Assembly: GCF_024584515.1 (NCBI RefSeq) | Contig: NZ_CP102173.1 | Location: forward strand, 3,596,001-3,660,000 | Length of the DNA stretch: 64,000 nt | Direction of reading: 5' to 3' | DNA from: Aeromicrobium wangtongii | GTDB lineage: Bacteria > Actinomycetota > Actinomycetes > Propionibacteriales > Nocardioidaceae | In this document: piece by piece, positions 1 through 64,000 of the stretch | How positions within the stretch are numbered: position 1 is the stretch's first letter | Layout: each line of letters begins with the position of its first letter | Notes under the pieces: generated by a model | What the model saw: only the letters and a program-made list of their open reading frames with translations | The model's database searches: none | What the model was told of the DNA's origin: nothing | Position numbers and translations under genes: made by a program

Positions 1-134
1 TCGAGGCCGGTCATGGTCGCCGAGGTCGCCGCCGGCTCGGCGAAGGCCCGGACGATCGCGAGATTGTCTGCGGTGTGGTCACCGTTCATGTGGCCGAGGA
101 TCGCGTCCACGACATCGCTGGAGAAGGTCGTCAT
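1..134 (-). CDS. DUF2470 domain protein, N-terminal fragment cut by the window edge
   Basis: The minus strand from an ATG at 134 gives 44 residues that run off the left edge of the window. They contain HMNGDH at residues 15-20, the signature that opens DUF2470 domains. Those domains occur as small stand-alone proteins and at the C-terminus of heme-oxygenase-like or pyridoxamine-phosphate-oxidase-like proteins, with a proposed link to heme or flavin binding. Only the beginning is visible, so a fused partner domain cannot be excluded. The gene is divergent from the SDR gene starting at 207, with 72 bp between them. Confidence 0.7.
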   Translation of the reverse strand, partial: MTTFSSDVVDAILGHMNGDHTADNLAIVRAFAEPAATSATMTGL

Positions 135-206
135 GGTTCCAGTATCTCCCTCGGGGCGCCACGCTTTCGGGATGCTCGATCGAGCCCGGTCGCGAACACT
201 GGGTGG

Positions 207-1679
207 ATGCCCTCCCCCCGCAGCCTGGTCACCGGTGCCACCGGATACGTCGGCGGGCGACTGGTCCCCCAGCTGCTGGACGCCGGTCACACGGTGCGCG
301 TGCTGGTGCGGGACGAGCGCAAGGCCCGCGCGCACGACTGGGCCGACCGGGTCGAGATCGCGGTCGGCGACGCCTCCGAGGACGCCGACGTCCGGGACGC
401 GATGGCCGATGTCGACGTCCTGTACTACCTGCTGCACTCGATCGGCACGGGCGGCGACTTCGGCGCCACCGAGAAGCAGATGGCCCAACGATTCGCGGAC
501 GAGGCCGAGCGCGCCGGCGTCCGTCGCATCGTCTACCTGGGCGGGATGATCCCGGAGGGCGAGGAGCTCTCCGAGCACCTGAGCTCGCGCGGTGAGGTCG
601 GTGACGTGCTGCTGGGCTCCGGCGTCCCGACCACGGTCCTGCAGGCCGGCGTCGTCATCGGCTCCGGGTCGGCATCCTTTGAGATGCTGCGCTACCTGAC
701 CGAGCGGCTGCCGGTCATGATCACGCCGACCTGGGTCTCGACCCGCATCCAGCCGATCGCGATCCGCGACGTGGTGCGCTACCTCGTCGGCTCGGCCGAC
801 ATGCCCGACGACGTGAGCCGCCGCTTCGACATCGGCGGCCCGGAGGTGCTGACGTACCTGGACCTCATGCAGCGGTTCGCGGCGATCTCCGGGCTGCCCA
901 GGCGCCGCGTGCTGAAGGTCCCCGTGCTGTCCCCGGGCCTGTCCAGCCACTGGATCGGCCTCATCACCCCGGTGCCGGCCAGCCTGGCCCGCCCCTTGGT
1001 GGAGTCGTTGCGCAACACCGTCGTGGCCGGTGACACCGACATCTTGCAGTACGTCCCCGAGCCGCCCGAAGGACTGGTCGACTTCGACCGGTCGGTCCAG
1101 CTCGCACTGACCCGCATCCAGGAGCTCGACGTGCCGACCAGCTGGTCGTCGGCAGCGACGGCGGGAGCGCCCGCCGAGGGACTGCCCACCGATCCGGACT
1201 GGGCCGGCGGATCGCTGTACCGCGACGAGCGCGTCCGTGAGGTGGACGCCACCCCGGAGCGGCTGTGGAGCGTCATCGAGGGCATCGGCGCACGCAATGG
1301 CTGGTACTCCTGGCGGCTCGCCTGGTGGGCGCGGGGCGCGCTGGACCGCCTCGTCGGTGGCCCCGGCCTGCGGCGCGGACGGCGCCATCCGCGCCGGCTC
1401 GCCGTGGGGGACGCCGTCGACTTCTGGCGGGTCGAGGAGACCGACGGCCGGACGCTCCTGCGCCTGCGGGCGGAGATGAAGCTGCCCGGGCTGGCGTGGC
1501 TGGAGATGCAGGTCGGCACGACCGAGGCCGGGGCGACGACCTTCCGCCAGCGGGCGTTGTTCGCCCCCAAAGGACTGCTCGGGCACGTCTACTGGTGGCT
1601 GATCTACCCATTCCATGGAAAGGTCTTCGGGGCGATGCAGCGCAACATCGCCCTCGCCGCCGAGGCGGCGACGGACTGA
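207..1679 (+). CDS. NAD(P)-binding SDR-type protein with C-terminal DUF2867 domain
   Basis: This is a 490-residue protein. The N-terminus carries the Rossmann motif TGATGYVG (residues 9-16) of atypical short-chain dehydrogenases of the NmrA/epimerase type. The last ~150 residues, rich in Trp and Arg and following a DERVREVDATPERLW stretch, match DUF2867, a START-like fold. The family is common in actinobacteria and proteobacteria; a role in modifying lipid or quinone-like substrates is often assumed but not shown. I start at ATG 207 because the Rossmann beta-strand begins directly after it. The open frame extends upstream to 75, but that part overlaps the divergent promoter region and reads like noise. 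A DUF1206 gene follows after 20 bp, probably in the same transcript. Confidence 0.85.
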   Translation: MPSPRSLVTGATGYVGGRLVPQLLDAGHTVRVLVRDERKARAHDWADRVEIAVGDASEDADVRDAMADVDVLYYLLHSIGTGGDFGATEKQMAQRFADEAERAGVRRIVYLGGMIPEGEELSEHLSSRGEVGDVLLGSGVPTTVLQAGVVIGSGSASFEMLRYLTERLPVMITPTWVSTRIQPIAIRDVVRYLVGSADMPDDVSRRFDIGGPEVLTYLDLMQRFAAISGLPRRRVLKVPVLSPGLSSHWIGLITPVPASLARPLVESLRNTVVAGDTDILQYVPEPPEGLVDFDRSVQLALTRIQELDVPTSWSSAATAGAPAEGLPTDPDWAGGSLYRDERVREVDATPERLWSVIEGIGARNGWYSWRLAWWARGALDRLVGGPGLRRGRRHPRRLAVGDAVDFWRVEETDGRTLLRLRAEMKLPGLAWLEMQVGTTEAGATTFRQRALFAPKGLLGHVYWWLIYPFHGKVFGAMQRNIALAAEAATD

Positions 1680-1699
1680 GGGAACCGGGGAGAGCAATC

Positions 1700-2515
1700 A
1701 TGGAAGCCAGCACTGCGGGCCAGGAGGCCCGCCACAGCGATCTGCTCAAGCACGGTGCCAGCGTCGGGCTCGGTGCCTACGGGCTCGTCCACCTGCTGAT
1801 CGCGTGGATCGCGCTGCAGGTCGCCTGGTCGGGGGGCGGCGACGCCAGCAGCGGCGGTGCGCTCCAGACGCTCGCCGACCAGCCGTTCGGGCGCACGATG
1901 CTGTGGATCACGGTGATCGGGCTGCTGGCCCTCGTGGTGTGGCAGGCGGCGACCGCGATCTGGGGCTTCCAGGAGGAGGACGGCGCCAAGCGGGTCCGCA
2001 AGCGCCTCAGTGCCGCCGGCCGCACGGTGGTCTACGCGGCCCTGGCCGTCTCGGCGTTCAAGATCGCGTCCGGGTCCGGCGGCGGAGGTGGCGGCGACTC
2101 CAAGCAGGAGGGCCTCACCGCAGATCTGATGTCCGCACCGGCAGGCCGTGTGCTGGTCGCAGCGGTCGGCATCGCGATCCTTGCGGTCGGCATCGCGCAG
2201 ATCCGCCGCGGCGTCACCGATGCCTTCACCCACGACCTGCAACCGGCGGCCACGACCGGCAGCACCGGATCGGCCGTGCTGGTCGTCGGGCGCGTCGGCT
2301 ACGTCGCCAAGGGGGTCGCGGTCGGCATCGTCGGCGTGCTGTTCGGCTGGGCCGCGGTGTCGTACGAGCCCGACAAGGCCGGCGGGCTGGACGATGCTCT
2401 CAAGACCCTGCGCGACCAGCCCTTCGGGCCGTACCTGCTGACGCTGGTCGCCCTGGGCGTCGCCGCATTCGGGCTGTTCTGCTTCGCCTGGGCGCGCCAC
2501 CCGCGCACGCGCTGA
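1700..2515 (+). CDS. DUF1206 domain integral membrane protein
   Basis: This 271-residue protein has about six hydrophobic segments arranged as three internal repeats. Each repeat includes a YGLVHLLIAW or YVAKGVAVGIVG-like helix followed by a Gly-rich helix. This is the architecture of DUF1206, whose unit of about 70 residues usually occurs three times. The phrases TLADQPFGRTML and TLRDQPFGPYLL show the repeat clearly. Function is unknown. The start at ATG 1700 puts a short charged cytoplasmic leader before the first helix. It follows the SDR/DUF2867 gene by 20 bp, so the two are probably co-transcribed. Confidence 0.88.
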   Translation: MEASTAGQEARHSDLLKHGASVGLGAYGLVHLLIAWIALQVAWSGGGDASSGGALQTLADQPFGRTMLWITVIGLLALVVWQAATAIWGFQEEDGAKRVRKRLSAAGRTVVYAALAVSAFKIASGSGGGGGGDSKQEGLTADLMSAPAGRVLVAAVGIAILAVGIAQIRRGVTDAFTHDLQPAATTGSTGSAVLVVGRVGYVAKGVAVGIVGVLFGWAAVSYEPDKAGGLDDALKTLRDQPFGPYLLTLVALGVAAFGLFCFAWARHPRTR

Positions 2516-2570
2516 GGCTCGCGCCCGGCGAGCGGTTGCGTACCGGCAACCATCCGCACAGGATGATCGA

Positions 2571-4058
2571 ATGGATCTGTTCCGCATCAAGTCCGTCGAG
2601 CGCTCGATCGAGGAAACCGACGAGCCGGAGCACCGTCTCAAGAAGGAGCTCTCGGCCTGGGACCTGACGGTCTTCGGCGTCGGCGTCATGGTGGGGACCG
2701 GCATCTTCGTCCTGACCGGCGAGCAGGCCTACGCCAATGCCGGTCCGGCGATCGTGATCTCGTTCATCCTGGCCGGGATCACCTGCGGTCTCGCGGCCCT
2801 CTGCTACGCCGAGTTCGCCTCGACCGTCCCGGTCGCCGGCAGTGCGTACACGTTCTCGTACGCGACGCTCGGCGAGCTGGTGGCCTGGATCATCGGCTGG
2901 GACCTCGTGCTCGAGCTCGCGCTCGGCGCGGCGGTCGTGGCGCGCGGCTGGTCGGCGTACCTGCAGTCCCTGTTCGACCTGCCGACGTGGTTGGCCGGGG
3001 ACGAGGCGAGCCCCGACTTCGGCGCCATCGCGATCGTCCTCGGCCTCACGCTGGTCGGCGTCCTGGGCACCAAGCTGTCCGGACGGATCACCAGCGTGCT
3101 GGTGGTCATCAAGGTCGCCGTCGTGACCTTCGTGATCGTGGCGGGACTGTTCTACATCAAGACCAAGAACTACCAGCCGTTCATCCCCGACTCCAAGCCC
3201 ACCGAGGGCGGTTCGGGCCTCGACTCGACGCTGCTGCAGACGGTCTTCGGGGTGGACCCGACGGTCTTCGGCGTCTACGGCATCATCGCCGCCGCCTCGG
3301 TCGTGTTCTTCGCCTTCATCGGCTTCGACATCGTCGCGACGTCGGCCGAGGAGACCAAGAACCCGCAGCGCGACGTCCCGCGCGGCATCCTCGGCTCGCT
3401 GGCGATCGTCACGGTCCTCTACGCGGCCGTGGCATTCGTCGTGACCGGGATGCTCAAGTACAGCGACGACCGCATGAACACCGCCGCACCGCTGGCCGAG
3501 GCGTTCAGCGCCAACGGCCTGGACTGGGCCAGCAAGATCATCTCGGTGGGCGCCGTCGCCGGCCTGACGACCGTCGTGCTGGTCTTGATGCTGGGCCAGG
3601 CGCGGGTGCTGTTCGCGATGTCGCGCGACGGGCTGCTGCCGGTCGGCCTGGCCAAGGTCCACCCGCGCTTCGGCACGCCGTACCGGATCACGATCATCAC
3701 CGGCGCATTCGTCGCGGTGCTGGCCGGATTCGTGCCACTGTCGGAGCTGTCCAAGCTGGTCAGCATCGGCACCCTGTTCGCGTTCGTGGTGGTCTCGGCC
3801 GGCGTCATCATCCTGCGCCGCACCCGCTCGGACCTGCACCGCCCGTTCCGCGTCCCGGCCGTGCCGCTCGTGCCGATCCTGTCGATCGCGGCGTGCTTCT
3901 GGCTCATGGTCAACCTGTCGGTCGAGACCTGGGTCCGGTTCCTGATCTGGCTCGCGATCGGCTTCCTCCTCTACTTCACCTACGGCTACCGGCGCTCGCG
4001 GCTGGGTCGCGGTGAGAGCCAGGTCAAGGCCGACGGGGACGTCCCGAGAGCCGAGTGA
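2571..4058 (+). CDS. APC superfamily amino acid permease
   Basis: This 495-residue, 12-helix transporter resembles the YfnA/CAT-type branch of the amino acid-polyamine-organocation superfamily. The N-terminus has a hydrophilic leader, then VGVMVGTGIFVLTG (TM1, with the unwound GTGIF substrate-binding motif). FSYATLGELVAWIIGWDL follows, and FAFIGFDIVATSAEETKNP is the TM6 signature. It probably imports cationic or neutral amino acids by proton symport; the substrate cannot be read from sequence. The start at 2571 gives the usual MDLFRxKSVE-type leader of this group. The next gene, a GNAT, is convergent and only 7 bp away. Confidence 0.93.
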   Translation: MDLFRIKSVERSIEETDEPEHRLKKELSAWDLTVFGVGVMVGTGIFVLTGEQAYANAGPAIVISFILAGITCGLAALCYAEFASTVPVAGSAYTFSYATLGELVAWIIGWDLVLELALGAAVVARGWSAYLQSLFDLPTWLAGDEASPDFGAIAIVLGLTLVGVLGTKLSGRITSVLVVIKVAVVTFVIVAGLFYIKTKNYQPFIPDSKPTEGGSGLDSTLLQTVFGVDPTVFGVYGIIAAASVVFFAFIGFDIVATSAEETKNPQRDVPRGILGSLAIVTVLYAAVAFVVTGMLKYSDDRMNTAAPLAEAFSANGLDWASKIISVGAVAGLTTVVLVLMLGQARVLFAMSRDGLLPVGLAKVHPRFGTPYRITIITGAFVAVLAGFVPLSELSKLVSIGTLFAFVVVSAGVIILRRTRSDLHRPFRVPAVPLVPILSIAACFWLMVNLSVETWVRFLIWLAIGFLLYFTYGYRRSRLGRGESQVKADGDVPRAE

Positions 4059-4065
4059 GCGTGGC

Positions 4066-4626
4066 TCAGGCCCGCCACTCGTCGGCCAGCAGGGCGTAGA
4101 CGTAGCCGTCCTGCCAGCCGTGGTCGCGGTGCAGGGAGTCCTGCACGTGATGGGCCTCGCGCCGCATGCCGACGCGCTCCATCAGCCGCCACGACGCCAC
4201 GTTGCCGGCGAAGCAGCCGGCCGTGACGCGGCGCAGGCCCAGCTCCTCGAAGCAGATCCGCAGCAGCTCGCCGACCGCCTCGGTCGCCAGGCCCTGCCCC
4301 TGGACCGCCGGGTCGAACGTCCACCCCAGCTCGGCCTGGGTGGCCGAGGCCCCCTCGGCGACCTCCCGTTGCGCATAGGCGTCGTTGACCCTGACCATGA
4401 GGTCGCCGATCAGCCGGCCCTCGTGCTCGGCGATCACAAAGCTGGAACCGTCGCCGAAGCGCTCGGCCAGCGACTCGATGCTGACCGCCCTGCCGGTGAT
4501 CCACTCGGTCACCTGCGGCTGCACGCGGTACGCGTGGATCGCCGCGATGTCGGTGACGTCGAACCGGCGCAGCACCAGCCGGGGGGTCGCAACGGGCCAG
4601 TGGGCGGCGTCCAGCGGTGAGGTCAC
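4066..4626 (-). CDS. GNAT family N-acetyltransferase (RimJ/RimL-like)
   Basis: This is a 186-residue acetyltransferase. The N-terminal TPRLVLRRFDVTD beta-strand, the pyrophosphate-binding loop VQGQGLATEAV and the RVTAGCFAGNVASWRLMERVGM segment are diagnostic of the RimJ/RimL subgroup, which acetylates protein N-termini or small amines using acetyl-CoA. I use the GTG at 4626 because the conserved N-terminal strand begins shortly after it. The same frame stays open to 4989, but that extension is antisense-like sequence over the tetR gene. It is convergent with the APC permease and codirectional with the upstream TetR gene, 16 bp away. Confidence 0.85.
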   Translation of the reverse strand: MTSPLDAAHWPVATPRLVLRRFDVTDIAAIHAYRVQPQVTEWITGRAVSIESLAERFGDGSSFVIAEHEGRLIGDLMVRVNDAYAQREVAEGASATQAELGWTFDPAVQGQGLATEAVGELLRICFEELGLRRVTAGCFAGNVASWRLMERVGMRREAHHVQDSLHRDHGWQDGYVYALLADEWRA

Positions 4627-4642
4627 CCGGCCAGTGTGCCGC

Positions 4643-5260
4643 TCAGCGATGGGCGGTCGCGATGAAGTGGTGCGAGGCCGCGGCGATGATGTCGTCGGGG
4701 GTGGCCTCGACCGTCCCCTCGAGCCAGGCCGTGACGAGCTCGGCGACGCCGCCGATGAACATCGTGGCGGCCAGACGTCCCTCGCGCTCGCTCCAGGCCT
4801 CGGCGCCGTACAGCTCACGGGCCTCGTGCGCGGCCAGCTCGGCGAACTGGCGCAGCAGCCGGGCCCGGTGGGGACGCAGGGCATCGATCGACACCGATTC
4901 GACGATCGCGACGCGGCCCTTGCGGGGATCCTCGGTGAGGATCTGGACGAAGGCCTCGATGCCGGCCCGCACCCGGTCGGCGGGACCACCCTGGGCGGCT
5001 GCGAGCGCCGCGACCGACCGCTCGGCGATCTGGGTCGCGATGTCGTCCATGACCGCGGTCAGCGCAGCGTCCAGGCCCTCGAAGCTCTGGTAGAAGTACC
5101 GCTCGGTCAGCCCGGCCTCGGCGCAGATGCGGGTCATCGTGACCGTGGGGCCGCCATCTCGTCCCCACACCTCGAGGGTCGCCTCGAGCAGCCGCGCGCG
5201 CCGGTCGGCATGGCGCTGCTCGGCGGTCATGCCGCGGTACTGCCCTGCCTTGACTGCCAT
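4643..5260 (-). CDS. TetR/AcrR family transcriptional regulator
   Basis: This 205-residue regulator has an N-terminal helix-turn-helix around residues 25-65 (VTMTRICAEAGL then TERYFYQSFEG), followed by an all-helical ligand-binding domain with no obvious named subfamily. The ATG at 5260 gives a short basic leader (MAVKAGQYRG) before helix 1. A second possible start is the in-frame ATG at 5230. The gene is divergent from the P450 gene with 36 bp between the start codons. A dyad sits in that gap (5272-5287), so it very likely represses both itself and the P450-SDR operon. Confidence 0.9.
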   Translation of the reverse strand: MAVKAGQYRGMTAEQRHADRRARLLEATLEVWGRDGGPTVTMTRICAEAGLTERYFYQSFEGLDAALTAVMDDIATQIAERSVAALAAAQGGPADRVRAGIEAFVQILTEDPRKGRVAIVESVSIDALRPHRARLLRQFAELAAHEARELYGAEAWSEREGRLAATMFIGGVAELVTAWLEGTVEATPDDIIAAASHHFIATAHR

Positions 5261-5271
5261 GCAGACATATT

Positions 5272-5287
5272 GACAGAACGTCCTGTC
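5272..5287. promoter_or_regulatory. Candidate TetR operator between tetR-like and P450 genes
   Basis: GACAGAACGTCCTGTC is an interrupted dyad (GACAG, 6-bp spacer, CTGTC) centred in the 36-bp gap between two divergent start codons. An outer CAGAC (5262-5266) and GTCTG (5285-5289) extend the symmetry. Its position overlaps any promoter for either gene. It ends 9 bp before the P450 ATG, leaving little room for a Shine-Dalgarno and hinting at a leaderless or nearly leaderless message. Confidence 0.6.
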
Positions 5288-5296
5288 TGAATCAAG

Positions 5297-6628
5297 ATGC
5301 CTGTTGTGAGCCAGACCACCGAAGCCCCTCCCCGCCGTCGCGGCGTGCCGTACATCGGCAGCACCCTGCAGTACGTCCGCGACCCGCTGACCATGATGCG
5401 AACCCAGTACGAAGGCTGGGGTCCCGTGTCCGACATCGACTTCATCGGCAAGCGCTGGACCGTCCTGCTGGGCCCCGATGCCTGCGAGGCAGCCCTCCGC
5501 AACGCCGACAAGGCATTCGCCAGCGGCGACGGCTGGGGCTACCTGGTCGGCCCGTTCTTCGACCGCGGCCTGATGCTGCTGGACTTCGATGAGCACCACC
5601 GCCACCGGCGCATCATGCAGTCGGCCTTCACCCGTGACCGGCTCGAGGGCTACACCGCGGCCCTGCAGCCTGCCGTCGCCACCGGGATCGCACAGTGGCA
5701 GCCCGATCCGGAGTTCCTGGCCTATCCCGCCCTCAAGGAGCTGACCCTCGACCTGGCGGCGACCGTGTTCATGGGCGGCGCCGACCTGGCGACGGCCGAT
5801 GAGCTCGACCGGGTCAACCAGGCCTTCATCGACTGCGTGCAGTCCGCGACCGCACTGGTGCGCGCCAACATCCCCGGCACCCGCTGGGGTCGTGCCATCC
5901 GCGGACGCCGACTGCTCGAGGAGTTCTTCGGCCGGCACCTGGCGGTCAAGCGCGAGATGCCCGGGGACGACCTGTTCTCGGTGCTGTGCCAGCTGGAGAC
6001 CGAGGACGGCGAGCGGTTCAGCGACGAGGACATCGTCAACCACATGATCTTCCTGCTCATGGCCGCCCACGACACGTCCACGATCACCGTCTCGACCGTG
6101 ATGCAGCAGCTCGGACAGCATCCGGAGTGGCAGCAGCGCTGCCGCGAGGAGGCACTCGCGCTGCCCGAGAACCCGACGCTGGCCGATCTGGACCAGCTCG
6201 TCGCGATCGACATGGTCATGAAGGAGAGCCTGCGGATCGTCCCGCCCGTGCCGGTCCTGGCCCGCAAGACGGTCAAGGAGACCGAGGTGCTCGGCCACCG
6301 CATCCCCGCCGACCGGCTCGTCGCGGTCATGGTGCACATGTCGCACCACATGCCCGAGCTGTGGGACGACCCCGAGCGCTTCGACCCCGAGCGCTTCGCC
6401 GACGACCGTCGCGACGACAAGGTGCACCGCTACGCGTGGGAGCCCTTCGGCGGAGGGGTCCACAAGTGCATCGGCCTGTTCTTCGCCGGCGCGGAGGTCA
6501 AGACGATCCTGGTCCACCTGCTGCGCCAGTTCGAGTGGACCGTCGACCCGGGCTACCGGGTGCCCATGAGCTACGCCTCGCTGCCCTACCCCAAGGACGG
6601 CCAGCCGGTCCGTCTGGTCCGTCGCTGA
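5297..6628 (+). CDS. Cytochrome P450
   Basis: This is a 443-residue bacterial P450. The heme-thiolate loop FGGGVHKCIG puts the cysteine ligand at about residue 391. The I-helix oxygen-activation motif AAHDTS lies near residues 256-261 and the K-helix ExxR is KESLRIVP. All key residues are intact, so it should be an active monooxygenase. Substrate is unknown; the closest feel is the CYP51/CYP120-like class acting on terpenoids, sterols or fatty acids. A redox partner is not encoded nearby. It is followed after 17 bp by an SDR with a good GAGGAG ribosome site, so the two probably act in sequence (hydroxylation then alcohol oxidation) under the divergent TetR. A GTG at 5306 is an alternative start. 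Confidence 0.93.
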   Translation: MPVVSQTTEAPPRRRGVPYIGSTLQYVRDPLTMMRTQYEGWGPVSDIDFIGKRWTVLLGPDACEAALRNADKAFASGDGWGYLVGPFFDRGLMLLDFDEHHRHRRIMQSAFTRDRLEGYTAALQPAVATGIAQWQPDPEFLAYPALKELTLDLAATVFMGGADLATADELDRVNQAFIDCVQSATALVRANIPGTRWGRAIRGRRLLEEFFGRHLAVKREMPGDDLFSVLCQLETEDGERFSDEDIVNHMIFLLMAAHDTSTITVSTVMQQLGQHPEWQQRCREEALALPENPTLADLDQLVAIDMVMKESLRIVPPVPVLARKTVKETEVLGHRIPADRLVAVMVHMSHHMPELWDDPERFDPERFADDRRDDKVHRYAWEPFGGGVHKCIGLFFAGAEVKTILVHLLRQFEWTVDPGYRVPMSYASLPYPKDGQPVRLVRR

Positions 6629-6645
6629 TCTTCCGAGGAGCACCC

Positions 6646-7467
6646 ATGCCCAAGAACCTGACCAACCAGGTCGTCGTCATCACCGGAGCCGGCCGCGGCA
6701 TCGGTCTGGCGACGGCATCCCAGTTCGCCGCCGCTGGCGCGATCGTCGTGATCGGCGACCTGGACGACGACGTCGCCGCCAAGGCTGCCCAGCAGGTCGG
6801 CGGCCGGGCCGTCGGCCACGCCGTCGACGTCGCCGACCGCGAGTCGTACGCGCGGTTCATCGACGTCGCCCGGCAGCAGGGACCCATCGACATCCTCGTG
6901 AACAACGCCGGCATCATGCCGCTGTCGCCGCTGGTCGACGAGGACGATGCCATGACCGACCGGATCATCGACATCAACCTGCGTGGCGTCATCACCGGCA
7001 CCAAGCTCGTCGCGCCCTCGATGATCGCCCGGCGGTCGGGGCACATCATCAACATCGCGTCGGCCGTGGGTCGGATCGCGGTCGCGAACGGCGCGACGTA
7101 CAGCGCCAGCAAGTACGCCGTGATGGGGTTCTCCGAGGCGATGCAGTCCGAGCTGGCGCCGGCAGGGGTGGACGTCTCGTGCGTCCTGCCGACCGTCGTC
7201 AACACCGAGCTCGCGGCCGGTGTGTCGGCCACCAAGGGCATGCGTGCGGTGCAGCCCGAGGAGGTCGCCGCCGCCATCGTCAGCGTCGCCGGCAAGCCGC
7301 GCTTCGAGACCTGGGTGCCGGCCTGGAGCAAGGGGTTGTTCTACACCACGAACGCCCTGCCGCGCCGCCTGCGCGACACCGCCAGCCACCTGGTCGGCGC
7401 CGACGACGCGCTGCGCAGCATCGACGTCGAGGCACGCCAGGAGTACGAGCGCCGCGCCTCGTCGTGA
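6646..7467 (+). CDS. SDR family NAD(P)-dependent oxidoreductase
   Basis: This 273-residue classical short-chain dehydrogenase has TGAGRGIG (residues 13-20) for cofactor binding, NNAG, and the catalytic Tyr-Lys pair in YSASK (Tyr about 152). It is slightly longer than the 250-residue norm, with a C-terminal extension (LPRRLRDTASHLVG) seen in actinobacterial SDRs that sit beside P450s. The start at ATG 6646 has GAGGAG 5 bp upstream. Co-transcription with the P450 is likely. An alcohol-to-ketone oxidation of the P450 product is a reasonable inference, not proven. Confidence 0.92.
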   Translation: MPKNLTNQVVVITGAGRGIGLATASQFAAAGAIVVIGDLDDDVAAKAAQQVGGRAVGHAVDVADRESYARFIDVARQQGPIDILVNNAGIMPLSPLVDEDDAMTDRIIDINLRGVITGTKLVAPSMIARRSGHIINIASAVGRIAVANGATYSASKYAVMGFSEAMQSELAPAGVDVSCVLPTVVNTELAAGVSATKGMRAVQPEEVAAAIVSVAGKPRFETWVPAWSKGLFYTTNALPRRLRDTASHLVGADDALRSIDVEARQEYERRASS

Positions 7468-7471
7468 GGGG

Positions 7472-8368
7472 TCAGGGCGTGATCGGGTCGACCCGGTAGG
7501 ACGCGCGCAGCACGGCACCCGGCTCGACGATCCGGGTGCCGGGCTTGTCGCGCAGGTCGCCGGTGAAGTCGATCGGCGCCGCCCCGCCGACGCAGGGCTC
7601 CAGGCACAACAGGTCCGCCCCGGTCGGGCGTGACCACACCACGAAGACGTCGAAGACGTCGTCCCACGTCATCCGCAGCCCGCGACCCGACGGCGCGAGG
7701 TAGCGCAGGCCGCGGCTGGCGACCTGGTCCATGACGATCGCATCGGGCTCGAACAGTGCCGGGTCGAGCCGCAGCGTCGCCCCCTCGATCGGGGTCGGCT
7801 GGTTGTCGGGGAGCACCAGCGTGTGGTCCAGCCGCCGGATGGGCGCCGGCTCGGGCTGGTCGAACACCACGACGTGCTCGGTCCTGGCGGCCCCCGGCTC
7901 CAGCGGCCAGGCGAAGGCCGGGTGCGAGCCGATCGAGACCGGCAGGTCGACCTCGCCGGTGGTGGGGGCACCTCCCGCTTGCGGGGGATTGCTGACCTCA
8001 TACGTCGTGGCCAGCCCGTGATCGTCCATCGCGTAGTGCGCCGTCAGCTCGAAGGCGAACGGGAACCGCTCCCGGGTCTGGTCGCTGTCGCGGAGGCGCA
8101 GCGTCGCGGACGACTCGTCGGACTGGACGACCTCCCAGGTCAGGTCGCGGGCGAATCCGTGCTGGGTCAGCGGATAGGTCCGGCCGTCGACGTGGATGGT
8201 GTCGTCCGGCACCCGGCCCACGATCGGGAACAGGATCGGCGCGTGCCGGCGCCACTGCTCCCCGGCCTGCCACAGGTACTCGTGGCCGTCGGCACCGCGC
8301 AGGGAGTGCGGTTCCGCGCCCTGCTCGGAGATCTCGGCGGTGCCCCCGCCGCCGCGAAGAGTCAGCAT
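7472..8368 (-). CDS. Aldose 1-epimerase family protein
   Basis: This 298-residue protein is of the galactose-mutarotase-like beta-sandwich superfamily. It shows LFPIVGRVPDD near residue 45, a conserved HGFARDLTWEV (catalytic-type histidine) and SIGSHPAFAWPL. The length and these motifs fit the YeaD/LacX-like branch, which interconverts anomers of sugars or sugar phosphates; the exact sugar is unknown. It is the last gene of a run on the minus strand, 9 bp after the LON-domain gene, and is convergent with the SDR gene. Confidence 0.85.
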   Translation of the reverse strand: MLTLRGGGGTAEISEQGAEPHSLRGADGHEYLWQAGEQWRRHAPILFPIVGRVPDDTIHVDGRTYPLTQHGFARDLTWEVVQSDESSATLRLRDSDQTRERFPFAFELTAHYAMDDHGLATTYEVSNPPQAGGAPTTGEVDLPVSIGSHPAFAWPLEPGAARTEHVVVFDQPEPAPIRRLDHTLVLPDNQPTPIEGATLRLDPALFEPDAIVMDQVASRGLRYLAPSGRGLRMTWDDVFDVFVVWSRPTGADLLCLEPCVGGAAPIDFTGDLRDKPGTRIVEPGAVLRASYRVDPITP

Positions 8369-8377
8369 GGCTCGAGC

Positions 8378-9007
8378 CTACGGGCCCTGCGTGCCCCGTG
8401 CGTCGTAGATCTCCCCGGCGTCCTGTGTCGCGATGAAGATGGCGTCCAGCAGCTCGCGCGGCGTCGCGCACCGCAGCAGCCGCAGCTGGTCCAACGGTCC
8501 GAGGGGTGCGACCGCGGCCAGCTGCCACAGCGACTCGACCGGGTCCTCGCTCAGCTGCACCGATGCCGACCAGGCCTGGTCCTCGAACTCGCTGGCCTGC
8601 AGGAGCGTCCGGCGCACCAGCGCCTCGGTCTGCTCGCGCCGGCTCAGGAGGGACTCGTCCCACACCAGGGGCGGCAGCTCGCGCACCCGGGCGCGGGGGT
8701 ACGGGTCCTCCGCGAGCCACTCGACGACCTCGATCCGCCGGGTCCCCTCCCCCAGGACCGCGAGATAGCCGTCGGCGACCTTCACATCGGCGATCTGGCA
8801 CACGGTGCCGATGTCGAACCGCTTCTCGCCGCCGCCGACCTCCTGGCCGCGCTCGATCAGCACGACGCCGAACTCCGACGTGCCGTCGGGCATGACGTCC
8901 TGCAGCAGCTGCAGGTAGCGGGGCTCGAAGACCCGCAGCGCCAGCGGCATCGCCGGGAACAGCACCGAGCCCAGCGGGAACATGGGGATGTCGGCCAGCT
9001 CGTCCAT
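8378..9007 (-). CDS. LON peptidase substrate-binding domain protein
   Basis: This 209-residue protein consists of the Lon N-terminal (LAN) domain only. MFPLGSVLFPAMPLALRVFEPRY at the N-terminus is diagnostic, followed by GVVLIERGQEVGGG and a helical second half. No AAA+ or protease domain is present. Stand-alone LON-N proteins are widespread in actinobacteria; a role as adaptor or substrate recogniser is assumed from the fold. It lies 42 bp downstream of the siderophore ATPase gene and may be co-transcribed with it, although no functional link is evident. Confidence 0.9.
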   Translation of the reverse strand: MDELADIPMFPLGSVLFPAMPLALRVFEPRYLQLLQDVMPDGTSEFGVVLIERGQEVGGGEKRFDIGTVCQIADVKVADGYLAVLGEGTRRIEVVEWLAEDPYPRARVRELPPLVWDESLLSRREQTEALVRRTLLQASEFEDQAWSASVQLSEDPVESLWQLAAVAPLGPLDQLRLLRCATPRELLDAIFIATQDAGEIYDARGTQGP

Positions 9008-9049
9008 GTGGTCATCCCATCACGCCGCGGGCAGGCGGCAACCCCAGTC

Positions 9050-9871
9050 TCAGGCGAGCGCGCGGATGACCGCCCCGGACGCGTGATGGCGTCCGCGCGG
9101 GACGACCATGGGGGTGTTGCTGACCGGATCGGAGACGATCTCGCAGGCCAGGCCGAACACCTCGGTGACGACCGCCGCGTCGATGACGTCCCGCGGCGCG
9201 CCCTCGGCGAGGATCGCGCCGTTCTTCATCGCGATGATGTGATCGGCGTAGCGGCAGGCCAGGTTGAGGTCGTGCAGGACCAGCACGATCGTCTTGCCCG
9301 ACTCGCGGTTCAGGTCGGTCAGCAGGTCCAGCAGCTCGACCTGGTGGTTGATGTCCAGGAAGGTCGTGGGCTCGTCCAGCAGCAGCAGATCGGTGTCCTG
9401 GGCCAGCGCCATGGCGACCCACACCCGCTGCCGCTGCCCGCCGGAGAGCTCGGCGATGCTCCGGTCGGCGAGCTCGGTCGTGCCGGTGGCCTCGAGGGCT
9501 GCCGCGACGGCGCGCTCGTCCTCGGCGCTCCACCGACGGAACCAGCCCTGGTGCGGATAGCGTCCGCGGCCGACCAGGTCGCCGACCGTGATGCCGTCCG
9601 GTGCGACGGGCGACTGCGGCAGCAGGCCGAGCACCCGGGCCACGTCGACGCTCTTCATGTCCTGCATCGCCCGACCGTCCAGGATGACCTGGCCGCCCCG
9701 GGGGGCCAGCAGCCGGGCGAGTCCGCGCAGCAGCGTCGACTTGCCGCAGGCGTTGGCGCCCACGATGACCGTGATGCGGCCGTCGGGGATCTGGACGTCC
9801 AGATCGGTGACGATGTCGGTGTCGGCGTAGCCGAGGGTGAGGTTCTCGGCCCGCAGTTCGTGTGAGGTCAT
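9050..9871 (-). CDS. Iron-siderophore ABC transporter ATP-binding protein (FepC-like)
   Basis: This 273-residue ATPase has Walker A GANACGKST, the signature LSGGQRQRVWVAMALAQD and Walker B DLLLLDEPTTFLD. The TTFLD after Walker B is typical of the FecE/FepC siderophore and cobalamin class. It powers import through the two FecCD-type permeases encoded immediately upstream. Its ATG overlaps the TGA of the preceding permease by 4 bp (ATGA, 9868-9871), so translation is coupled. No substrate-binding lipoprotein is found in this operon and it must come from elsewhere. Confidence 0.94.
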   Translation of the reverse strand: MTSHELRAENLTLGYADTDIVTDLDVQIPDGRITVIVGANACGKSTLLRGLARLLAPRGGQVILDGRAMQDMKSVDVARVLGLLPQSPVAPDGITVGDLVGRGRYPHQGWFRRWSAEDERAVAAALEATGTTELADRSIAELSGGQRQRVWVAMALAQDTDLLLLDEPTTFLDINHQVELLDLLTDLNRESGKTIVLVLHDLNLACRYADHIIAMKNGAILAEGAPRDVIDAAVVTEVFGLACEIVSDPVSNTPMVVPRGRHHASGAVIRALA

Positions 9872-10905
9872 CCGCCGCGTCCTTCCCGGTTGACGGTGGC
9901 GAGGAGCCAGATGAGGTAGGGCGCCCCGATGATGCCGGTGACGACCCCGGTCGGCAGGACCGCGGGGAGCAGGTGCTGGGCCACCAGGTCGGCCCCCAGC
10001 ACGATGATGGCGCCGACCAGCCCGCTGGCCACGATGCTGCCGGCCGGACCGGTCAGCCGCAGGGCGACGGGTCCGGCGATCAGGGCGACGAACATGAGCG
10101 GTCCGGCAGCAGCGGCGGCGAAGCCGACCAGCACGATCGCCACCCCCAGCAGGGCCAGCCGGACCGGCTCGACCCGGGCGCCGAGGGCTGTCGCGGTGTC
10201 GTCGCCGAGCTCCAGCATGCGCAGCGGACGGTCCAGCATGATCACCAGCGGGACGATGACGAGCACGGCGACGATCAGGGCGCGCAGCTCGCCGGTGCCG
10301 GAGCGACCGACCGAGCCGACCAGCCAGGTCATGGCCTCGCCGGCCTCGTAGCGCTGTGCGCGGGAGAGGACGTAGCCGATGATCGACATCATGAACTGGG
10401 AGACGCCGATGCCGATCAGGATGAACCGGTAGCCGGTGATCCCGTCGCGCCAGGCCAGCAGGTAGATCAGCAGTGCCGTGAGCAGCGCGCCCACCAACGC
10501 CGACCCGGCCACCGCGGCGCTGCCGGCGTGGAACACCAGGATCGCGGAGACCGCGAACAGGCTCGCGCCGGACGAGACACCCACGAAGTCCGGCGACGCC
10601 AGCGGATTGCCCAGCAGCCGCTGGAAGATGGTGCCGGCGGTGCCCAGGGCCACGCCCACGGCGAGCGCGGTCGCGGCCGGCGGGAGCCGCAGGTCACGCA
10701 CGATGAAGTCGGTCGTGGGGTCGTCGCGCAGGTGCAGCACCGAGGCGATGACGTCGACGGGTGAGACGTAGTAGCTGCCGACCATCATCGTCAGGACGAA
10801 CAGGCACAGGACGACGACCGCGAGCGCGCTGGTGACCAGCACCGACCGGCGACGGCGGCGAGCGCGTCCGGCCAGGACGTGGGGGGGCGCGAGCGTGGTG
10901 GCCAC
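9868..10905 (-). CDS. FecCD-type siderophore permease subunit (FepG-like)
   Basis: This 345-residue integral membrane protein of the BtuC/FecCD family has about nine to ten helices. It contains LGTAGTIFQRLLGNPLASPDFVG-type sequence near residues 87-108 and GPLMFVALIAGPVALRLTG near residues 270-290, where the second is the cytoplasmic loop that contacts the ATPase. An Arg-rich N-terminus precedes TM1. It should form a heterodimeric channel with the protein of the next gene upstream, from which it is separated by 5 bp. Confidence 0.93.
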   Translation of the reverse strand: MATTLAPPHVLAGRARRRRRSVLVTSALAVVVLCLFVLTMMVGSYYVSPVDVIASVLHLRDDPTTDFIVRDLRLPPAATALAVGVALGTAGTIFQRLLGNPLASPDFVGVSSGASLFAVSAILVFHAGSAAVAGSALVGALLTALLIYLLAWRDGITGYRFILIGIGVSQFMMSIIGYVLSRAQRYEAGEAMTWLVGSVGRSGTGELRALIVAVLVIVPLVIMLDRPLRMLELGDDTATALGARVEPVRLALLGVAIVLVGFAAAAAGPLMFVALIAGPVALRLTGPAGSIVASGLVGAIIVLGADLVAQHLLPAVLPTGVVTGIIGAPYLIWLLATVNREGRGG

Positions 10906-10910
10906 CGCGC

Positions 10911-11963
10911 TCAGAGCTCCGTGATGCTGCGGTAGCGGACCAGCAGGATGAACACGGGTGCGCCGATGACGCCCAGCACGACGCCGACCTGCAGCTCACC
11001 GGGCGAGACGATGACGCGTCCGGCGATGTCGGCGATCAGCAGGATGATCGGGGTGAGCACCAGTGCATAGGCCAGGATCCAGCGGTAGTCGGGCCCGCAG
11101 ATCATCCGTGCCATGTGGGGGACGACCAGTCCCACGAACACGACCGGCCCGCAGGCCGCTGTCGCGGCACCGCACAGGACCGCGACGGTCACGAACATCA
11201 CGATCCGCGTCAGCCGCACCCGCTGTCCCAGCGCGTGGGCCAGGTCCTCGCCGAGCGCGAGGCCGTTCAGCGCGCGCCCGGCGCCCAGCGCCACGACGAT
11301 GCCGATCACCAGGAATGGCAGCGTCTGCCAGAACACCGGGAAGTAGCGGCCGGCCAGTGAGCCGACCTGCCAGAACCGCAGCTCGTTGAGGGCGGACTCG
11401 TTGTTGAGCACGATCGCATTGGTCACCGAGGTCAGCATCGCGGTGACCGCTGCACCCGCCAGTGCCAGCTTGACCGGGGTCGCGCCCTCCCGGCCGAACG
11501 AGGCGATGCCGTAGACCGCGACGGTCGCGATGCCGGCACCGGCGAAGGCGAACCAGACGTACGTACCCGGCGACTGCGCGCCGAGCACCATGATGCTGAA
11601 GACGATCGCCGCGGCGGCACCCGCGTTGATGCCCATGATGCCCGGATCGGCGAGTGGATTGCGGGTCAGTCCCTGCAAGATGGTGCCGCTGAGCCCGAGC
11701 GCGGCCCCCGCGAACAGCCCGATCAGCGTCCGCGGGACGCGCATCTCGCGGATGACGGTCTCCGAGGCGGCCGAGGGGTCGTAGTCGCTGAACGCCTTCC
11801 AGATGGTGCCGGGGCCCACGCCGCGGGCGCCCATCGTGATGCTGAAGAAGCAGACCACGACCAGGGCGCCGAGCAGGATCACCAGCCCCGTCACCAGAGC
11901 CGCCCGCGAGCGCTGCTGCGGGCGCTGCTCGATCGAGGCCCGGGGGCCGGCGGTGACGCTCAT
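10911..11963 (-). CDS. FecCD-type siderophore permease subunit (FepD-like)
   Basis: This 350-residue FecCD-family permease is the first gene of the three-gene import operon. It has LSGTILQGLTRNPLADPGIMG and CGPVVFVGLVVPHMARM, the two hallmark family loops. The frame is open to a TTG at 11987, but I choose ATG 11963 because the extension would overlap the iron-box region and lacks a ribosome site. About 25 bp upstream lies an IdeR/DtxR-like box (11989-12007), so repression under iron sufficiency is expected. Confidence 0.92.
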   Translation of the reverse strand: MSVTAGPRASIEQRPQQRSRAALVTGLVILLGALVVVCFFSITMGARGVGPGTIWKAFSDYDPSAASETVIREMRVPRTLIGLFAGAALGLSGTILQGLTRNPLADPGIMGINAGAAAAIVFSIMVLGAQSPGTYVWFAFAGAGIATVAVYGIASFGREGATPVKLALAGAAVTAMLTSVTNAIVLNNESALNELRFWQVGSLAGRYFPVFWQTLPFLVIGIVVALGAGRALNGLALGEDLAHALGQRVRLTRIVMFVTVAVLCGAATAACGPVVFVGLVVPHMARMICGPDYRWILAYALVLTPIILLIADIAGRVIVSPGELQVGVVLGVIGAPVFILLVRYRSITEL

Positions 11964-11988
11964 GGCATCTTCAGGGTACCCCAGCAAC

Positions 11989-12007
11989 TTAGGTATGCCT
12001 TGCCAAC
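11989..12007 (-). promoter_or_regulatory. Iron box (IdeR/DtxR-type operator) upstream of siderophore permease operon
   Basis: TTAGGTATGCCTTGCCAAC matches the 19-bp IdeR/DtxR consensus (TTAGGTTAGsCTAACCTAA) at about 12 positions, including the whole left TTAGGT half and the central GCCT. The 3' half is degenerate. It lies 26 bp upstream of the first permease start codon, where it could block a promoter. Function of the downstream genes (siderophore import) supports the assignment. Confidence 0.65.
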
Positions 12008-12019
12008 CCGTCCCGCCGA

Positions 12020-12109
12020 CGGTTTACCACGGTCCCTCCGCAAACGTCGTCCGCCCGTGGGAGATTTCCGTGGGGCGGACGAGGTTTGCGGAGGGACCGT
12101 GGTAAACCG
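12020..12109. repeat. Long near-perfect inverted repeat, 37-bp arms
   Basis: The arms 12020-12056 and 12073-12109 are reverse complements with a single mismatch, separated by 16 bp. The outer half of each arm (GTTTACCACGGTCCCTCC) is itself loosely dyad-symmetric, beginning GTTT and ending AAAC. It lies between the iron box of the permease operon and the terminator of the fad operon. It is much longer than an ordinary terminator stem and could be a miniature inverted-repeat element or an insulating structure. It abuts the 12109-12145 hairpin, sharing one base. Confidence 0.85.
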
Positions 12110-12145
12110 ACGCTGCCCCCGGACCAGGGGTCCGGGGGCAGCGTC
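12109..12145 (-). terminator. Hairpin terminator of the thiolase/FadJ-like operon
   Basis: A perfect 17-bp stem (12109-12125 with 12129-12145) and a 3-nt loop AGG lies 14 bp beyond the stop codon of the FadJ-like gene. There is no U-tract, as is usual for high-GC actinobacterial terminators. With the larger inverted repeat next to it, it should isolate the fad operon from the siderophore operon downstream on the same strand. Confidence 0.75.
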
Positions 12146-12159
12146 GTGAAGGTTTGCGA

Positions 12160-14349
12160 TCAGGCGAACTTCTCGCCGTTCTTGGCCTTCTCCAGCAGCG
12201 AGGCCGGCGGGGTGAACCGGTCGCCGTACTTGGCGGCCAGCTCCTGGGCGCGAGCCGCGAAGGCCTCGACGCCGATGGAGCCGTCAGCGGCCTCGTAGCC
12301 GTTGACGTACTGGATGGCGCCGCCCTGCATCGCCGGGAAGCCGATGCCGAAGATCGAGCCGATGTTGGCGTCCTGGGTCGTGCGGAGCACGCCCTCGTCC
12401 AGGCACTTGATCGTCTCGAGGCTCATGATGAACGTCAGACGCTCCTTGAGGTCCTCGAACGGGGGCTGCTCGTCGGCGACCGGGAACTTCTCGGCCAGGC
12501 CGCTCCACAGTCCCTGACGCTTGCCGTCGACGTACTCGTAGAACCCGGCACCCTTGAGGCGGCTGGGGCGACCGATCTCGATCATCTGGTCGATGATGGC
12601 CTCGGCAGCGTTCGGCTCCCAGGTGCCTCCGGCCTCCTCGACGGCGGCCTTCGACTCGTTGCGGATCTTGACCATGAGCTCCAGGTTCAGCTCGTCGCTG
12701 AGCTGCAGGACGGGAGCCGGGAAGCCGGCCTGCGTCGTGGCGCGCTCGATCGAGACCGGCGAGACGCCCTCGGCGAGCATGCCGATGCCCTCGTTGACGA
12801 AGGTGCCGATGACGCGGCTGGTGAAGAAGCCGCGGCTGTCGCCGACGACGATCGGGGTCTTCTTGATCGCCTTGGTGTAGTCGATGACGCGGGCGATGGC
12901 CTCGTCGGACGTCTTCTCGCCCGCGATGATCTCGACCAGCGGCATCTTGTCGACGGGGCTGAAGAAGTGGATGCCGATGAAGTCCTCGGGACGCTCGACA
13001 CCGTCGGCCAGGATCGTGATCGGCAGCGTCGACGTGTTGGAGCCGAGCAGCGCGTCCGGCTTGACGACCTTCTGCAGCTCGCCGAAGACCTCGTGCTTGA
13101 GCTTGACCGACTCGAAGACGGCCTCGATCACGAAGTCGCTGCCCTCCAGAGCGGCGTAGTCATCGGTGGGCGTGATGCGGGCCAGCAGCTCGTCGGCCTT
13201 CTCCTGCGAGAGGCGTCCGCGCGAGACGGCCTTGTCGACCAGGTTCTGGCTGTAGGACTTGCCCTTCTCGGCAGCCTCCATCGAGATGTCCTTGAGGACG
13301 ACGTCGAATCCGGCCTTCGCCGAGACGTACGCGATGCCCGCGCCCATCATGCCGGCGCCGATGACCGCGATCTTCTCCGCCTTCGTGGGCGCGATGCCCT
13401 CGGGGCGGGACTTGCCGGCGTTGATGGCGCCGAGGTCGAAGAAGAAGGCCTGCGTCATGTTCTTGAACTGCTGACCGATGATCAGGCTGACCAGGTAGCG
13501 CGACTCGATGCGCGATGCGGTGTCGAAGTCGACCTGCGCGCCCTCGACCGCGGCGCTCATGATCGCGCGCGGCGCCTTGTACAGCGCACCCTTGGTCTGC
13601 TTGCGCAGGTTCGCGGGGAACGCCGGCAGGAAGGCCGCGAGCTTGGGGTTGGACGGCAGTCCACCCGGCATGCGGTAGCCCTTGCGGTCCCACGGCTGCG
13701 AGGCAGCCTCCTCGTTGCCTGCGTTGGCCTCGATCCACGCCTTCGCGGCCGGGATGAGCTCGTCCTGCGTCGCGACGAGCTCGTCGACGAGGCCCTCCGA
13801 GAGCGCCTTGGCGGGCTTCATCTGCTGCCCCTGGAGCAGGAACTTCATCAGCGCGTCGGAGATGCCGAACATGCGCACGGTGCGGGTGACGCCACCGCCG
13901 CCGGGCAGCAGGCCGAGGGTCGCCTCGGGCAGGCCGATCGAGTAGCCGCCGTCGACCGCGATGCGGTGGTGGGCCGCGAGCGCGATCTCCAGGCCGCCAC
14001 CGAGGGCCGCTCCGTTGATCGCCGCGACGACGGGCTTGCCCGAGGTCTCGAGCTTGCGCAGCGTGGCCTTGATGGTCTCGACCTCGTCGAACAGGCGCTC
14101 GGCGTCGGCCGGGGTCGCCTGGGTCATGAGCTTGAGGTCACCGCCGGCGAAGAAGGTCTTCTTCGCCGAGGAGATGATGACGCCCTTGATGGAGTCGGCG
14201 TCGGCCGCGATGTCGTTGACCAGCTGGTCGACGGCCGTGGCCATCGACTCCGCGTAGTCGGCGTTCATCGTGTTGGCGCTCTGGTTGGGGTCGTCCAGGA
14301 CGATGTTGGCGATTCCGCCCTCGACCTCGTAACGCACTGCCTGAGTCAT
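12160..14349 (-). CDS. Fatty-acid oxidation multifunctional protein (enoyl-CoA hydratase / 3-hydroxyacyl-CoA dehydrogenase, FadJ/FadB-like)
   Basis: This 729-residue protein has an N-terminal crotonase domain (about 1-190; oxyanion-hole segments KKTFFAGGDLKLM and GAALGGGLEIALAAHH). A linker follows, then a 3-hydroxyacyl-CoA dehydrogenase NAD-binding domain (GAGMMGAGIAYVSAKAGFD near 335) and the C-terminal dehydrogenase domains. It hydrates trans-2-enoyl-CoA and oxidises the L-3-hydroxyacyl-CoA product, the middle steps of beta-oxidation. It lies 37 bp downstream of the thiolase gene, the usual FadAB-type pairing, transcribed together from the operator-bearing promoter near 15680. Confidence 0.94.
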   Translation of the reverse strand: MTQAVRYEVEGGIANIVLDDPNQSANTMNADYAESMATAVDQLVNDIAADADSIKGVIISSAKKTFFAGGDLKLMTQATPADAERLFDEVETIKATLRKLETSGKPVVAAINGAALGGGLEIALAAHHRIAVDGGYSIGLPEATLGLLPGGGGVTRTVRMFGISDALMKFLLQGQQMKPAKALSEGLVDELVATQDELIPAAKAWIEANAGNEEAASQPWDRKGYRMPGGLPSNPKLAAFLPAFPANLRKQTKGALYKAPRAIMSAAVEGAQVDFDTASRIESRYLVSLIIGQQFKNMTQAFFFDLGAINAGKSRPEGIAPTKAEKIAVIGAGMMGAGIAYVSAKAGFDVVLKDISMEAAEKGKSYSQNLVDKAVSRGRLSQEKADELLARITPTDDYAALEGSDFVIEAVFESVKLKHEVFGELQKVVKPDALLGSNTSTLPITILADGVERPEDFIGIHFFSPVDKMPLVEIIAGEKTSDEAIARVIDYTKAIKKTPIVVGDSRGFFTSRVIGTFVNEGIGMLAEGVSPVSIERATTQAGFPAPVLQLSDELNLELMVKIRNESKAAVEEAGGTWEPNAAEAIIDQMIEIGRPSRLKGAGFYEYVDGKRQGLWSGLAEKFPVADEQPPFEDLKERLTFIMSLETIKCLDEGVLRTTQDANIGSIFGIGFPAMQGGAIQYVNGYEAADGSIGVEAFAARAQELAAKYGDRFTPPASLLEKAKNGEKFA

Positions 14350-14386
14350 ATGTGTGTCTTTCTTGAAAAAGGGTGGGAGGGGACGA

Positions 14387-15604
14387 TCAGCTGAGGCGCT
14401 CGACGACGGTGGCGATGCCCATGCCGCCGCCGACGCACAGCGTGGCCAGGCCGTAGCGCTGGTCGCGACGCTCGAGCTCGTCGATCAGCGTGCCGAGGAT
14501 CATCGCGCCGGTCGCGCCGAGCGGGTGGCCCATGGCGATCGATCCACCGTTGACGTTGGTCTGGTCGTGCGGGTAGCCGCCGAGGTCCTTCATGAGGCGC
14601 AGGGCGACGGCCGCGAAGGCCTCGTTGATCTCGAGCAGGTCGATGTCACCGATGCTCAGGCCGGCGCGCTCCAGCGCCTTGAGGCTGGCCGGTCCGGGGC
14701 CCGTCAGCATGATGGTGGGCTCGGAGCCCGACACCGCGGCCGACAGGATGCGGGCGCGCGGCTTGAGGCCGTGACGCTCACCGGCCGCCTCGTTGCCGAT
14801 CAGCACCAGGGCGGCGCCGTCGACGATGCCCGAGGAGTTGCCGGCGTGGTGGACGTGGTTGATCTTCTCGACCCAGTGGTACTTCTCCAGCGCGACGGCG
14901 TCGAAGCCACCCTGGTCGCCGATCTGCGCGAACGACGGGGGCAGCTTGCCCAGGCCCTCGGCGGTCGTGCCCTCACGCACGAACTCGTCGTGATCCAGGA
15001 TCGTCAGGCCCGAGGCGTCCTTGACCGGGATGACCGAGTTCTTGAAGTAGCCGTTGGCGATGGCCTTGGCGGCACGCGCCTGCGACTCGGCGGCGAACGT
15101 GTCGACGTCGAGGCGGCTGTAGCCCTCGACCGTCGCGATGAGGTCGGCGCCGATGCCCTGGGGCACGAAGTCGGTGTCGAAGGCGGTCTGCGGGTCCATG
15201 GCCCACGCGCCGCCGTCCGAGGCCATGGGCACACGGCTCATGGACTCGACGCCACCGGCGAGGATCAGGTCCTCCCAGCCCGAGCGCACGCGGGCGGAGG
15301 CCTGGTTGACGGCCTCCAGGCCGGAGGCGCAGAAGCGGTTGAGCTGGACGCCGGCGACGGTGTCGGGCAGACCGGCCGCGAGGGCAGCGGTCTTGGCGAT
15401 GTCGGCGCCCTGGTCGCCGACAGGGGACACGCAGCCGAGGATCAGGTCCTCGATGCCATCGGTGTCCAGGCTGGGGTTGCGCTTGCGCATCTCGTCGATC
15501 AGGCCGGTGACCAACGAGATCGGCTTGACCTCGTGGAGTGAGCCGGACTTCTTGCCGCGACCTCGCGGCGTGCGGATGGCGTCGTAGACGAAGGCCTCGG
15601 TCAT
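14387..15604 (-). CDS. Acetyl-CoA C-acyltransferase (thiolase, FadA-like)
   Basis: This 405-residue thiolase has the nucleophile in [10 protein letters not shown] (Cys about 92), the motif [16 protein letters not shown] near residues 350-365 with the active-site His, and the second catalytic Cys in CVGGGMGIA near the C-terminus. It cleaves 3-ketoacyl-CoA in the last beta-oxidation step. ATG 15604 begins the conserved [15 protein letters not shown]; the frame stays open upstream but only across the divergent promoter. It is divergent from the MerR gene, with a clear dyad between them at 15677-15693. Confidence 0.95.
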
Positions 15605-15676
15605 GGCAGTTTCCTTACAGAAGAGTCTCGCAGAATCCGATGTGCGGGCACCACAGGGTGGGGCCCGTCTGAATTG

Positions 15677-15693
15677 TGACAGCAACACTGTCA
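15677..15693. promoter_or_regulatory. Dyad operator shared with 18809-18825, between thiolase and MerR genes
   Basis: TGACAG-CAACA-CTGTCA is a perfect 6-bp dyad with a 5-bp spacer. It is preceded by AATTG and followed by A and a GTC two bases on. The same layout, in the same orientation on the plus strand and with the same outer bases, occurs at 18809-18825 in front of the CaiB-acyl-CoA dehydrogenase operon. It lies about 73 bp from the thiolase start and 25 bp from the MerR start. The adjacent MerR protein is the likely binder. Confidence 0.7.
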
Positions 15694-15717
15694 AAGTCAA
15701 AGGGTTGGGGGTGCCAT

Positions 15718-16452
15718 ATGGTCGTGACCATGACCACCACTCCCGCCGAGACCATGAGCGTCGAGCAGCTCGCGGCCCGGGTGGGCATGACGGTCCGCAC
15801 CGTGCGCTTCTACGCCGGCCGCGGACTCATCCCGCCGCCCCGCCGCGAGGGCCGCAACGGCTTCTACGGGCCCGATCACCTCGCCCGGCTCGAGCTGGTC
15901 CGCGAGCTGCAGGCCCACGGCTTCACGCTGTCGGCGATCGAGGGCTACCTCGAGAACATCCCCGCCGACGCGACCCCCGAGCAGGTCGCGGTGCACCGCA
16001 CGCTGCTGGCCCCGTGGATGGCGGATCGTCCGGAGGAGCTGGACCGGGCCGCGCTCGAGGTGCGGGCCGGCCGGGCGTTGAGCGATGACGACATCGAGAT
16101 GCTGGTCGCCCTGGGCGTGGTCGAGCCGACGCCCGTCGAGGACGTCTTCCAGGTCGCCCCGGCCCACCTGGCGGTCGGCATGCAGTTCATCGAGACCGAC
16201 ATGCCCATCGAGGTCGCCCACGCATCGCGGCGCATCTTCGACGAGGCCGGCCGTGCCGTCGCCCGGGAGATCACCGAGGTCTTCCGCACGATGTGGTGGC
16301 CAGAGCTGCGCGCGTCCGGCCGTCCGGTCGAGGACATCACGGCGCTGATCGAGCGGTTCAAGCCGCTGACGATCCAGGCGCTCGTGACGGCCTACGAGAC
16401 CGCGGTCGACGAGTCGAAGCGCGAGACGGTCCGCCGCCGGGCCGAGAGCTGA
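15718..16452 (+). CDS. MerR family transcriptional regulator
   Basis: This 244-residue protein has the MerR winged-helix DNA-binding domain at residues ~14-80 ([29 protein letters not shown]). A dimerisation helix and an effector domain of ~150 residues follow, with no Cys metal-binding pattern. A metal sensor is therefore unlikely and an acyl-CoA or similar organic ligand is more plausible. I choose ATG 15718 (GGGGG just upstream); ATG 15730 is possible, while the ATG-like openings further upstream fall inside the operator. It is divergent from the thiolase operon and probably controls it and the operon starting at 18798. Confidence 0.88.
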
Positions 16453-16468
16453 CGGCGGCGGACCGCCG
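16453..16468. terminator. Short GC hairpin between convergent MerR and acyl-CoA dehydrogenase genes
   Basis: A 6-bp stem CGGCGG/CCGCCG with a CGGA loop sits in the 19-bp gap between the two stop codons and could serve both directions. It is short and lacks a U-tract, so the call rests mainly on position. Confidence 0.45.
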
Positions 16469-16471
16469 GGG

Positions 16472-17614
16472 TCACAGGCCCATCGTGCGGCCGATGATCT
16501 CCTTCATGATCTCGGTCGTGCCGCCGTAGATCGTCTGGATGCGGCTGTCGGTGTACGCCTTGGAGATCGGGTACTCGCTCATGTACCCGTAGCCGCCGTG
16601 CAGCTGCAGGCACTTGGCCGCGGCCCGGTTCTGCAGCTCGGTCGTCCACCACTTGCCCATCGCGGCTTCCTCGATCGTCAGCTCGCCCTTGGACAGCGCG
16701 ACGATGCTCTTGTCGACGAAGGCCTGACCGATCTGCAGCTCGGTCTCGAGCTCGGCCAGCACGAAGCGAGAGTTCTGGAACGAGCCGATCGGCTTGCCGA
16801 ACGCCTTGCGCTCCTTGACGTAGTCCAGCGTCATGTCGATGATCGCGCGGGTCGCGGCGATCGCGCCGACCGAGATCGCGAGACGCTCCTGCGGCAGCTT
16901 CTCCATCAGATAGATGAAGCCCTTGCCCTCCTCGCCCAGCAGGTTCTCGGCGGGGACGCGGACGTTGTCGAAGAACAGCTCGGCGGTGTCCTGTGCCTTC
17001 AGGCCCATCTTGTCCAGGTTGCGGCCGCGCTCGAAGCCCTCCATGCCACGCTCGAGGACGATCAGCGAGACGCCCATCGCTCCGGCGGAGGGATCGGTCT
17101 TGGCCGCGACGATCACCAGGTCGGCCAGGATGCCGTTGGAGATGAACGTCTTGGCGCCGTTGACGACGTAGTGGTCACCGTCGCGGATCGCGGTGGTCTG
17201 GATGGCCTGCAGGTCCGAGCCGGTGCCCGGCTCGGTCATCGCGATCGCGGTGATCGTCTCGCCGGTGCAGAACTTGGGCAGCCAGCGCTTCTTCTGCTCC
17301 TCGGTCGCGTACGACAGCAGGTAGCCGGAGACCAGGTCGGTGTGCAGCACGAAGCCCACGCCGCTGGCGCCGATGCGGATCATCTCCTCGGACATGATCG
17401 CGTTGAAGCGGAAGTCGTTCATGCCGCCTCCGCCGAACTCCTCGGGCATCATGAACCCGAGCAGGCCGAGCGCGCCGGCCTTCTCCCAGATCTCCCGCGG
17501 GACGATGCTGTCCTTCTCCCACTGGTCGTGGTGCGGCGCGATCTCCTTCTCGCAGAATGCCCGGACGGTGTCGCGGAACGCGTCGTGATCGGCTTCGTAG
17601 ATGCCTCGCTGCAT
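16472..17614 (-). CDS. Acyl-CoA dehydrogenase
   Basis: This 380-residue FAD enzyme has the signature ITAIAMTEPGTGSD near residues 125-140 (flavin contact). The C-terminal helical domain ends in QTIYGGTTEIMKEIIGR, where the Glu matches the catalytic base position of the short/medium-chain group. It introduces the 2,3 double bond in acyl-CoA. The start at ATG 17614 gives the usual MQRGIYEADHDAFRDTVRAF opening. It is 26 bp downstream of the CaiB-type gene and transcribed with it, so it may handle branched or 2-methyl acyl-CoA produced by that enzyme. Confidence 0.94.
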   Translation of the reverse strand: MQRGIYEADHDAFRDTVRAFCEKEIAPHHDQWEKDSIVPREIWEKAGALGLLGFMMPEEFGGGGMNDFRFNAIMSEEMIRIGASGVGFVLHTDLVSGYLLSYATEEQKKRWLPKFCTGETITAIAMTEPGTGSDLQAIQTTAIRDGDHYVVNGAKTFISNGILADLVIVAAKTDPSAGAMGVSLIVLERGMEGFERGRNLDKMGLKAQDTAELFFDNVRVPAENLLGEEGKGFIYLMEKLPQERLAISVGAIAATRAIIDMTLDYVKERKAFGKPIGSFQNSRFVLAELETELQIGQAFVDKSIVALSKGELTIEEAAMGKWWTTELQNRAAAKCLQLHGGYGYMSEYPISKAYTDSRIQTIYGGTTEIMKEIIGRTMGL

Positions 17615-17640
17615 GATGGCCCTCTTCTTGTTCTCGTGGC

Positions 17641-18798
17641 TTAGTGGTCTGCCTGGACGGCGATGCCGTCGGCGATCAGCTGGTCGACATCGGCGATGCC
17701 CCAGGCGGTCAGTGCTTCGGTCGTGCTCGCGCCGGCGCGCTGCGGCGGCGTGGTCAGGGTCGCGGGCGTCGCGGAGAACCGCGGAGCCGGCGCGGGCTGG
17801 GTCAGCCCGTCGCGCTCGACGAACGTCCCGCGCGCGACGTTGTGCGGGTGCGCATAGGCCTCGGTGAGGCTCAGCACCGGCGCCACACAGGCGTCCGTGC
17901 CCTCGAAGACCTGTTCCCACTCGGCGCGGGTGCGCCCGGCGAACGTCGTGGTGAGCAGCGCGCGCAGCTCGTCCCAGCGGGCGAACTCGAACTGGCCGGG
18001 CGCATCGGTCAGCCCGAGCCCTTCGATCAGCGCGGCGAAGAACTGCGGCTCGAGGGGGCCGACGGACATCCACTGGCCGTCGGACGTCTCGAAGACGTCA
18101 TAGAACGGCGTCCCGGTGTCGAGCATGTTGGTGCCGCGCTGCTCGCTCCAGCTGCCGGACTGCTGCAGGGCCACGATCATCGACATCAGGTGCGCCGTGC
18201 CGTCGGTGATGGCCGCGTCGACGACCTGGCCCTCACCGGTCGCGCGGGCGTGGGTCAGGGCGGCCAGCACGCCGGTCACCAGGTACATCGATCCGCCGGC
18301 GAAGTCGCCCACCAGGTTCAGTGGCACCTGCGGCGGCCCGCCCGCGCGGCCGATGGCGCCGAGGGCGCCGGCGATCGAGATGTAGTTGATGTCATGGCCC
18401 GCGGACTGCGCCAGCGGTCCGTCCTGGCCCCAGCCGGTCATGCGGCCGTAGACCAGTCGCGGATTGCGCGCGTGGCAGTCCTCGGGGCCCAGGCCGAGGC
18501 GCTCGGTCACACCGGGGCGCAGTCCCTCGATCAGGATGTCGGCGGACTCGACCAGGTCGAGCACGGTCGCCGCGCCGCGCGGGTCCTTCAGGTTCAGGGC
18601 GACCGACGGACGGCCGCGGCCCAGGATGTCCTTGTCGGCAGGACCGAGCTGGAGGGCGTTGCCGCCGGGGCGGTCGACACGGATGACATCGGCGCCCAGG
18701 TCGGCCAGCAGCATCGCGGCAAAGGGGCCGGGGCCGATGCCCACGAGCTCGATGACACGCACGCCGTGCAGGGGTCCGGACTTCTCAGAAATCGTCAC
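17641..18798 (-). CDS. CaiB/BaiF family protein, alpha-methylacyl-CoA racemase-like
   Basis: This 385-residue family III CoA-transferase-fold protein has the N-terminal GIGPGPFAAMLLADLGADVIR and the sequence GRMTGWGQDGPLAQSAGHDI. Here GHDINYISIAGAL carries the Asp that is catalytic in the mycobacterial 2-methylacyl-CoA racemase MCR. That GHDINY motif favours racemase over CoA-transferase activity. It would epimerise (2R)-methyl-branched acyl-CoAs so that the neighbouring acyl-CoA dehydrogenase can act. It is the first gene of the operon, with its start 11 bp from the 17-bp dyad shared with the thiolase promoter. Confidence 0.9.
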   Translation of the reverse strand: MTISEKSGPLHGVRVIELVGIGPGPFAAMLLADLGADVIRVDRPGGNALQLGPADKDILGRGRPSVALNLKDPRGAATVLDLVESADILIEGLRPGVTERLGLGPEDCHARNPRLVYGRMTGWGQDGPLAQSAGHDINYISIAGALGAIGRAGGPPQVPLNLVGDFAGGSMYLVTGVLAALTHARATGEGQVVDAAITDGTAHLMSMIVALQQSGSWSEQRGTNMLDTGTPFYDVFETSDGQWMSVGPLEPQFFAALIEGLGLTDAPGQFEFARWDELRALLTTTFAGRTRAEWEQVFEGTDACVAPVLSLTEAYAHPHNVARGTFVERDGLTQPAPAPRFSATPATLTTPPQRAGASTTEALTAWGIADVDQLIADGIAVQADH

Positions 18799-18808
18799 AG
18801 CCCAATTG

Positions 18809-18825
18809 TGACAGTAGAACTGTCA
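18809..18825. promoter_or_regulatory. Second copy of the TGACAG-N5-CTGTCA operator
   Basis: TGACAG-TAGAA-CTGTCA is preceded by AATTG and followed by A and a GTC two bases on, matching the site at 15677-15693 in arms, spacer length and outer bases. It lies 11 bp upstream of the CaiB-type start codon (minus strand) and 75 bp before the hydrolase gene (plus strand). On the minus strand the arm supplies a TTGACA hexamer that could be a -35 box. Confidence 0.7.
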
Positions 18826-18899
18826 ACGTCGCAAGCAGGGGTGTGCTCCGGACCACACCAGCGTGGACAGATCCGCATACCGTCGGTATCTTGACGCGC

Positions 18900-19706
18900 A
18901 TGCTCTCCGAACTGGCCTACACCCGCAAGGGCTCCGGCGAACCCCTCGTCCTGATCCACGGCATCGGCCACCGCCGCCAGGCATGGAACCCCGTGCTCGA
19001 CCTGCTCGCGCAGTCCCATGACGTCATCGCGGTCGACCTGGCCGGGTTCGGCGAGTCCCCCGCCTATCCCGCGAGCGCCTCCTACGACATGGACCATGCG
19101 TGCCAGAACCTGAGCGACAACTTCGCCGCGTGGGGCATCGACCGCCCGCACGTGGCGGGCAACTCCCTCGGCGGCGCCATCGCCCTCGAGCTGGGCGCCC
19201 GCGGGCTCGCCCGGTCCGTGACGGCGCTGAGCCCGGCGGGATTCTTCGGCACGCTCAACCGGATCCAGACCCTCGGCCTGCTGGTCATGCTGCGGCTGAC
19301 CAGCCAGCTGCCCGACCGCGCGCTCCGCACCCTGTCCCGCAGCGCGGTGGGGCGCCGACTCGCCGGCTTCAGCCTCTACACGCATCCCGAGCGGTTCACC
19401 GCCGACGAGGTCTACGGCGACGCCCTCGCCCTCAAGCGGTGCACGGGCTTCGAGCGGACGATCGCCAAGGGTGGCAACTACGCCTTCCGCCTGCACCTGG
19501 ACGTGCCCACCACGATCGCGTGGGGCACGCGAGACCTGATCCTGCCGTACAGCTCGTCGGCCATCGCGCAGGAGCGGTTGCCCGAGGCCGATCACGTCGC
19601 CCTGCCGCACTGCGGCCACGTGCCGATGGTCGACGACCCGGACCTCGTGGCACGGGTCATCCAGAACACCACCGCCCGGACGCAGGAGCCGGTCGCAGCC
19701 GCCTAG
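18900..19706 (+). CDS. Alpha/beta hydrolase
   Basis: This 268-residue alpha/beta-hydrolase-fold enzyme has LVLIHGIGHRRQAW for the oxyanion loop, the nucleophile elbow GNSLGG (Ser near residue 99) and a C-terminal LPHCGHVPMVDDP that supplies the His. The substrate is unknown; esterase, lipase or haloalkane-type activities are possible. ATG 18900 is chosen because the conserved YTRKGSGEPLVLIHG follows at once; the frame is open to 18843 but only over promoter sequence. It is divergent from the CaiB-type gene and may share its operator, linking it to lipid breakdown. Confidence 0.9.
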   Translation: MLSELAYTRKGSGEPLVLIHGIGHRRQAWNPVLDLLAQSHDVIAVDLAGFGESPAYPASASYDMDHACQNLSDNFAAWGIDRPHVAGNSLGGAIALELGARGLARSVTALSPAGFFGTLNRIQTLGLLVMLRLTSQLPDRALRTLSRSAVGRRLAGFSLYTHPERFTADEVYGDALALKRCTGFERTIAKGGNYAFRLHLDVPTTIAWGTRDLILPYSSSAIAQERLPEADHVALPHCGHVPMVDDPDLVARVIQNTTARTQEPVAAA

Positions 19707-19714
19707 GGTCAGGC

Positions 19715-20674
19715 ATGCGTTTCTCCACCTCCGGCAGCCTGCGCCGCATCGATGTCTCCCTGCTGGCCAGTGCCATCGAGGCCCTGCGCGGCGAGTGGGC
19801 CGCCCTGCGGTTCGACGCCGCGGGTGCCCTGCTCAACCCGATCTCCGGCGCCGCCATCGGTGACGTCCGGCTCGTCGAGGGCCGGCATCGCTCGCCCGGC
19901 GCCCGGTACGACATCACGATCCGCACACCCGTCCTCGAGCCCGATCCCGCGCAGCTGCGCGCCCTCGACGCGGAGCACCTGGGCCGGGAGGACACCGACT
20001 GGGACACCTGCTTCGACCGGCGCCAGGCGATCAGTGTGCAGACCGGGGAGACCGAGACCACGGCCAGCGTCGTCCTGCGCGCCGACGACTCGCGGGTCCT
20101 GGCCGCCTCCGTGACCGATGCGTCCCAGCTCTGGTCGGTCGACGTCGACCTGGTCCACGGCCGGCTGCCGCGCATCGAGGCCACCGGCCGTCTCGACGCC
20201 ACCGCGATGATCGCCGCCGAACAGGTTCCCGGCTGCCTGGCCAGGCTCCTCGGCGGCGTGGCCACCGGCACCGCGACCGTCGACCTGGCCGCCATCGAGC
20301 GCCGAGGCCGCAACACGCTGGTCGAGGGATCCGGACAGTTCAACAGGTTCCGCGCCGACGGTGCGGCTCGCGTCACGACGTCCGCGCGCTCCTGGGACGT
20401 CGGCGCGAAGATCCGGCTGCGGGGCAAGGGCATCGGACGGCTGGTCCTGCGCATCTTCGGCGGCCGGCTCCGGCGCGAGTTCGACGCGTCGATGACGACC
20501 GGCTGGGCAACCGCGGCCACCGCGATGGACGGCATCGAGCGGCAGCTGGGTGCGGTGCGCACCTTCATCGACCAGGAGGGTGGGCTGGCCGACGTCGTGC
20601 ACCGCACCCTGTGGGAGGACGGCTACGGCGATCACCTCGACGCGCTGTACTCATCGCAGCATCCCTCGGAATGA
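19715..20674 (+). CDS. Uncharacterised protein, no recognised domain
   Basis: This 319-residue protein starts 8 bp after the hydrolase stop, so it is probably in the same transcript. It has no signal peptide or membrane helix and I recognise no family motif. The middle is rich in beta-strand-like alternation (for example TETTASVVLRADDSRVLAASVTD). The C-terminal half has a basic stretch GKGIGRLVLRIFGGRLRREF that could form an amphipathic helix. Strong wobble-position GC supports a real gene. No function is proposed. Confidence 0.75.
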   Translation: MRFSTSGSLRRIDVSLLASAIEALRGEWAALRFDAAGALLNPISGAAIGDVRLVEGRHRSPGARYDITIRTPVLEPDPAQLRALDAEHLGREDTDWDTCFDRRQAISVQTGETETTASVVLRADDSRVLAASVTDASQLWSVDVDLVHGRLPRIEATGRLDATAMIAAEQVPGCLARLLGGVATGTATVDLAAIERRGRNTLVEGSGQFNRFRADGAARVTTSARSWDVGAKIRLRGKGIGRLVLRIFGGRLRREFDASMTTGWATAATAMDGIERQLGAVRTFIDQEGGLADVVHRTLWEDGYGDHLDALYSSQHPSE

Positions 20675-20702
20675 CGGTCGTCCGACGCGCGTTGACCCGT
20701 CC

Positions 20703-21857
20703 GTGGAGATCCATGACTCGCTGGTGATCGGTGCCGGGCAGGCCGGCCTGTCGGCGTCGTACCACCTGAGGCGGCGCGGCATCGATCATGTCGTGCTCGA
20801 CGCCGATGACCGCCCCGGCGGGGCCTGGCAGCACCGGTGGGACGCGCTGACCATGAACGACGTGCACCGCGTCGCGGACCTGCCGGGGGCCGAGATCCCG
20901 CCGGACACCGGTCGCGAGCGGGCCAACACGTTCGTGCCGGCGTACTTCGCCGACTACGAGCGGCGCTTCGAGCTGCCGGTCGTCCGGCCGGTCCGGGTTC
21001 GGCGGGTGCGCCCTTCGACAGGCTCAGGGGACGGACCTGCAGGCTCAGGGGGCCCTTCGACAGGCTCAGGGGACAACTTGCTCGTGGTCGAGTCCGACGC
21101 CGGCACGTGGGCGACCCGCACCCTGGTCAACGCGACCGGCACCTGGACCCGCCCGTTCATCCCGCACTACCCGGGCATCGAGACGTTCCGCGGCGAGCAG
21201 CTGCACACCGCCGACTACCCGGGACCCGAGCACTTCCGTGGCAAACGGGTCGTGGTCGTCGGCGGCGGCGCATCGGCCGTCCAGTTCCTCGGCGCACTCG
21301 CCCCGATCACCGACACGATCTGGGTCACCCGCCGCGAACCGGTCTGGACCGACCGCGACTTCACCCCCGAGCTGGGTCGTGAGGTCGTCGCGAAGGTCGA
21401 GGAGCGGGTGCGCCAAGGCCTGCCGCCGCGCAGCGTCGTCAGCGTCACCGGCCTGCGGCTGCGCGAGCAGGAGCGGGAGGCCGAGCGGCTCGGTGCCTAC
21501 GCCGCGCGCCGCCCGATGTTCACCTCGATCGAGCCGGACGGCGTCCGCTGGGACCCTTCGACAGGCTCAGGGGGCGGGACGACAGACTCAGGGGGCGGGG
21601 CGTTCGAGCCGGCCGACGTGATCGTGTGGGCGACCGGGTTCCGGCCGGCGATCGAGCACCTGGCGCCGCTGCACCTGCGCAGTCCGCTCGGCGGCATCCA
21701 GCTCGACGGGACGACCGCCGTGGCCGATCCGCGTGTGCAGATGGTCGGCTACGGACCGTCGGCCAGCACGATCGGCGCCAACCGGGCCGGACGCACCGCC
21801 GCGCGAGGCGTCGCCGAGCACCTGCGTGCGGCGGAGGTCGTCAGCGCCGACGCGTGA
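20703..21857 (+). CDS. FAD-dependent monooxygenase/oxidoreductase (flavin-containing monooxygenase-like)
   Basis: This 384-residue protein has an N-terminal FAD dinucleotide fold (VIGAGQAGLSASYHLRRRG), a second NADPH-binding fold (VVVVGGGASAVQF near residue 185) and a C-terminal WATGFRP. These are features of the YdeN/CzcO-type flavin monooxygenase group. Two linker-like insertions, about residues 104-124 and 285-299, are Pro-Ser-Thr-Gly-Ser-Gly-rich. They correspond exactly to copies of the CTTCGACAGGCTCAG repeat. They lie outside the conserved motifs, so activity may be retained. The GTG start at 20703 is the first codon compatible with the FAD fold; there is no good upstream ATG. Confidence 0.87.
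   Translation: MEIHDSLVIGAGQAGLSASYHLRRRGIDHVVLDADDRPGGAWQHRWDALTMNDVHRVADLPGAEIPPDTGRERANTFVPAYFADYERRFELPVVRPVRVRRVRPSTGSGDGPAGSGGPSTGSGDNLLVVESDAGTWATRTLVNATGTWTRPFIPHYPGIETFRGEQLHTADYPGPEHFRGKRVVVVGGGASAVQFLGALAPITDTIWVTRREPVWTDRDFTPELGREVVAKVEERVRQGLPPRSVVSVTGLRLREQEREAERLGAYAARRPMFTSIEPDGVRWDPSTGSGGGTTDSGGGAFEPADVIVWATGFRPAIEHLAPLHLRSPLGGIQLDGTTAVADPRVQMVGYGPSASTIGANRAGRTAARGVAEHLRAAEVVSADA
21011..21073 (+). repeat. CTTCGACAGGCTCAG repeat, two copies plus a partial, inside a coding sequence
   Basis: CCCTTCGACAGGCTCAGGGG occurs at 21011-21030 and again from 21053 on, with a partial GCAGGCTCAGGGG between them. The block stays in frame with the flavoprotein and encodes a PSTGSG-type linker. 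The same 15-bp core is found at 21554, 37074 and, reversed, at 63941-64000. Confidence 0.85.
21554..21597 (+). repeat. CTTCGACAGGCTCAG repeat, second block in the flavoprotein gene
   Basis: One full CCCTTCGACAGGCTCAGGGG copy (21554-21573) is followed by a degenerate GACAGACTCAGGGG copy (from 21581). They are in frame and encode a Ser/Thr/Gly-rich loop at about residues 285-299 of the flavoprotein. The degenerate second copy suggests tandem growth or partial decay. Confidence 0.8.
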
Positions 21858-21902
21858 GGAAGCCGGCGCCTCGAAGTCGTCCACGCGCACAGCCTGGGTT
21901 CC

Positions 21903-22628
21903 TCAGCTGCGATGCCGGGCCAGAAAGTCTGCGGTCCGCGGATCGCGCGGCGCGGTGAACAGCTGCTCGGGCGGTCCGGACTCCACCACCTGGCCGTCGG
22001 CCATGAACACGATCCGATCGGACACCTCGCGGGCGAAGCTCATCTCGTGGGTGGCCATGACGATCGTCATGCCCTCGCGGCGCAGGTCGCGGATGACGTC
22101 CAGCACCTCGCCGACCAGCAGAGGGTCGAGCGCCGAGGTGATCTCGTCCAGCAGCAGGAGCCGCGGCTGCATCGCGATCGCGCGCACCAGGGCGACCCGC
22201 TGCTGCTGCCCGCCCGACAACGCATCGGGATAGGCGCTGCCGCGATCACCCAGTCCTACCCGCTCGAGCAACGTGCGGGCGCGCTCGCGGGCGGTCTCGC
22301 GGCTCTCCCCGCGGGACCTCATCGGGCCCAGCACGATGTTCTGCTCGACCGACAGGTGCGGGAACAGGTTGTACGCCTGGAAGACGATGCCGATCTGGCG
22401 GCGGATCTCGTCCTCGTCGATCCGCGGATCGGTGATCTCGGTGCCGTCGAACCAGATGTCGCCGTCATCGACCTGCTCCAGCAGGTTCAGGCAGCGCAGG
22501 AACGTGGACTTGCCCGAGCCCGAGGCGCCGATCAGGCACACGACCTCACCCTCGTGGACGTCCAGCGAGATCCCCCGGAGGACCTCGTGGTCACCGAAGG
22601 ACTTGCGGACCGCATCGGCTCTCAGCAC
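21903..22628 (-). CDS. Amino acid ABC transporter ATP-binding protein (GlnQ/HisP-like)
   Basis: This 241-residue ATPase of the polar amino acid uptake class has Walker A GASGSGKSTFLRCLNLLE, signature LSGGQQQRVALVRAIAMQP and Walker B LLLLDEITSALDP. The FLRCLNLLE after Walker A is typical of this subgroup. It works with the permease 1 bp upstream and the binding lipoprotein before that, in the order binding protein, permease, ATPase. Confidence 0.94.
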   Translation of the reverse strand: MLRADAVRKSFGDHEVLRGISLDVHEGEVVCLIGASGSGKSTFLRCLNLLEQVDDGDIWFDGTEITDPRIDEDEIRRQIGIVFQAYNLFPHLSVEQNIVLGPMRSRGESRETARERARTLLERVGLGDRGSAYPDALSGGQQQRVALVRAIAMQPRLLLLDEITSALDPLLVGEVLDVIRDLRREGMTIVMATHEMSFAREVSDRIVFMADGQVVESGPPEQLFTAPRDPRTADFLARHRS

Positions 22629-22629
22629 G

Positions 22630-23463
22630 TTAGATCCCGTTCTCGCGGCGCAGCGAGCGCACCGTCAGGTAGTCGGTGAAGCGGGCCAGCGGGATCGTGG
22701 CGACGATGAAGAAGGCCGCCGCCACGACGTAGCCCGTGAACGCGAACGTCCGGCCGGCGTCGACCTGGGCGACGCGCAGCGCCTCGACCAGTCCGATCGT
22801 CGACAGCAGCGCGGTGTCCTTCTGCAGCGACACGAAGTCGTTGAGCAGCGGGGGCGCCACCCGGCGGACCGCCTGCGGCAGGACGATGTGGCGCATCGTC
22901 TGCCCGTACGACAGGCCGAGTGCGCGGCCACTGGCCCACTGGGTCGGGTGGATCGAGACGATGCCGGCGCGCAGCACCTCGGACACGTACGCGCCATAGC
23001 TGAGGGTCAGCGCGATGACGCCCAGCCAGAACAGGCTGGTCGGGAGCCCGGCCAGGCCGAGCGCGGGGACGCCGAAACCGACCAGGAACACCACCAGGAT
23101 CGTGGGGGTGCCGCGGAAGACGTCGGTGTAGATCGTGACCAGCAGCTTGATCGGCGCGAGCGCCGGCGCCGGCACGACCCGGATGATCGCGACGGCGATC
23201 GCGACAACCAGGATGAAGACCTCGGCGACCAGGAACAGCCTGATGTTGAGCCAGAACGCCGTGGCCACGTCGGGCAGGACAGCCCGCGCGTCACCGACGT
23301 TGAAGTACGTCTCGCGGACCCGCGGCCAGCCCGGCGACTGCGTGATCAGGACGGCCAGGCCACCCAGCACCACCAGCGTCGAGACCACCGCCACCGCCCC
23401 GCGGTTGCGGGCGCGGCGGCGGCGGTAGCGGACGCGTTCGAGCTGACGCTCGCTCGGCGTCAC
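22630..23463 (-). CDS. Amino acid ABC transporter permease
   Basis: This 277-residue inner-membrane subunit has a basic N-terminus (RVRYRRRRARNRG), then five to six helices. The ATPase-contacting EAA loop appears as SEVLRAGIVSIHPTQWASGRALGLS near residues 180-205. It belongs to the HisM/GlnP-type amino acid permeases. Only one permease gene is present, so a homodimer is expected. Its start overlaps the 3' end of the binding-protein gene by 4 bp and its stop is 1 bp from the ATPase start. Confidence 0.93.
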   Translation of the reverse strand: MTPSERQLERVRYRRRRARNRGAVAVVSTLVVLGGLAVLITQSPGWPRVRETYFNVGDARAVLPDVATAFWLNIRLFLVAEVFILVVAIAVAIIRVVPAPALAPIKLLVTIYTDVFRGTPTILVVFLVGFGVPALGLAGLPTSLFWLGVIALTLSYGAYVSEVLRAGIVSIHPTQWASGRALGLSYGQTMRHIVLPQAVRRVAPPLLNDFVSLQKDTALLSTIGLVEALRVAQVDAGRTFAFTGYVVAAAFFIVATIPLARFTDYLTVRSLRRENGI

Positions 23464-24344
23464 TTCAGCTCAGGCACGTCGGTGGCCTGGCTCAACCACT
23501 CCTTCTCCAGCTCGGCGAGCGTGCCGTCATCGGCGAGGGCGTCGACCGCTGCGCTGACGCAGGGGGTCAGCTTGCTGCCCTTGGCCAGCAGCAGGCCGAA
23601 CTGCTCGGACTCGCCGGTCGTGGGCTGGAACTGCCCGGCGATCGTCGCGCCGTCCAGCTCGGCGGCGGTCAGGTAGTACGCGGTCGGCAGATCGGCCACG
23701 ATCGCGTCGACCTGCTTGTTCTGCAGCGCCTGGGCGGCCTTGGTCGTGTCGTCGTACACCAGCGGATCGGTCGACGGGTCGATCTGCTTGACCGCCTCGA
23801 GCGAGGTCGTGGCGATCTGGGCGCCGATCTTGGCGTCCTTCAGGTCTGCCAGCGACGCGGCCTTGGCGTACTTCGAGCCCTCGAGCGTGATGATGCCCTG
23901 GGCGGCCGAGTAGTACGGGCTGGAGAAGTCGACGGCCTTGGCGCGGTCGGCGGTGATCGAGAACTGGTTGATGTCGACGTCGAAGTTCTTCTTGCCGGCC
24001 TGGACGGCTTGGTTGAACCCGGCCTTGACCCAGGTGACGTCACCCTTGGCGAAGCCCAGCTTGTCGGCGACGGCATAGGCCACGGCGGACTCGAAGCCCT
24101 TGCCGTTGCTCGGGTCGTCGTCGATGAACCACGGCTCGAAGGCGGGGTCGTCGGTCGCGACGGTCAGCTTGCCGTCGGCCAGGACCGGGAGGTCGGCCGC
24201 CTGGCAGTCGGCCAGGGAGGTGGATGCCGGGGTGGCCTTGGTCTTGTCGGCCTCTCCCTCGGAGTCGGTCGGGGCGCACGCCGCGGTGAGCGCGAGCGCC
24301 AGCGCGGCGATGGTCGTCAGGCCGCGGGAGGTGGTGATCTTCAT
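23460..24344 (-). CDS. Amino acid ABC transporter substrate-binding lipoprotein
   Basis: This 294-residue lipoprotein has a signal peptide ending in the lipobox LTAAC (Cys about 23). The family 3 solute-binding fold follows: GKLTVATDDPAFEPWFIDD, GFESAVAYAVADKLG, AVDFSSPYYSAAQGI and DAIVADLPTAYYL. It binds a polar amino acid or related compound outside the membrane and delivers it to the permease encoded next. It is the first gene of the three-gene operon. Confidence 0.94.
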   Translation of the reverse strand: MKITTSRGLTTIAALALALTAACAPTDSEGEADKTKATPASTSLADCQAADLPVLADGKLTVATDDPAFEPWFIDDDPSNGKGFESAVAYAVADKLGFAKGDVTWVKAGFNQAVQAGKKNFDVDINQFSITADRAKAVDFSSPYYSAAQGIITLEGSKYAKAASLADLKDAKIGAQIATTSLEAVKQIDPSTDPLVYDDTTKAAQALQNKQVDAIVADLPTAYYLTAAELDGATIAGQFQPTTGESEQFGLLLAKGSKLTPCVSAAVDALADDGTLAELEKEWLSQATDVPELK

Positions 24345-24367
24345 GGGACGAATCGTAGATCCAGCCG

Positions 24368-25081
24368 CTACCTGAGATCGGACAGATCCAGCATGCGGTC
24401 AGGGGGCGGCGGCGACGGCGTCGGGACCGGTTCGTACGAGAACTGGACGCCGTCACCGGCATCACCGGCAAAAACCAGCCGGACCGGCAGCTTCGTGTCG
24501 GCCTCGACGTACAACGTGCCGGTCGAGGTGGTGAGACCGATCACCTTGGCGCCATCGATCGTGGTCTCGTCGGCGGTCAGCCCGTCCGTGCCGGGGTCGA
24601 CGATGTCGTCCAGCAGCTCCTCACGACTGGTCGGGACATCGATCCGGGCGAGTCGCGGATGGGAGGTGCCGGCGATGATCCAGCGATCGGCGATCTTGCG
24701 GGTCACGGTCTTGAGGTCGTAGTCGAAGCCGGCATAGGCCTGGGCATCGCCCTTCCACCAGGTCCGGCCGCCCACCATCAGGAGCTGGAACGCGCCGGCC
24801 CCGAAGGAGTACGTGCCCGATCCGTCCTGGCCGGAGAAGGCCAGCAGCGCAGCCAGCGTGCCGTCCGGCGACGACGTCTGACCCATGATGCTGACCGAGT
24901 CGGCCGCCGCCAGGGCCGCCTTGCTGGCGGCCAGCACCTCGCCGGGCGACTGCGTCGCGACGCCGGGAGCGTCGGTGGACCCGTGGTACTCCGGCAGGTC
25001 CAGCCCACTGGTCTGCGTCCCGCCGCACCCGGCCAGGAGGGTCACCGCCAGCGCGCTCGCTGCCAGCCGTGTCATGTTCAT
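24368..25081 (-). CDS. Lipoprotein, LprG/LolA-like fold suspected
   Basis: This 237-residue lipoprotein has signal peptide MTRLAASALAVTLLAGCG with lipobox LAGC. The mature part has the alternating strand pattern of the LppX/LprAFG family (QTSSPDGTLAALLAFSGQDG, then a central KVIGLTTSTGTLYVEADT-K segment), which carries lipids across the actinobacterial cell envelope. The family call is tentative. ATG 25081 or 25075 are both possible starts; both give the same signal peptide. It lies directly upstream of the amino acid transporter operon on the same strand but is functionally separate. Confidence 0.8.
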   Translation of the reverse strand: MNMTRLAASALAVTLLAGCGGTQTSGLDLPEYHGSTDAPGVATQSPGEVLAASKAALAAADSVSIMGQTSSPDGTLAALLAFSGQDGSGTYSFGAGAFQLLMVGGRTWWKGDAQAYAGFDYDLKTVTRKIADRWIIAGTSHPRLARIDVPTSREELLDDIVDPGTDGLTADETTIDGAKVIGLTTSTGTLYVEADTKLPVRLVFAGDAGDGVQFSYEPVPTPSPPPPDRMLDLSDLR

Positions 25082-25148
25082 GATGGCGACCACGGTAGCG
25101 AGTGGTCCCCGGCACCGCAGCACGGATTCTCTGTGCAGATGATTGCAC

Positions 25149-25162
25149 TGCAACTAGTTGCA
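25149..25162. promoter_or_regulatory. Perfect 14-bp palindrome upstream of PadR gene
   Basis: TGCAACTAGTTGCA is an exact palindrome located 16 bp before the PadR start codon and 67 bp from the divergent lipoprotein start. PadR-family regulators typically bind ATGT/ACAT-like or other short dyads in their own promoters, so autoregulation through this site is likely. Confidence 0.6.
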
Positions 25163-25693
25163 TACTAGGCTGCCGGCCATGGCACTCGAGCACGCGATCC
25201 TGGTGTCGCTCGCGGAGCGATCGGCATCGGGCTACGACCTGGCCCGGCGCTTCGACGCCTCCATCGGCCACTTCTGGAGGGCCAGCCACCAGCAGATCTA
25301 CAAGGTGCTCGCGCGCATGGAGACCGACGGGTGGGTCGCCTCGCAGGTCGTCCCCCAGGACGGGCGGCCCGACAAGAAGGTCTACGCCATCACCCGTGCC
25401 GGCCGGGACGAGCTGGCGCGGTGGACGTCCGCCCCCACCCCGGCCGAGCACCTGCGCAGCGAGTTCGCGGTCAAGCTCCGGGCGCTGCCCTTCGGGGATG
25501 CGTCCGCGATCGTGGACGATGTGCGCGCCCGCCGCCGTGCCCACGTCGAGCGCCTGGCGTACTACGAGGACAGCGCCGCCCGGCACTATCCGCGCCCGGA
25601 CGACCTGGCCGACGCCGAGCTCGGCGGCTGGCTCGTGCTGCGCGGCGGGATCCTGTCCGAGCAGGCCGGCATCGCGTGGTGCGACGAGATCCT

Positions 25694-27984
<2,291 letters not shown>

Positions 27985-27993
27985 CCACCCCCT

Positions 27994-28077
27994 CCGCGAG
28001 TGGCGCAGTGTGGACGTTCTGAGACGGCGTGTCGTCCGAATTTGCGCCACTCGGGGGCGCTTTTGCGCCACTCGCGG
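27994..28077 (+). repeat. 84-bp palindromic element, copy A1
   Basis: This is one of three gap-free 84-bp copies in the window (the others are 56101-56184 and 57236-57319 reversed). It starts CCGCGAGTGGCG and ends CGCCACTCGCGG, and has an internal TTGCGCCACTCG, so the left arm can pair with either of two right arms. The core GACGGCGTGTCG is invariant in all copies. By hand it matches copy A3 at about 65 of 84 positions. It fills the gap between the dienoyl-CoA reductase stop and the DUF1697 start. Confidence 0.88.
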
Positions 28078-28091
28078 GGGATACTGACCAG

Positions 28092-28616
28092 ATGAGCAGC
28101 CAGATCGTCCTGCTGCGGGCCGTCAACGTCGGCGGCGCGCAGCTGCCGATGGCCGATCTGCGCGCGATCGCGGGCGAGCTCGGTGCCACCGACGTCTCGA
28201 CGTACATCGCCTCGGGCAATCTGATCGCCGACGTCCCGGGCCTTCCCGAGACGTTCAACCGTGCGCTCGAGAAGACCATCCAGGAACGGTTCGGCTTCTT
28301 CCGCGAGGTCATCTCCCGCACCCCTGCCGAGGTTGCCGCAGCACTGGAGGCGCACCCGTTCGAGGTGCTCGAGCCGAAGTACTCCTACGTCACGTTCCTG
28401 GCGGGCGAACCCACCGCCGAGGCGATCGCGAAGGCCGAGACGTACGAGACGGGCGACGACCGGTGGCAGGTCATCGGGACCGAGATGCACATCCGCTACG
28501 CGAACGGTGCCGGTCGGCCCGAGATGAAGGGCGACTCGATCGGCCGCGCCCTGGGCGTGCCCGGCACCGCACGCAATCTCAACACCGTCCGCAAGCTGAT
28601 CGACCTCGCCGGCTGA
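28092..28616 (+). CDS. DUF1697 domain protein
   Basis: This 174-residue protein matches DUF1697 throughout: IVLLRAVNVGGAQLPMADLR at the start, TYIASGNLI, the FEVLEPKYSYVTFL strand, and RNLNTVRKLIDL at the C-terminus. The domain is widespread in bacteria and resembles an RNA- or nucleic-acid-related alpha/beta fold; function is not established. ATG 28092 begins the conserved domain. The frame continues open through the 84-bp element upstream (from 28029), so a 21-residue repeat-encoded N-terminal extension is possible but unlikely. Confidence 0.9.
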   Translation: MSSQIVLLRAVNVGGAQLPMADLRAIAGELGATDVSTYIASGNLIADVPGLPETFNRALEKTIQERFGFFREVISRTPAEVAAALEAHPFEVLEPKYSYVTFLAGEPTAEAIAKAETYETGDDRWQVIGTEMHIRYANGAGRPEMKGDSIGRALGVPGTARNLNTVRKLIDLAG

Positions 28617-28619
28617 CGG

Positions 28620-29249
28620 TCAGGCCGGCGCGCCCTGGTGCAGCGTCGACGCGATCGCGTCGAACAACGCCACCAGCTCCTCCTCGATCTGCCAGGTCGT
28701 GGTGCTGAACGCCAGCAGCAGGACCGAGCGGTCGGACGTCGGGACGACGTAGTCGACACACGTCGACATCAGCTCCTTGCCGTGCGTGAGGTCCTGCGGG
28801 ACCGGGACGCGGCGGACGCGGCGCAGGGCCGGGTGGCTGCCCGCCTGCGCGTAGCCGTGCTCGAGCACGCCGTGACCGTCGCCGAGCACCAGGTTCAGCG
28901 CGGAGGCGAGCTCGTCGGGATGGCCCGGTGTGCGGATGGGCGAGACGGTCAGGCTCGCCGAGACCGGCACGCCGGCCAGTGGCTCGGACAGGGCGTGGAC
29001 ATGGGTCGCGCCAGCCCGGGCAGCATCGGCCAGCTGGCGGCGCAGCGTGCGGTCCAGCTCGACCCGGACGTCGATCAACGCGTCGCGCGGCTTGCCCTCC
29101 ATCATCCGGTCGATCAGCCGGGACACCACGACCCGTCCGGCTTCCGGCTCGGTGGGGATCGTCAGCCAGGTCGGTGGCAGCAGCAACCGCCAGTCGTCTG
29201 CCGGATCGACCGTCCGGCTGCGCGGCCCGCGATCCGTCGCGCTGCTCAC
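28620..29249 (-). CDS. Uncharacterised small protein of the secretion-like locus (partner 2)
   Basis: This 209-residue cytosolic protein lacks a signal peptide. Its opening DDWRLLLPPTWLTIP (a W-LPPxW-xIP pattern) recalls Mog1/PsbP/DUF1795-type folds. The C-terminal half (TCVDYVVPTSDRSVLLLAFS then a terminal helix) parallels the C-terminal half of the next gene upstream, suggesting paralogy. The GTG at 29249 overlaps the preceding stop codon (GTGA), so the two are translationally coupled. It is the last gene of the five-gene locus that begins with the gene at 32713. A chaperone or scaffold role for the secreted partner is my inference. Confidence 0.75.
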   Translation of the reverse strand: MSSATDRGPRSRTVDPADDWRLLLPPTWLTIPTEPEAGRVVVSRLIDRMMEGKPRDALIDVRVELDRTLRRQLADAARAGATHVHALSEPLAGVPVSASLTVSPIRTPGHPDELASALNLVLGDGHGVLEHGYAQAGSHPALRRVRRVPVPQDLTHGKELMSTCVDYVVPTSDRSVLLLAFSTTTWQIEEELVALFDAIASTLHQGAPA

Positions 29250-29821
29250 GACGACATCCCGCCGATGCCGGCGGCGAGCTCGTCGAGCAGGATCGCCGCT
29301 GCGGTCGCCTCCACCAGGTCGGTCTCGTAGGACGACAGCACGAACAGGGCCGCGTGCTGCGGGCGGGACCACAGCACGGTGTTGATCTGGTGCACCTCGA
29401 TCTGTCCGTCCTCGGCGTGCACGAGCGGCCGGACACGCACCGACAAGGCGTCACCGGATCGCGTGGAGAGCGTCTCGACGACGGGCTCCTGGTAGAGCTC
29501 GTGGCCCTCGGTCAGCAAGGCGATGACGTCCTCGTCGCGCGCGTCCTCCTCGAGCGGCACGACCCGCAGGGCAGCGAACGCCTGGACGTCGAGCTCGTTC
29601 GGGACACCCACCCGGGCCCACGCCGCCAGGTTGACGGTGCCGTCGGCGGTCGGAGCCTGCAGCTGCGCCGCGACGCCGGCCATCGCCGCCGCACCGGCAT
29701 CGGCGTCCAGCGTCGAGGACGTGAAGCCGGCCGCGTACCGCTGCCGGATCACCTCCGGGTCCTCGTCCAGCGGGATCGGCGCCCAGTACGCATGCTCGCC
29801 GAGCTCGATGTGCTCGTTCAT
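29246..29821 (-). CDS. Uncharacterised small protein of the secretion-like locus (partner 1)
   Basis: This is a 191-residue acidic cytosolic protein. Its C-terminal part (VHQINTVLWSRPQHAALFVL, then a helix ending LLDELAAGIG) has the same strand-strand-helix order as the downstream partner 2 protein. The N-terminus (HAYWAPIPLDEDPEVIRQRY) suggests an envelope- or partner-binding tail. No known family is recognised with certainty. It overlaps the upstream membrane-protein gene by 4 bp (ATGA) and the downstream gene by 4 bp (GTGA). Such tight coupling usually marks subunits of one complex. Confidence 0.75.
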   Translation of the reverse strand: MNEHIELGEHAYWAPIPLDEDPEVIRQRYAAGFTSSTLDADAGAAAMAGVAAQLQAPTADGTVNLAAWARVGVPNELDVQAFAALRVVPLEEDARDEDVIALLTEGHELYQEPVVETLSTRSGDALSVRVRPLVHAEDGQIEVHQINTVLWSRPQHAALFVLSSYETDLVEATAAAILLDELAAGIGGMSS

Positions 29822-31101
29822 GTCCTCACCCTTCGTTCGACCGACCTCACCCAGTGGCGCAGAGCCCAGCGGGTCCAGACCCACGCAGCGACGACGAGCA
29901 CGCCACCCGCGGACACCACCCGCCCGAGCAGTGGATGCTGATCGCCGGTCGCGAGTCCGGCCACCACCAGGAACAGCCCCACGATCCCCAGGAGCCATGC
30001 CTGGAGCGGGGACGCGTCGCCGTTCTGCCACGACCCCCTGCGGAGCAGCTCGCTGACAGCGGGCGGGGCCGCGACACCTGGTGGCGGCTCCAGGATGTCG
30101 ACCCGGACATCGGCAGGGGCGGCAGCCGCGTCGAGCGCCTCACAACTGGCGACATCGGGAGCGAACCGGTCCGTGGGCAGCAGCTGCAGCAGGCCACCGT
30201 CCGCGCCCAGCACCATGAGCTGGTCGTGGACGACCTGGATCCGAGCGACACCGCCGGTCACCGCCGGCCCGGGGAGCCAGATCTCGGATCCGGCTCCGCT
30301 GACGGCGACGACATCGTCCGGACCGAGCTGGAGCTGGACGAGGTCACCGTCGGCACGTCCCGGCGGACGGTAGACGACCCGGTCGCGCGGCTCCGGCGGC
30401 GTCGACATGAGGCGGATGGCACGCTGCCGCCGGACGACGGACCCGATGGCCACCGGCACCGCGAGCACGAGGGCCAGCACGGCGCCCACGCGGACGTCAT
30501 CGCCGTCGAAGCCGGCCCACGCCCTCCCGGACAGGATCAGTGCCGCCAGCACCGCGAGGGACTCGACGACCGGGACACGCGTCGCCATCGTGCTGCCACG
30601 CACGGCCACCCGCCGCACGGCACGCCGGTCGATGACCACGTCCGGCGATGCCGGCTCCAGGACACCACCCAGACCGCGGGCCAGTGCCACCGATCCGCTC
30701 TGGTGCCGCTTGTGCGACGGGTCGCCCGCGGTCGGGGCCGTCTCGTCGATCAACCAGGCCGCGACAGGACCTCGATCGGTCAGCACGACGCACGAGCCGC
30801 TCATCATCCAGACGGGCACGCCGTCCACGGCCAGCGGTCGCAGGCCCCGGTTGATCCGCAGGAGCAGGCGGGACCACGGACCGGCGAAGATCCGGGCCGT
30901 CTCGCTGCCGTCGAGCCACACGGTCTTCGTCACGTCGGTCGACCGCGCGACCACGCGTGGTGAGGCGCCGGGACGGGACACGACCAGATCGCCTCCCGCA
31001 TCGATGCGGACACGGGTCTGCCTCGCCATCTCGATGTCGAGCCCGAACCCGACGACGACGCGGACCTCGGCCCTCGTCCGCGTCACGGACGAGTGGTCCA
31101 C
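29818..31101 (-). CDS. Uncharacterised membrane protein of the secretion-like locus
   Basis: This 427-residue protein has a hydrophilic N-terminal domain of about 170 residues containing VRIDAGGDLVVSRPGASPRV. A hairpin of two helices follows at about 177-220, then a cytoplasmic or external domain of about 140 residues (ending near PAVSELLRRGSW) and a second helix pair at about 360-410, closing with a basic tail. No domain is recognised. The duplicate helix-pair layout could come from internal duplication. It overlaps its downstream neighbour by 4 bp and its ORF start overlaps the end of the WXG-type protein gene by 19 bp. Within the locus it is the best candidate for a membrane anchor or immunity-type component. 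Confidence 0.72.
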   Translation of the reverse strand: MDHSSVTRTRAEVRVVVGFGLDIEMARQTRVRIDAGGDLVVSRPGASPRVVARSTDVTKTVWLDGSETARIFAGPWSRLLLRINRGLRPLAVDGVPVWMMSGSCVVLTDRGPVAAWLIDETAPTAGDPSHKRHQSGSVALARGLGGVLEPASPDVVIDRRAVRRVAVRGSTMATRVPVVESLAVLAALILSGRAWAGFDGDDVRVGAVLALVLAVPVAIGSVVRRQRAIRLMSTPPEPRDRVVYRPPGRADGDLVQLQLGPDDVVAVSGAGSEIWLPGPAVTGGVARIQVVHDQLMVLGADGGLLQLLPTDRFAPDVASCEALDAAAAPADVRVDILEPPPGVAAPPAVSELLRRGSWQNGDASPLQAWLLGIVGLFLVVAGLATGDQHPLLGRVVSAGGVLVVAAWVWTRWALRHWVRSVERRVRT

Positions 31102-32423
31102 GTGGGGTGGTGCGCCACGTCCACGGCATGCTGGAGCGTGCCGGGGGCCTGCTCGATCATCAGGCCAAGGTTGCTCAGGTTCGCGGCGATGGCGGCATTG
31201 ATCTGCGCCGTCAGCCGGGTCGCCTGAGCCAGCTCGTCACCGTGCAGCCCCAGGTTCTTCAGGGACCGCAACGTCGTGAGGGACTGCGCGAGCCCCGCGT
31301 CCTGGGTGAGCAGCCGGGTCACACGGGTCGTCGGCAACGCGCCCAGCGCCTCGACCGTCGCCCGTCCGGCATCGTCGGCGGCCTGGATCGCAGCGCCCAT
31401 GTTGCCGCGGACCCCTGCTGCCCAACGAGCCAGGTTGTTGGCCGGGTTGGCGATACGAGACGCGTTCTGGAAGGCCTGCCACGTCGAGAGACGCTGCGCC
31501 CACGCCGCGCGGGTGGCGTTGGCAGCGGCGGTGCCGACGCGCGAGGCGACCTGGGGCACCAACCTGGTCAGGCCCTTGGCGGCGAGCGTGGTCAGCCCCA
31601 TGCCGCCGACGGTCAGGGCCAGGCCGATGGCAGCCATGCCGACGTCCTTCCAGTCCCGCTTGCCGGTGTCGGCCGCCGCCAGCATCGTGACGCCCACCAG
31701 GACCGCCGCCGCGACGGCCACCGCGGCCACGACGAGCCAGACCGGTGCCGTGAAGAAGACCACCGCGATGAACAGGACCACCCCGACGATGATCGAGATG
31801 ACCTCCAGGATCGTCACGAGCAGGTCGATGATGTCGGCGTGCTCGCGGATCCAGTTCTTGAGCCCGGCGAACCGGCCGTCGTCCCACTTGTCGGCGGCGT
31901 CCTCGATGCTGTTCTTCGCGCGATCCGCGGCCGCATCCAGAGCGTGCATCGCATTGTTCAGCGCGGTGCAGGCCGCCGTGAGATCGGCCTGGGCGTTTTC
32001 ACGACGTGTGTTGGCGGACTCCTGGTCCGGGGTCAGCTCCTCGCCGGGGACCGGCGTCGTCTCGGGGTTCGTGTCGATGGTCTGCTGCGCGGCCTCCGCG
32101 TCCTGCAGCGCCCTCCGTGTGTCCGTCCGGGCGGTGCCCACCTCCGTGGCCCAGGACGTCAGTGCCTCGGCGACCGACTCGTACCGGTCGACGACCTTGC
32201 CCAGGTTGTCCAGCACCTCCTCGGCCTTCTGGGCGAAGACCTCGGCCGCATCGCCCTTCCACCCGTCGAGCTTGGCCAGCGCGGACAGCACGTCCTTGAC
32301 ATCGCCGGCAGCCGTCGCCCGAGAGGCCATCTCCCGCGCGACCACGTCGACATCGTGCTCGCTGGCCGGGACGGGATCGCCGTCGCGCCCGACCAGGTGC
32401 CACTCCCCGCTGCGGGCGGTCAC
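31083..32423 (-). CDS. Large WXG-domain protein, putative type VII secretion substrate
   Basis: This is a 446-residue protein. Residues 1-110 form a helical hairpin domain with a WKG motif at about 55-57 (LDGWKGDAAEVFAQKAEEVL), the WXG signature of type VII (ESX) substrates. A second coiled-coil-like segment follows (about 110-190), then a long hydrophobic region (about 198-282) with three to four helices, and an Ala-rich C-terminal helical domain. GTG 32423 overlaps the upstream stop codon (GTGA). The arrangement resembles LXG/WXG-toxin-like polymorphic proteins, but the C-terminus shows no known toxin fold. The rest of an ESX apparatus is not in this window. Confidence 0.78.
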   Translation of the reverse strand: MTARSGEWHLVGRDGDPVPASEHDVDVVAREMASRATAAGDVKDVLSALAKLDGWKGDAAEVFAQKAEEVLDNLGKVVDRYESVAEALTSWATEVGTARTDTRRALQDAEAAQQTIDTNPETTPVPGEELTPDQESANTRRENAQADLTAACTALNNAMHALDAAADRAKNSIEDAADKWDDGRFAGLKNWIREHADIIDLLVTILEVISIIVGVVLFIAVVFFTAPVWLVVAAVAVAAAVLVGVTMLAAADTGKRDWKDVGMAAIGLALTVGGMGLTTLAAKGLTRLVPQVASRVGTAAANATRAAWAQRLSTWQAFQNASRIANPANNLARWAAGVRGNMGAAIQAADDAGRATVEALGALPTTRVTRLLTQDAGLAQSLTTLRSLKNLGLHGDELAQATRLTAQINAAIAANLSNLGLMIEQAPGTLQHAVDVAHHPTWTTRP

Positions 32424-32713
32424 TTCTCCATCACCTCGGCGATCTGGCGGGCCAGGTCCTCGTCGGTCTCCTCGAAGCCGTCGGCGGCCTGCTCGGCCAG
32501 CTCGCCCAACGTGTCGAGCTTGCCGCACACGTAGTCGCGGTTGTGGTCCCAGTTGGAGTGGAAGGTGTCCATCGCTCCGACGACCGCACTGTGCCCCAGC
32601 TGGGCACGGGTGTACTCGACCTTGCCGTCGTTGTCCGTCATGTCCTTCGACAGCCCCGCCAGCTTCTTGGACAGGCCGCGCAGCTCCGTCGTCGCCACTT
32701 CCAGATCCCCCAT
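32420..32713 (-). CDS. Small helical ESX-like partner protein
   Basis: This 97-residue, all-helical acidic protein has the size of WXG100/EspC-type partners. A helix-turn-helix hairpin has its turn near FHSNWDHNRDYV (Trp about 55), in the position of the WXG motif though the motif itself is WDH here. It is the first gene of the five-gene locus and overlaps the next by 4 bp. By analogy with ESX loci, where a small WXG100-like protein pairs with a larger substrate, it probably forms a heterodimer with the 446-residue protein. The family assignment is by architecture only. Confidence 0.75.
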   Translation of the reverse strand: MGDLEVATTELRGLSKKLAGLSKDMTDNDGKVEYTRAQLGHSAVVGAMDTFHSNWDHNRDYVCGKLDTLGELAEQAADGFEETDEDLARQIAEVMEK

Positions 32714-32775
32714 GGCAGCAGATGCTACGACACTCTTCGCCCGGGCGTCCGGGCCTGGGTCCGTAGGCTTGAAGG

Positions 32776-33579
32776 GTGGACGAGCGACGGTGGCACGAGG
32801 TCCTCGGTGACCGGCGCTGGCTGGTTCTCACCGGCGCCGGGGTCTCGACGGACTCCGGTATCCCGGACTACCGGGGCCCGGACTCGCCTCCGCGCACCCC
32901 GATGACCTACCAGGAGTTCATCCGGACGCCCGAGGCCCGGCAGCGCTACTGGGCCCGCGCGCACGTGGGGTGGAGCCGGATGCGGCAGGCCGAGCCGAAC
33001 CTGACCCATCGCACCCTGGTGTCGATGCAGGCGGCCGGACGACTCACCGGCCTCATCACCCAGAACGTCGACGGCCTGCACGAGCGCGCCGGGCATCGTG
33101 ACGTGATCGACCTGCACGGCCGGATCGACCGGGTCGTCTGCCTGGCGTGCCACCAGGTGACCTCGCGCGCCGAGCTCCACGACCGGCTGTCCGCCCTCAA
33201 TCCCGGCTACGAGGACCGTATCGGCGAGTTCGCCCCCGACGGCGACGTCGTGCTGGCCGACACCGCCGACTTCGTGGTGGCCGAGTGCCTGCGGTGCGGC
33301 GGAGACCTCAAGCCCGATGTGGTCTTCTTCGGCGAGAACGTCCCCAAGGACCGGGTCGAGCGCAGCTATGCGCTCGTGGCCGAGGCCGAGTCCCTGGTCG
33401 TCCTGGGCTCGTCGCTGCAGGTCATGTCGGGGCTGCGGTTCGTCAAGGCGGCCCACAAGCGGGGCATCCCGATCGTGATCGTCAACCGCGGAACCACCCG
33501 CGGCGACGACCTCGCGACGCTCAAGGTCGATGCCGGCTGCGCCGAGACGCTCCGCGCGGTCGGCGTGTCCACCGGCTGA
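32776..33579 (+). CDS. Sir2 family NAD-dependent protein deacetylase/deacylase
   Basis: This 267-residue sirtuin shows GAGVSTDSGIPDYRG (residues 20-34) for NAD binding, TQNVDGLH, the catalytic His in VIDLHG, and a Zn ribbon with CLAC and CLRCGG Cys pairs. Class is probably II or a bacterial SIRT4-like type because of DLHGRIDRVVCLAC and PDVVFFGENVP. The start is GTG 32776, 62 bp divergent from the secretion-like locus. Targets are likely acyl-CoA synthetases and metabolic enzymes, as in other actinobacteria. Confidence 0.92.
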   Translation: MDERRWHEVLGDRRWLVLTGAGVSTDSGIPDYRGPDSPPRTPMTYQEFIRTPEARQRYWARAHVGWSRMRQAEPNLTHRTLVSMQAAGRLTGLITQNVDGLHERAGHRDVIDLHGRIDRVVCLACHQVTSRAELHDRLSALNPGYEDRIGEFAPDGDVVLADTADFVVAECLRCGGDLKPDVVFFGENVPKDRVERSYALVAEAESLVVLGSSLQVMSGLRFVKAAHKRGIPIVIVNRGTTRGDDLATLKVDAGCAETLRAVGVSTG

Positions 33580-33643
33580 GCGAGGCAGGCCCGAGTTGCC
33601 GCTACGGTGCCTCTGACCGCACTCCCGCCAGAAAGGGCACCCC

Positions 33644-34402
33644 ATGAGCGACTCCGCACCTCCGCCGCCGCCCGGACAGCCGCCCGTCCCGCCCCCGTAC
33701 GGCGCGCCCCCGCCGCCGCCCGCGTACGGCTCGGTGCCGCCGCCGCCCGCGTACGGCTCGGTGCCTCCGCCCCACCAGCCGCCGGCCTACACCGCCCCGC
33801 CGTCCTACCCAGCGGCCAGCGGCTACCCGGTCTCGTTCCAGTTCGCGAGCCCGGGCAAGATCGCCCGCTGGCGCCCGCTGGTGCACTGGCTGCTGGCGAT
33901 CCCGCACTTCTTCATGCTCTACATCCTGAGCATCGTGGCCAGCGTGCTGGTGTTCGTCGCCTGGTTCGCGGGCGTGTTCGCCGGCAAGGTGCCCGCGGGC
34001 ATGCAGGGGCTGATCATCGCCTACCTGCGCTACTCGGCACGGCTGCAGACGTACCTGATGTTCATGCGCGAGGAGTACCCGCCGTTCTCCTTCGACACCG
34101 ACTTCGCCGATCCGGGCAACGACCCCCGCACCCGCGTGGACGTCGTCCCGGCGATCGAGAACCGCAGCCGGCTCACGATCTTCTTCCGGATGTTCCTGCT
34201 GATCCCGCACTCGATCGTGGCGTTCTTCTTGTTCATCGCGCTGTACGTCGTGGCGATCATCGGCTGGTTCGCCGTCATCATCCTCGGTCGCTGGCCCGCG
34301 GGCCTGGAGTCGTTCATGGTCGGCTTCATCCGCTGGTCGACCCGCTTCAGCGCCTACGCCTACCTGGTGACCGACGAGTTCCCGCCGTTCGGCTTCGAGT
34401 AG
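33644..34402 (+). CDS. DUF4389 domain membrane protein
   Basis: This 252-residue protein has a Pro/Tyr/Ala-rich N-terminal tail of about 60 residues (repeated PPPPAYGSVPPP). Two copies of a DUF4389-type unit follow: SPGKIARWRPLVHWLLAIPH and NRSRLTIFFRMFLLIPHSIV, each ahead of a membrane helix. The closing EYPPF and EFPPF segments follow the helices. The domain is a two-repeat integral membrane fold of unknown function, frequent in actinobacteria. It is transcribed in the same direction as the sirtuin 64 bp upstream and ends 15 bp from the convergent serA. Confidence 0.9.
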   Translation: MSDSAPPPPPGQPPVPPPYGAPPPPPAYGSVPPPPAYGSVPPPHQPPAYTAPPSYPAASGYPVSFQFASPGKIARWRPLVHWLLAIPHFFMLYILSIVASVLVFVAWFAGVFAGKVPAGMQGLIIAYLRYSARLQTYLMFMREEYPPFSFDTDFADPGNDPRTRVDVVPAIENRSRLTIFFRMFLLIPHSIVAFFLFIALYVVAIIGWFAVIILGRWPAGLESFMVGFIRWSTRFSAYAYLVTDEFPPFGFE

Positions 34403-34407
34403 CCGGC

Positions 34408-34440
34408 TGCGCCTGCGTCAGCTCAGCTGGCGCAGGCGCA
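34408..34440. terminator. Hairpin between convergent DUF4389 and serA genes
   Basis: The arms 34408-34423 and 34425-34440 (TGCGCCTGCG-T-CAGCT and its complement) form a 16-bp stem with one mismatch. It begins 6 bp past the DUF4389 stop codon and overlaps the last codons of serA. It probably terminates the DUF4389 transcript; on the serA side it lies within the 3' coding end and could act on that strand as well. Confidence 0.6.
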
Positions 34441-35674
34441 CGGTCTCGGGCAGTGCCGCGAGCTCGGCCAGCACCTCGGGACCGACCTCCTCGGCCACGT
34501 CGGTGAGCACGTAGCCGATCTCGCCACGGGTCGACAGCGACTGGGCCTCGAGGTTGACGCCGTGCTCGCCGAGCACCGCGTTGATGCGGGCCAGGACGCC
34601 CGGGGCGTTGCGGTGCACGAGCGCCAGCCGGTGCTTGTCCAGGTCGGCGGGCAGGTTGATGCCCGGCATGTTGACGCTCAGCGACGTCCCGCCGAAGGCG
34701 GCGTACGAGCGCAGCTTGGAGGCGACGAAGCGGCCGATGTCCTGCTGCGCCTCCTCGGTCGACCCACCCACGTGCGGGGTCAGGATGACGTTCTTGAGGC
34801 CACGCAGGTCCGAGTCGAACTGGTCGCCCTGGCGCTTGGGCTCGATCGGGAAGACGTCGACCGCGGCGCCGGCGATGTGGCCGGACTCCAGGTGCTTGCG
34901 CAGGGCCGCGGTGTCGACCGCGATGCCGCGCGACAGGTTCAGGAACAGCGACCGCGGCTTCATCTGGGACATCTCGTCGTCACCGAACAGGCCGGCGTTG
35001 CCGGGACGTCCGTCGACGTGCAGCGTCACGACGTCCGCGACCGCGAGCAGCTCCTCCAGCGTCGAGCAGCGCTTCGCGTTGCCGAGCGCGAGCTTGTCGT
35101 CGATGTCGTAGAAGACCACCGAGAGGCCCAGCGCCTCGGCGATGACCGACAGCTGGCTGCCGATGTTGCCGTAGCCGATGATGCCCAGCGTGCGCCCGCG
35201 GATCTCGTGGCTGCCGGCGGCCGACTTGTTCCACACCCCGTTGTGCATGTCGGTGGACTTCTCGTGCAGCCGGCGCGCGAGCGAGATGATCTCGGCGATC
35301 GCGAGCTCGACGACGCTGCGGGTGTTGGAGTACGGGGCGTTGAACACCGCGACACCCCGTGCGGTCGCGGCCGCGAGGTCGATCTGGTTGGTGCCGATGC
35401 AGAACGCACCGATCGCGAGCAGGTCGGGCGCCGCGTCCAGGACCTTCTCGGTGACATAGGTCGTGGACCGGATGCCCAGCAGGTGCACGCCCTGGATCGC
35501 CTCGATGAGCTCGTCCTCGCCGAGCGCACCGTCGCGGGTCTCCACCTGGAAGCCCTTGCCACGCAGGAAGTCGGCGCCGTCGGTGTGGATGTTCTCCAGC
35601 AGCAGGACGCGGACGTCCTCGTCCGCCAGCCGGGCGGTGGGGAACGGTTCAGTGGTCGTCATGGTCATCATCAT
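34418..35674 (-). CDS. serA: D-3-phosphoglycerate dehydrogenase
   Basis: This 418-residue enzyme is of the short (E. coli-like) SerA type. It has a substrate-binding N-terminus and a Rossmann domain with GIIGYGNIGSQLS (near residues 160-172). The catalytic-domain sequence is FLNLSRGIAVDTAAL, and a C-terminal ACT domain starts near residue 345 (RLALVHRNAPGVLARINAV). It commits 3-phosphoglycerate to serine and one-carbon biosynthesis, and the ACT domain allows feedback by serine. I use the first of three tandem ATGs (35674) because GGAGG lies 8 nt upstream. A ZTP riboswitch (35714-35790) precedes it. Confidence 0.95.
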   Translation of the reverse strand: MMMTMTTTEPFPTARLADEDVRVLLLENIHTDGADFLRGKGFQVETRDGALGEDELIEAIQGVHLLGIRSTTYVTEKVLDAAPDLLAIGAFCIGTNQIDLAAATARGVAVFNAPYSNTRSVVELAIAEIISLARRLHEKSTDMHNGVWNKSAAGSHEIRGRTLGIIGYGNIGSQLSVIAEALGLSVVFYDIDDKLALGNAKRCSTLEELLAVADVVTLHVDGRPGNAGLFGDDEMSQMKPRSLFLNLSRGIAVDTAALRKHLESGHIAGAAVDVFPIEPKRQGDQFDSDLRGLKNVILTPHVGGSTEEAQQDIGRFVASKLRSYAAFGGTSLSVNMPGINLPADLDKHRLALVHRNAPGVLARINAVLGEHGVNLEAQSLSTRGEIGYVLTDVAEEVGPEVLAELAALPETVRLRQLS

Positions 35675-35676
35675 CT

Positions 35677-35709
35677 CTGGTGCCTCCAGGTCAGCGGAAC
35701 TCGGCTGAC
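35677..35709 (-). promoter_or_regulatory. Likely translational expression platform of the serA riboswitch
   Basis: Between the riboswitch and the serA start there are two small stems. GTCAGC/GCTGAC pairs 35690-35695 with 35704-35709. CTGG/CCAG pairs 35677-35680 with 35686-35689, with the GGAGG ribosome-binding site (35683-35687) reaching into the stem. No terminator-like U-run is present, so control at the level of translation initiation is more likely than attenuation. Confidence 0.45.
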
Positions 35710-35713
35710 GTGG

Positions 35714-35790
35714 GGCCCAGGCGAACGGTCCCGATGTCGTGTGTCGCAGTCGCTCCCCGGTGGTACCCACCTGAACGCCAGTCGCGTCTG
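35714..35790 (-). promoter_or_regulatory. ZTP riboswitch (pfl motif) upstream of serA
   Basis: Read on the minus strand the leader contains CGCGACTGGCG, then GGTGGGTACCACCGGGGAGCG, then after a loop CCGTTCGCCTGGGC. These are the conserved first half (GACUGGCG, stem, ACCACCGGGGAGCG) and second half (CCGnnCGCCUGGGC) of the ZTP-sensing pfl RNA, in correct order and spacing. The RNA senses the folate-deficiency signal ZTP/AICAR and raises expression of one-carbon and purine genes; serine synthesis is a known type of target because serine feeds folate one-carbon units. Confidence 0.88.
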
Positions 35791-35816
35791 CTTGGCCGCC
35801 AGTCTAGCGGCGACTC

Positions 35817-36254
35817 CTACAGCTTCTTGTAGGCGTCCGCGAACTGGGCCAGCACCTCGGCGGGGACGTCGCGGTCCAGGTTGGCCAGGCGCACCTGACC
35901 CTGGGCCACGAGGCGGCCGTCCTGGTCGGTCGAGTCGACGTGCCAGAGCTGCTGGCTGCGCCCGCGGTGGATCGGCGTCGCCGTGACGGTGATGACATCA
36001 CCCGGTGCGGCCTGACGGAGGAAGTCGGTCGAGTTGTTGGTGCCGACCACGACCCCCTTGCCCACGGTCTGGAGCCAGATGTGCCCCGCGACGCTGGCGG
36101 TCGACTCGTGGACGGCGCAGTAGACGCCGCCGTGCGGGATGCCGAAGGGCTGCAGGTGCTGCGGCCCGATCTCGAAGCGCGCCACGACCTTGTCGGGGCC
36201 GGCCTCGATGTGCTCGACGCCCAGCATGCCGTCCAGTCCGGGGATCTCAGTCAT
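35817..36254 (-). CDS. PaaI family thioesterase (hotdog fold)
   Basis: This 145-residue protein has a single hotdog domain. GIPHGGVYCAVHEST (near residues 39-53) is the HGG-motif helix that carries the catalytic acidic residue in PaaI/4-hydroxybenzoyl-CoA thioesterases. It should hydrolyse an acyl- or aryl-CoA. ATG 36254 sets the family-typical start just before GMLGVEHIE. It is divergent from csoR with the CsoR box between them, so copper could affect its promoter, but no functional link is evident. Confidence 0.88.
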   Translation of the reverse strand: MTEIPGLDGMLGVEHIEAGPDKVVARFEIGPQHLQPFGIPHGGVYCAVHESTASVAGHIWLQTVGKGVVVGTNNSTDFLRQAAPGDVITVTATPIHRGRSQQLWHVDSTDQDGRLVAQGQVRLANLDRDVPAEVLAQFADAYKKL

Positions 36255-36284
36255 GGCTCCAACCCTAGGGGGCCCTTGAACGGC

Positions 36285-36301
36285 ATACCCCCTGGGGGTA
36301 T
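36285..36301. promoter_or_regulatory. CsoR operator (copper box)
   Basis: ATACCCCCTGGGGGTAT is a perfect 17-bp palindrome with a single central T. G/C tracts flanked by TA, as in TACCCC...GGGGTA, are the known CsoR-type operator. It lies 10 bp before the csoR start codon and 30 bp from the divergent thioesterase start. When Cu(I) binds CsoR, the repressor leaves this site and csoR-copZ-copA are induced. Confidence 0.85.
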
Positions 36302-36311
36302 CGTCGCCCTT

Positions 36312-36605
36312 ATGGACCACGCAGCACCCGGATACTCCGACGACAAGATCGCCGTCCTCAAGCGACTGCGACGCATCGAGGGACAGGTGCGCGGGCTGAC
36401 CCGCATGGTCGAGGACGACACCTACTGCATCGACGTCCTGACCCAGGTCTCCGCGACGACCAAGGCCCTGGAGTCCGTCGCGCTCAAGCTGCTCGATGAG
36501 CACCTGGCCCACTGTGTCGTCGACGCGGCCCGGGCCGGCGGCGACCAGGCCGACATCAAGGTCAAGGAAGCATCCGACGCGATCGCGCGTCTCGTTCGTT
36601 CCTGA
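36312..36605 (+). CDS. csoR: Copper-sensing transcriptional repressor CsoR
   Basis: This 97-residue, all-helical protein is of the CsoR/RcnR family. [22 protein letters not shown] is the DNA-binding helix region. Cys in TYCIDVLTQ and His plus Cys in HLAHCVVD form the C-H-C copper site. It represses the downstream copZ-copA genes through the palindrome just upstream. It is the first gene of a three-gene operon, with copZ 14 bp downstream. Confidence 0.92.
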
Positions 36606-36619
36606 GAGGACACCCACCC

Positions 36620-36852
36620 ATGAGCAGCAGCACCTACCGCGTCACCGGCATGACCTGCGAGCACTGCGTCGCCGCCGTCACCGAGGAGCTCACCGCCCTC
36701 GACGGCGTCACCGCGGTCAGCATCGACCTGGTCGCCGGCGGAACCTCCGACGTCACCGTCGAGAGCAGCGCCCCCCTGGACACCGCCGCGGTCGCCGAGG
36801 CCGTCGACGAGGCGGGGTACGCGCTGGCAGGTCCTCGCGACCTGCCCCTGGC

Positions 36853-36856
<4 letters not shown>
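36620..36856 (+). CDS. copZ: Copper chaperone, heavy-metal-associated domain (CopZ-like)
   Basis: This 78-residue ferredoxin-like HMA domain has [11 protein letters not shown], the CxxC copper-binding loop near residues 10-20. It hands Cu(I) to the ATPase encoded next and probably to CsoR. It is part of the csoR-copZ-copA operon. Its TGA overlaps the ATG of copA by 4 bp (ATGA, 36853-36856), giving translational coupling that would keep chaperone and pump stoichiometric. Confidence 0.94.
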
Positions 36857-39045
<2,189 letters not shown>

Positions 39046-39071
39046 CGTCCCTGCCGTGGCATCGTCACAGA

Positions 39072-40013
39072 ATGTGCGCGTGGTGGTGCGCCGTACTCCT
39101 GGTTCTCGGTCTCCCGGGTCCGGTACGGCACGAGACCGTGTCAGCGTCCGTCGCGACACGGCCCGCCCCCTCGCGGGCTGCGGCGGACCTGCCTCCCGGC
39201 TACACCAACGGGTGCCACCTGGACCAGAGCCGCACCACTCCGCGGGGCTGCGTCTACGGCGACAAGCGGGCCAAGCGGACGATCACCCTGGTCGGGGACT
39301 CCAAGGCCCGCCAGTGGCTGCCCACCCTGGATCGCTACGGCAAGGCCGCGAAGTGGCGGATCGTGGCCCACACGAAGTCCGCCTGTCCGTTCACCCAGGC
39401 CGCTGTCCCCCAGGCGCGGACGGGTCGGCGGTACGCCTCCTGCGCCCGGTGGAACGACCGGGTCCTGTCCCGGCTCCGAAGGGACCGGCCGCGGGTGGTG
39501 GTCGTCGCCCTGTACGCCAAGTACGCGCTGGCGTCCCGGACCGCGACGACCACGGAGCAACGCCAGGCCGCGATGGCGCAGGGCATGCGCGCCTCGTGGC
39601 GGTCCGTGACGAAGGCGGGGTCCGAGCTGGTCGTGCTCAACTCGACGCCGTACATCGGGATGCCGTACCGCCGGCACCCGACGTGGCTCGCCTCGTCGTG
39701 CGTGGCGGCGCACCGCACCCGTACCGACCTGTGCGACGTCCCCGCGGCGAAGGCGCTGAGCGGTCCGGCGGTGTGGACCCAACAGGATCGTGACCGGGTG
39801 CTCACCGGCCTCGACGACGTGCACCTCATCGACCTCAACCCTCGGCTGTGCAGCTCGCGCACGTGCCGGGTCGTGCTGGGTCACGTGCTGGTCTACCGGG
39901 ACACCCATCACCTGACCGCGACCATCGCCCGACGGTTGTACCCCTACCTGCGCAACCGCCTCACCCCCCTGCTGAGCCAGCGGTCCCGTCAGGCCAGCTC
40001 GGCCAGCAGCTGA
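39072..40013 (+). CDS. Secreted SGNH-fold hydrolase domain protein
   Basis: This 313-residue protein starts with a signal peptide or anchor (MCAWWCAVLLVLGLPGP). It contains GDSKARQWLPTL (a GDSx block I) and ends in a DTHHLT sequence resembling the Asp-His block V of SGNH esterases. Paired Cys residues suggest disulfides outside the cell. The domain is like the extracellular C-terminal SGNH domain of OafA/YrhL-type acyltransferases, but the membrane part is absent, so it may act with a separate acyltransferase. It overlaps the 3' end of the convergent epimerase gene by 25 bp. Confidence 0.8.
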   Translation: MCAWWCAVLLVLGLPGPVRHETVSASVATRPAPSRAAADLPPGYTNGCHLDQSRTTPRGCVYGDKRAKRTITLVGDSKARQWLPTLDRYGKAAKWRIVAHTKSACPFTQAAVPQARTGRRYASCARWNDRVLSRLRRDRPRVVVVALYAKYALASRTATTTEQRQAAMAQGMRASWRSVTKAGSELVVLNSTPYIGMPYRRHPTWLASSCVAAHRTRTDLCDVPAAKALSGPAVWTQQDRDRVLTGLDDVHLIDLNPRLCSSRTCRVVLGHVLVYRDTHHLTATIARRLYPYLRNRLTPLLSQRSRQASSASS

Positions 40014-40966
40014 AGCTCCTCCGCGCGGGACAGACCGGCCGCGCGAGGACGGTCGAGGCCACGGTCACGCTCGTCGGCGAGGGTGTCGGCAAGGGTGCGG
40101 TCGAGCGGTCGGCGCACCAGGCCCCACCCGATCGCACGGGCGTCGTCCATCCGGCCCATGCCGTGATGGCTCGCCGGCAGCCACAACGGCAGCGAGCGCG
40201 GTCCCATCCACTCCTGGACGCCGTGCTCGTGCAGCCAGTCCACGACCGGCACGACGCGTCGGCCCGTGAAGCCGCTGACCTCGGCGGACACCGCGATCAG
40301 CTCGTCCACCGTGGTGCGGCTGCCGGCGCCGTGGACGATGCCGGTCGCACCTCGCTCGGCCGAGCGCACGATCCACGCCGCCAGGTCACGGACGTCGATG
40401 ACCTGCATCGGCTGGTGCGCGACATCCGGGACGAGCACGTCCTGGTCGCCGGCCAGCGCGAAGCGCGAGACGTAGTAGCCCAAGCGGTCCGAACGATCTC
40501 CGGGACCGCCGATCAGGCCGGCCCGGACCACCAGGTGCCGGGGCAGCGTCGTCACCGCCTGCTCACAGGCGACCTTGGCGTGGCCGTACTCCTCGGGCGT
40601 GGCCTCGTCGGCCTCCAGCGGTTCCAGCAGCGGGGACGACTCGGTCAGCGGTCCGCTCTGATCGGCGTACACCGAACCCGTCGAGACGAACGTCCAGTGC
40701 CCGGCCCGACCACCGAGGGCCGCCACGGCCGACCTGACCTGGCCGGGCTGGCGGGACAGGTCGACGACCAGGTCCCACGCACGATCGGCCACCGCATCGT
40801 AGGCGCCGGGAGCCGACCGGTCCGCTCGGACGAAGGTCGCGCCGGCGGGCGCCTGTCCGGACTCGCCGCGGGCCAGGCAGGTGACGTCGTGGCCCCTGCC
40901 CAACGCCTCCCGCGCGATGCAGCCACCGACCCAGGAGGTCCCACCCAGCACGAGCATCGTCGTCAT
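39989..40966 (-). CDS. NAD-dependent epimerase/dehydratase family protein
   Basis: This 325-residue extended SDR has GGTSWVGGCIAREAL (residues 8-22) for cofactor binding. A Ser/Thr-Tyr-x3-Lys-like arrangement appears in FVSTGSVYADQ and EEYGHAKVACEQ (Tyr and Lys five residues apart). The C-terminal half has the substrate-binding helices of the family. ATG 40966 begins the cofactor fold. It may act on a nucleotide-sugar or similar substrate. It is convergent with and overlaps the SGNH gene. Confidence 0.86.
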   Translation of the reverse strand: MTTMLVLGGTSWVGGCIAREALGRGHDVTCLARGESGQAPAGATFVRADRSAPGAYDAVADRAWDLVVDLSRQPGQVRSAVAALGGRAGHWTFVSTGSVYADQSGPLTESSPLLEPLEADEATPEEYGHAKVACEQAVTTLPRHLVVRAGLIGGPGDRSDRLGYYVSRFALAGDQDVLVPDVAHQPMQVIDVRDLAAWIVRSAERGATGIVHGAGSRTTVDELIAVSAEVSGFTGRRVVPVVDWLHEHGVQEWMGPRSLPLWLPASHHGMGRMDDARAIGWGLVRRPLDRTLADTLADERDRGLDRPRAAGLSRAEELQLLAELA

Positions 40967-41068
40967 CGACCCATCACAGCACGGATACCGGCAGCACCGA
41001 CAGCGGTGTTCACTCCCGGCGCAACGCGCGCACGCGATCCGCTGGCGCAACGGGCATAGCCTGTTCTC

Positions 41069-41377
41069 ATGTCTTCTGAGCTCTTGACCGTCACCGGCAC
41101 CGTCTACTTCCGCGAGAAGATCAGCCTTCCTCCGGGCGCGATCGCCACGATCAAGCTGGTGGACGGCGAGGGCGAGGTGCTGGCCGGCACCGCGATCAGC
41201 TCGGTCGCCGTACCGACCGAGTTCAGCCTCTCGGCCGATCCGGCGTTCGCGCCCGATCCGGACCAGCTGTTCATCTGGGCCGCGCTGCGCAGCGAGGCCG
41301 GCGTGTGGGGAACCACCGAGCTCGTGCCCGTCACCGCCGACGCCAACGCCGTGCTGCTGACCAAGATCGAGGACTGA
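41069..41377 (+). CDS. YbaY-like/YscW-type beta-sandwich protein
   Basis: This is a 102-residue protein with an all-beta pattern: VTGTVYFREKISLPPGAIATI and VPTEFSLSADPAF. This fits the YbaY family, a small lipoprotein or chaperone-like fold (the domain is shared with type III secretion lipoprotein chaperones). No signal peptide is visible, so here it would be cytosolic. It is followed after 4 bp by an ABC exporter gene and may be co-transcribed. Confidence 0.78.
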   Translation: MSSELLTVTGTVYFREKISLPPGAIATIKLVDGEGEVLAGTAISSVAVPTEFSLSADPAFAPDPDQLFIWAALRSEAGVWGTTELVPVTADANAVLLTKIED

Positions 41378-41381
41378 CCGG

Positions 41382-43376
41382 GTGGCGCGGGGCGGCGGCC
41401 CAACCGTCATCCACCTGACCGAGGCCGAGGTGCGCGCCGGCGGCGCCCCCATCCTGCGGCGCATCGCCGCGATGCTGCGGCCGTACCGCACCAAGATGGT
41501 GTTCGTCGCGATCGCGGTCGTCGTGTCCGCCGCGCTCACCTCGCTCGTCCCGTTCCTGACCAAGGCCATCTTCGACAAGGCGCTGTTCCCGCCGGACGGC
41601 GACATCCGCACTCACCTGCTGGCCTGGCTGGTGGCGGGGATGTGCGCGATACCCGTGGTGACCGCCCTGATCGGCATCGGCCAGAACTGGCTGACGTCGA
41701 CGATCGGCAACTCCGCGATGGCCGATCTGCGCGGCGACCTGTTCGCGCACCTGCAGAAGATGGAGCTGGCCTTCTTCACCGCGACCAAGACCGGCGCGAT
41801 CCAGTCGCGGCTGGCCAATGACGTCGCCGGCGTCCGGACGGTGCTGACCGACACCGCCACGTCGATCCTGCAGAACAGCGTGACCGTGACCGCGGCGTTC
41901 ATCTCGATGGTCATCTTGTCGTGGCAGCTGACCATCCTGACGCTGATCCTGATGCCGGTGTTCATCGTCATCCAGCTGCAGGTCGGCAAGCGCCGCCAGC
42001 GGCTGGCCCGCAAGACCCAGGAGTCGCTGTCGGAGATGACCGCGATCACCGAGGAGGCCCTCAGCGTCTCCGGCATCCTGCTGTCCAAGGTCTTCAACCG
42101 GGCCGACTCCGAGGTCGAGCGCTACCGGCAGGCCAACCGGGAGCAGACCCGGCTGCAGGTCGACCAGGCCATGACCGGTCGGGCCTTCTTCGCCACGGTG
42201 CAGACCTTCTTCGCCATCACCCCGGCGCTGATCTACCTCGCCGCCGGCCTCATGCTGCAGGGCAGCAGCGAGCTGACCGCCGGGACGCTCGTGGCGTTCA
42301 CGACCCTGCAGGCCCGGCTGCAGATGCCGTTGCTCCAGCTCATGCGGGTCTCCCTGGACGTCCAGACGTCCCTCGCGCTCTTCCGCCGCCTGTTCGAGTA
42401 CCTCGACCTGGAGCCGGCGATCACCGAGCGTCCCGGTGCCGTGGAGCTCGACCCCCACGCGCTGCGCGGGCAGATCGAGTTCCGCGACGTCCGGTTCCGC
42501 TATCCCGAGCCGCGCAGCCTCAGCGGGACGGTTGTCCGTGACCGCTTCGGCGAGTCCGGCGTGCGCATCGACAGCGGTCCCGCGCCCGAGCAGGGCTGGG
42601 CGCTCGACGGCATCTCGCTGACCGTGAAGCCGGGCCAGCTGGCCGCCATCGTCGGGCCGTCCGGCTCCGGCAAGACCACCATGACGTACCTGGTCCCGCG
42701 GTTCTACGACGTCAACGAGGGTGCGGTGCTGATCGACGGGACCGATGTGCGCGACCTGACGATGGGATCGCTCGCCGAGGCGGTCGGCATGGTGACGCAG
42801 GAGCCGTACCTGTTCCACGGCTCGATCCGCGACAACATCGCCTATGCCAAGCCCGATGCGAGCGCCGAGGAGATCGAGGAGGCCGCCCGCGACGCCAACA
42901 TCCACGACCGGATCGTGTCGTTCCCTGAGGGCTACGAGACGATCACCGGCGAGCGCGGCTACCGGCTCAGCGGCGGTGAGAAGCAGCGCCTGGCGATCGC
43001 CCGCGTGCTCCTGATGGACCCGCGCATCCTGATCCTGGACGAGGCGACGTCCGCGCTGGACACCGAGACCGAGCGGCTCGTGCAGGACGCCCTGGAGCGG
43101 GCCACGCACAACCGCACGACGATCGCGATCGCGCACCGGTTGTCCACGATCCACAACGCCGACGTGATCTTCGGGCTCGAGGACGGTCGCCTGGTCGAGC
43201 AGGGCACGCACGACGAGCTGCTCGCCCTCGGCGGGCTGTACTCGCGGCTGTACGTCGAGCAGTTCGGGTCCGGCCGGATCGAGGCGCGGTTCACCGACGG
43301 CGTCCGGTTCACCGACGGCGAGGTGTACTGCGACCGCCCGGCGCCGGACGAGCGTCGCGCGGACGTGTCGTTCTAG
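41382..43376 (+). CDS. ABC exporter, fused permease/ATPase (MsbA/LmrA-like)
   Basis: This 664-residue half-transporter has six transmembrane helices in residues ~30-330. An ATPase domain follows with Walker A PSGSGKTTM, signature LSGGEKQRLAIARVLL, Walker B ILILDEATSALD and the H-loop AHRLS. About 25 extra residues at the N-terminus and a variable segment before Walker A (GTVVRDRFGESGVRIDSG) are unusual. Homodimers export lipids, drugs or peptides; substrate unknown. The start is GTG 41382, 4 bp after the YbaY-like gene. Confidence 0.93.
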   Translation: MARGGGPTVIHLTEAEVRAGGAPILRRIAAMLRPYRTKMVFVAIAVVVSAALTSLVPFLTKAIFDKALFPPDGDIRTHLLAWLVAGMCAIPVVTALIGIGQNWLTSTIGNSAMADLRGDLFAHLQKMELAFFTATKTGAIQSRLANDVAGVRTVLTDTATSILQNSVTVTAAFISMVILSWQLTILTLILMPVFIVIQLQVGKRRQRLARKTQESLSEMTAITEEALSVSGILLSKVFNRADSEVERYRQANREQTRLQVDQAMTGRAFFATVQTFFAITPALIYLAAGLMLQGSSELTAGTLVAFTTLQARLQMPLLQLMRVSLDVQTSLALFRRLFEYLDLEPAITERPGAVELDPHALRGQIEFRDVRFRYPEPRSLSGTVVRDRFGESGVRIDSGPAPEQGWALDGISLTVKPGQLAAIVGPSGSGKTTMTYLVPRFYDVNEGAVLIDGTDVRDLTMGSLAEAVGMVTQEPYLFHGSIRDNIAYAKPDASAEEIEEAARDANIHDRIVSFPEGYETITGERGYRLSGGEKQRLAIARVLLMDPRILILDEATSALDTETERLVQDALERATHNRTTIAIAHRLSTIHNADVIFGLEDGRLVEQGTHDELLALGGLYSRLYVEQFGSGRIEARFTDGVRFTDGEVYCDRPAPDERRADVSF

Positions 43377-43380
43377 GGGC

Positions 43381-44067
43381 TCAGCCCTTCCGGGTCACCC
43401 GCTGGTGGGCCGAGGCCAGCACCTGCTGGACGGTGCGGTCGATCTTCTTGGTCTCCTTGAGGCCCGGCACGGAGTAGATGATCGACGTCAAGGTGCCGTC
43501 CGAGCAGGTCTGCGCGGAGATGCCGGACTCGGTCTGGCTGATCGGCACGGTGGTGACGGTCGTCGTGGTGCCCTTCTTCTCCCCGCCGAGCTCGGCCAGC
43601 GTCACGAAGGCATCACAGGCCTGCTTGTCGGTGAACTTGTCGGCCCCGGCCAGCAGCTTCTTGGCCGCGTCGAGATCCTTCTTGTCCTGGCCGGCCTTGA
43701 GCTCACCGGAGGACTCGAGCTGCTTGACGATGGCGGGCAACGACTTGGCCCACTGCTTCGCCGGCAGTGTGGTGACCTGGACCAGGGCCTTGTCGCTCTG
43801 CCACCGGCACTGGCTGCTGCCGTCGGCGCCCGTTGCGGCGACGATCTCGTCGACGGCCGATCCGGCCAGCTTGGCCCGGTCGGCGGCGGTGAGGCTCTTG
43901 CAGGCGATCTGGTCGCGGTCGATCGGTGCCGCGGTGGCGCTGGGGGTGGCCGACGCCTTCGCGGACTTCTTGGCGTCCGCGTCGTCGTCCGAGCCGCCGC
44001 ACGCGCTCAGCAGGACGAGCGCGGCCGCGGCCAGGGGGACGAGGCGTCGGGTCACCGAGGAAGTCAT
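43381..44067 (-). CDS. Lipoprotein, DUF3558-like
   Basis: This 228-residue lipoprotein has the signal peptide RRLVPLAAAALVLLSACGG with lipobox LSAC. A low-complexity Ala/Ser/Thr linker follows. The mature domain, with C-K-S-L-T (near residue 58) and SQCRWQ (near residue 87), fits the DUF3558 actinobacterial lipoprotein pattern (paired Cys around an alpha/beta fold). Function unknown. It is convergent with the ABC exporter (4 bp gap) and codirectional with the DedA gene upstream, 56 bp apart. Confidence 0.75.
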   Translation of the reverse strand: MTSSVTRRLVPLAAAALVLLSACGGSDDDADAKKSAKASATPSATAAPIDRDQIACKSLTAADRAKLAGSAVDEIVAATGADGSSQCRWQSDKALVQVTTLPAKQWAKSLPAIVKQLESSGELKAGQDKKDLDAAKKLLAGADKFTDKQACDAFVTLAELGGEKKGTTTTVTTVPISQTESGISAQTCSDGTLTSIIYSVPGLKETKKIDRTVQQVLASAHQRVTRKG

Positions 44068-44123
44068 CCCACCACTGTAGGAGGCGTGCCCACGGGCCCG
44101 ATGCCGAGCGTTCGCGGTCCGGC

Positions 44124-44792
44124 TCAGCCGGCAGAGGACCGGCGCATCTCGCGCACCCGCACGACCACGAAGCCGATGATGACCACCAGCACGGCGAGGA
44201 TGACCACCTTCTGGAAGGCGTCGGCGTACGGCTCGACCCGGTCCCAGTTCCTGCCCAGCCGGTATCCGGCGACGACGAAGATCGAGTTCCAGATCGCGCT
44301 GCCGAGGGTCGTCAGCGCCAGGAACAGCGGGAAGCTCATCTTCTCGACGCCTGCCGGCAACGAGATGAGACTGCGGAAGATCGGCACCATACGACCGAAG
44401 AAGACGGCGGCCGAGCCGTGCTTGAGGAACCAGGCCTCGGTCTTCTCCATGTCGCTGACCTTGAGCAGCGGCACCTTCTCGAAGACGAGCGCCGCACGGT
44501 CCCGGCCGAAGATCGCGCCGAGCCAGTACAAGATGACGGCGCCGGTGACCGAGCCCAGGGTCGTCGCCACGAGCGCCCCGGCCAGGGAGAACGTCCCCTG
44601 GCTGGCGGCGAATCCCGCCAGCGGCAGGATGATCTCGCTCGGGATGGGCGGGAAGAGATTGTCCATCCCGACCGCGAGGCCGGCTCCGAACAGACCCAGC
44701 TTGTCCATCAGCTCGACGGTCCAGCCGGCGAGCCCTGAGTCGGGGGCGTTGTCGGCCGCGGCTGTGAGGGCGGTCAGTAAGGTCACGGGCAT
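44124..44792 (-). CDS. DedA family membrane protein
   Basis: This is a 222-residue DedA/SNARE-associated-type protein. NLFPPIPSEIILPLAGFAA is the family's re-entrant loop. FFGRMVPIFRSLISLPAG contains the G-R-x-x-P-x-x-R motif thought to be functional, and the rest is five or six helices. DedA proteins act in undecaprenyl-phosphate or phospholipid recycling. ATG 44792 shares bases with the start codon of the divergent gene at 44791; a GTG 6 bp downstream is an alternative start. Confidence 0.93.
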   Translation of the reverse strand: MPVTLLTALTAAADNAPDSGLAGWTVELMDKLGLFGAGLAVGMDNLFPPIPSEIILPLAGFAASQGTFSLAGALVATTLGSVTGAVILYWLGAIFGRDRAALVFEKVPLLKVSDMEKTEAWFLKHGSAAVFFGRMVPIFRSLISLPAGVEKMSFPLFLALTTLGSAIWNSIFVVAGYRLGRNWDRVEPYADAFQKVVILAVLVVIIGFVVVRVREMRRSSAG

Positions 44793-46311
44793 GAGCGTAT
44801 CTTCCGGGCTCAATCGAGCAGGCATCCTGACCGGTCTGGTGGCAGTCGTCCTGGTCGCGGCCGCCCTGGTGGTGAGGCCGGACGGGTCGAGCGACTCGGC
44901 GACCGCTCCGGCCTCGGACACCCTGACCGCGATCCGCTCGGCCACCCCGTCGGCGGCACTGGACGTGGTCTCGACCACGAGGCTCGGGGCCCCCGTCGAG
45001 GTCTCCCGGCGACTGCTCGAGTCGTCCCCCACCGTCGTGCTGGCCGACGCGACCGATCCCGCGGCGCAACAGATCGCGATCACCTCGGCCTCGACCCTCG
45101 GCGTCCCGGTGCTGCTGGACACCCCCGAGGCGCCGGCCGAGATCGATCGCCTCGGCGCCACGACGGTGCTGACCTTCGGTCGAGTCGCAGCCGTCCCGGG
45201 AGCCACGGCGGTCCCGGTCGACGAGGCGCAGGCCGCCGCGGAGATCGACCGCCGACGAGAGGCCGCCGGCCAGCGTTCGGCCGCGACGGCCGACGCCATC
45301 GTCATGACCCGGTCCGCATCGTCCAATGCCGCCGCGGTGGCGACCGCCCGGGCCGCCGGTGCGCACGTGCTCGAGGTCCCCGATGCGGATCCGCGCACCG
45401 ATTCCGAGGCGGCCCGCTACCTCGCCGAGCATCCTGACCACCCGGTGATCGCGCTGGGGTCGTCCTTCGCCCACGTGGCCTACCCGCTCGACGTCGTCCG
45501 CAAGGGCATCGAGCAGCCGGCCGGCGGATATCTCGCTCTGGGCGGGAAGACGACGTACACCGCGATGTACGGCCACCCCGGCGCCCCGCAGCTCGGTGTC
45601 CTCGGCGAGCAGGGCGTGCAGGCGTCCATCAAGCGGGTCGAGCGCCTCGTGCGCAAGTATCAGCGCGCGGCGCCGGACGCGGAGTTCGTGCCGACGTTCG
45701 AGATCATCGCGACCGTCGCCTCGGCCTCAGCGGGCAAGGACAAGAACTACTCGACCGAGACCCCTGTCGCAGAGCTGCTGCCCCTCGTCGATGCTGCCGA
45801 GAAGGCCGGCATCTACGTGATCCTCGACCTGCAGCCGGGCCGCACCGACTTCCTGACCCAGGCCAAGAAGTACCGGTCGCTGCTCGAGCGTCCGCACGTC
45901 GGCCTGGCGATCGACCCGGAGTGGAGGCTCACCAAGAAGCAGAAGCACCTGGTGCAGATCGGCTCGGTCACCGCCGACGAGATCAACCGCACCGGCGACT
46001 GGCTTGCCGACCTGACCAAGAGCAAGAGCCTGCCGCAGAAGATCTTCGTGCTGCACCAGTTCTCGTCCTCGATGATCAAGCATCGCGGTCGCCTCGACAC
46101 CTCACGGCCCGAGCTGGCGACCGTGATTCACGTTGATGGCTCGGGACCTCAAGGCGCGAAGCAGGGCACGTGGCACCACTTACGTGCCAAGGCCCCGCGT
46201 GGAGTCGGGTGGGGCTGGAAGAACTTCGTCGACGAAGACTCGCCGATGCTCACAGCTCAGCAGACCTGGCGCCAGGTCAAGCCCCACCCCGATCTCATCA
46301 CATATCAATAG
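44791..46311 (+). CDS. Anchored extracellular protein, cell-wall-binding-repeat-like plus barrel-like domain
   Basis: This 506-residue protein has an N-terminal membrane anchor (LNRAGILTGLVAVVLVAAAL). Two to three Rossmann-like repeats follow (TVVLADATDPAAQQIAITSA; the form resembles cell wall-binding repeat 2). The C-terminal ~230 residues read as an alpha/beta barrel-like unit (PTFEIIATVASAS, GIYVILDLQPGRTD, VGLAIDPEWRL). The barrel may be a glycoside hydrolase- or polysaccharide-deacetylase-like enzyme, but I cannot name a family. The start is tentative because the ATG at 44791 overlaps the DedA start codon. Confidence 0.72.
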   Translation: MSVSSGLNRAGILTGLVAVVLVAAALVVRPDGSSDSATAPASDTLTAIRSATPSAALDVVSTTRLGAPVEVSRRLLESSPTVVLADATDPAAQQIAITSASTLGVPVLLDTPEAPAEIDRLGATTVLTFGRVAAVPGATAVPVDEAQAAAEIDRRREAAGQRSAATADAIVMTRSASSNAAAVATARAAGAHVLEVPDADPRTDSEAARYLAEHPDHPVIALGSSFAHVAYPLDVVRKGIEQPAGGYLALGGKTTYTAMYGHPGAPQLGVLGEQGVQASIKRVERLVRKYQRAAPDAEFVPTFEIIATVASASAGKDKNYSTETPVAELLPLVDAAEKAGIYVILDLQPGRTDFLTQAKKYRSLLERPHVGLAIDPEWRLTKKQKHLVQIGSVTADEINRTGDWLADLTKSKSLPQKIFVLHQFSSSMIKHRGRLDTSRPELATVIHVDGSGPQGAKQGTWHHLRAKAPRGVGWGWKNFVDEDSPMLTAQQTWRQVKPHPDLITYQ

Positions 46312-48617
46312 TTCAGGGCCCGCGGACGGCTGACCAGTGCGATACCGCCTGCCAAGCACAGCAGGCCAGCCAACGCGAGTCCGTTCAGTCCCGACCGAGC
46401 ACCTGCGGCGGGGAGCGCCGACGTCGCCTCGTCCGGATCAGACACGTCCGGATCGTCTCGGTCGACGACAGGCTCGTCGGTTGCCTCATCTCCATCGTCG
46501 ATGACGTTGACAGGCGGATTGGACACGATCTGGATCGCCGTTGAAGCGGTGAGCGGCGAGCCGCCGTCGGTCGCTGTAGCGACGATTCGGTGGTCTCCGA
46601 GAGCTGAACCAGCCGGGATCGTCGTTGTGAGCGAGTACGCTCCGGCTCCATCGACCGTAACGGTGCCCAAAACCACCGGATCCGAGTGAAGCGCGATCTC
46701 GACAGATGTGCCCGCCGCAAGCGTGCTCGTGCCGGTCACAACGATCGTGTGGCCCGGTTGGTAGACCTGTCGATCAGTGCCGACTGACAGCTGTGAAACA
46801 GGCGTCGAGCCGCTTGACTTCCAGGCAGCGTAGAGGACGACATCGGCCTCGACCGTTGTTGCGAAGTCGTAGCGTGCTCCCGAGGCCGACCCAACTCGCC
46901 AGCCGTCGAACGTCAGTTCTTGATCGGTGGGCGCCGTAGGTGCGGTCGCAGTGGTGCCACAGATGACCTTCTGCGGTGCAATCGCGTCACCATGGCCGCC
47001 CAGATCAAACGTGACTTGCGGTGTCACGACGGGATAACCGTGCCACTCGAATCCGAAGTTGGCCGCATACTGACATTCCGGAATGATGCGGACCTCATTG
47101 TGAGAAAAGGAGCCGTACCGAACGTCGTCTGGATCCATCGGGTTCACCCGATCTTCGGCCACAGTCGGGCCGGGGCCGAAGACGTAGAGAGTCTTCAGGG
47201 TCCACGGTGACCTGCTGCCACTGAATGCCGATCCCCCTACGCTCCTGACCCCCGCAGAGAGGGTGAGTTCAACGAAAGGATTCTCAGCGAACGCACTTTC
47301 CCCAATGTCGATCGGACCTGCGCCGAAGGTGACTGAGGTGAGACCCGCCGCAGTGAAAGCGTAGTTTCCAATCGTGCGTACCGAGTCGGGGATCGTGAGG
47401 CTCCCCCCCGAACCAGCAGCCCCGAACGCCCAGTCGTCGATCGTCTCGACCGATGATCCCAGCGTCAACCCTGTCAACGGCTGATACCTGAATGCGCCCG
47501 CACCGATCGTCGTGACCGAATCGGGGATCACAAGATGGATGGCTAGCTGGGGCTCCCTCGGCGCGGCGTTGAACGCATCGGCACCGATCGTCACCAACGA
47601 CTGACCCAGCGTCAAGGACATCAACTCATTGGCACCAAAAGCGCCCCGACCGATCGTCGTGACCGAATCGGGGATAACCAGCGAGGTCGCCAATGAGTCG
47701 TAGAACGCGAAGTCGCCAATCGATTCCACCGATGATCCCAGCGTCAACCCTGTCAACGGCTGATACCTGAATGCGCCCGCACCGATCGTCCTGACCGAAT
47801 CGGGGATCACAAGATGGATGGCTAGCTGGGGCTCCCCAGGCCCGAGGTTGAACGCATCGGCACCGATCGTCACCAACGACTGACCCAGCGTCAAGGACAT
47901 CAACTCATTGGCACCGAAAGCGGCTGCACCGATCGTCGTGACCGAATCCGGAATGACCACCGAGGTCAGCAATGAGTCGTGGAACGCGTAGTCGCCAATC
48001 GTTTCCACCGATGATCCCAGCGTCAGCGAGGCGATGTCGTTCTCGTCAAAAGCGTTGTCACCGAGCGTGCGCACATTGTCACCGATCACCACCGAGGTGA
48101 TGCCCATGAATTTGAACGCCTCCGGCCCTACCGACACGACCGGGTACGTTGCGCCGTCGATACCGACCGAGTCAGGGATCACGACCGACGTTCCGCCTCC
48201 GGGATAGGAGATAGCGGTCGCGCCCGCCGAGGGGTTCTGGTCGTCGAAGGAATACTCGATGCCGTTGACGACCTCCGTTGCTGCACCACGCCTCGCAACC
48301 TTCTTCACCCCCGTGGGCTTGGCAGCCGAGCGGGCTGACGTCGGCTGGGGCACCTCGTCGACGGACACCTCGGCCTGCTCGGGTTCCTCAGCAACAGGTG
48401 GCTCCGACGCTTCCTCATCGCCTGGCTGCTGCTCGGATACGGGACTCGCCGCGACCAACTCGGGCGCGCTTGCCGCAGGGTCAGCGGCGGAGTCCGCGAC
48501 TGCCGGCGAAAGTCCGGGCAGGACTACGGAGACTGTCACCAAAGCCGCCAGGAGCACCCGGTGGCGCTGCCTGCGGTTGCGGCGATGAGTGGGACGGTAG
48601 GTGGTCGAGCTGGCCAT
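46305..48617 (-). CDS. Surface protein: leucine-rich repeats (BspA-like), InlB/Flg_new repeat, Ig-like domain, sorting signal
   Basis: This 770-residue protein has a signal peptide (cleavage near AVA-D, about residue 42) and a Ser/Ala/Pro-Glu-rich stalk. About 15 BspA-type leucine-rich repeats of 23 residues (for example VVIPDSVTTIGAAAFGANEL) follow, then a Listeria-Bacteroides Flg_new repeat (TFDGWRVG to VVLYAAW), an Ig-like domain (YQPGHTIVVTGTSTL) and a C-terminal LPAAG sorting-like motif with a hydrophobic helix and basic tail. The DNA is clearly lower in GC than its neighbours and shows two 279-bp units in tandem, pointing to recent expansion and probable acquisition. AGGAA lies 8 nt upstream of ATG 48617. 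Confidence 0.88.
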   Translation of the reverse strand: MASSTTYRPTHRRNRRQRHRVLLAALVTVSVVLPGLSPAVADSAADPAASAPELVAASPVSEQQPGDEEASEPPVAEEPEQAEVSVDEVPQPTSARSAAKPTGVKKVARRGAATEVVNGIEYSFDDQNPSAGATAISYPGGGTSVVIPDSVGIDGATYPVVSVGPEAFKFMGITSVVIGDNVRTLGDNAFDENDIASLTLGSSVETIGDYAFHDSLLTSVVIPDSVTTIGAAAFGANELMSLTLGQSLVTIGADAFNLGPGEPQLAIHLVIPDSVRTIGAGAFRYQPLTGLTLGSSVESIGDFAFYDSLATSLVIPDSVTTIGRGAFGANELMSLTLGQSLVTIGADAFNAAPREPQLAIHLVIPDSVTTIGAGAFRYQPLTGLTLGSSVETIDDWAFGAAGSGGSLTIPDSVRTIGNYAFTAAGLTSVTFGAGPIDIGESAFAENPFVELTLSAGVRSVGGSAFSGSRSPWTLKTLYVFGPGPTVAEDRVNPMDPDDVRYGSFSHNEVRIIPECQYAANFGFEWHGYPVVTPQVTFDLGGHGDAIAPQKVICGTTATAPTAPTDQELTFDGWRVGSASGARYDFATTVEADVVLYAAWKSSGSTPVSQLSVGTDRQVYQPGHTIVVTGTSTLAAGTSVEIALHSDPVVLGTVTVDGAGAYSLTTTIPAGSALGDHRIVATATDGGSPLTASTAIQIVSNPPVNVIDDGDEATDEPVVDRDDPDVSDPDEATSALPAAGARSGLNGLALAGLLCLAGGIALVSRPRALNY
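47452..48009 (-). repeat. Tandem 279-bp duplication within the LRR gene
   Basis: The 9-mer GATGATCCC recurs at 47452, 47731 and 48010, spaced exactly 279 bp, and most of the intervening sequence is near identical between the two full units. It corresponds to 93 residues, four repeats of about 23. The third spacing continues with more divergent sequence. This indicates a recent in-frame duplication (residues ~203-388). Confidence 0.85.
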
Positions 48618-48727
48618 CTCGGTTCCTTCAGCGACTGATGTGCCGTCCCCCAACAGCGGATGCGATATGCGACGACCTTTCTACACCATCGATGGCGAAG
48701 GGGCGGCGGTGAGTGGCCTACATCACC

Positions 48728-50140
48728 TCAGCCGAAGAACTCGCCGGCGGCGACCGACGGGGGCTCGGCGTCGCGGGCCATCGGGGTGAAGCGCGAGTAG
48801 TGGCCCTGGAAGCTGACGGCGATCTTGTTGGTCGGTCCGGAGCGGTTCTTGGCGATGATGATGTCGGCCTCGCCGGGACGATCGGACTCGCCGGCGCCCT
48901 GGGCGTCCGGGCGGTTGAGCAGCAGCACGATGTCGGCGTCCTGCTCGATCGAGCCGGACTCACGCAGGTCGGAGATCTGCGGGGTCTTGTCGGTGCGCTG
49001 CTCCGAGCCACGGTTCAGCTGGCTGATCGCCACGACGGGGCACTCCAGCTCCTTGGCGAGGAGCTTGATGTTGCGCGAGAACTCCGAGACCTCCACCTGG
49101 CGGTTCTCGACCCGCTTGCCCGATGTCATGAGCTGCAGGTAGTCGATCACGATGAAGCCCAGGCCGTGCTGCTTCTTGATGCGACGGGCCTTCGAGCGGA
49201 TCTCGGGCATCGTCATGTTGGGGCTGTCGTCGATGATGATCGGCGCGGAGTTGACCCGTGGCATGGCCTTGGTGATGGCGTCCCAGTCGCGCTGGCTCAT
49301 GCCACCACCGCGCATGTGGCCGATGCTGACCCGTGCCTCGGCCGAGAGCATGCGCATGGCGATCTCGGCGCCGGTCATCTCCAAGGAGAAGATCGCGCAG
49401 GGGATCTGGTGGCGGATGGCCGCCGACCGCACGAAGTCCAGGCCGAGCGTGGACTTGCCGACACCGGGTCGCGCGGCGACGACGATCATCTGGCCGGACT
49501 TGAAGCCGGTGGTGAACTTGTCGAGATCAGGAAAGCCCGAGGGCACGCCGGACATGCTGCCGTCGCGGCCCTGGATCTCCTCGATCTCGTCGATCGTGAG
49601 CGGCATGAGGTCCGAGACCATCCGGTAGTCCTCGGCCTGGCTCGTGCCGTCGACGTCGAGCACCTCGGCCTGCGCGCGGTCGACGATCTCGGCGACCTCG
49701 CCCTGGCCGGACTGGCCCATCTGGGAGATGCGATGACCCACCTCGACGAGGCGGCGCAGGACCGCCTTCTCGCGCACGATGTGGGCGTAGAAGTCGACGT
49801 TGGAGGCGATCGGCACCGACTGCACGAGATCGTGCAGATAGGGCGCGCCGCCGACGCGGCCGATCTCGCCGCGGCGGTGCAGCTCGGCGGCGACCGTGAT
49901 CGCGTCGGCGGGCTCACCGCGGTTGGCCAGGTCGACGATGATGTCGAAGATGATCTCGTGGGCGGGCCGGTAGAAGTCACGACCCTGCAAGATGTCGGCG
50001 GCCGGGTCGATCGCGTTCTTGCTGAGCAGCATCGCGCCCAGGACGCTCTGCTCGGCGGCCATGTCCTGGGGTGGAACGCGTCCCGACGTCGGATCCTCCG
50101 CCGGTCCCGGACCGGCCTCGTAGAGGTCCGCAACGCTCAC
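48728..50140 (-). CDS. dnaB: Replicative DNA helicase
   Basis: This 470-residue helicase has an N-terminal primase-interacting domain (VPPQDMAAEQSVLGAMLLS, typical DnaB opening) and a RecA-like domain with Walker A ARPGVGKSTLG. Walker B is GFIVIDYLQLM, and the sequence SRNIKLLAKELECPVVAISQLNRGSEQR carries the arginine finger/sensor. It unwinds DNA ahead of the fork. GTG 50140 is chosen because AAAGGGG lies about 8 nt before it; the frame extends upstream to a further start but over promoter sequence. No intein is present. It lies near rpsF-ssb-rpsR-rplI as in other actinobacteria. Confidence 0.96.
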   Translation of the reverse strand: MSVADLYEAGPGPAEDPTSGRVPPQDMAAEQSVLGAMLLSKNAIDPAADILQGRDFYRPAHEIIFDIIVDLANRGEPADAITVAAELHRRGEIGRVGGAPYLHDLVQSVPIASNVDFYAHIVREKAVLRRLVEVGHRISQMGQSGQGEVAEIVDRAQAEVLDVDGTSQAEDYRMVSDLMPLTIDEIEEIQGRDGSMSGVPSGFPDLDKFTTGFKSGQMIVVAARPGVGKSTLGLDFVRSAAIRHQIPCAIFSLEMTGAEIAMRMLSAEARVSIGHMRGGGMSQRDWDAITKAMPRVNSAPIIIDDSPNMTMPEIRSKARRIKKQHGLGFIVIDYLQLMTSGKRVENRQVEVSEFSRNIKLLAKELECPVVAISQLNRGSEQRTDKTPQISDLRESGSIEQDADIVLLLNRPDAQGAGESDRPGEADIIIAKNRSGPTNKIAVSFQGHYSRFTPMARDAEPPSVAAGEFFG

Positions 50141-50503
50141 CGATGAGCCCCTTTCGTCGTCACTGTGCACCCTAGGATTCGGTGCAGACACAAACACCGA
50201 CCCGTCACAGTAGGCCCCTGCGGACCGCTGTCAAAGACCGCACCGCACACCCCCTGTGCGCAACCCGGCCCAACCTGTGGAAAACGCCGTAAGCCATGTG
50301 CACAGCCGGTGGATGAAGTTGTGGACAAGCAATGATTTTAATCTCACGCACCTGCTCTGACCTGCAGAAACACCCTGCGGGGGATGTGGAGCCAAAATAG
50401 TTGGGGCGGGACCTTCGTCCACCGTCCCCTGTTCATAGACTTGTCGACAAACCCCGTCACACGAACCCCACAGCACCCATCCGTCACGTCCAGGAAGGCC
50501 GGC
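50141..50503. other. Intergenic region between dnaB and the MATE gene
   Basis: The 363 bp contain no credible gene. It carries promoters for both divergent genes and two DnaA-box-like sites (50276-50284 and 50319-50328). An A+T-rich patch (AATGATTTTAAT) near 50331-50342 is unusual in this GC context. The part from 50384 is open in the MATE frame but its sequence is not MATE-like before 50504. Confidence 0.7.
50276..50328. promoter_or_regulatory. Two DnaA-box-like sites upstream of dnaB
   Basis: TGTGGAAAA (50276-50284; reverse complement TTTTCCACA) and TTGTGGACAA (50319-50328; reverse complement TTGTCCACAA) match the actinobacterial DnaA-box consensus TTGTCCACA/TTWTCCACA. The second is exact. 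Their spacing of about 35 bp next to an AT-rich stretch could allow DnaA to regulate dnaB transcription. A replication origin cannot be claimed, because a cluster of many boxes and a dnaA-dnaN neighbourhood are absent. Confidence 0.5.
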
Positions 50504-51826
50504 ATGAGGCTGCGCAACCACGCCGACCGGCAGATCCTGGCCGTCGCCGTGCCGGCCTTCTTCGCACTCGTCACCGAGCCGCTGATGCTGCTGGCCGACA
50601 CCGCGATCATCGGCCACCTGGGCACCCCCGAGCTGGGTGCGCTGGCGGCCGCGTCGGTCGTGCTGGGCACGGTCGTCGGGCTGTGCGTCTTCCTGGCCTA
50701 CGGCAGCACCGCCAGCGTGGCACGGCAGCACGGCGCCGGCGACGAACGGGGAGCGTATGGCCTGGCGATCAGCTCGCTGTGGCTCGCAGCGGGCCTCGGT
50801 GTCGGCCTCGGCCTGCTCGTCGCGGCGACCAGCGGGCCGTTGTCCCGGGCGCTGTCCAGCTCGCCGCGGGTCGCCGATCTCGCGCAGGACTACCTGGTCG
50901 TGTCGGCGCTGGCAGTTCCAGCAATGCTGCTGATCCTGGCGGCGACGGGCGCCCTGCGCGGCGTGCTGGACCTCAGGACCCCGTTGATCGCGACGATCGT
51001 GGCCAACATCGTCAACGTCGTGCTCAACCTCCTGTTCGTCTACGGGCTGGGCGGCGGCGTCCGGGGAGCGGCCGCCGGCACGGTCCTGGCCCAGTGGCTC
51101 GCCGCGGGCTGGTTGACCTGGGTGGTCGTCCGGCGCGCCCGACCCGCCCACGCGGCGATCCGTCCCCGGATCGGGCAGATCCTGGCTGCCGCGCGCCAGG
51201 GCGTCCCGCTCATCGTCCGCACCCTGACGCTGCGGACCACCGTGGTCCTGGCGGCGCTGGTCGCGGCCGGCCTGGGCGACGTCCAGCTCGCGGCGCACCA
51301 GGTCGCGGCGACGCTGGTGACCCTCCTGGCCTTCGGGCTGGACGCCGTCGCGATCGCCGGGCAGACCCTCACCGGACGCGCCCTGGGGGCCGGGGACGCA
51401 CCGGGCACCCGGGCCCTGACGCGGCGGATGATGGCGTGGGGGCTCGGCACCGGACTGCTCGCCGCAGCCCTGCTGGCCGGCCTGGCTCCGTGGATCCCGC
51501 ACCTGTTCACCGGTGACCCGGCCGTGCGGGACGCCCTCGTGCCGGCACTGCTGGTGGTCGCCGCGATCCAGCCCCTGTCAGGCGTGGTCTTCGTGCTCGA
51601 CGGGGTGCTGATCGGGGCGGGCGACGGGGTGTACCTCGCGATCGCGGGCCTGTTCACGCTCGCGGTCTACGCCCCGCTGGTGCTGGTGGTCGGGTGGGCC
51701 GACGCGGGATTCACCTGGCTGTGGGTCGCGTACGGCGGGTTCATCGCCGCACGGCTGGTGACCCTGGTCCTGCGGGCGCGCAGCGACGCGTGGCTGGTGC
51801 TGGGAGCCGGCGGTCCAGCAGACTGA
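50504..51826 (+). CDS. MATE family efflux transporter
   Basis: This 440-residue transporter has 12 helices in two MATE repeats. The first begins AVAVPAFFALVTEPLMLLADTAIIGHLG and includes SVARQHGAGDERGA; the second includes LTLRTTVVLAALVAAGLGD and VAIAGQTLTGRALGAGD. It is of the DinF branch and probably exports cationic drugs or metabolites by Na+ or H+ antiport. ATG 50504 has AGGAAGG upstream and starts the first helix soon after. The alpha/beta hydrolase gene follows after 4 bp. Confidence 0.92.
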   Translation: MRLRNHADRQILAVAVPAFFALVTEPLMLLADTAIIGHLGTPELGALAAASVVLGTVVGLCVFLAYGSTASVARQHGAGDERGAYGLAISSLWLAAGLGVGLGLLVAATSGPLSRALSSSPRVADLAQDYLVVSALAVPAMLLILAATGALRGVLDLRTPLIATIVANIVNVVLNLLFVYGLGGGVRGAAAGTVLAQWLAAGWLTWVVVRRARPAHAAIRPRIGQILAAARQGVPLIVRTLTLRTTVVLAALVAAGLGDVQLAAHQVAATLVTLLAFGLDAVAIAGQTLTGRALGAGDAPGTRALTRRMMAWGLGTGLLAAALLAGLAPWIPHLFTGDPAVRDALVPALLVVAAIQPLSGVVFVLDGVLIGAGDGVYLAIAGLFTLAVYAPLVLVVGWADAGFTWLWVAYGGFIAARLVTLVLRARSDAWLVLGAGGPAD

Positions 51827-51830
51827 GGCC

Positions 51831-52529
51831 ATGACCCGCACCGAGGAGTACGCACCCGGACGTCTGCTGGACGTCCGTGGCGAGACCGGACCAGTGGTCC
51901 TGCTGTGGCACGGCCGCGGCGCCGACGCCCGCGGCGTCCTGGCGACGCTGAGCGAGCGCATCGCCGGGCACGGACTGACCGTCGTGACGGCCGACTGGGA
52001 CGCGGACCGCCCCGACGGCGGGCGCGGCGACCTGCTGGGATCACTGGGCCGGGCGCGCGAGCTGGCGGTCGAGCGCGACCAGGACCCGGACACCATCACG
52101 GTCGCCGGGTGGTCGCTGGGCGCGGTGGCCGCGACCGGGCTGGCGCTGGACACCGAGGGACTGGGGCTCGGCGTGGGGGCCCTGGTGCTGATCGCCCCCG
52201 CCGACGGGCCCCGGGCCGTCAACGCGCTGTCCGGGCGGCCGCTGCCAGCGTCCCTGCCCGACGGGGCGGGTCGGTGCCACATCGACATCGTCTACGGCGA
52301 CAGCGACACCGTCACGCCGCCGGACATGGTCTGCGGGCTGGAGCTCCGCCTGCGGGCCGCCGGCTGGGCGACGTCCCTGCACGAGCTGGACGGCGACCAC
52401 GGCGATGTCGTCGGGTCGACGTACGACGAGCGGCGCGATGCCTACGTCCCGGCCGCCACGCCCCGCGCGCTCGCCGGCGCGACCGCGACCGCGCAGGTCA
52501 TCGCCGCGGCGGCTACTTCTTCTTCGTGA
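51831..52529 (+). CDS. Alpha/beta hydrolase (dienelactone hydrolase/BAAT-like)
   Basis: This 232-residue hydrolase has GPVVLLWHGRGADARGVL for the oxyanion loop, the nucleophile elbow GWSLGA (Ser near residue 95), an Asp in VYGDSDTVTPP and a C-terminal HGDVVG for the His. It is shorter than typical lipases and closer to serine esterase or dienelactone-hydrolase types. It is immediately downstream of the MATE gene and may be co-transcribed. It overlaps the convergent binding-protein gene by 17 bp. Confidence 0.83.
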   Translation: MTRTEEYAPGRLLDVRGETGPVVLLWHGRGADARGVLATLSERIAGHGLTVVTADWDADRPDGGRGDLLGSLGRARELAVERDQDPDTITVAGWSLGAVAATGLALDTEGLGLGVGALVLIAPADGPRAVNALSGRPLPASLPDGAGRCHIDIVYGDSDTVTPPDMVCGLELRLRAAGWATSLHELDGDHGDVVGSTYDERRDAYVPAATPRALAGATATAQVIAAAATSSS

Positions 52530-54225
52530 CGAAGCCCACCGAGGCCCAGTCGGGCTGCTCGAACTGGGCTGCGCCGTAGTTGACCAGGCCGCCGCGCACG
52601 CCGACGACCGTGGGTGTGACCGCGAGCGGGACCACGGGCGCCTCGGCCATCAGCCACTCGTCCAGCTTGGAGATGCGCCGCAGGAGCAGGTTCTCGTCCA
52701 GCGTGCCCAGGACGGTGGCGAAGCCGGTGCCGAACCGCGCCGGGCCGATGCCGGTGTAGTTCTGCGGCGAGTCCAGGGGGAAGTAGAACGGCTCGGCGGC
52801 CGCGACGGGGAACGGCGAGGCGCGGCGCATGAACGTCACCAGGTCGAAGTCGAGCGGGATGACGACGTCGTCGAAGAAGGTCGCCGCGGGCACGGGACGC
52901 TGGGTCACCGTGATGCCGATCTCCGCGAGGTCCTTGGCGATCGCGTCCGCCCGGGCAGCATTGGCCGGGGTGCCGTCGGGGACGGGCATCGTCAGCTCCA
53001 GCGGCTTGCCGTCCTTGGTGACCTTCCCGTCCGCTCCGGCGGTGTAGCCGGCGTCGGCCAGCAACGCGCGCGCCGCGGCCGGATCGTGGCTGATCTGCCG
53101 CGCGGCGTTGCGATAGCCCTGCTGGCCCGGGACCAGGAGCAGACTGCCCAGTGGCTCCGCCGGGGCGCCCAGCGGCGTGGCCGCCATCGTGGCGATGGGG
53201 CCACGGTCGATGGCCCGGGCCACGGCGCGGCGCACGTTGACGTCCGCGAGCGGCCCGCGACCCCCGTTGAGCGTCACCTGCGACCAGTCGACGCCCGCTG
53301 CCCGCTGGATCGTCCCGGTGCCCTTGGCCGTGTCGTACGTGGACGCCTGCAGGTCGACCGCGTCGAGCTCGTCATTGACGTAGGCCTCGGCCTGCACCGA
53401 CGGGTCCGCGATGTTCCAGGTGATCTTGTCCAGCTTGGGCGGGTCGCCCCACCAGCGCGGATTCGGCTCCTGGGTGATCAGACCCTTCGCGCGGTCGATC
53501 GAGGTCACGACGAAGGGACCGTTGGAAGAGATCGCGCGCGACCGGAACGCCTTGTTGAACAGCTTGGGGGAGGCCGAGACATTGGCGGCCAGGCGCGGGT
53601 ACACGTACTGCTGCCACTCGGCCGTGGGCTCCTTGAACGTCACGGCGTACGTGAACTTGTCCTTGCCCACGGTGATGGCCGAGATGTTGTCGTAGCCGGC
53701 CGTGGAGATGACCTGGAAGTCGTCGTTCGAGCCGTTCTGAGCCTTCCAGAACGCGATCATGTCCTGGGCGGTGATCGCGGTGCCGCCCTGCCAGACGGCC
53801 TTGGGGTTGAGCTCGACCTTGACGGTCAGCGGATTCTTGTCGGTGACCTCGACGGACTTCGCGTAGTCGGGGTCGACCTCCCAGCCGCCGTCGGCGGTGA
53901 TGCGCACGGCGCTGCCCGTCGTCGGTGCGAGGATCCTGGCTGCGTCGGAGTCGGCGGCATCGGACTGCAGCGGATTGAAGTTCTTGGGCAGCGTCGCCGC
54001 GGCCAGTCGCAGCGTGCCGCCCTGGGCGACATCGGCGGGCTCGGCGGTGCGCCAGGCGGTGCTGGGCAGCGCGGTCTCGGCGGGGGTCTTCGCCGACGTG
54101 CTGCTCGTGGGGGTCTGGCTGGTCTTGGAACTCGGCTCGTCCTTGCTGGACGACGAGGAGCATCCGGAGAGCACGAGGCTCCCGGCCAGCAGGACGGACG
54201 CGACCGCAGCGACGGGGGAACGCAT
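52513..54225 (-). CDS. ABC transporter substrate-binding lipoprotein, oligopeptide (OppA/DppA) type
   Basis: This is a 570-residue lipoprotein with a signal peptide and lipobox LSGC. A Ser/Thr-rich linker follows, then the family 5 solute-binding fold (SSNGPFVVTSIDRAKGLITQ, NVRRAVARAIDR, YTGIGPARFGTG). The family binds peptides, nickel or other solutes. No permease or ATPase gene is adjacent, so its transporter partners must be elsewhere, or it may work as an orphan sensor or receptor. ATG 54225 is the start with the signal peptide right after it. Confidence 0.92.
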   Translation of the reverse strand: MRSPVAAVASVLLAGSLVLSGCSSSSSKDEPSSKTSQTPTSSTSAKTPAETALPSTAWRTAEPADVAQGGTLRLAAATLPKNFNPLQSDAADSDAARILAPTTGSAVRITADGGWEVDPDYAKSVEVTDKNPLTVKVELNPKAVWQGGTAITAQDMIAFWKAQNGSNDDFQVISTAGYDNISAITVGKDKFTYAVTFKEPTAEWQQYVYPRLAANVSASPKLFNKAFRSRAISSNGPFVVTSIDRAKGLITQEPNPRWWGDPPKLDKITWNIADPSVQAEAYVNDELDAVDLQASTYDTAKGTGTIQRAAGVDWSQVTLNGGRGPLADVNVRRAVARAIDRGPIATMAATPLGAPAEPLGSLLLVPGQQGYRNAARQISHDPAAARALLADAGYTAGADGKVTKDGKPLELTMPVPDGTPANAARADAIAKDLAEIGITVTQRPVPAATFFDDVVIPLDFDLVTFMRRASPFPVAAAEPFYFPLDSPQNYTGIGPARFGTGFATVLGTLDENLLLRRISKLDEWLMAEAPVVPLAVTPTVVGVRGGLVNYGAAQFEQPDWASVGFVTKKK

Positions 54226-54246
54226 GATGGGGGGGTGCCACCGGCA

Positions 54247-54285
54247 ACGGGCCGACACCCACCACTGGTGGAGGTGTCGGCCCGT
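54247..54285 (-). terminator. Terminator of the rpsF-ssb-rpsR-rplI operon
   Basis: A 13-bp outer stem (54247-54259 with 54273-54285, ACGGGCCGACACC/GGTGTCGGCCCGT) with a 5-bp inner stem forms a strong hairpin 9 bp beyond the rplI stop codon. The right arm ends in CGAGGGG and has no T-run, as usual for this GC range. It also lies in the promoter region of the binding-protein gene at 54225. Confidence 0.78.
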
Positions 54286-54293
54286 CGAGGGGA

Positions 54294-54740
54294 CTACTTC
54301 GCGGCGACCACGTTGATCTTGACCTGCGCGCTCACCTCGGGGTGAACGCGGACGGAGACCGTGTGGGCTCCGAGCGACTTGATCGGGTTACCGACCTCGA
54401 TACGACGCTTGTCGACCTTGGCACCGGCCTCGCCGAGGGCCTCGGCGATGTCGGAGACGGTGACGGCGCCGAACAGGCGTCCACCCGCACCGGCGCGAAC
54501 CGGGACGTTGATGGGAGCCGACTCGAGGTTGCCCTTGATGCTCTTGGCTTCCTCGAGGTCGTGGACGGCGTGCGCATCGCGCGCGGCCTGGATGGACTCG
54601 ACCTGCTTGGCAGCGCCCTTGCTCCACCGGATGGCGAAGTTGCGCGGCAGCAGGAAGTTACGGCCGTAGCCGTCCTTGACCTCGACGATGTCGCCGGGGG
54701 CTCCGAGGTTCGTGACCTCGTGCGTGAGAATGAGCTTCAT
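54294..54740 (-). CDS. rplI: 50S ribosomal protein L9
   Basis: This 148-residue protein has the L9 N-terminal domain ([24 protein letters not shown]) with the RNA-binding residues [14 protein letters not shown], a long connecting helix and a C-terminal domain ending [19 protein letters not shown]. Length and motifs are typical. It is the last gene of the rpsF-ssb-rpsR-rplI operon, 9 bp after rpsR. Confidence 0.97.
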
Positions 54741-54749
54741 CAGTTCCCC

Positions 54750-54986
54750 TTAACGGCCGGTGGTCGTGTACGGCAGCAGGGCCATCTCGCGGGCGTTCTT
54801 GATGGCCTTGGCGATCAGACGCTGCTCCTGGACGGAGACACCCGTGACGCGACGCGCGCGGATCTTGCCGCGGTCGGAGATGAACTTGCGCAGCAGCGCG
54901 GTGTCCTTGTAGTTGATTTCGGTGACCTTGGCCGCGGTGAGCGGGTTGCTCTTCTTCTTCGGCTTCCGGACGACTGGCTTTGCCAT
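54750..54986 (-). CDS. rpsR: 30S ribosomal protein S18, cysteine-free type
   Basis: This 78-residue S18 contains [20 protein letters not shown], the core S18 RNA-binding motif, and ends [16 protein letters not shown]. The CxxC and second Cys pair of the zinc-binding S18 type are absent: the region reads [10 protein letters not shown] with no Cys. It is therefore a zinc-independent C- form, which in some actinobacteria is a second, zinc-starvation paralogue. Here it is the S18 in the main rpsF operon. It lies between ssb and rplI. Confidence 0.95.
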
Positions 54987-55035
54987 GTTGCTCCTGTGGT
55001 GAAAATCCTGACCTGACGGTCAGTGACGTGAGTAT

Positions 55036-55587
55036 TTAGAAGGGGGGCTCTTCGGACGCGCCGGAGTTTCCGCCCCATGAGCCGGATCCACCCTGGGCCG
55101 GCTGCGACGACCAGGGGTCGTTGGCCGGTGCCTGGGCGCCTCCGCCGGAGTTTCCTCCGCCGAAGCCGCCACCTGAGTTGTTGCCGCCGCCACCGAAGCC
55201 ACCGCCGCCGCCACCGCCGGAGCGGTTGGCGCGGGTGACCTTGGCCGTGGCGAAGCGCAGCGAGGGACCGATCTCGTTGACGGTCATCTCGACGCTGGTG
55301 CCCCGCGAGCCGTCCTGTCGCTCGAAGTTACGGATGCTCAGCGGGCCCTGGACGATGACCTGCTGACCCTTCTGCAACGACTCCGCGACGTTCTCGGCCA
55401 GCTGGCGCCACGCGGCGCAGCGGATGAACAGAGCCTCGCCGTCCTTCCACTCGTTCGTCTGACGATCGAAGGTTCGAGGCGTCGAGGCGACGGTGAAGTT
55501 GGCGACTGCGGCGCCCGAAGGAGTGAACTTCAGCTCCGGGTCGTCGGTGAGGTTGCCGATGACGGTGATGATCGTTTCGCCTGCCAT
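55036..55587 (-). CDS. ssb: Single-stranded DNA-binding protein
   Basis: This 183-residue SSB has an OB-fold N-terminal domain ([20 protein letters not shown], then a [25 protein letters not shown] core) in residues 1-110, followed by a Gly-rich spacer and an acidic C-terminal tip SEEPPF that recruits replication and repair proteins. ATG 55587 is the usual SSB start. It is between rpsF and rpsR in the ribosomal operon, as in most actinobacteria. Confidence 0.96.
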
Positions 55588-55689
55588 GGGGCGCAGCCTT
55601 TCAGGTGTGTGGGTGTCTGGCTCGAGTGTTCCGCACAGATGTCGGGAGCGCAGGCGCTCGTCCACATTGCGAGGAACAGTGCTTCAGGC

Positions 55690-55986
55690 CTACTTCACGT
55701 CGGGACGTGTGACCTTCGTACGCACAACGGACTCGTTGAGCGTCAGCTGGCGATCGAGCTCCTTGACCGTGGCGGGCTCGGCCTTGAGCTGGACGACGGC
55801 GTAGATGCCCTCGTTCTTCTTGTTGATCTCGTAGGCAAGACGGCGCTTGCCCCACACGTCGACCTCGTCGACGGAGCCGCCGTCCTGGCGCACGACGTTG
55901 AGGTACGTGTCCAGGCTGGGGGCGACGGTACGTTCTTCGAGATCAGGATCAAGGATGATCATGACTTCGTACGGGCGCAGTGACAT
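55690..55986 (-). CDS. rpsF: 30S ribosomal protein S6
   Basis: This 98-residue S6 opens with [20 protein letters not shown] and ends with [12 protein letters not shown], typical for actinobacteria. It lacks the long Glu-rich tail of E. coli S6. It is the first gene of the operon. Its leader has a 7-bp hairpin (56009-56027) and its 5' region borders the first copy of the 84-bp element at 56101-56184. Confidence 0.97.
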
Positions 55987-56008
55987 TCAGTCTCCTTCGG
56001 ACTAAACG

Positions 56009-56027
56009 GCTACGGGGATTCCGTAGC
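56009..56027 (-). promoter_or_regulatory. Hairpin in the rpsF 5' leader, possible S6:S18 autoregulatory site
   Basis: GCTACGG/CCGTAGC form a 7-bp stem with a 5-nt loop, in the minus-strand leader about 23 nt before the rpsF ATG, followed by CCG. Conserved S6:S18 leader RNAs contain a stem with a CCG/CGG motif that mimics 16S rRNA. The resemblance is partial and was judged by eye, so regulation is only a possibility. Confidence 0.35.
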
Positions 56028-56100
56028 AGGAGTGGTTGCCAAACAGCAACCGCCCAAGTCTACGGGACCACCGCCGTCCGGGGGAAATCCGCCGCCCAGA

Positions 56101-56184
56101 CCGCGAGTGGTGGATTCTGGGGATTCTGGGACGGCGTGTCGTCCGAGCTTGCACCACTCGGTCACCGGTTTGCACCACTCGGAC
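56101..56184 (+). repeat. 84-bp palindromic element, copy A2
   Basis: Aligns without gaps to A1 (27994-28077) and to the reverse complement of A3 (57236-57319). Versus A3 I count 72 of 84 matches, with the core GACGGCGTGTCG invariant. It lies just downstream of the DUF559-like gene and supplies its last codons and stop (56162). It is inverted relative to A3. Its right end (GGAC) differs from the GCGG of the other two copies, suggesting partial decay. Confidence 0.88.
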
Positions 56185-57154
56185 GTGGGGGGCGCGGTGG
56201 CTCGTCCCGGACGAACCGCAGCAACCGGGTGCTGAGCTGCGCCTGTCCGATCCGGCTCACGGACGCGCGCCGCGCCTCCGCCCGCCACACGTCCAGGCGT
56301 CCGGGCAGGTGCGGGAGCCCTGCGGCGTCCTCGGCGTCCCGGACGATCAGCTCCGGCGCCCGGAGGATCTCGCTGGCGATGTAGCCATAGCGCTGCAGGC
56401 CCGACCGGGCGAGCATCTTCTCGCGCCGCAGGTCGTCCTGGTGCCGGATCCGGTCGCGGTGGTCGGCGCCGTCGTACTCGGCGGCCCGGTTCGTCCCGCG
56501 GATCCGCAGGTCGACCCGCGCCACCTCGACCCCGGCAGCATTGAGCACCACGTGCTGCGGATCGACCGGGATGCCCGACAGCTCGTGCAGCAGGCGCAGC
56601 ATCGTCTCCCACCACGACTCGCTACGTCCGTCCGCCAGCGGCAGCGCGCGGCGCAGCACGCGGACGCCACGCCGTCCCGGTCGCATCGTGGCCCGGATGC
56701 GCTTGACCGAGGTGTGCCCCAGGTACAGCGCCGAGTCGATCACCGCGACGAGATCGAGCAGTGCCAGGTGCTCGGCGAGCTCGACGATCGTCCACTCCGC
56801 CGACGCCAGCGGGACGTCGTCGAACCGCTCCCGGTGACCGGGCGGGATGTCGCAGCGCCGGACGTACACCCCACGCCGGTCCAGATGAACCCCCTCGCCG
56901 GAGGTGCACGCGATGACGGGACGCTGCTCGTCGAGCATCGGCAACCACCAGCCACGCACCTCCGCGCTGGTGAGGTGGGTGAACACGGCGTCGTCCGGGA
57001 GCATGACTGCGATGGCTCGGCAGGTCGACGGCAGGTGGTCGGCGGTGGTGGCCAGCTGCGAGACGCCGGCGACCGGGTGCGTGAACCATCGGCTGCGCAG
57101 GATGTCCGGGCTGAATCCGCGATCCTCGGCGTCGCGGTGGCGAATGGGGTCCAT
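56162..57154 (-). CDS. DUF559 / AbiEi-like endonuclease-domain protein
   Basis: This 330-residue protein has an N-terminal helical region like AbiEi-type winged helices (PDDAVFTHLTSAEVRGWWLP near residues 52-71). Its C-terminal part resembles the DUF559 restriction-endonuclease-like fold: VARVDLRIRGTNRAAEYDG (residues ~213-231), then HRDRIRHQDDLRREKMLARSG, giving a D-x(n)-E-x-D-like core. Such genes are numerous in actinobacterial genomes and of uncertain role (defence, toxin-antitoxin or mobile). Start ATG 57154. Its stop codon lies inside repeat A2 and its promoter region contains A3, so the repeat frames the gene on both sides. Confidence 0.8.
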   Translation of the reverse strand: MDPIRHRDAEDRGFSPDILRSRWFTHPVAGVSQLATTADHLPSTCRAIAVMLPDDAVFTHLTSAEVRGWWLPMLDEQRPVIACTSGEGVHLDRRGVYVRRCDIPPGHRERFDDVPLASAEWTIVELAEHLALLDLVAVIDSALYLGHTSVKRIRATMRPGRRGVRVLRRALPLADGRSESWWETMLRLLHELSGIPVDPQHVVLNAAGVEVARVDLRIRGTNRAAEYDGADHRDRIRHQDDLRREKMLARSGLQRYGYIASEILRAPELIVRDAEDAAGLPHLPGRLDVWRAEARRASVSRIGQAQLSTRLLRFVRDEPPRPPRPSGANR

Positions 57155-57235
57155 CGGACCACGGTCGAGCCGCCCGCCCGGGACCCGCCACGTCCGTCGT
57201 ACCGGCTGTGGACGCGCCGGCGCTGTCCACAACGA

Positions 57236-57319
57236 CCGCGAGTGGTGCATTCCCGACACCGAGTGGTGCAAGCTCGGGCGACACGCCGTCTCAGAATCCC
57301 CAACATCCACCACTCGCGG
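57236..57319 (-). repeat. 84-bp palindromic element, copy A3 (reverse orientation)
   Basis: Copy A3 reads on the minus strand in the same gap-free register as A1 and A2. It lies upstream of the DUF559-like gene (its end is 81 bp from the ATG) and 27 bp before the MOSC start. In this copy the left arm is CCGCGAGTGGTG and both right arms carry the compensating TGCACCACTC, keeping pairing possible. Confidence 0.88.
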
Positions 57320-57346
57320 AAATGGGGGCGGAACTAGGGTGGGGGG

Positions 57347-57919
57347 GTGGAGCTTGAGCTGGTTTCCCTGGTCGTGTCGCCGGTGCGGCGGATGGACGGG
57401 CGGCCGCGCGACGGGATGACGCCGTATGACGGGGACGAGACGCCGTCGACCGTCCGGGTCCGGGCGCACAAGGGACTGGTCGGCGACCGGTACTTCAACA
57501 CCCGGTTCACCTACGCGTCCGTGACGATGATCGCCGCGGAGAAGATCGAGCAGCTCGAGAGGCAGATCGCCGGCGAGGGCCTGTTCCCGGCGACCAACAC
57601 CCCGTTCGACCCGGTGCTCGCGCGCCGCAACCTGGTGACCCGCGGCCTGGACGTCGACGCGCTGGTGCGGCACACCTTCACCCTGGACGCCGGTCACGGG
57701 CCGATCCGCTTCCGGTCGATCACCCCCGCCAATCCGTGCGCGTGGCTGAACGTCGTCTACGCCGACGGGGCCCACCAGGCACTGCGCGGGCACGCCGGCA
57801 TCCGCTGCGAGCCGCTGGACGACGGGCAGCTGTCGGTCGGGCCGGCGCTCGTCACCGACATCGCTCCGATCCCGCAGGACGAGCTGACCCGTCAGGTGCG
57901 CCGCGCGCCCGTGGCCTGA
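57347..57919 (+). CDS. MOSC domain protein
   Basis: This 190-residue protein matches the MOSC domain found at the C-terminus of molybdenum-cofactor sulfurases and in small stand-alone sulfur carriers. Conserved elements include HKGLVGDRYFNTRFT, RRNLVTRGLDVDALV and the Cys-containing PANPCAWLN. It probably handles sulfur or metal-sulfur groups; a role in molybdoenzyme maturation is inferred. The start is GTG 57347, preceded by an unusual run of seven Gs. It overlaps the 3' end of hrpB by 28 bp. Confidence 0.85.
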   Translation: MELELVSLVVSPVRRMDGRPRDGMTPYDGDETPSTVRVRAHKGLVGDRYFNTRFTYASVTMIAAEKIEQLERQIAGEGLFPATNTPFDPVLARRNLVTRGLDVDALVRHTFTLDAGHGPIRFRSITPANPCAWLNVVYADGAHQALRGHAGIRCEPLDDGQLSVGPALVTDIAPIPQDELTRQVRRAPVA

Positions 57920-60414
57920 GCCTGCGTCGGGTCCTCCGGCCAGGCGTGCTTGGGATAGCGGCCGCGCAGCTCGGCGCGCACCTGCCGGTACGGCCCGGCC
58001 CAGAACGACTCCAGGTCGGCGGTGACCGCAGCGGGCCGGCGGGCCGGGGTCAGCAGGTGCAGCAGCAGCGGCACCCGCCCGTCCGCGATGCGGGGCGTCG
58101 CGGTCCACCCGAAGGCGTCCTGCAGCCGCACCGACAGCACCGGCTGCTCGGTGCCCGTCGCCCCGTACTCGACCCGGGCGCCCTTGCCGTTCGGCAGCGT
58201 GACCCTCTCGGGGGCCAGCTCGTCGAGGCGTCCGGCCGCGGGCCACGGCAGCAACCGGCGTAGCGCCGACAGGACGTCGATGCGGCCCAGGTCGCGGCTG
58301 CCCCGCACGCGGGCGAGATCGGCACCGAGCCAGGCATCGATGCGGGTCAGCAGCGCCTCGTCTCCGACATCGGGCCACGGCTCGCCGAGCGCGTCGTGCA
58401 GGAAGGCCATCCGGCGGCGCAGCGCGACCGCAGCCTCGCTCCACGGCAGCATCGCAAGGCCCTCGCGGGACAAGCCGTCGGCGACCGCCGCCGCGACCGC
58501 GTCCGGCGGCGGATCGGCCAACGGGACGGCCGACAGCTCGATCGCCCCGAGCCGGGTGACCCGGCGGGCCACGATCCGGCCGCCGGCCCAGGTGACCTCG
58601 TCGGCCTCCTGCCACACGCCGGACGCCGCATCGAGCGCGATGTCCTCGGTGATGGGCGCCGCCGACCGGATCGTGGCGTCCCGCGCGCCGGGACGCCGCT
58701 CGGCATCGGCGATCGCGATCCACGGCAGCCCTGCGAGCGACGGGTCGGCAGCGCGGAAGGCCGCCCCGGTGCCGGACACCATGAGGTACGACCCGCCACC
58801 GGAGCGTCGGCGCGCGATGCGTCCGGGGTGCGCCAGGGCCACGACGGTGCCGACCGCGAGATCGTCGGTCAGCCCGGTCCGGGACGTGCGCGTCGGCAGC
58901 AGCGACTCCAGCCGTGCGACGGCCTCGGCCCACGACCGGGCCGCCGGTCCGCCACGCCGCACGCCACGCAGCGCCGCGACCAGGTCGCCGCCGGGCGCGC
59001 GGACGTCATCGTCCAGCAGCGCGACGACCTCGGCCGCCCGATGTGCACCGACGGCCTCGGCCCCGTCGAGCAGGGCGCGGGCCAGCCGGGGATCGGCCGG
59101 GACCTGGGCCATCGCGCGGCCGCGGTCCGTGATGGCGCCGGTGGCGTCGATCGCGCCGAGGCCGACCAGGGTCTGGCGGGCCGTCTCGAGCGCGGGCGGC
59201 GGCGGTGGGTCGAGCAGGGCCAGGCTCGCACCGTCGACATCGCCCCACGCGGCGAGCTCGAGGCAGAAGCCGGTCAGGTCGGCGACGGCGATCTCCGGCG
59301 CCGGGTGCGCGGGCAGGTGGGCGTGATCGGCGCGCGACCAGCACCGGTGCACGACGCCGGGTGCCTCACGCCCCGCGCGGCCGGCCCGCTGCTCGGCCGC
59401 GGATCGGCTCACCCGCACCGTCACGAGCGCGGGCAGCCCGCGAACCTGGTCGGTGCGCGGCTCGCGGGACAGTCCGGCGTCGACCACGATGCGCACGCCC
59501 GGCACCGTCAGGGACGACTCGGCGACCGCGGTCGACACCACGATCCGGCGACGCGCTCCCTGGGTGAGAGCCCGGTCCTGCTCCTGGGCGGGGAGCCGGC
59601 CGTGCAGCGCCAGCACGTCGACGTCGCCCAGCCCGGAGAGCCGGCGCATGACCCCGTCCACCTCGCCGACGCCCGGCACGAACACCAGCACGTCACCGGG
59701 GTCGGTGGAGACGGCGTGGCGGACCGTGGCGGCCACGTGGTCCAGGAAGCGTGGCGGCACGCCGCGCTCGTCGGTCGGCAGGACGCCCGGCGGCGGGGGG
59801 GCCCAGTGCGTCGTGACGGGGTGCAGGGCTCCGGGCACGTCGACGACGGGGACCGGACCGGTCGTCGAGGCAGCCAGCGTCGCGGCCGTGCGCTCGGCCT
59901 CGACGGTCGCCGACATCGCGACCAGCAGCAGGTCGTCGCGCACCGTCGCGCGGACGTCGACCAGGAAGGCCAGCGCCAGGTCCGCGTCGAGCTGCCGCTC
60001 GTGCACCTCGTCCAGGACGACCGCCGCGACGCCCGGCAGCTCCGGATCGCGCTGGAGCCGGCGCAGCAGCACCCCGGTGGTCACGAACTCGATCCGGGTG
60101 TCCGGCCCGACCGCCCGGTCACCGCGCACGGTGTGGCCCACGGTCTGGCCGACCCGCTCACCCAGCAGGCTTGCGAGCCGCCGGGCCGCGGCACGGGCCG
60201 CGATGCGGCGCGGCTGGGTCACCACCACCCGGCCGCCGCCGGCGACCATCGCGGCCACCGCCGGCGGCACCAGCGTCGTCTTGCCGGTGCCCGGTGGAGC
60301 CTGCATCACGGCGACGCCCTGCTCGCGCAGAGCGATCTCCAGCGCGGGCAGCCCGGACCGGACCGGTAGATCGGGAGGGTTCTCCAGCAGTCGCCGGATC
60401 AGGTCGGGAGGCAC
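57892..60414 (-). CDS. hrpB: ATP-dependent DEAH-box RNA helicase HrpB
   Basis: This 840-residue helicase has motif I PPGTGKTTL, a DEVH box in VVLDEVHERQLDADLALAFL, motif III SATVEAER, an RNA helicase C domain with VVSTAVAESSLTVPGVR and QRAGRAGR, and the HrpB-specific C-terminal domain. Function in bacteria is poorly known; HrpB proteins act on RNA and are dispensable in E. coli. GTG 60414 begins VPPDLIRRLL, 2 bp after the aldo/keto reductase stop. It overlaps the MOSC gene by 28 bp. Confidence 0.94.
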   Translation of the reverse strand: MPPDLIRRLLENPPDLPVRSGLPALEIALREQGVAVMQAPPGTGKTTLVPPAVAAMVAGGGRVVVTQPRRIAARAAARRLASLLGERVGQTVGHTVRGDRAVGPDTRIEFVTTGVLLRRLQRDPELPGVAAVVLDEVHERQLDADLALAFLVDVRATVRDDLLLVAMSATVEAERTAATLAASTTGPVPVVDVPGALHPVTTHWAPPPPGVLPTDERGVPPRFLDHVAATVRHAVSTDPGDVLVFVPGVGEVDGVMRRLSGLGDVDVLALHGRLPAQEQDRALTQGARRRIVVSTAVAESSLTVPGVRIVVDAGLSREPRTDQVRGLPALVTVRVSRSAAEQRAGRAGREAPGVVHRCWSRADHAHLPAHPAPEIAVADLTGFCLELAAWGDVDGASLALLDPPPPPALETARQTLVGLGAIDATGAITDRGRAMAQVPADPRLARALLDGAEAVGAHRAAEVVALLDDDVRAPGGDLVAALRGVRRGGPAARSWAEAVARLESLLPTRTSRTGLTDDLAVGTVVALAHPGRIARRRSGGGSYLMVSGTGAAFRAADPSLAGLPWIAIADAERRPGARDATIRSAAPITEDIALDAASGVWQEADEVTWAGGRIVARRVTRLGAIELSAVPLADPPPDAVAAAVADGLSREGLAMLPWSEAAVALRRRMAFLHDALGEPWPDVGDEALLTRIDAWLGADLARVRGSRDLGRIDVLSALRRLLPWPAAGRLDELAPERVTLPNGKGARVEYGATGTEQPVLSVRLQDAFGWTATPRIADGRVPLLLHLLTPARRPAAVTADLESFWAGPYRQVRAELRGRYPKHAWPEDPTQAQATGARRT

Positions 60415-60416
60415 GA

Positions 60417-61487
60417 TCAGAGGTCGGCCGAGATCTTCCAGATGTCGACACCCTCGGTGTCGCCGGCGAGACGATCGATCGCCGCCAGCTCCTCGTCGGT
60501 GAAGTCGGTCTGGCCGGCTGCGGCGAGATTCTCGTCCAGCTGCTGCGTGGAGGACGCACCGATCAGCGCGGAGGTGACTCCCCCCGGACGCAGGATCCAG
60601 GAGATCGCCATCTGCGCCAGCGACTGCCCACGCTGCTTGGCAATGGAGGCCAGGCCGCGCAGCCGCTCGAGGTTGTCCTCGGTGAGGACGCCCTCGTCGA
60701 GGCTGCCGCGGTCGACCGCCCGCTCGACCGGCTCGTCGCCGAGGTAACGATCGGTCAGCAGCCCCTGCGCCAGCGGGGAGAAGCCGATCGCCCCGAGGCC
60801 GTGCTCGTCGAGGGTGGTCAGCAGCCCGCCCTCGACCCAGCGGTTGAGCATCGAGTAGGACGGCTGGTGGATGATCAGCGGCGTCCCGAGGTCGCGTGCG
60901 ATCGCGACCGCCTCGACGGTGCGCTCCGGCGAGTACGACGAGATGCCGGCGTACAGCGCCTTGCCCTGGCCGACCGCGGTGTCCAGCGCGGTGATGGTCT
61001 CCTCCAGCGGCGTCGCCGGGTCGACGCGGTGCGAGTAGAAGATGTCGACATGGTCGACGCTCATCCGCTCCAGCGAGGCGTCCAGGCTCGACAGCAGGTA
61101 CTTGCGGGAGCCGAGCTTGCCGTACGGGCCGGGCCACATGTCCCAGCCGGCCTTCGTCGACACGATCAACTCGTCGCGGTACGGCTTGAAGTCGGTGCGC
61201 ATCATCCGACCGAAGTTCTCCTCCGCCGAGCCGTGCGGGGGACCGTAGTTGTTGGCCAGGTCGAAGTGCGTGATGCCGTGGTCGAAGGCGTGCCGCAGGA
61301 CCTCGCGCTGGGTGTCGAACGGGCGGTTGTCGCCGAAGTTCCACCACAGTCCCAGCGAGATCGGCGGGAGCAGCAGCCCGGAGGTGCCGACGCGGCGGTA
61401 GTCCAGGCGCTGGTAGCGATCGTCGGCCGCGACGTAAGGGCGGTGGATGTCCGGCACGGGATCGGCGTAGTAGCGCTCCTCGGTCAT
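60417..61487 (-). CDS. Aldo/keto reductase (YghZ/GPR-like)
   Basis: This is a 356-residue AKR14-type enzyme, longer than the usual 320-residue AKR. It contains FDLANNYGPPHGSAEENFGRM with catalytic Asp and Tyr (residues near 85-100). STKAGWDMWPGPYG supplies the Lys and the family-specific WDMWPGPYG. YSHRVDP supplies the His equivalent. The E. coli homologue YghZ reduces glyceraldehyde-3-phosphate-like aldehydes and detoxifies methylglyoxal. It is upstream of hrpB by 2 bp and probably shares a transcript. Confidence 0.93.
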   Translation of the reverse strand: MTEERYYADPVPDIHRPYVAADDRYQRLDYRRVGTSGLLLPPISLGLWWNFGDNRPFDTQREVLRHAFDHGITHFDLANNYGPPHGSAEENFGRMMRTDFKPYRDELIVSTKAGWDMWPGPYGKLGSRKYLLSSLDASLERMSVDHVDIFYSHRVDPATPLEETITALDTAVGQGKALYAGISSYSPERTVEAVAIARDLGTPLIIHQPSYSMLNRWVEGGLLTTLDEHGLGAIGFSPLAQGLLTDRYLGDEPVERAVDRGSLDEGVLTEDNLERLRGLASIAKQRGQSLAQMAISWILRPGGVTSALIGASSTQQLDENLAAAGQTDFTDEELAAIDRLAGDTEGVDIWKISADL

Positions 61488-61514
61488 GCCACCAACGCTA
61501 GCCCCGCCCGGTCG

Positions 61515-62138
61515 TCAGCGCGCCACGGCCAGCAGCACGGGGTCCGGGCGTCCGGCCCACGTGCCGGTCAGGGTCTTGCCGCCCAGTGCCCACGAGTCGT
61601 CGCCGACGATCCGCAGCAGCTCGAGCTCGGCGGCCGAGGTGACGATGACCGTCGAGGCGTCCACGTCACGGACGTCCACCAGTCCGACCGTGTCCATGTC
61701 GACCTGGGTGCCGCTGCCGATGACGTGGACGCTGGGCTCCACGGGCGTCCGCACCCCGTTCTCCTCGCGCTCGAGCGGCGCCTGCGTGCCACCGCCGAGG
61801 ATCGTCGTGGCCAGCGCGGCGGCGTAGACCGGGTCTCCGGAGGCGTCGTACACCCAGCGGCGGCCCAGCGCCGAGTGCTCCATCGTCGTGATGAGCCACT
61901 CGTCGGCACCGGCCAGCGGCGCGCCGCGATACGTCAGCGGCACCTGCAGGAACGGGCCCTCGCCGGCCCGGACGATCAACGTCTCGATGCCGACCTCGCC
62001 GTCGGGATCGTCGAACCGGTACGACCCGATGATCTCCAGGCCCAGGTCGTCACCGGCGAACCACGGCTGCGTGGGGGCCCAGGTCCGGATCAGCTCGATC
62101 TTGCTCGGGCTGATCTGCGCTGCGTGAAGAAGGGCCAT
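61515..62138 (-). CDS. Maltokinase N-terminal cap-like (CG0192-related) protein
   Basis: This 207-residue protein matches the N-terminal cap of actinobacterial maltokinase and related CG0192-type proteins (KIELIRTWAPTQPWFAGDD, then FLQVPLTYRGAPL and EHSALGRRWVYDASGDPV). The kinase core is absent, so it stands alone as a cap domain. The role is unknown; a regulatory or sugar-binding function is inferred. ATG 62138 is just before the conserved MALLHAAQI. It is downstream of the transglutaminase gene by 10 bp and probably in the same operon. Confidence 0.85.
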   Translation of the reverse strand: MALLHAAQISPSKIELIRTWAPTQPWFAGDDLGLEIIGSYRFDDPDGEVGIETLIVRAGEGPFLQVPLTYRGAPLAGADEWLITTMEHSALGRRWVYDASGDPVYAAALATTILGGGTQAPLEREENGVRTPVEPSVHVIGSGTQVDMDTVGLVDVRDVDASTVIVTSAAELELLRIVGDDSWALGGKTLTGTWAGRPDPVLLAVAR

Positions 62139-62148
62139 GGTTCCGACG

Positions 62149-62991
62149 CTAGCGCAGGCGAGTGATCTCCACACCGACGAACAGGTCCGAGCCACCCGAT
62201 GTGGAGAAGATGCCCCGCAACGGCGGGCTGTCGCCATAGTCACGGCCCTTCGCGACGACGACGTGGCGTGGCCCGGGAGCCACCGCATTGGTCGGGTCCC
62301 AGCCCACCCACTCGCCGTCCCACCACTCGATCCAGGCGTGCGACTCACCCTCGACCGTCTCGCCCACGACGGGGTCCAGGGACGGGTGCAGGTACCCCGA
62401 CACGTACCGCGCGGGGATTCCAGCGTCCCGCAGGGCGCCCAGGCTCAGGTGCGCGAAGTCCTGGCAGACCCCGGTGCGCGCGTCCCACGCATCGGCCGCG
62501 GACGTCGTGACCTCCGTGCTGCCCGGGACGTACGCGATCCGTGAGTGCAGCAGCTCCATGACCGCGACCGCGTAGTCGTTGGGACGCTCGGACGCCGCGC
62601 GGATCGGCACGAGCCGCTCGTGCAGGTCCGGGGAGGGCGCCACCCAGTCCGACAGCTCCAGGTACTCGCACCACTCGTCCTTGACGTCATCGCTGAGCTC
62701 GTCCCAGCCGATGCCGTGCTGCTTGGGCGGCACCTCCTGGGTGTCGACGATCGATGTCGCCACGACCGTCAGGTCGGTGTGCGGGTCGTGGACCTCGAAC
62801 GAGGTGACCGTCGTGCCCCAGTAGTCGCGGTACTCGTACGACCACGGGGTCGGCGAGATCTCCAGCCGCGAGCGCAGGACGTACTGCTCCGAGGTCGTCA
62901 TCGGCGTCATGCGGGCCTCGTTGAAGGACGCCATCGCGCCCTTCTCGTAGTGGTAGCCCGTGGTGTGCTTGATGCGCAGCTGCATCGTCAT
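62149..62991 (-). CDS. Transglutaminase-like cysteine protease family protein
   Basis: This is a 280-residue protein. The N-terminus has the family's bacterial transglutaminase beta-domain (TGYHYEKGAMASFNEARMTP). The catalytic triad appears as Cys in GVCQDFAHLSLGALR, His in SHAWIEWW and Asp in WDPTN. These proteins are usually linked with alpha-E and circularly permuted ATP-grasp genes, whose combined function may be formation of isopeptide or amide bonds. ATG 62991 or the in-frame ATG at 62985 could start; the upstream ORF is open but not conserved. Confidence 0.93.
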   Translation of the reverse strand: MTMQLRIKHTTGYHYEKGAMASFNEARMTPMTTSEQYVLRSRLEISPTPWSYEYRDYWGTTVTSFEVHDPHTDLTVVATSIVDTQEVPPKQHGIGWDELSDDVKDEWCEYLELSDWVAPSPDLHERLVPIRAASERPNDYAVAVMELLHSRIAYVPGSTEVTTSAADAWDARTGVCQDFAHLSLGALRDAGIPARYVSGYLHPSLDPVVGETVEGESHAWIEWWDGEWVGWDPTNAVAPGPRHVVVAKGRDYGDSPPLRGIFSTSGGSDLFVGVEITRLR

Positions 62992-63004
62992 GCGGTGACC
63001 TCGT

Positions 63005-63931
63005 TCATAGGACGACCCCTCCGCGCCAGGTGTGGGTCTCGGACTCCGCGAAGTACCGCGCCGAGACGGCATCGCTCGCGGCAGCACAGCTGCGCTGCAG
63101 GCGCTCCATCTCGACCGGCAGGTCGAACACGATCTCGGCGAGCGGGCGGTACTCCAGCTCGGTGCGCGCACGCCCGAGCAGGCGCTGCGCCTCGTCGCTG
63201 AAGCCGGATCGCTGGCCCGCAGACTCCAGGTTGTTCAGCGCCCGCTCCGCCTCGGCCAGGGACGACACGATCGACCGTGGGAACCAGCGGTCCAGCAGCA
63301 GGAACTCAGCGGCCTGGCGATCGGAGTCGATGCCGCGATAGGCGCGGATGAAGCTCTCGTAGGCGCCGCAGGCGCGCAGCGTCGTCGGCCAGGCCACCTG
63401 CGGCCCGGAGGCCAGCGCCGCGGTCGACAGCAGACGGGCCGTCATGTCGACCCGCTCGATGCTGCGGCCCAGCATGTAGAAGTGCCAGCCGTCGTCGCGC
63501 GACATCGTCGAGTCGGCGATGCCCGAGATCATGGCCGTCCGGTTGCGGACCCAGCTGAACATGTCCGGCGGACGCATCGCGCGGGCGGTGCTGAGACCGC
63601 GCCACGTCGTGTTGATCGCGGCCCAGATGTCGGTCGAGAGGGTCTCGCGCGCGCGCCGCGAGCTCTCGCGGGCCGCACCGATCGCCGCGGCGATCGACAC
63701 CGGGGAGTCGGGGTTGTGCGCCAGCAGGTCCAGCAGCATCCAGCGGTTGGGCAGACCCGTGTAGTCCTCGACGCCCATGACCGACAGCAGCTGCTCGCAC
63801 GAGGTGCGCTCGTCCATGCCGGGGTCCTCGACCAGCACCTGCATCTGGACGTCCAGGATGCGTGCGGTGTCATCGGCCCGCTCGAGGTAGCGGCCGATCC
63901 AGAACAGCGACTCGGCAATCCGGCTCAGCAT
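63005..63931 (-). CDS. Alpha-E domain protein
   Basis: This is a 308-residue all-helical alpha-E domain protein. MLSRIAESLFWIGRYLERADD at the N-terminus is the family signature, and internal EDYTGLPNRWMLLDLLAH and WHFYMLGRSIERVDMTAR are conserved. It typically precedes a transglutaminase and follows a circularly permuted ATP-grasp gene. The latter would be to the right of this window. Function is not established, possibly amide-bond formation. The start codon is 9 bp before repeats that reach the window end. Confidence 0.93.
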   Translation of the reverse strand: MLSRIAESLFWIGRYLERADDTARILDVQMQVLVEDPGMDERTSCEQLLSVMGVEDYTGLPNRWMLLDLLAHNPDSPVSIAAAIGAARESSRRARETLSTDIWAAINTTWRGLSTARAMRPPDMFSWVRNRTAMISGIADSTMSRDDGWHFYMLGRSIERVDMTARLLSTAALASGPQVAWPTTLRACGAYESFIRAYRGIDSDRQAAEFLLLDRWFPRSIVSSLAEAERALNNLESAGQRSGFSDEAQRLLGRARTELEYRPLAEIVFDLPVEMERLQRSCAAASDAVSARYFAESETHTWRGGVVL

Positions 63932-63940
63932 GCGTCGCTC

Positions 63941-64000
63941 CTTGAGCCTGTCGAAAGGCCGCCCCTTGAGCCTGTCGAAAGGGAGCCTGTCGAAAGGGAG
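63941..64000 (-). repeat. Cluster of reversed CTTCGACAGGCTCAG repeats at the window end
   Basis: The plus strand has CCTTGAGCCTGTCGAAAGG-type sequence three times in 60 bp (starting at about 63941, 63964 and 63984), the reverse complement of the repeat seen at 21011 and 37074. These are intergenic, upstream of the alpha-E gene, and continue off the window. Confidence 0.88.

Follow-up and report, generated by a model that had tools for sequence, protein, structure and literature searches.

An 84-bp hairpin element, dispersed as solo copies and also present as an inverted pair around a nuclease-like gene, suggests that soil bacteria harbour a selfish, jumping type of DNA not yet described. We consider it reasonably probable that this repeat of Aeromicrobium wangtongii serves a small family of mobile DNA as its recognition and end element, and that the family works in a REP/RAYT-like manner, with a nuclease of the Vsr fold as its mobiliser. 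A complete unit would then be one gene between two inverted element copies, and the solo 84-bp copies would be its non-autonomous, MITE- or REP-like offspring.

The whole stretch of DNA analysed, a window of 64,000 nucleotides, holds three copies. A1 (27994..28077, plus strand) is an 84-bp solo copy; an FMN/FAD oxidoreductase gene ends before it, with its stop at 27984, and a DUF1697 gene begins after it at 28092. A2 (56101..56184, plus strand) is located at the 3' end of the gene P0001 (56162..57154, minus strand), whose stop codon (56162-56164) lies inside the element, while A3 (57236..57319, minus strand) is located at its 5' end and is inverted relative to A2. A2 and A3 form an inverted pair around this one gene, and the whole unit of 1219 bp (56101..57319) sits between rpsF (Ribosomal_S6) and a MOSC-domain gene, as identified by Pfam within the window. 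A preliminary description of this DNA had aligned the three copies over 84 bp without gaps; the alignment and the copies are real, but it had overlooked that A2 and A3 enclose a nuclease-like gene.

Each element comprises a left arm GAGTGGYGCA, 35 nt, a middle arm TGCRCCACTC, 11 nt and an outer arm TGCRCCACTC, the two right arms having a 21-bp period; the search pattern fixed this geometry, and copies spaced otherwise would escape. In A1, the hairpin spans 27998..28052 on the plus strand (left arm 27998-28007, middle arm 28043-28052), and the outer right arm (28064..28073, plus strand) is a direct repeat of the middle arm. The 18-bp stem register of A1 (27998-28015 with 28035-28052, plus strand) leaves a 19-nt loop; read from the sequence, A1 itself can form 13 of these 18 pairs, including one G-T. 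The consensus of the 84-bp element starts with CCGCGAGTGG and ends with CCACTCGCGG, and CGTC occurs in the loop only. These ends are 14-bp terminal inverted repeats in A1 and A3; in A2 the right end is imperfect. We also recovered the linked change described earlier, with C at position 11 in A1 versus T in A2 and A3, and G at positions 53 and 74 in A1 versus A in A2 and A3. Among 101 non-redundant copies, the three positions read C/G/G in 65, T/A/A in 26, T/G/A in 5, T/G/G in 4 and C/A/A in 1. The core reported as invariant is so in A1, A2 and A3 but not in general, the loop GACGG being present in 50 of the 101 copies. On its own, the 12-base core is uninformative (39 matches with up to two mismatches in the window versus 38.3 expected). 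A known RNA family was rejected as an identity of the element: at the Rfam gathering threshold, the window gave only a ZMP/ZTP riboswitch away from it (35708-35795, minus strand, 49.7 bits). A search for tRNA or tmRNA gave none.

The preliminary description had proposed to look for further copies in the genome and in close relatives, and both searches found them. Using A2 as query, 11 places in the A. wangtongii genome matched at E <= 0.01, A2 included (A3 at E 3.8e-24, A1 at E 3.7e-12). A2 matches were present in 16 of 58 genomes, own genome counted, all from the same genus, and covariance-model matches in 24 of 49 Aeromicrobium genomes. When the named genome collection was scanned with the pattern, at least 120 stretches matched; among the matches listed, all but ten came from Aeromicrobium, Nocardioidaceae or, in one genome, an actinobacterium. 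Of the ten matches from other taxa (L097, L098, L122, L127, L135, L147, L149, L153, L160 and L165), all except L098 were rejected as elements, five being tandem 21-bp repeats and four more not containing an 84-bp element. Carriage by phages was likewise rejected, the single IMG/VR pattern match being a 21-bp tandem repeat.

Variant architectures were also encountered. Four-arm forms gave 50 lenient pattern matches, with fully complementary spacers in two only: L005:1484-1580 and L009:1484-1580, both from the A. wangtongii genome, are 97 bp long, and their two 11-bp inter-arm spacers are fully complementary. At L211-L213 (genomes G068, G007 and G060), the loop of the element is swapped for a nested CCCGCCACTC/GAGTGGCGGG hairpin; these genomes have no P0001 homologue at E <= 1e-20.

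For the paired structure, the 101 non-redundant copies were aligned. Of 192 element readings, 180 passed on left arm and length, 105 remained at 85% identity and 101 once reverse readings of palindromes were removed; 13 loci, one of them (L148) from Aeromicrobium, had been left out beforehand. With left and middle arm as an 18-bp stem around a 19-nt loop, 83.8% of the cells pair, and 190 cells are changed on both sides. None of 500 shuffles gave as many (mean 101, sd 9.9), in statistics that ignore the relatedness of the copies. Slid partner registers gave 37-89 such cells and 31-50% pairing. The covariation score of the 18-bp stem was 0.242 versus 0.135 for shuffles. Pairs changed on both sides (9) were matched by 396 of 500 shuffles and further pair types (37) by 92 of 500; because these two measures stay within the shuffles, support for the stem comes from the cells and the covariation score. 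The earlier proposal of selection on a base-paired structure or a repeated protein site is upheld by the compensatory cells and the covariation score, and not by the two other measures.

A switch between two hairpins had been suggested as well. Folded as DNA, A1, A2 and A3 each reach their energy minimum with the left arm joined to the outer and not to the middle arm, and shuffled sequence gives less stable folds; the aligned copies, in contrast, show no consistent extended left-outer stem. Left plus outer arm was rejected as the main stem, the largest excess beyond the arm being 52 versus 37.9 expected, at one pair. Since the folds use the outer arm while covariation favours the left-middle stem, two alternative hairpins are possible for the 84-bp element.

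P0001 encodes 330 amino acids, with the start codon chosen by us. In the predicted structure, residues 1-174 adopt an AbiEi-like fold (rmsd 5.6; fold matches from VIA-align), and residues from about 176 to 281 form a Vsr/EDxHD-like nuclease domain folded like I-Bth0305I, an EDxHD homing enzyme. E183, D215, E226, D228, H232 and D241 are invariant in 16 aligned rows and provide candidate E, D, H, D catalytic residues. Judged by its modelled fold, P0001 is a probable DNA-cutting protein.

Gene and element occur together across Aeromicrobium. At E <= 1e-20 the gene was found in 16 of 49 genomes, yielding 20 gene loci, and covariance-model matches flank it on both sides at all 20. Inward-pointing elements are clear at 18 of these loci; at L189 and L190 the flanking matches are weak (30-50 bits) with the strands nearly tied. 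At L187 the match on the left reaches 48 bits, and at L185 a contig end truncates the right-hand copy. Elements are present in 16 of 16 genomes with the gene versus 8 of 33 without it (Fisher 2.2e-7, kinship ignored), so that eight gene-less Aeromicrobium genomes still carry elements. When the flanks of nine units were compared, seven positions were without detectable mutual similarity. Other inverted element pairs were rejected as decayed units: none of the 15 tested showed P0001 homology at E below 0.02, and they look like chance pairs.

Could the hairpins instead be operators? P0001 would then be an AbiEi-like repressor with a nuclease tail, autoregulating via the upstream copy and perhaps regulating the neighbours of solo copies. 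About 80 bp separate A3 from the chosen P0001 start codon downstream of it, the N-terminal fold is AbiEi-like, one paralogue matches AbiEi models of a defence library at E 1.1e-9, and AbiEi antitoxins bind to inverted repeats of their own promoters (PMC7319586). We nevertheless regard operators as improbable: a second copy is found at the gene's other end at 20 of 20 loci, the copies are mostly located at gene 3' ends, with 16 of 161 intergenic copies between divergent genes, and neither absence at orthologous sites nor unrelated hairpins at one and the same site would be expected of operators.

Among the loci analysed, 93 of 110 solo copies from 16 genomes have the same arm type as the unit of their genome (shuffled mean 63.6, P 0.0008). 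The main exception is the A. wangtongii genome, where 2 of 11 solo copies match the arm type of the unit. G008 and G034 each carry two units of different arm type, and both types are present. A tree was built from 17 of the 20 proteins, without the interrupted genes L179, L183 and L186 and without an entry for the TC type of G008; in it, the carriers of the TG arm type (L178, L187 and L188) make up one clade.

Occupied and unoccupied sites were both observed. Between rpsF and the MOSC gene lie 1360 bp here and 1354-1407 bp at nine other unit-bearing loci, as against 138 bp at L269, whose rpsF is 96% identical, and 177-210 bp at L274-L277; the comparison covered the 15 of 29 MOSC loci where rpsF was found. 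Subtracting the 1219-bp unit from 1360 bp leaves 141 bp. The genome of L269 (G063) carries the unit elsewhere, at L182. Because ten genomes share the unit at the same rpsF-MOSC place, movement is not frequent. Five aligned sites likewise differ in whether they hold a solo element, the fifth least cleanly. For units and solo copies alike, these are differences between species, movement inside a single strain not having been seen, and absence at a site could also be loss. No target-site duplication was readable in the compared flanks, which are too diverged.

At the A1 site, compared in 30 of 45 matched genomes, the element is present in 2 of 30 loci, own included. In eight others the same stop codon is followed by unrelated sequence with a stem score >= 12, and the remaining 20 stay below 12. 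The region behind the FMN/FAD oxidoreductase stop (window position 27984; L386-L415) is hotspot-like, with hairpins of differing sequence in different species.

Mapping the copies relative to genes, which the preliminary description had also proposed, revealed that intergenic copies cluster behind stop codons. With 29 of 190 copies set aside as inside called ORFs (home-made gene calls), 58 of the 161 intergenic copies lie between convergent and 16 between divergent genes, and the stop codon of the gene facing the element is a median of 12-30 bp away. A fixed orientation relative to the upstream gene was refuted by count (left+/right+ 49 versus -/- 38). The convergent copies, the nearby stop codons and folds that beat shuffled sequence in stability would also suit elements that work as RNA at gene 3' ends, in termination or mRNA end protection, that spread otherwise and that bracket the nuclease gene by accident. 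This is unlikely, as a copy lies on each side of the gene at every locus found, arm type tracks both gene clade and resident unit, and four paralogues each have their own hairpin; moreover, no T-run follows the hairpin in A1-A3.

These four paralogues in the A. wangtongii genome are distant (23-28% identity to P0001), and each has its own hairpins on both sides; a profile finds more family members in this genome beyond them. The hairpin of L169 occurs at 21 places in the same genome at E below 1e-5 and that of L171 at 8 places, in both cases with two places being the flanks of the own gene. The former constitutes a second dispersed family, CGCTGGGCCTGACG...CGTCAGGCCCAGCG (L169:1418-1490, L324 and 19 other own-genome places), whose copies also flank a further DUF559-like gene. 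A ACGGCGTGTC motif is common to some loops of this family and the 84-bp element, and the stems are unrelated. The DUF559-like genes at L168:1286-2422, L170:1332-2481 and L171:1266-2444, all from this genome, each lie inside an inverted hairpin pair of their own type.

The paralogues also bear on a reading of the unit as passenger, in which the 84-bp ends would be recognised in trans by a distinct transposase or recombinase and P0001 would be cargo, for example a defence nuclease. The 14-bp terminal inverted repeats are indeed MITE-like, and paralogues resemble AbiEi proteins of the defence library. Yet the P0001 gene family is enclosed repeatedly, with paralogues bearing different ends, a search for the Y1 type found no such transposase in the A. 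wangtongii genome, and the 15 other inverted element pairs, without a P0001 homologue, look like chance; we judge a passenger role quite unlikely.

The association of nuclease gene and hairpin extends through the order Propionibacteriales, where 85 of 97 sampled genomes hold profile members. Flanking inverted similarity (score >= 45) was detected at 43 of 71 family genes versus 10 of 212 control genes (Fisher 1.7e-22), and at 6 of 400 cross-locus pairs at the same threshold. Stems of score >= 12 on both sides were found at 36 of 71 family genes versus 8 of 212 controls. Of the 28 family genes that fail the flank threshold, one, L171, has a pair by eye. The 71 loci comprise 27 from the order profile search, 40 further non-Aeromicrobium loci from the upper part of the list and the 4 own paralogues; L222-L224 were left out as P0001-type. 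The control rate is if anything too high, since 180 controls came from 8-kb loci chosen for an element match (P0001-type genes kept) and 32 were neighbours of family genes.

In a phylum-wide sample, 30 of 119 genomes had members. Among the 25 of 29 loci suitable for the flank test (length, contig ends), 8 passed and 17 failed; either the hairpin-flank pattern is weaker beyond the order or the test is less sensitive there. L382 (G150, a distant family of the same phylum) has a DUF559-like gene between two almost identical hairpins, AACTTCGGGTGATTAGTGTCGC and its complement.

RAYTs are thought to move or copy REPs. REP repeats are associated with RAYT genes (PMC3116915), and like REP/REPIN systems the element family consists of short dispersed extragenic palindromes, which also stand on either side of the gene at 20 of 20 loci. 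In contrast, the gene is an AbiEi-Vsr-like nuclease and not a Y1/HUH transposase, and the element is 84 bp of fixed length with three arms. With PF01797, the Y1 transposase gave 0 matches in the A. wangtongii genome (the control was positive in 5 of 14 genomes), so a RAYT is not available as mobiliser. REPs carry a GTAG or CGTC tag at one repeat end (PMC3733652); such a tag is absent from the element ends in the consensus of 101 copies. The actinobacterial names looked for in PMC3733652 have 0 occurrences.

Three further systems resemble parts of the unit. P0001 shares the predicted Vsr-like nuclease fold with the EDxHD homing endonuclease I-Bth0305I, but its gene lies between two hairpins, it has an AbiEi-like DNA-binding part, and its repeats are dispersed as solo copies. 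The antitoxin AbiEi of the AbiE type IV toxin-antitoxin system resembles P0001 in the fold of residues 1-174, and a paralogue by sequence, whereas the AbiEi-like part of P0001 is fused to a nuclease domain; no AbiEii toxin gene is adjacent, the window neighbours being rpsF and the MOSC gene. As in MITEs of DDE insertion sequences, the short non-coding copies have terminal inverted repeats and are related to the ends of a gene-bearing unit; unlike these, P0001 is not a DDE transposase, no target-site duplication was seen, and the element has an internal third arm and a covarying stem.

How might such a unit work? The AbiEi-like part of P0001 most likely grips the repeated GAGTGGYGCA arms, which look like its binding sites because AbiEi binds two 23-bp inverted repeats (PMC7319586). 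The Vsr/EDxHD domain would nick or cut DNA, and copying might then be achieved by host repair or replication; I-Bth0305I is described as dimerising on a target of nearly 60 bp (PMC3943268). Acting on its own hairpins, the nuclease would move or copy both the unit and the solo hairpins. What we observe is association and differences between sites; from P0001 binding and cleavage, and its role as the cause of movement, are inferred.

The gene-hairpin system would work like REP/RAYT yet lacks the defining enzyme. No description of it, and no link between DUF559 genes and hairpins, was found within the open PMC literature. On balance, we lean towards an undescribed, widespread class of actinobacterial mobile DNA: one-gene units whose AbiEi-Vsr (DUF559-like) nuclease lies between copies of a private hairpin and scatters solo hairpins closely behind stop codons. 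Many such families would share a genome, each with a nuclease specific for its hairpin, and the families could compete for the same landing sites. If true, a large group of orphan DUF559/AbiEi-like genes would gain a role, and REP-like selfish repeats would have arisen with a second, unrelated enzyme. It would also provide natural nuclease-hairpin pairs, five of them in the A. wangtongii genome, with an arm-readable specificity open to direct test.
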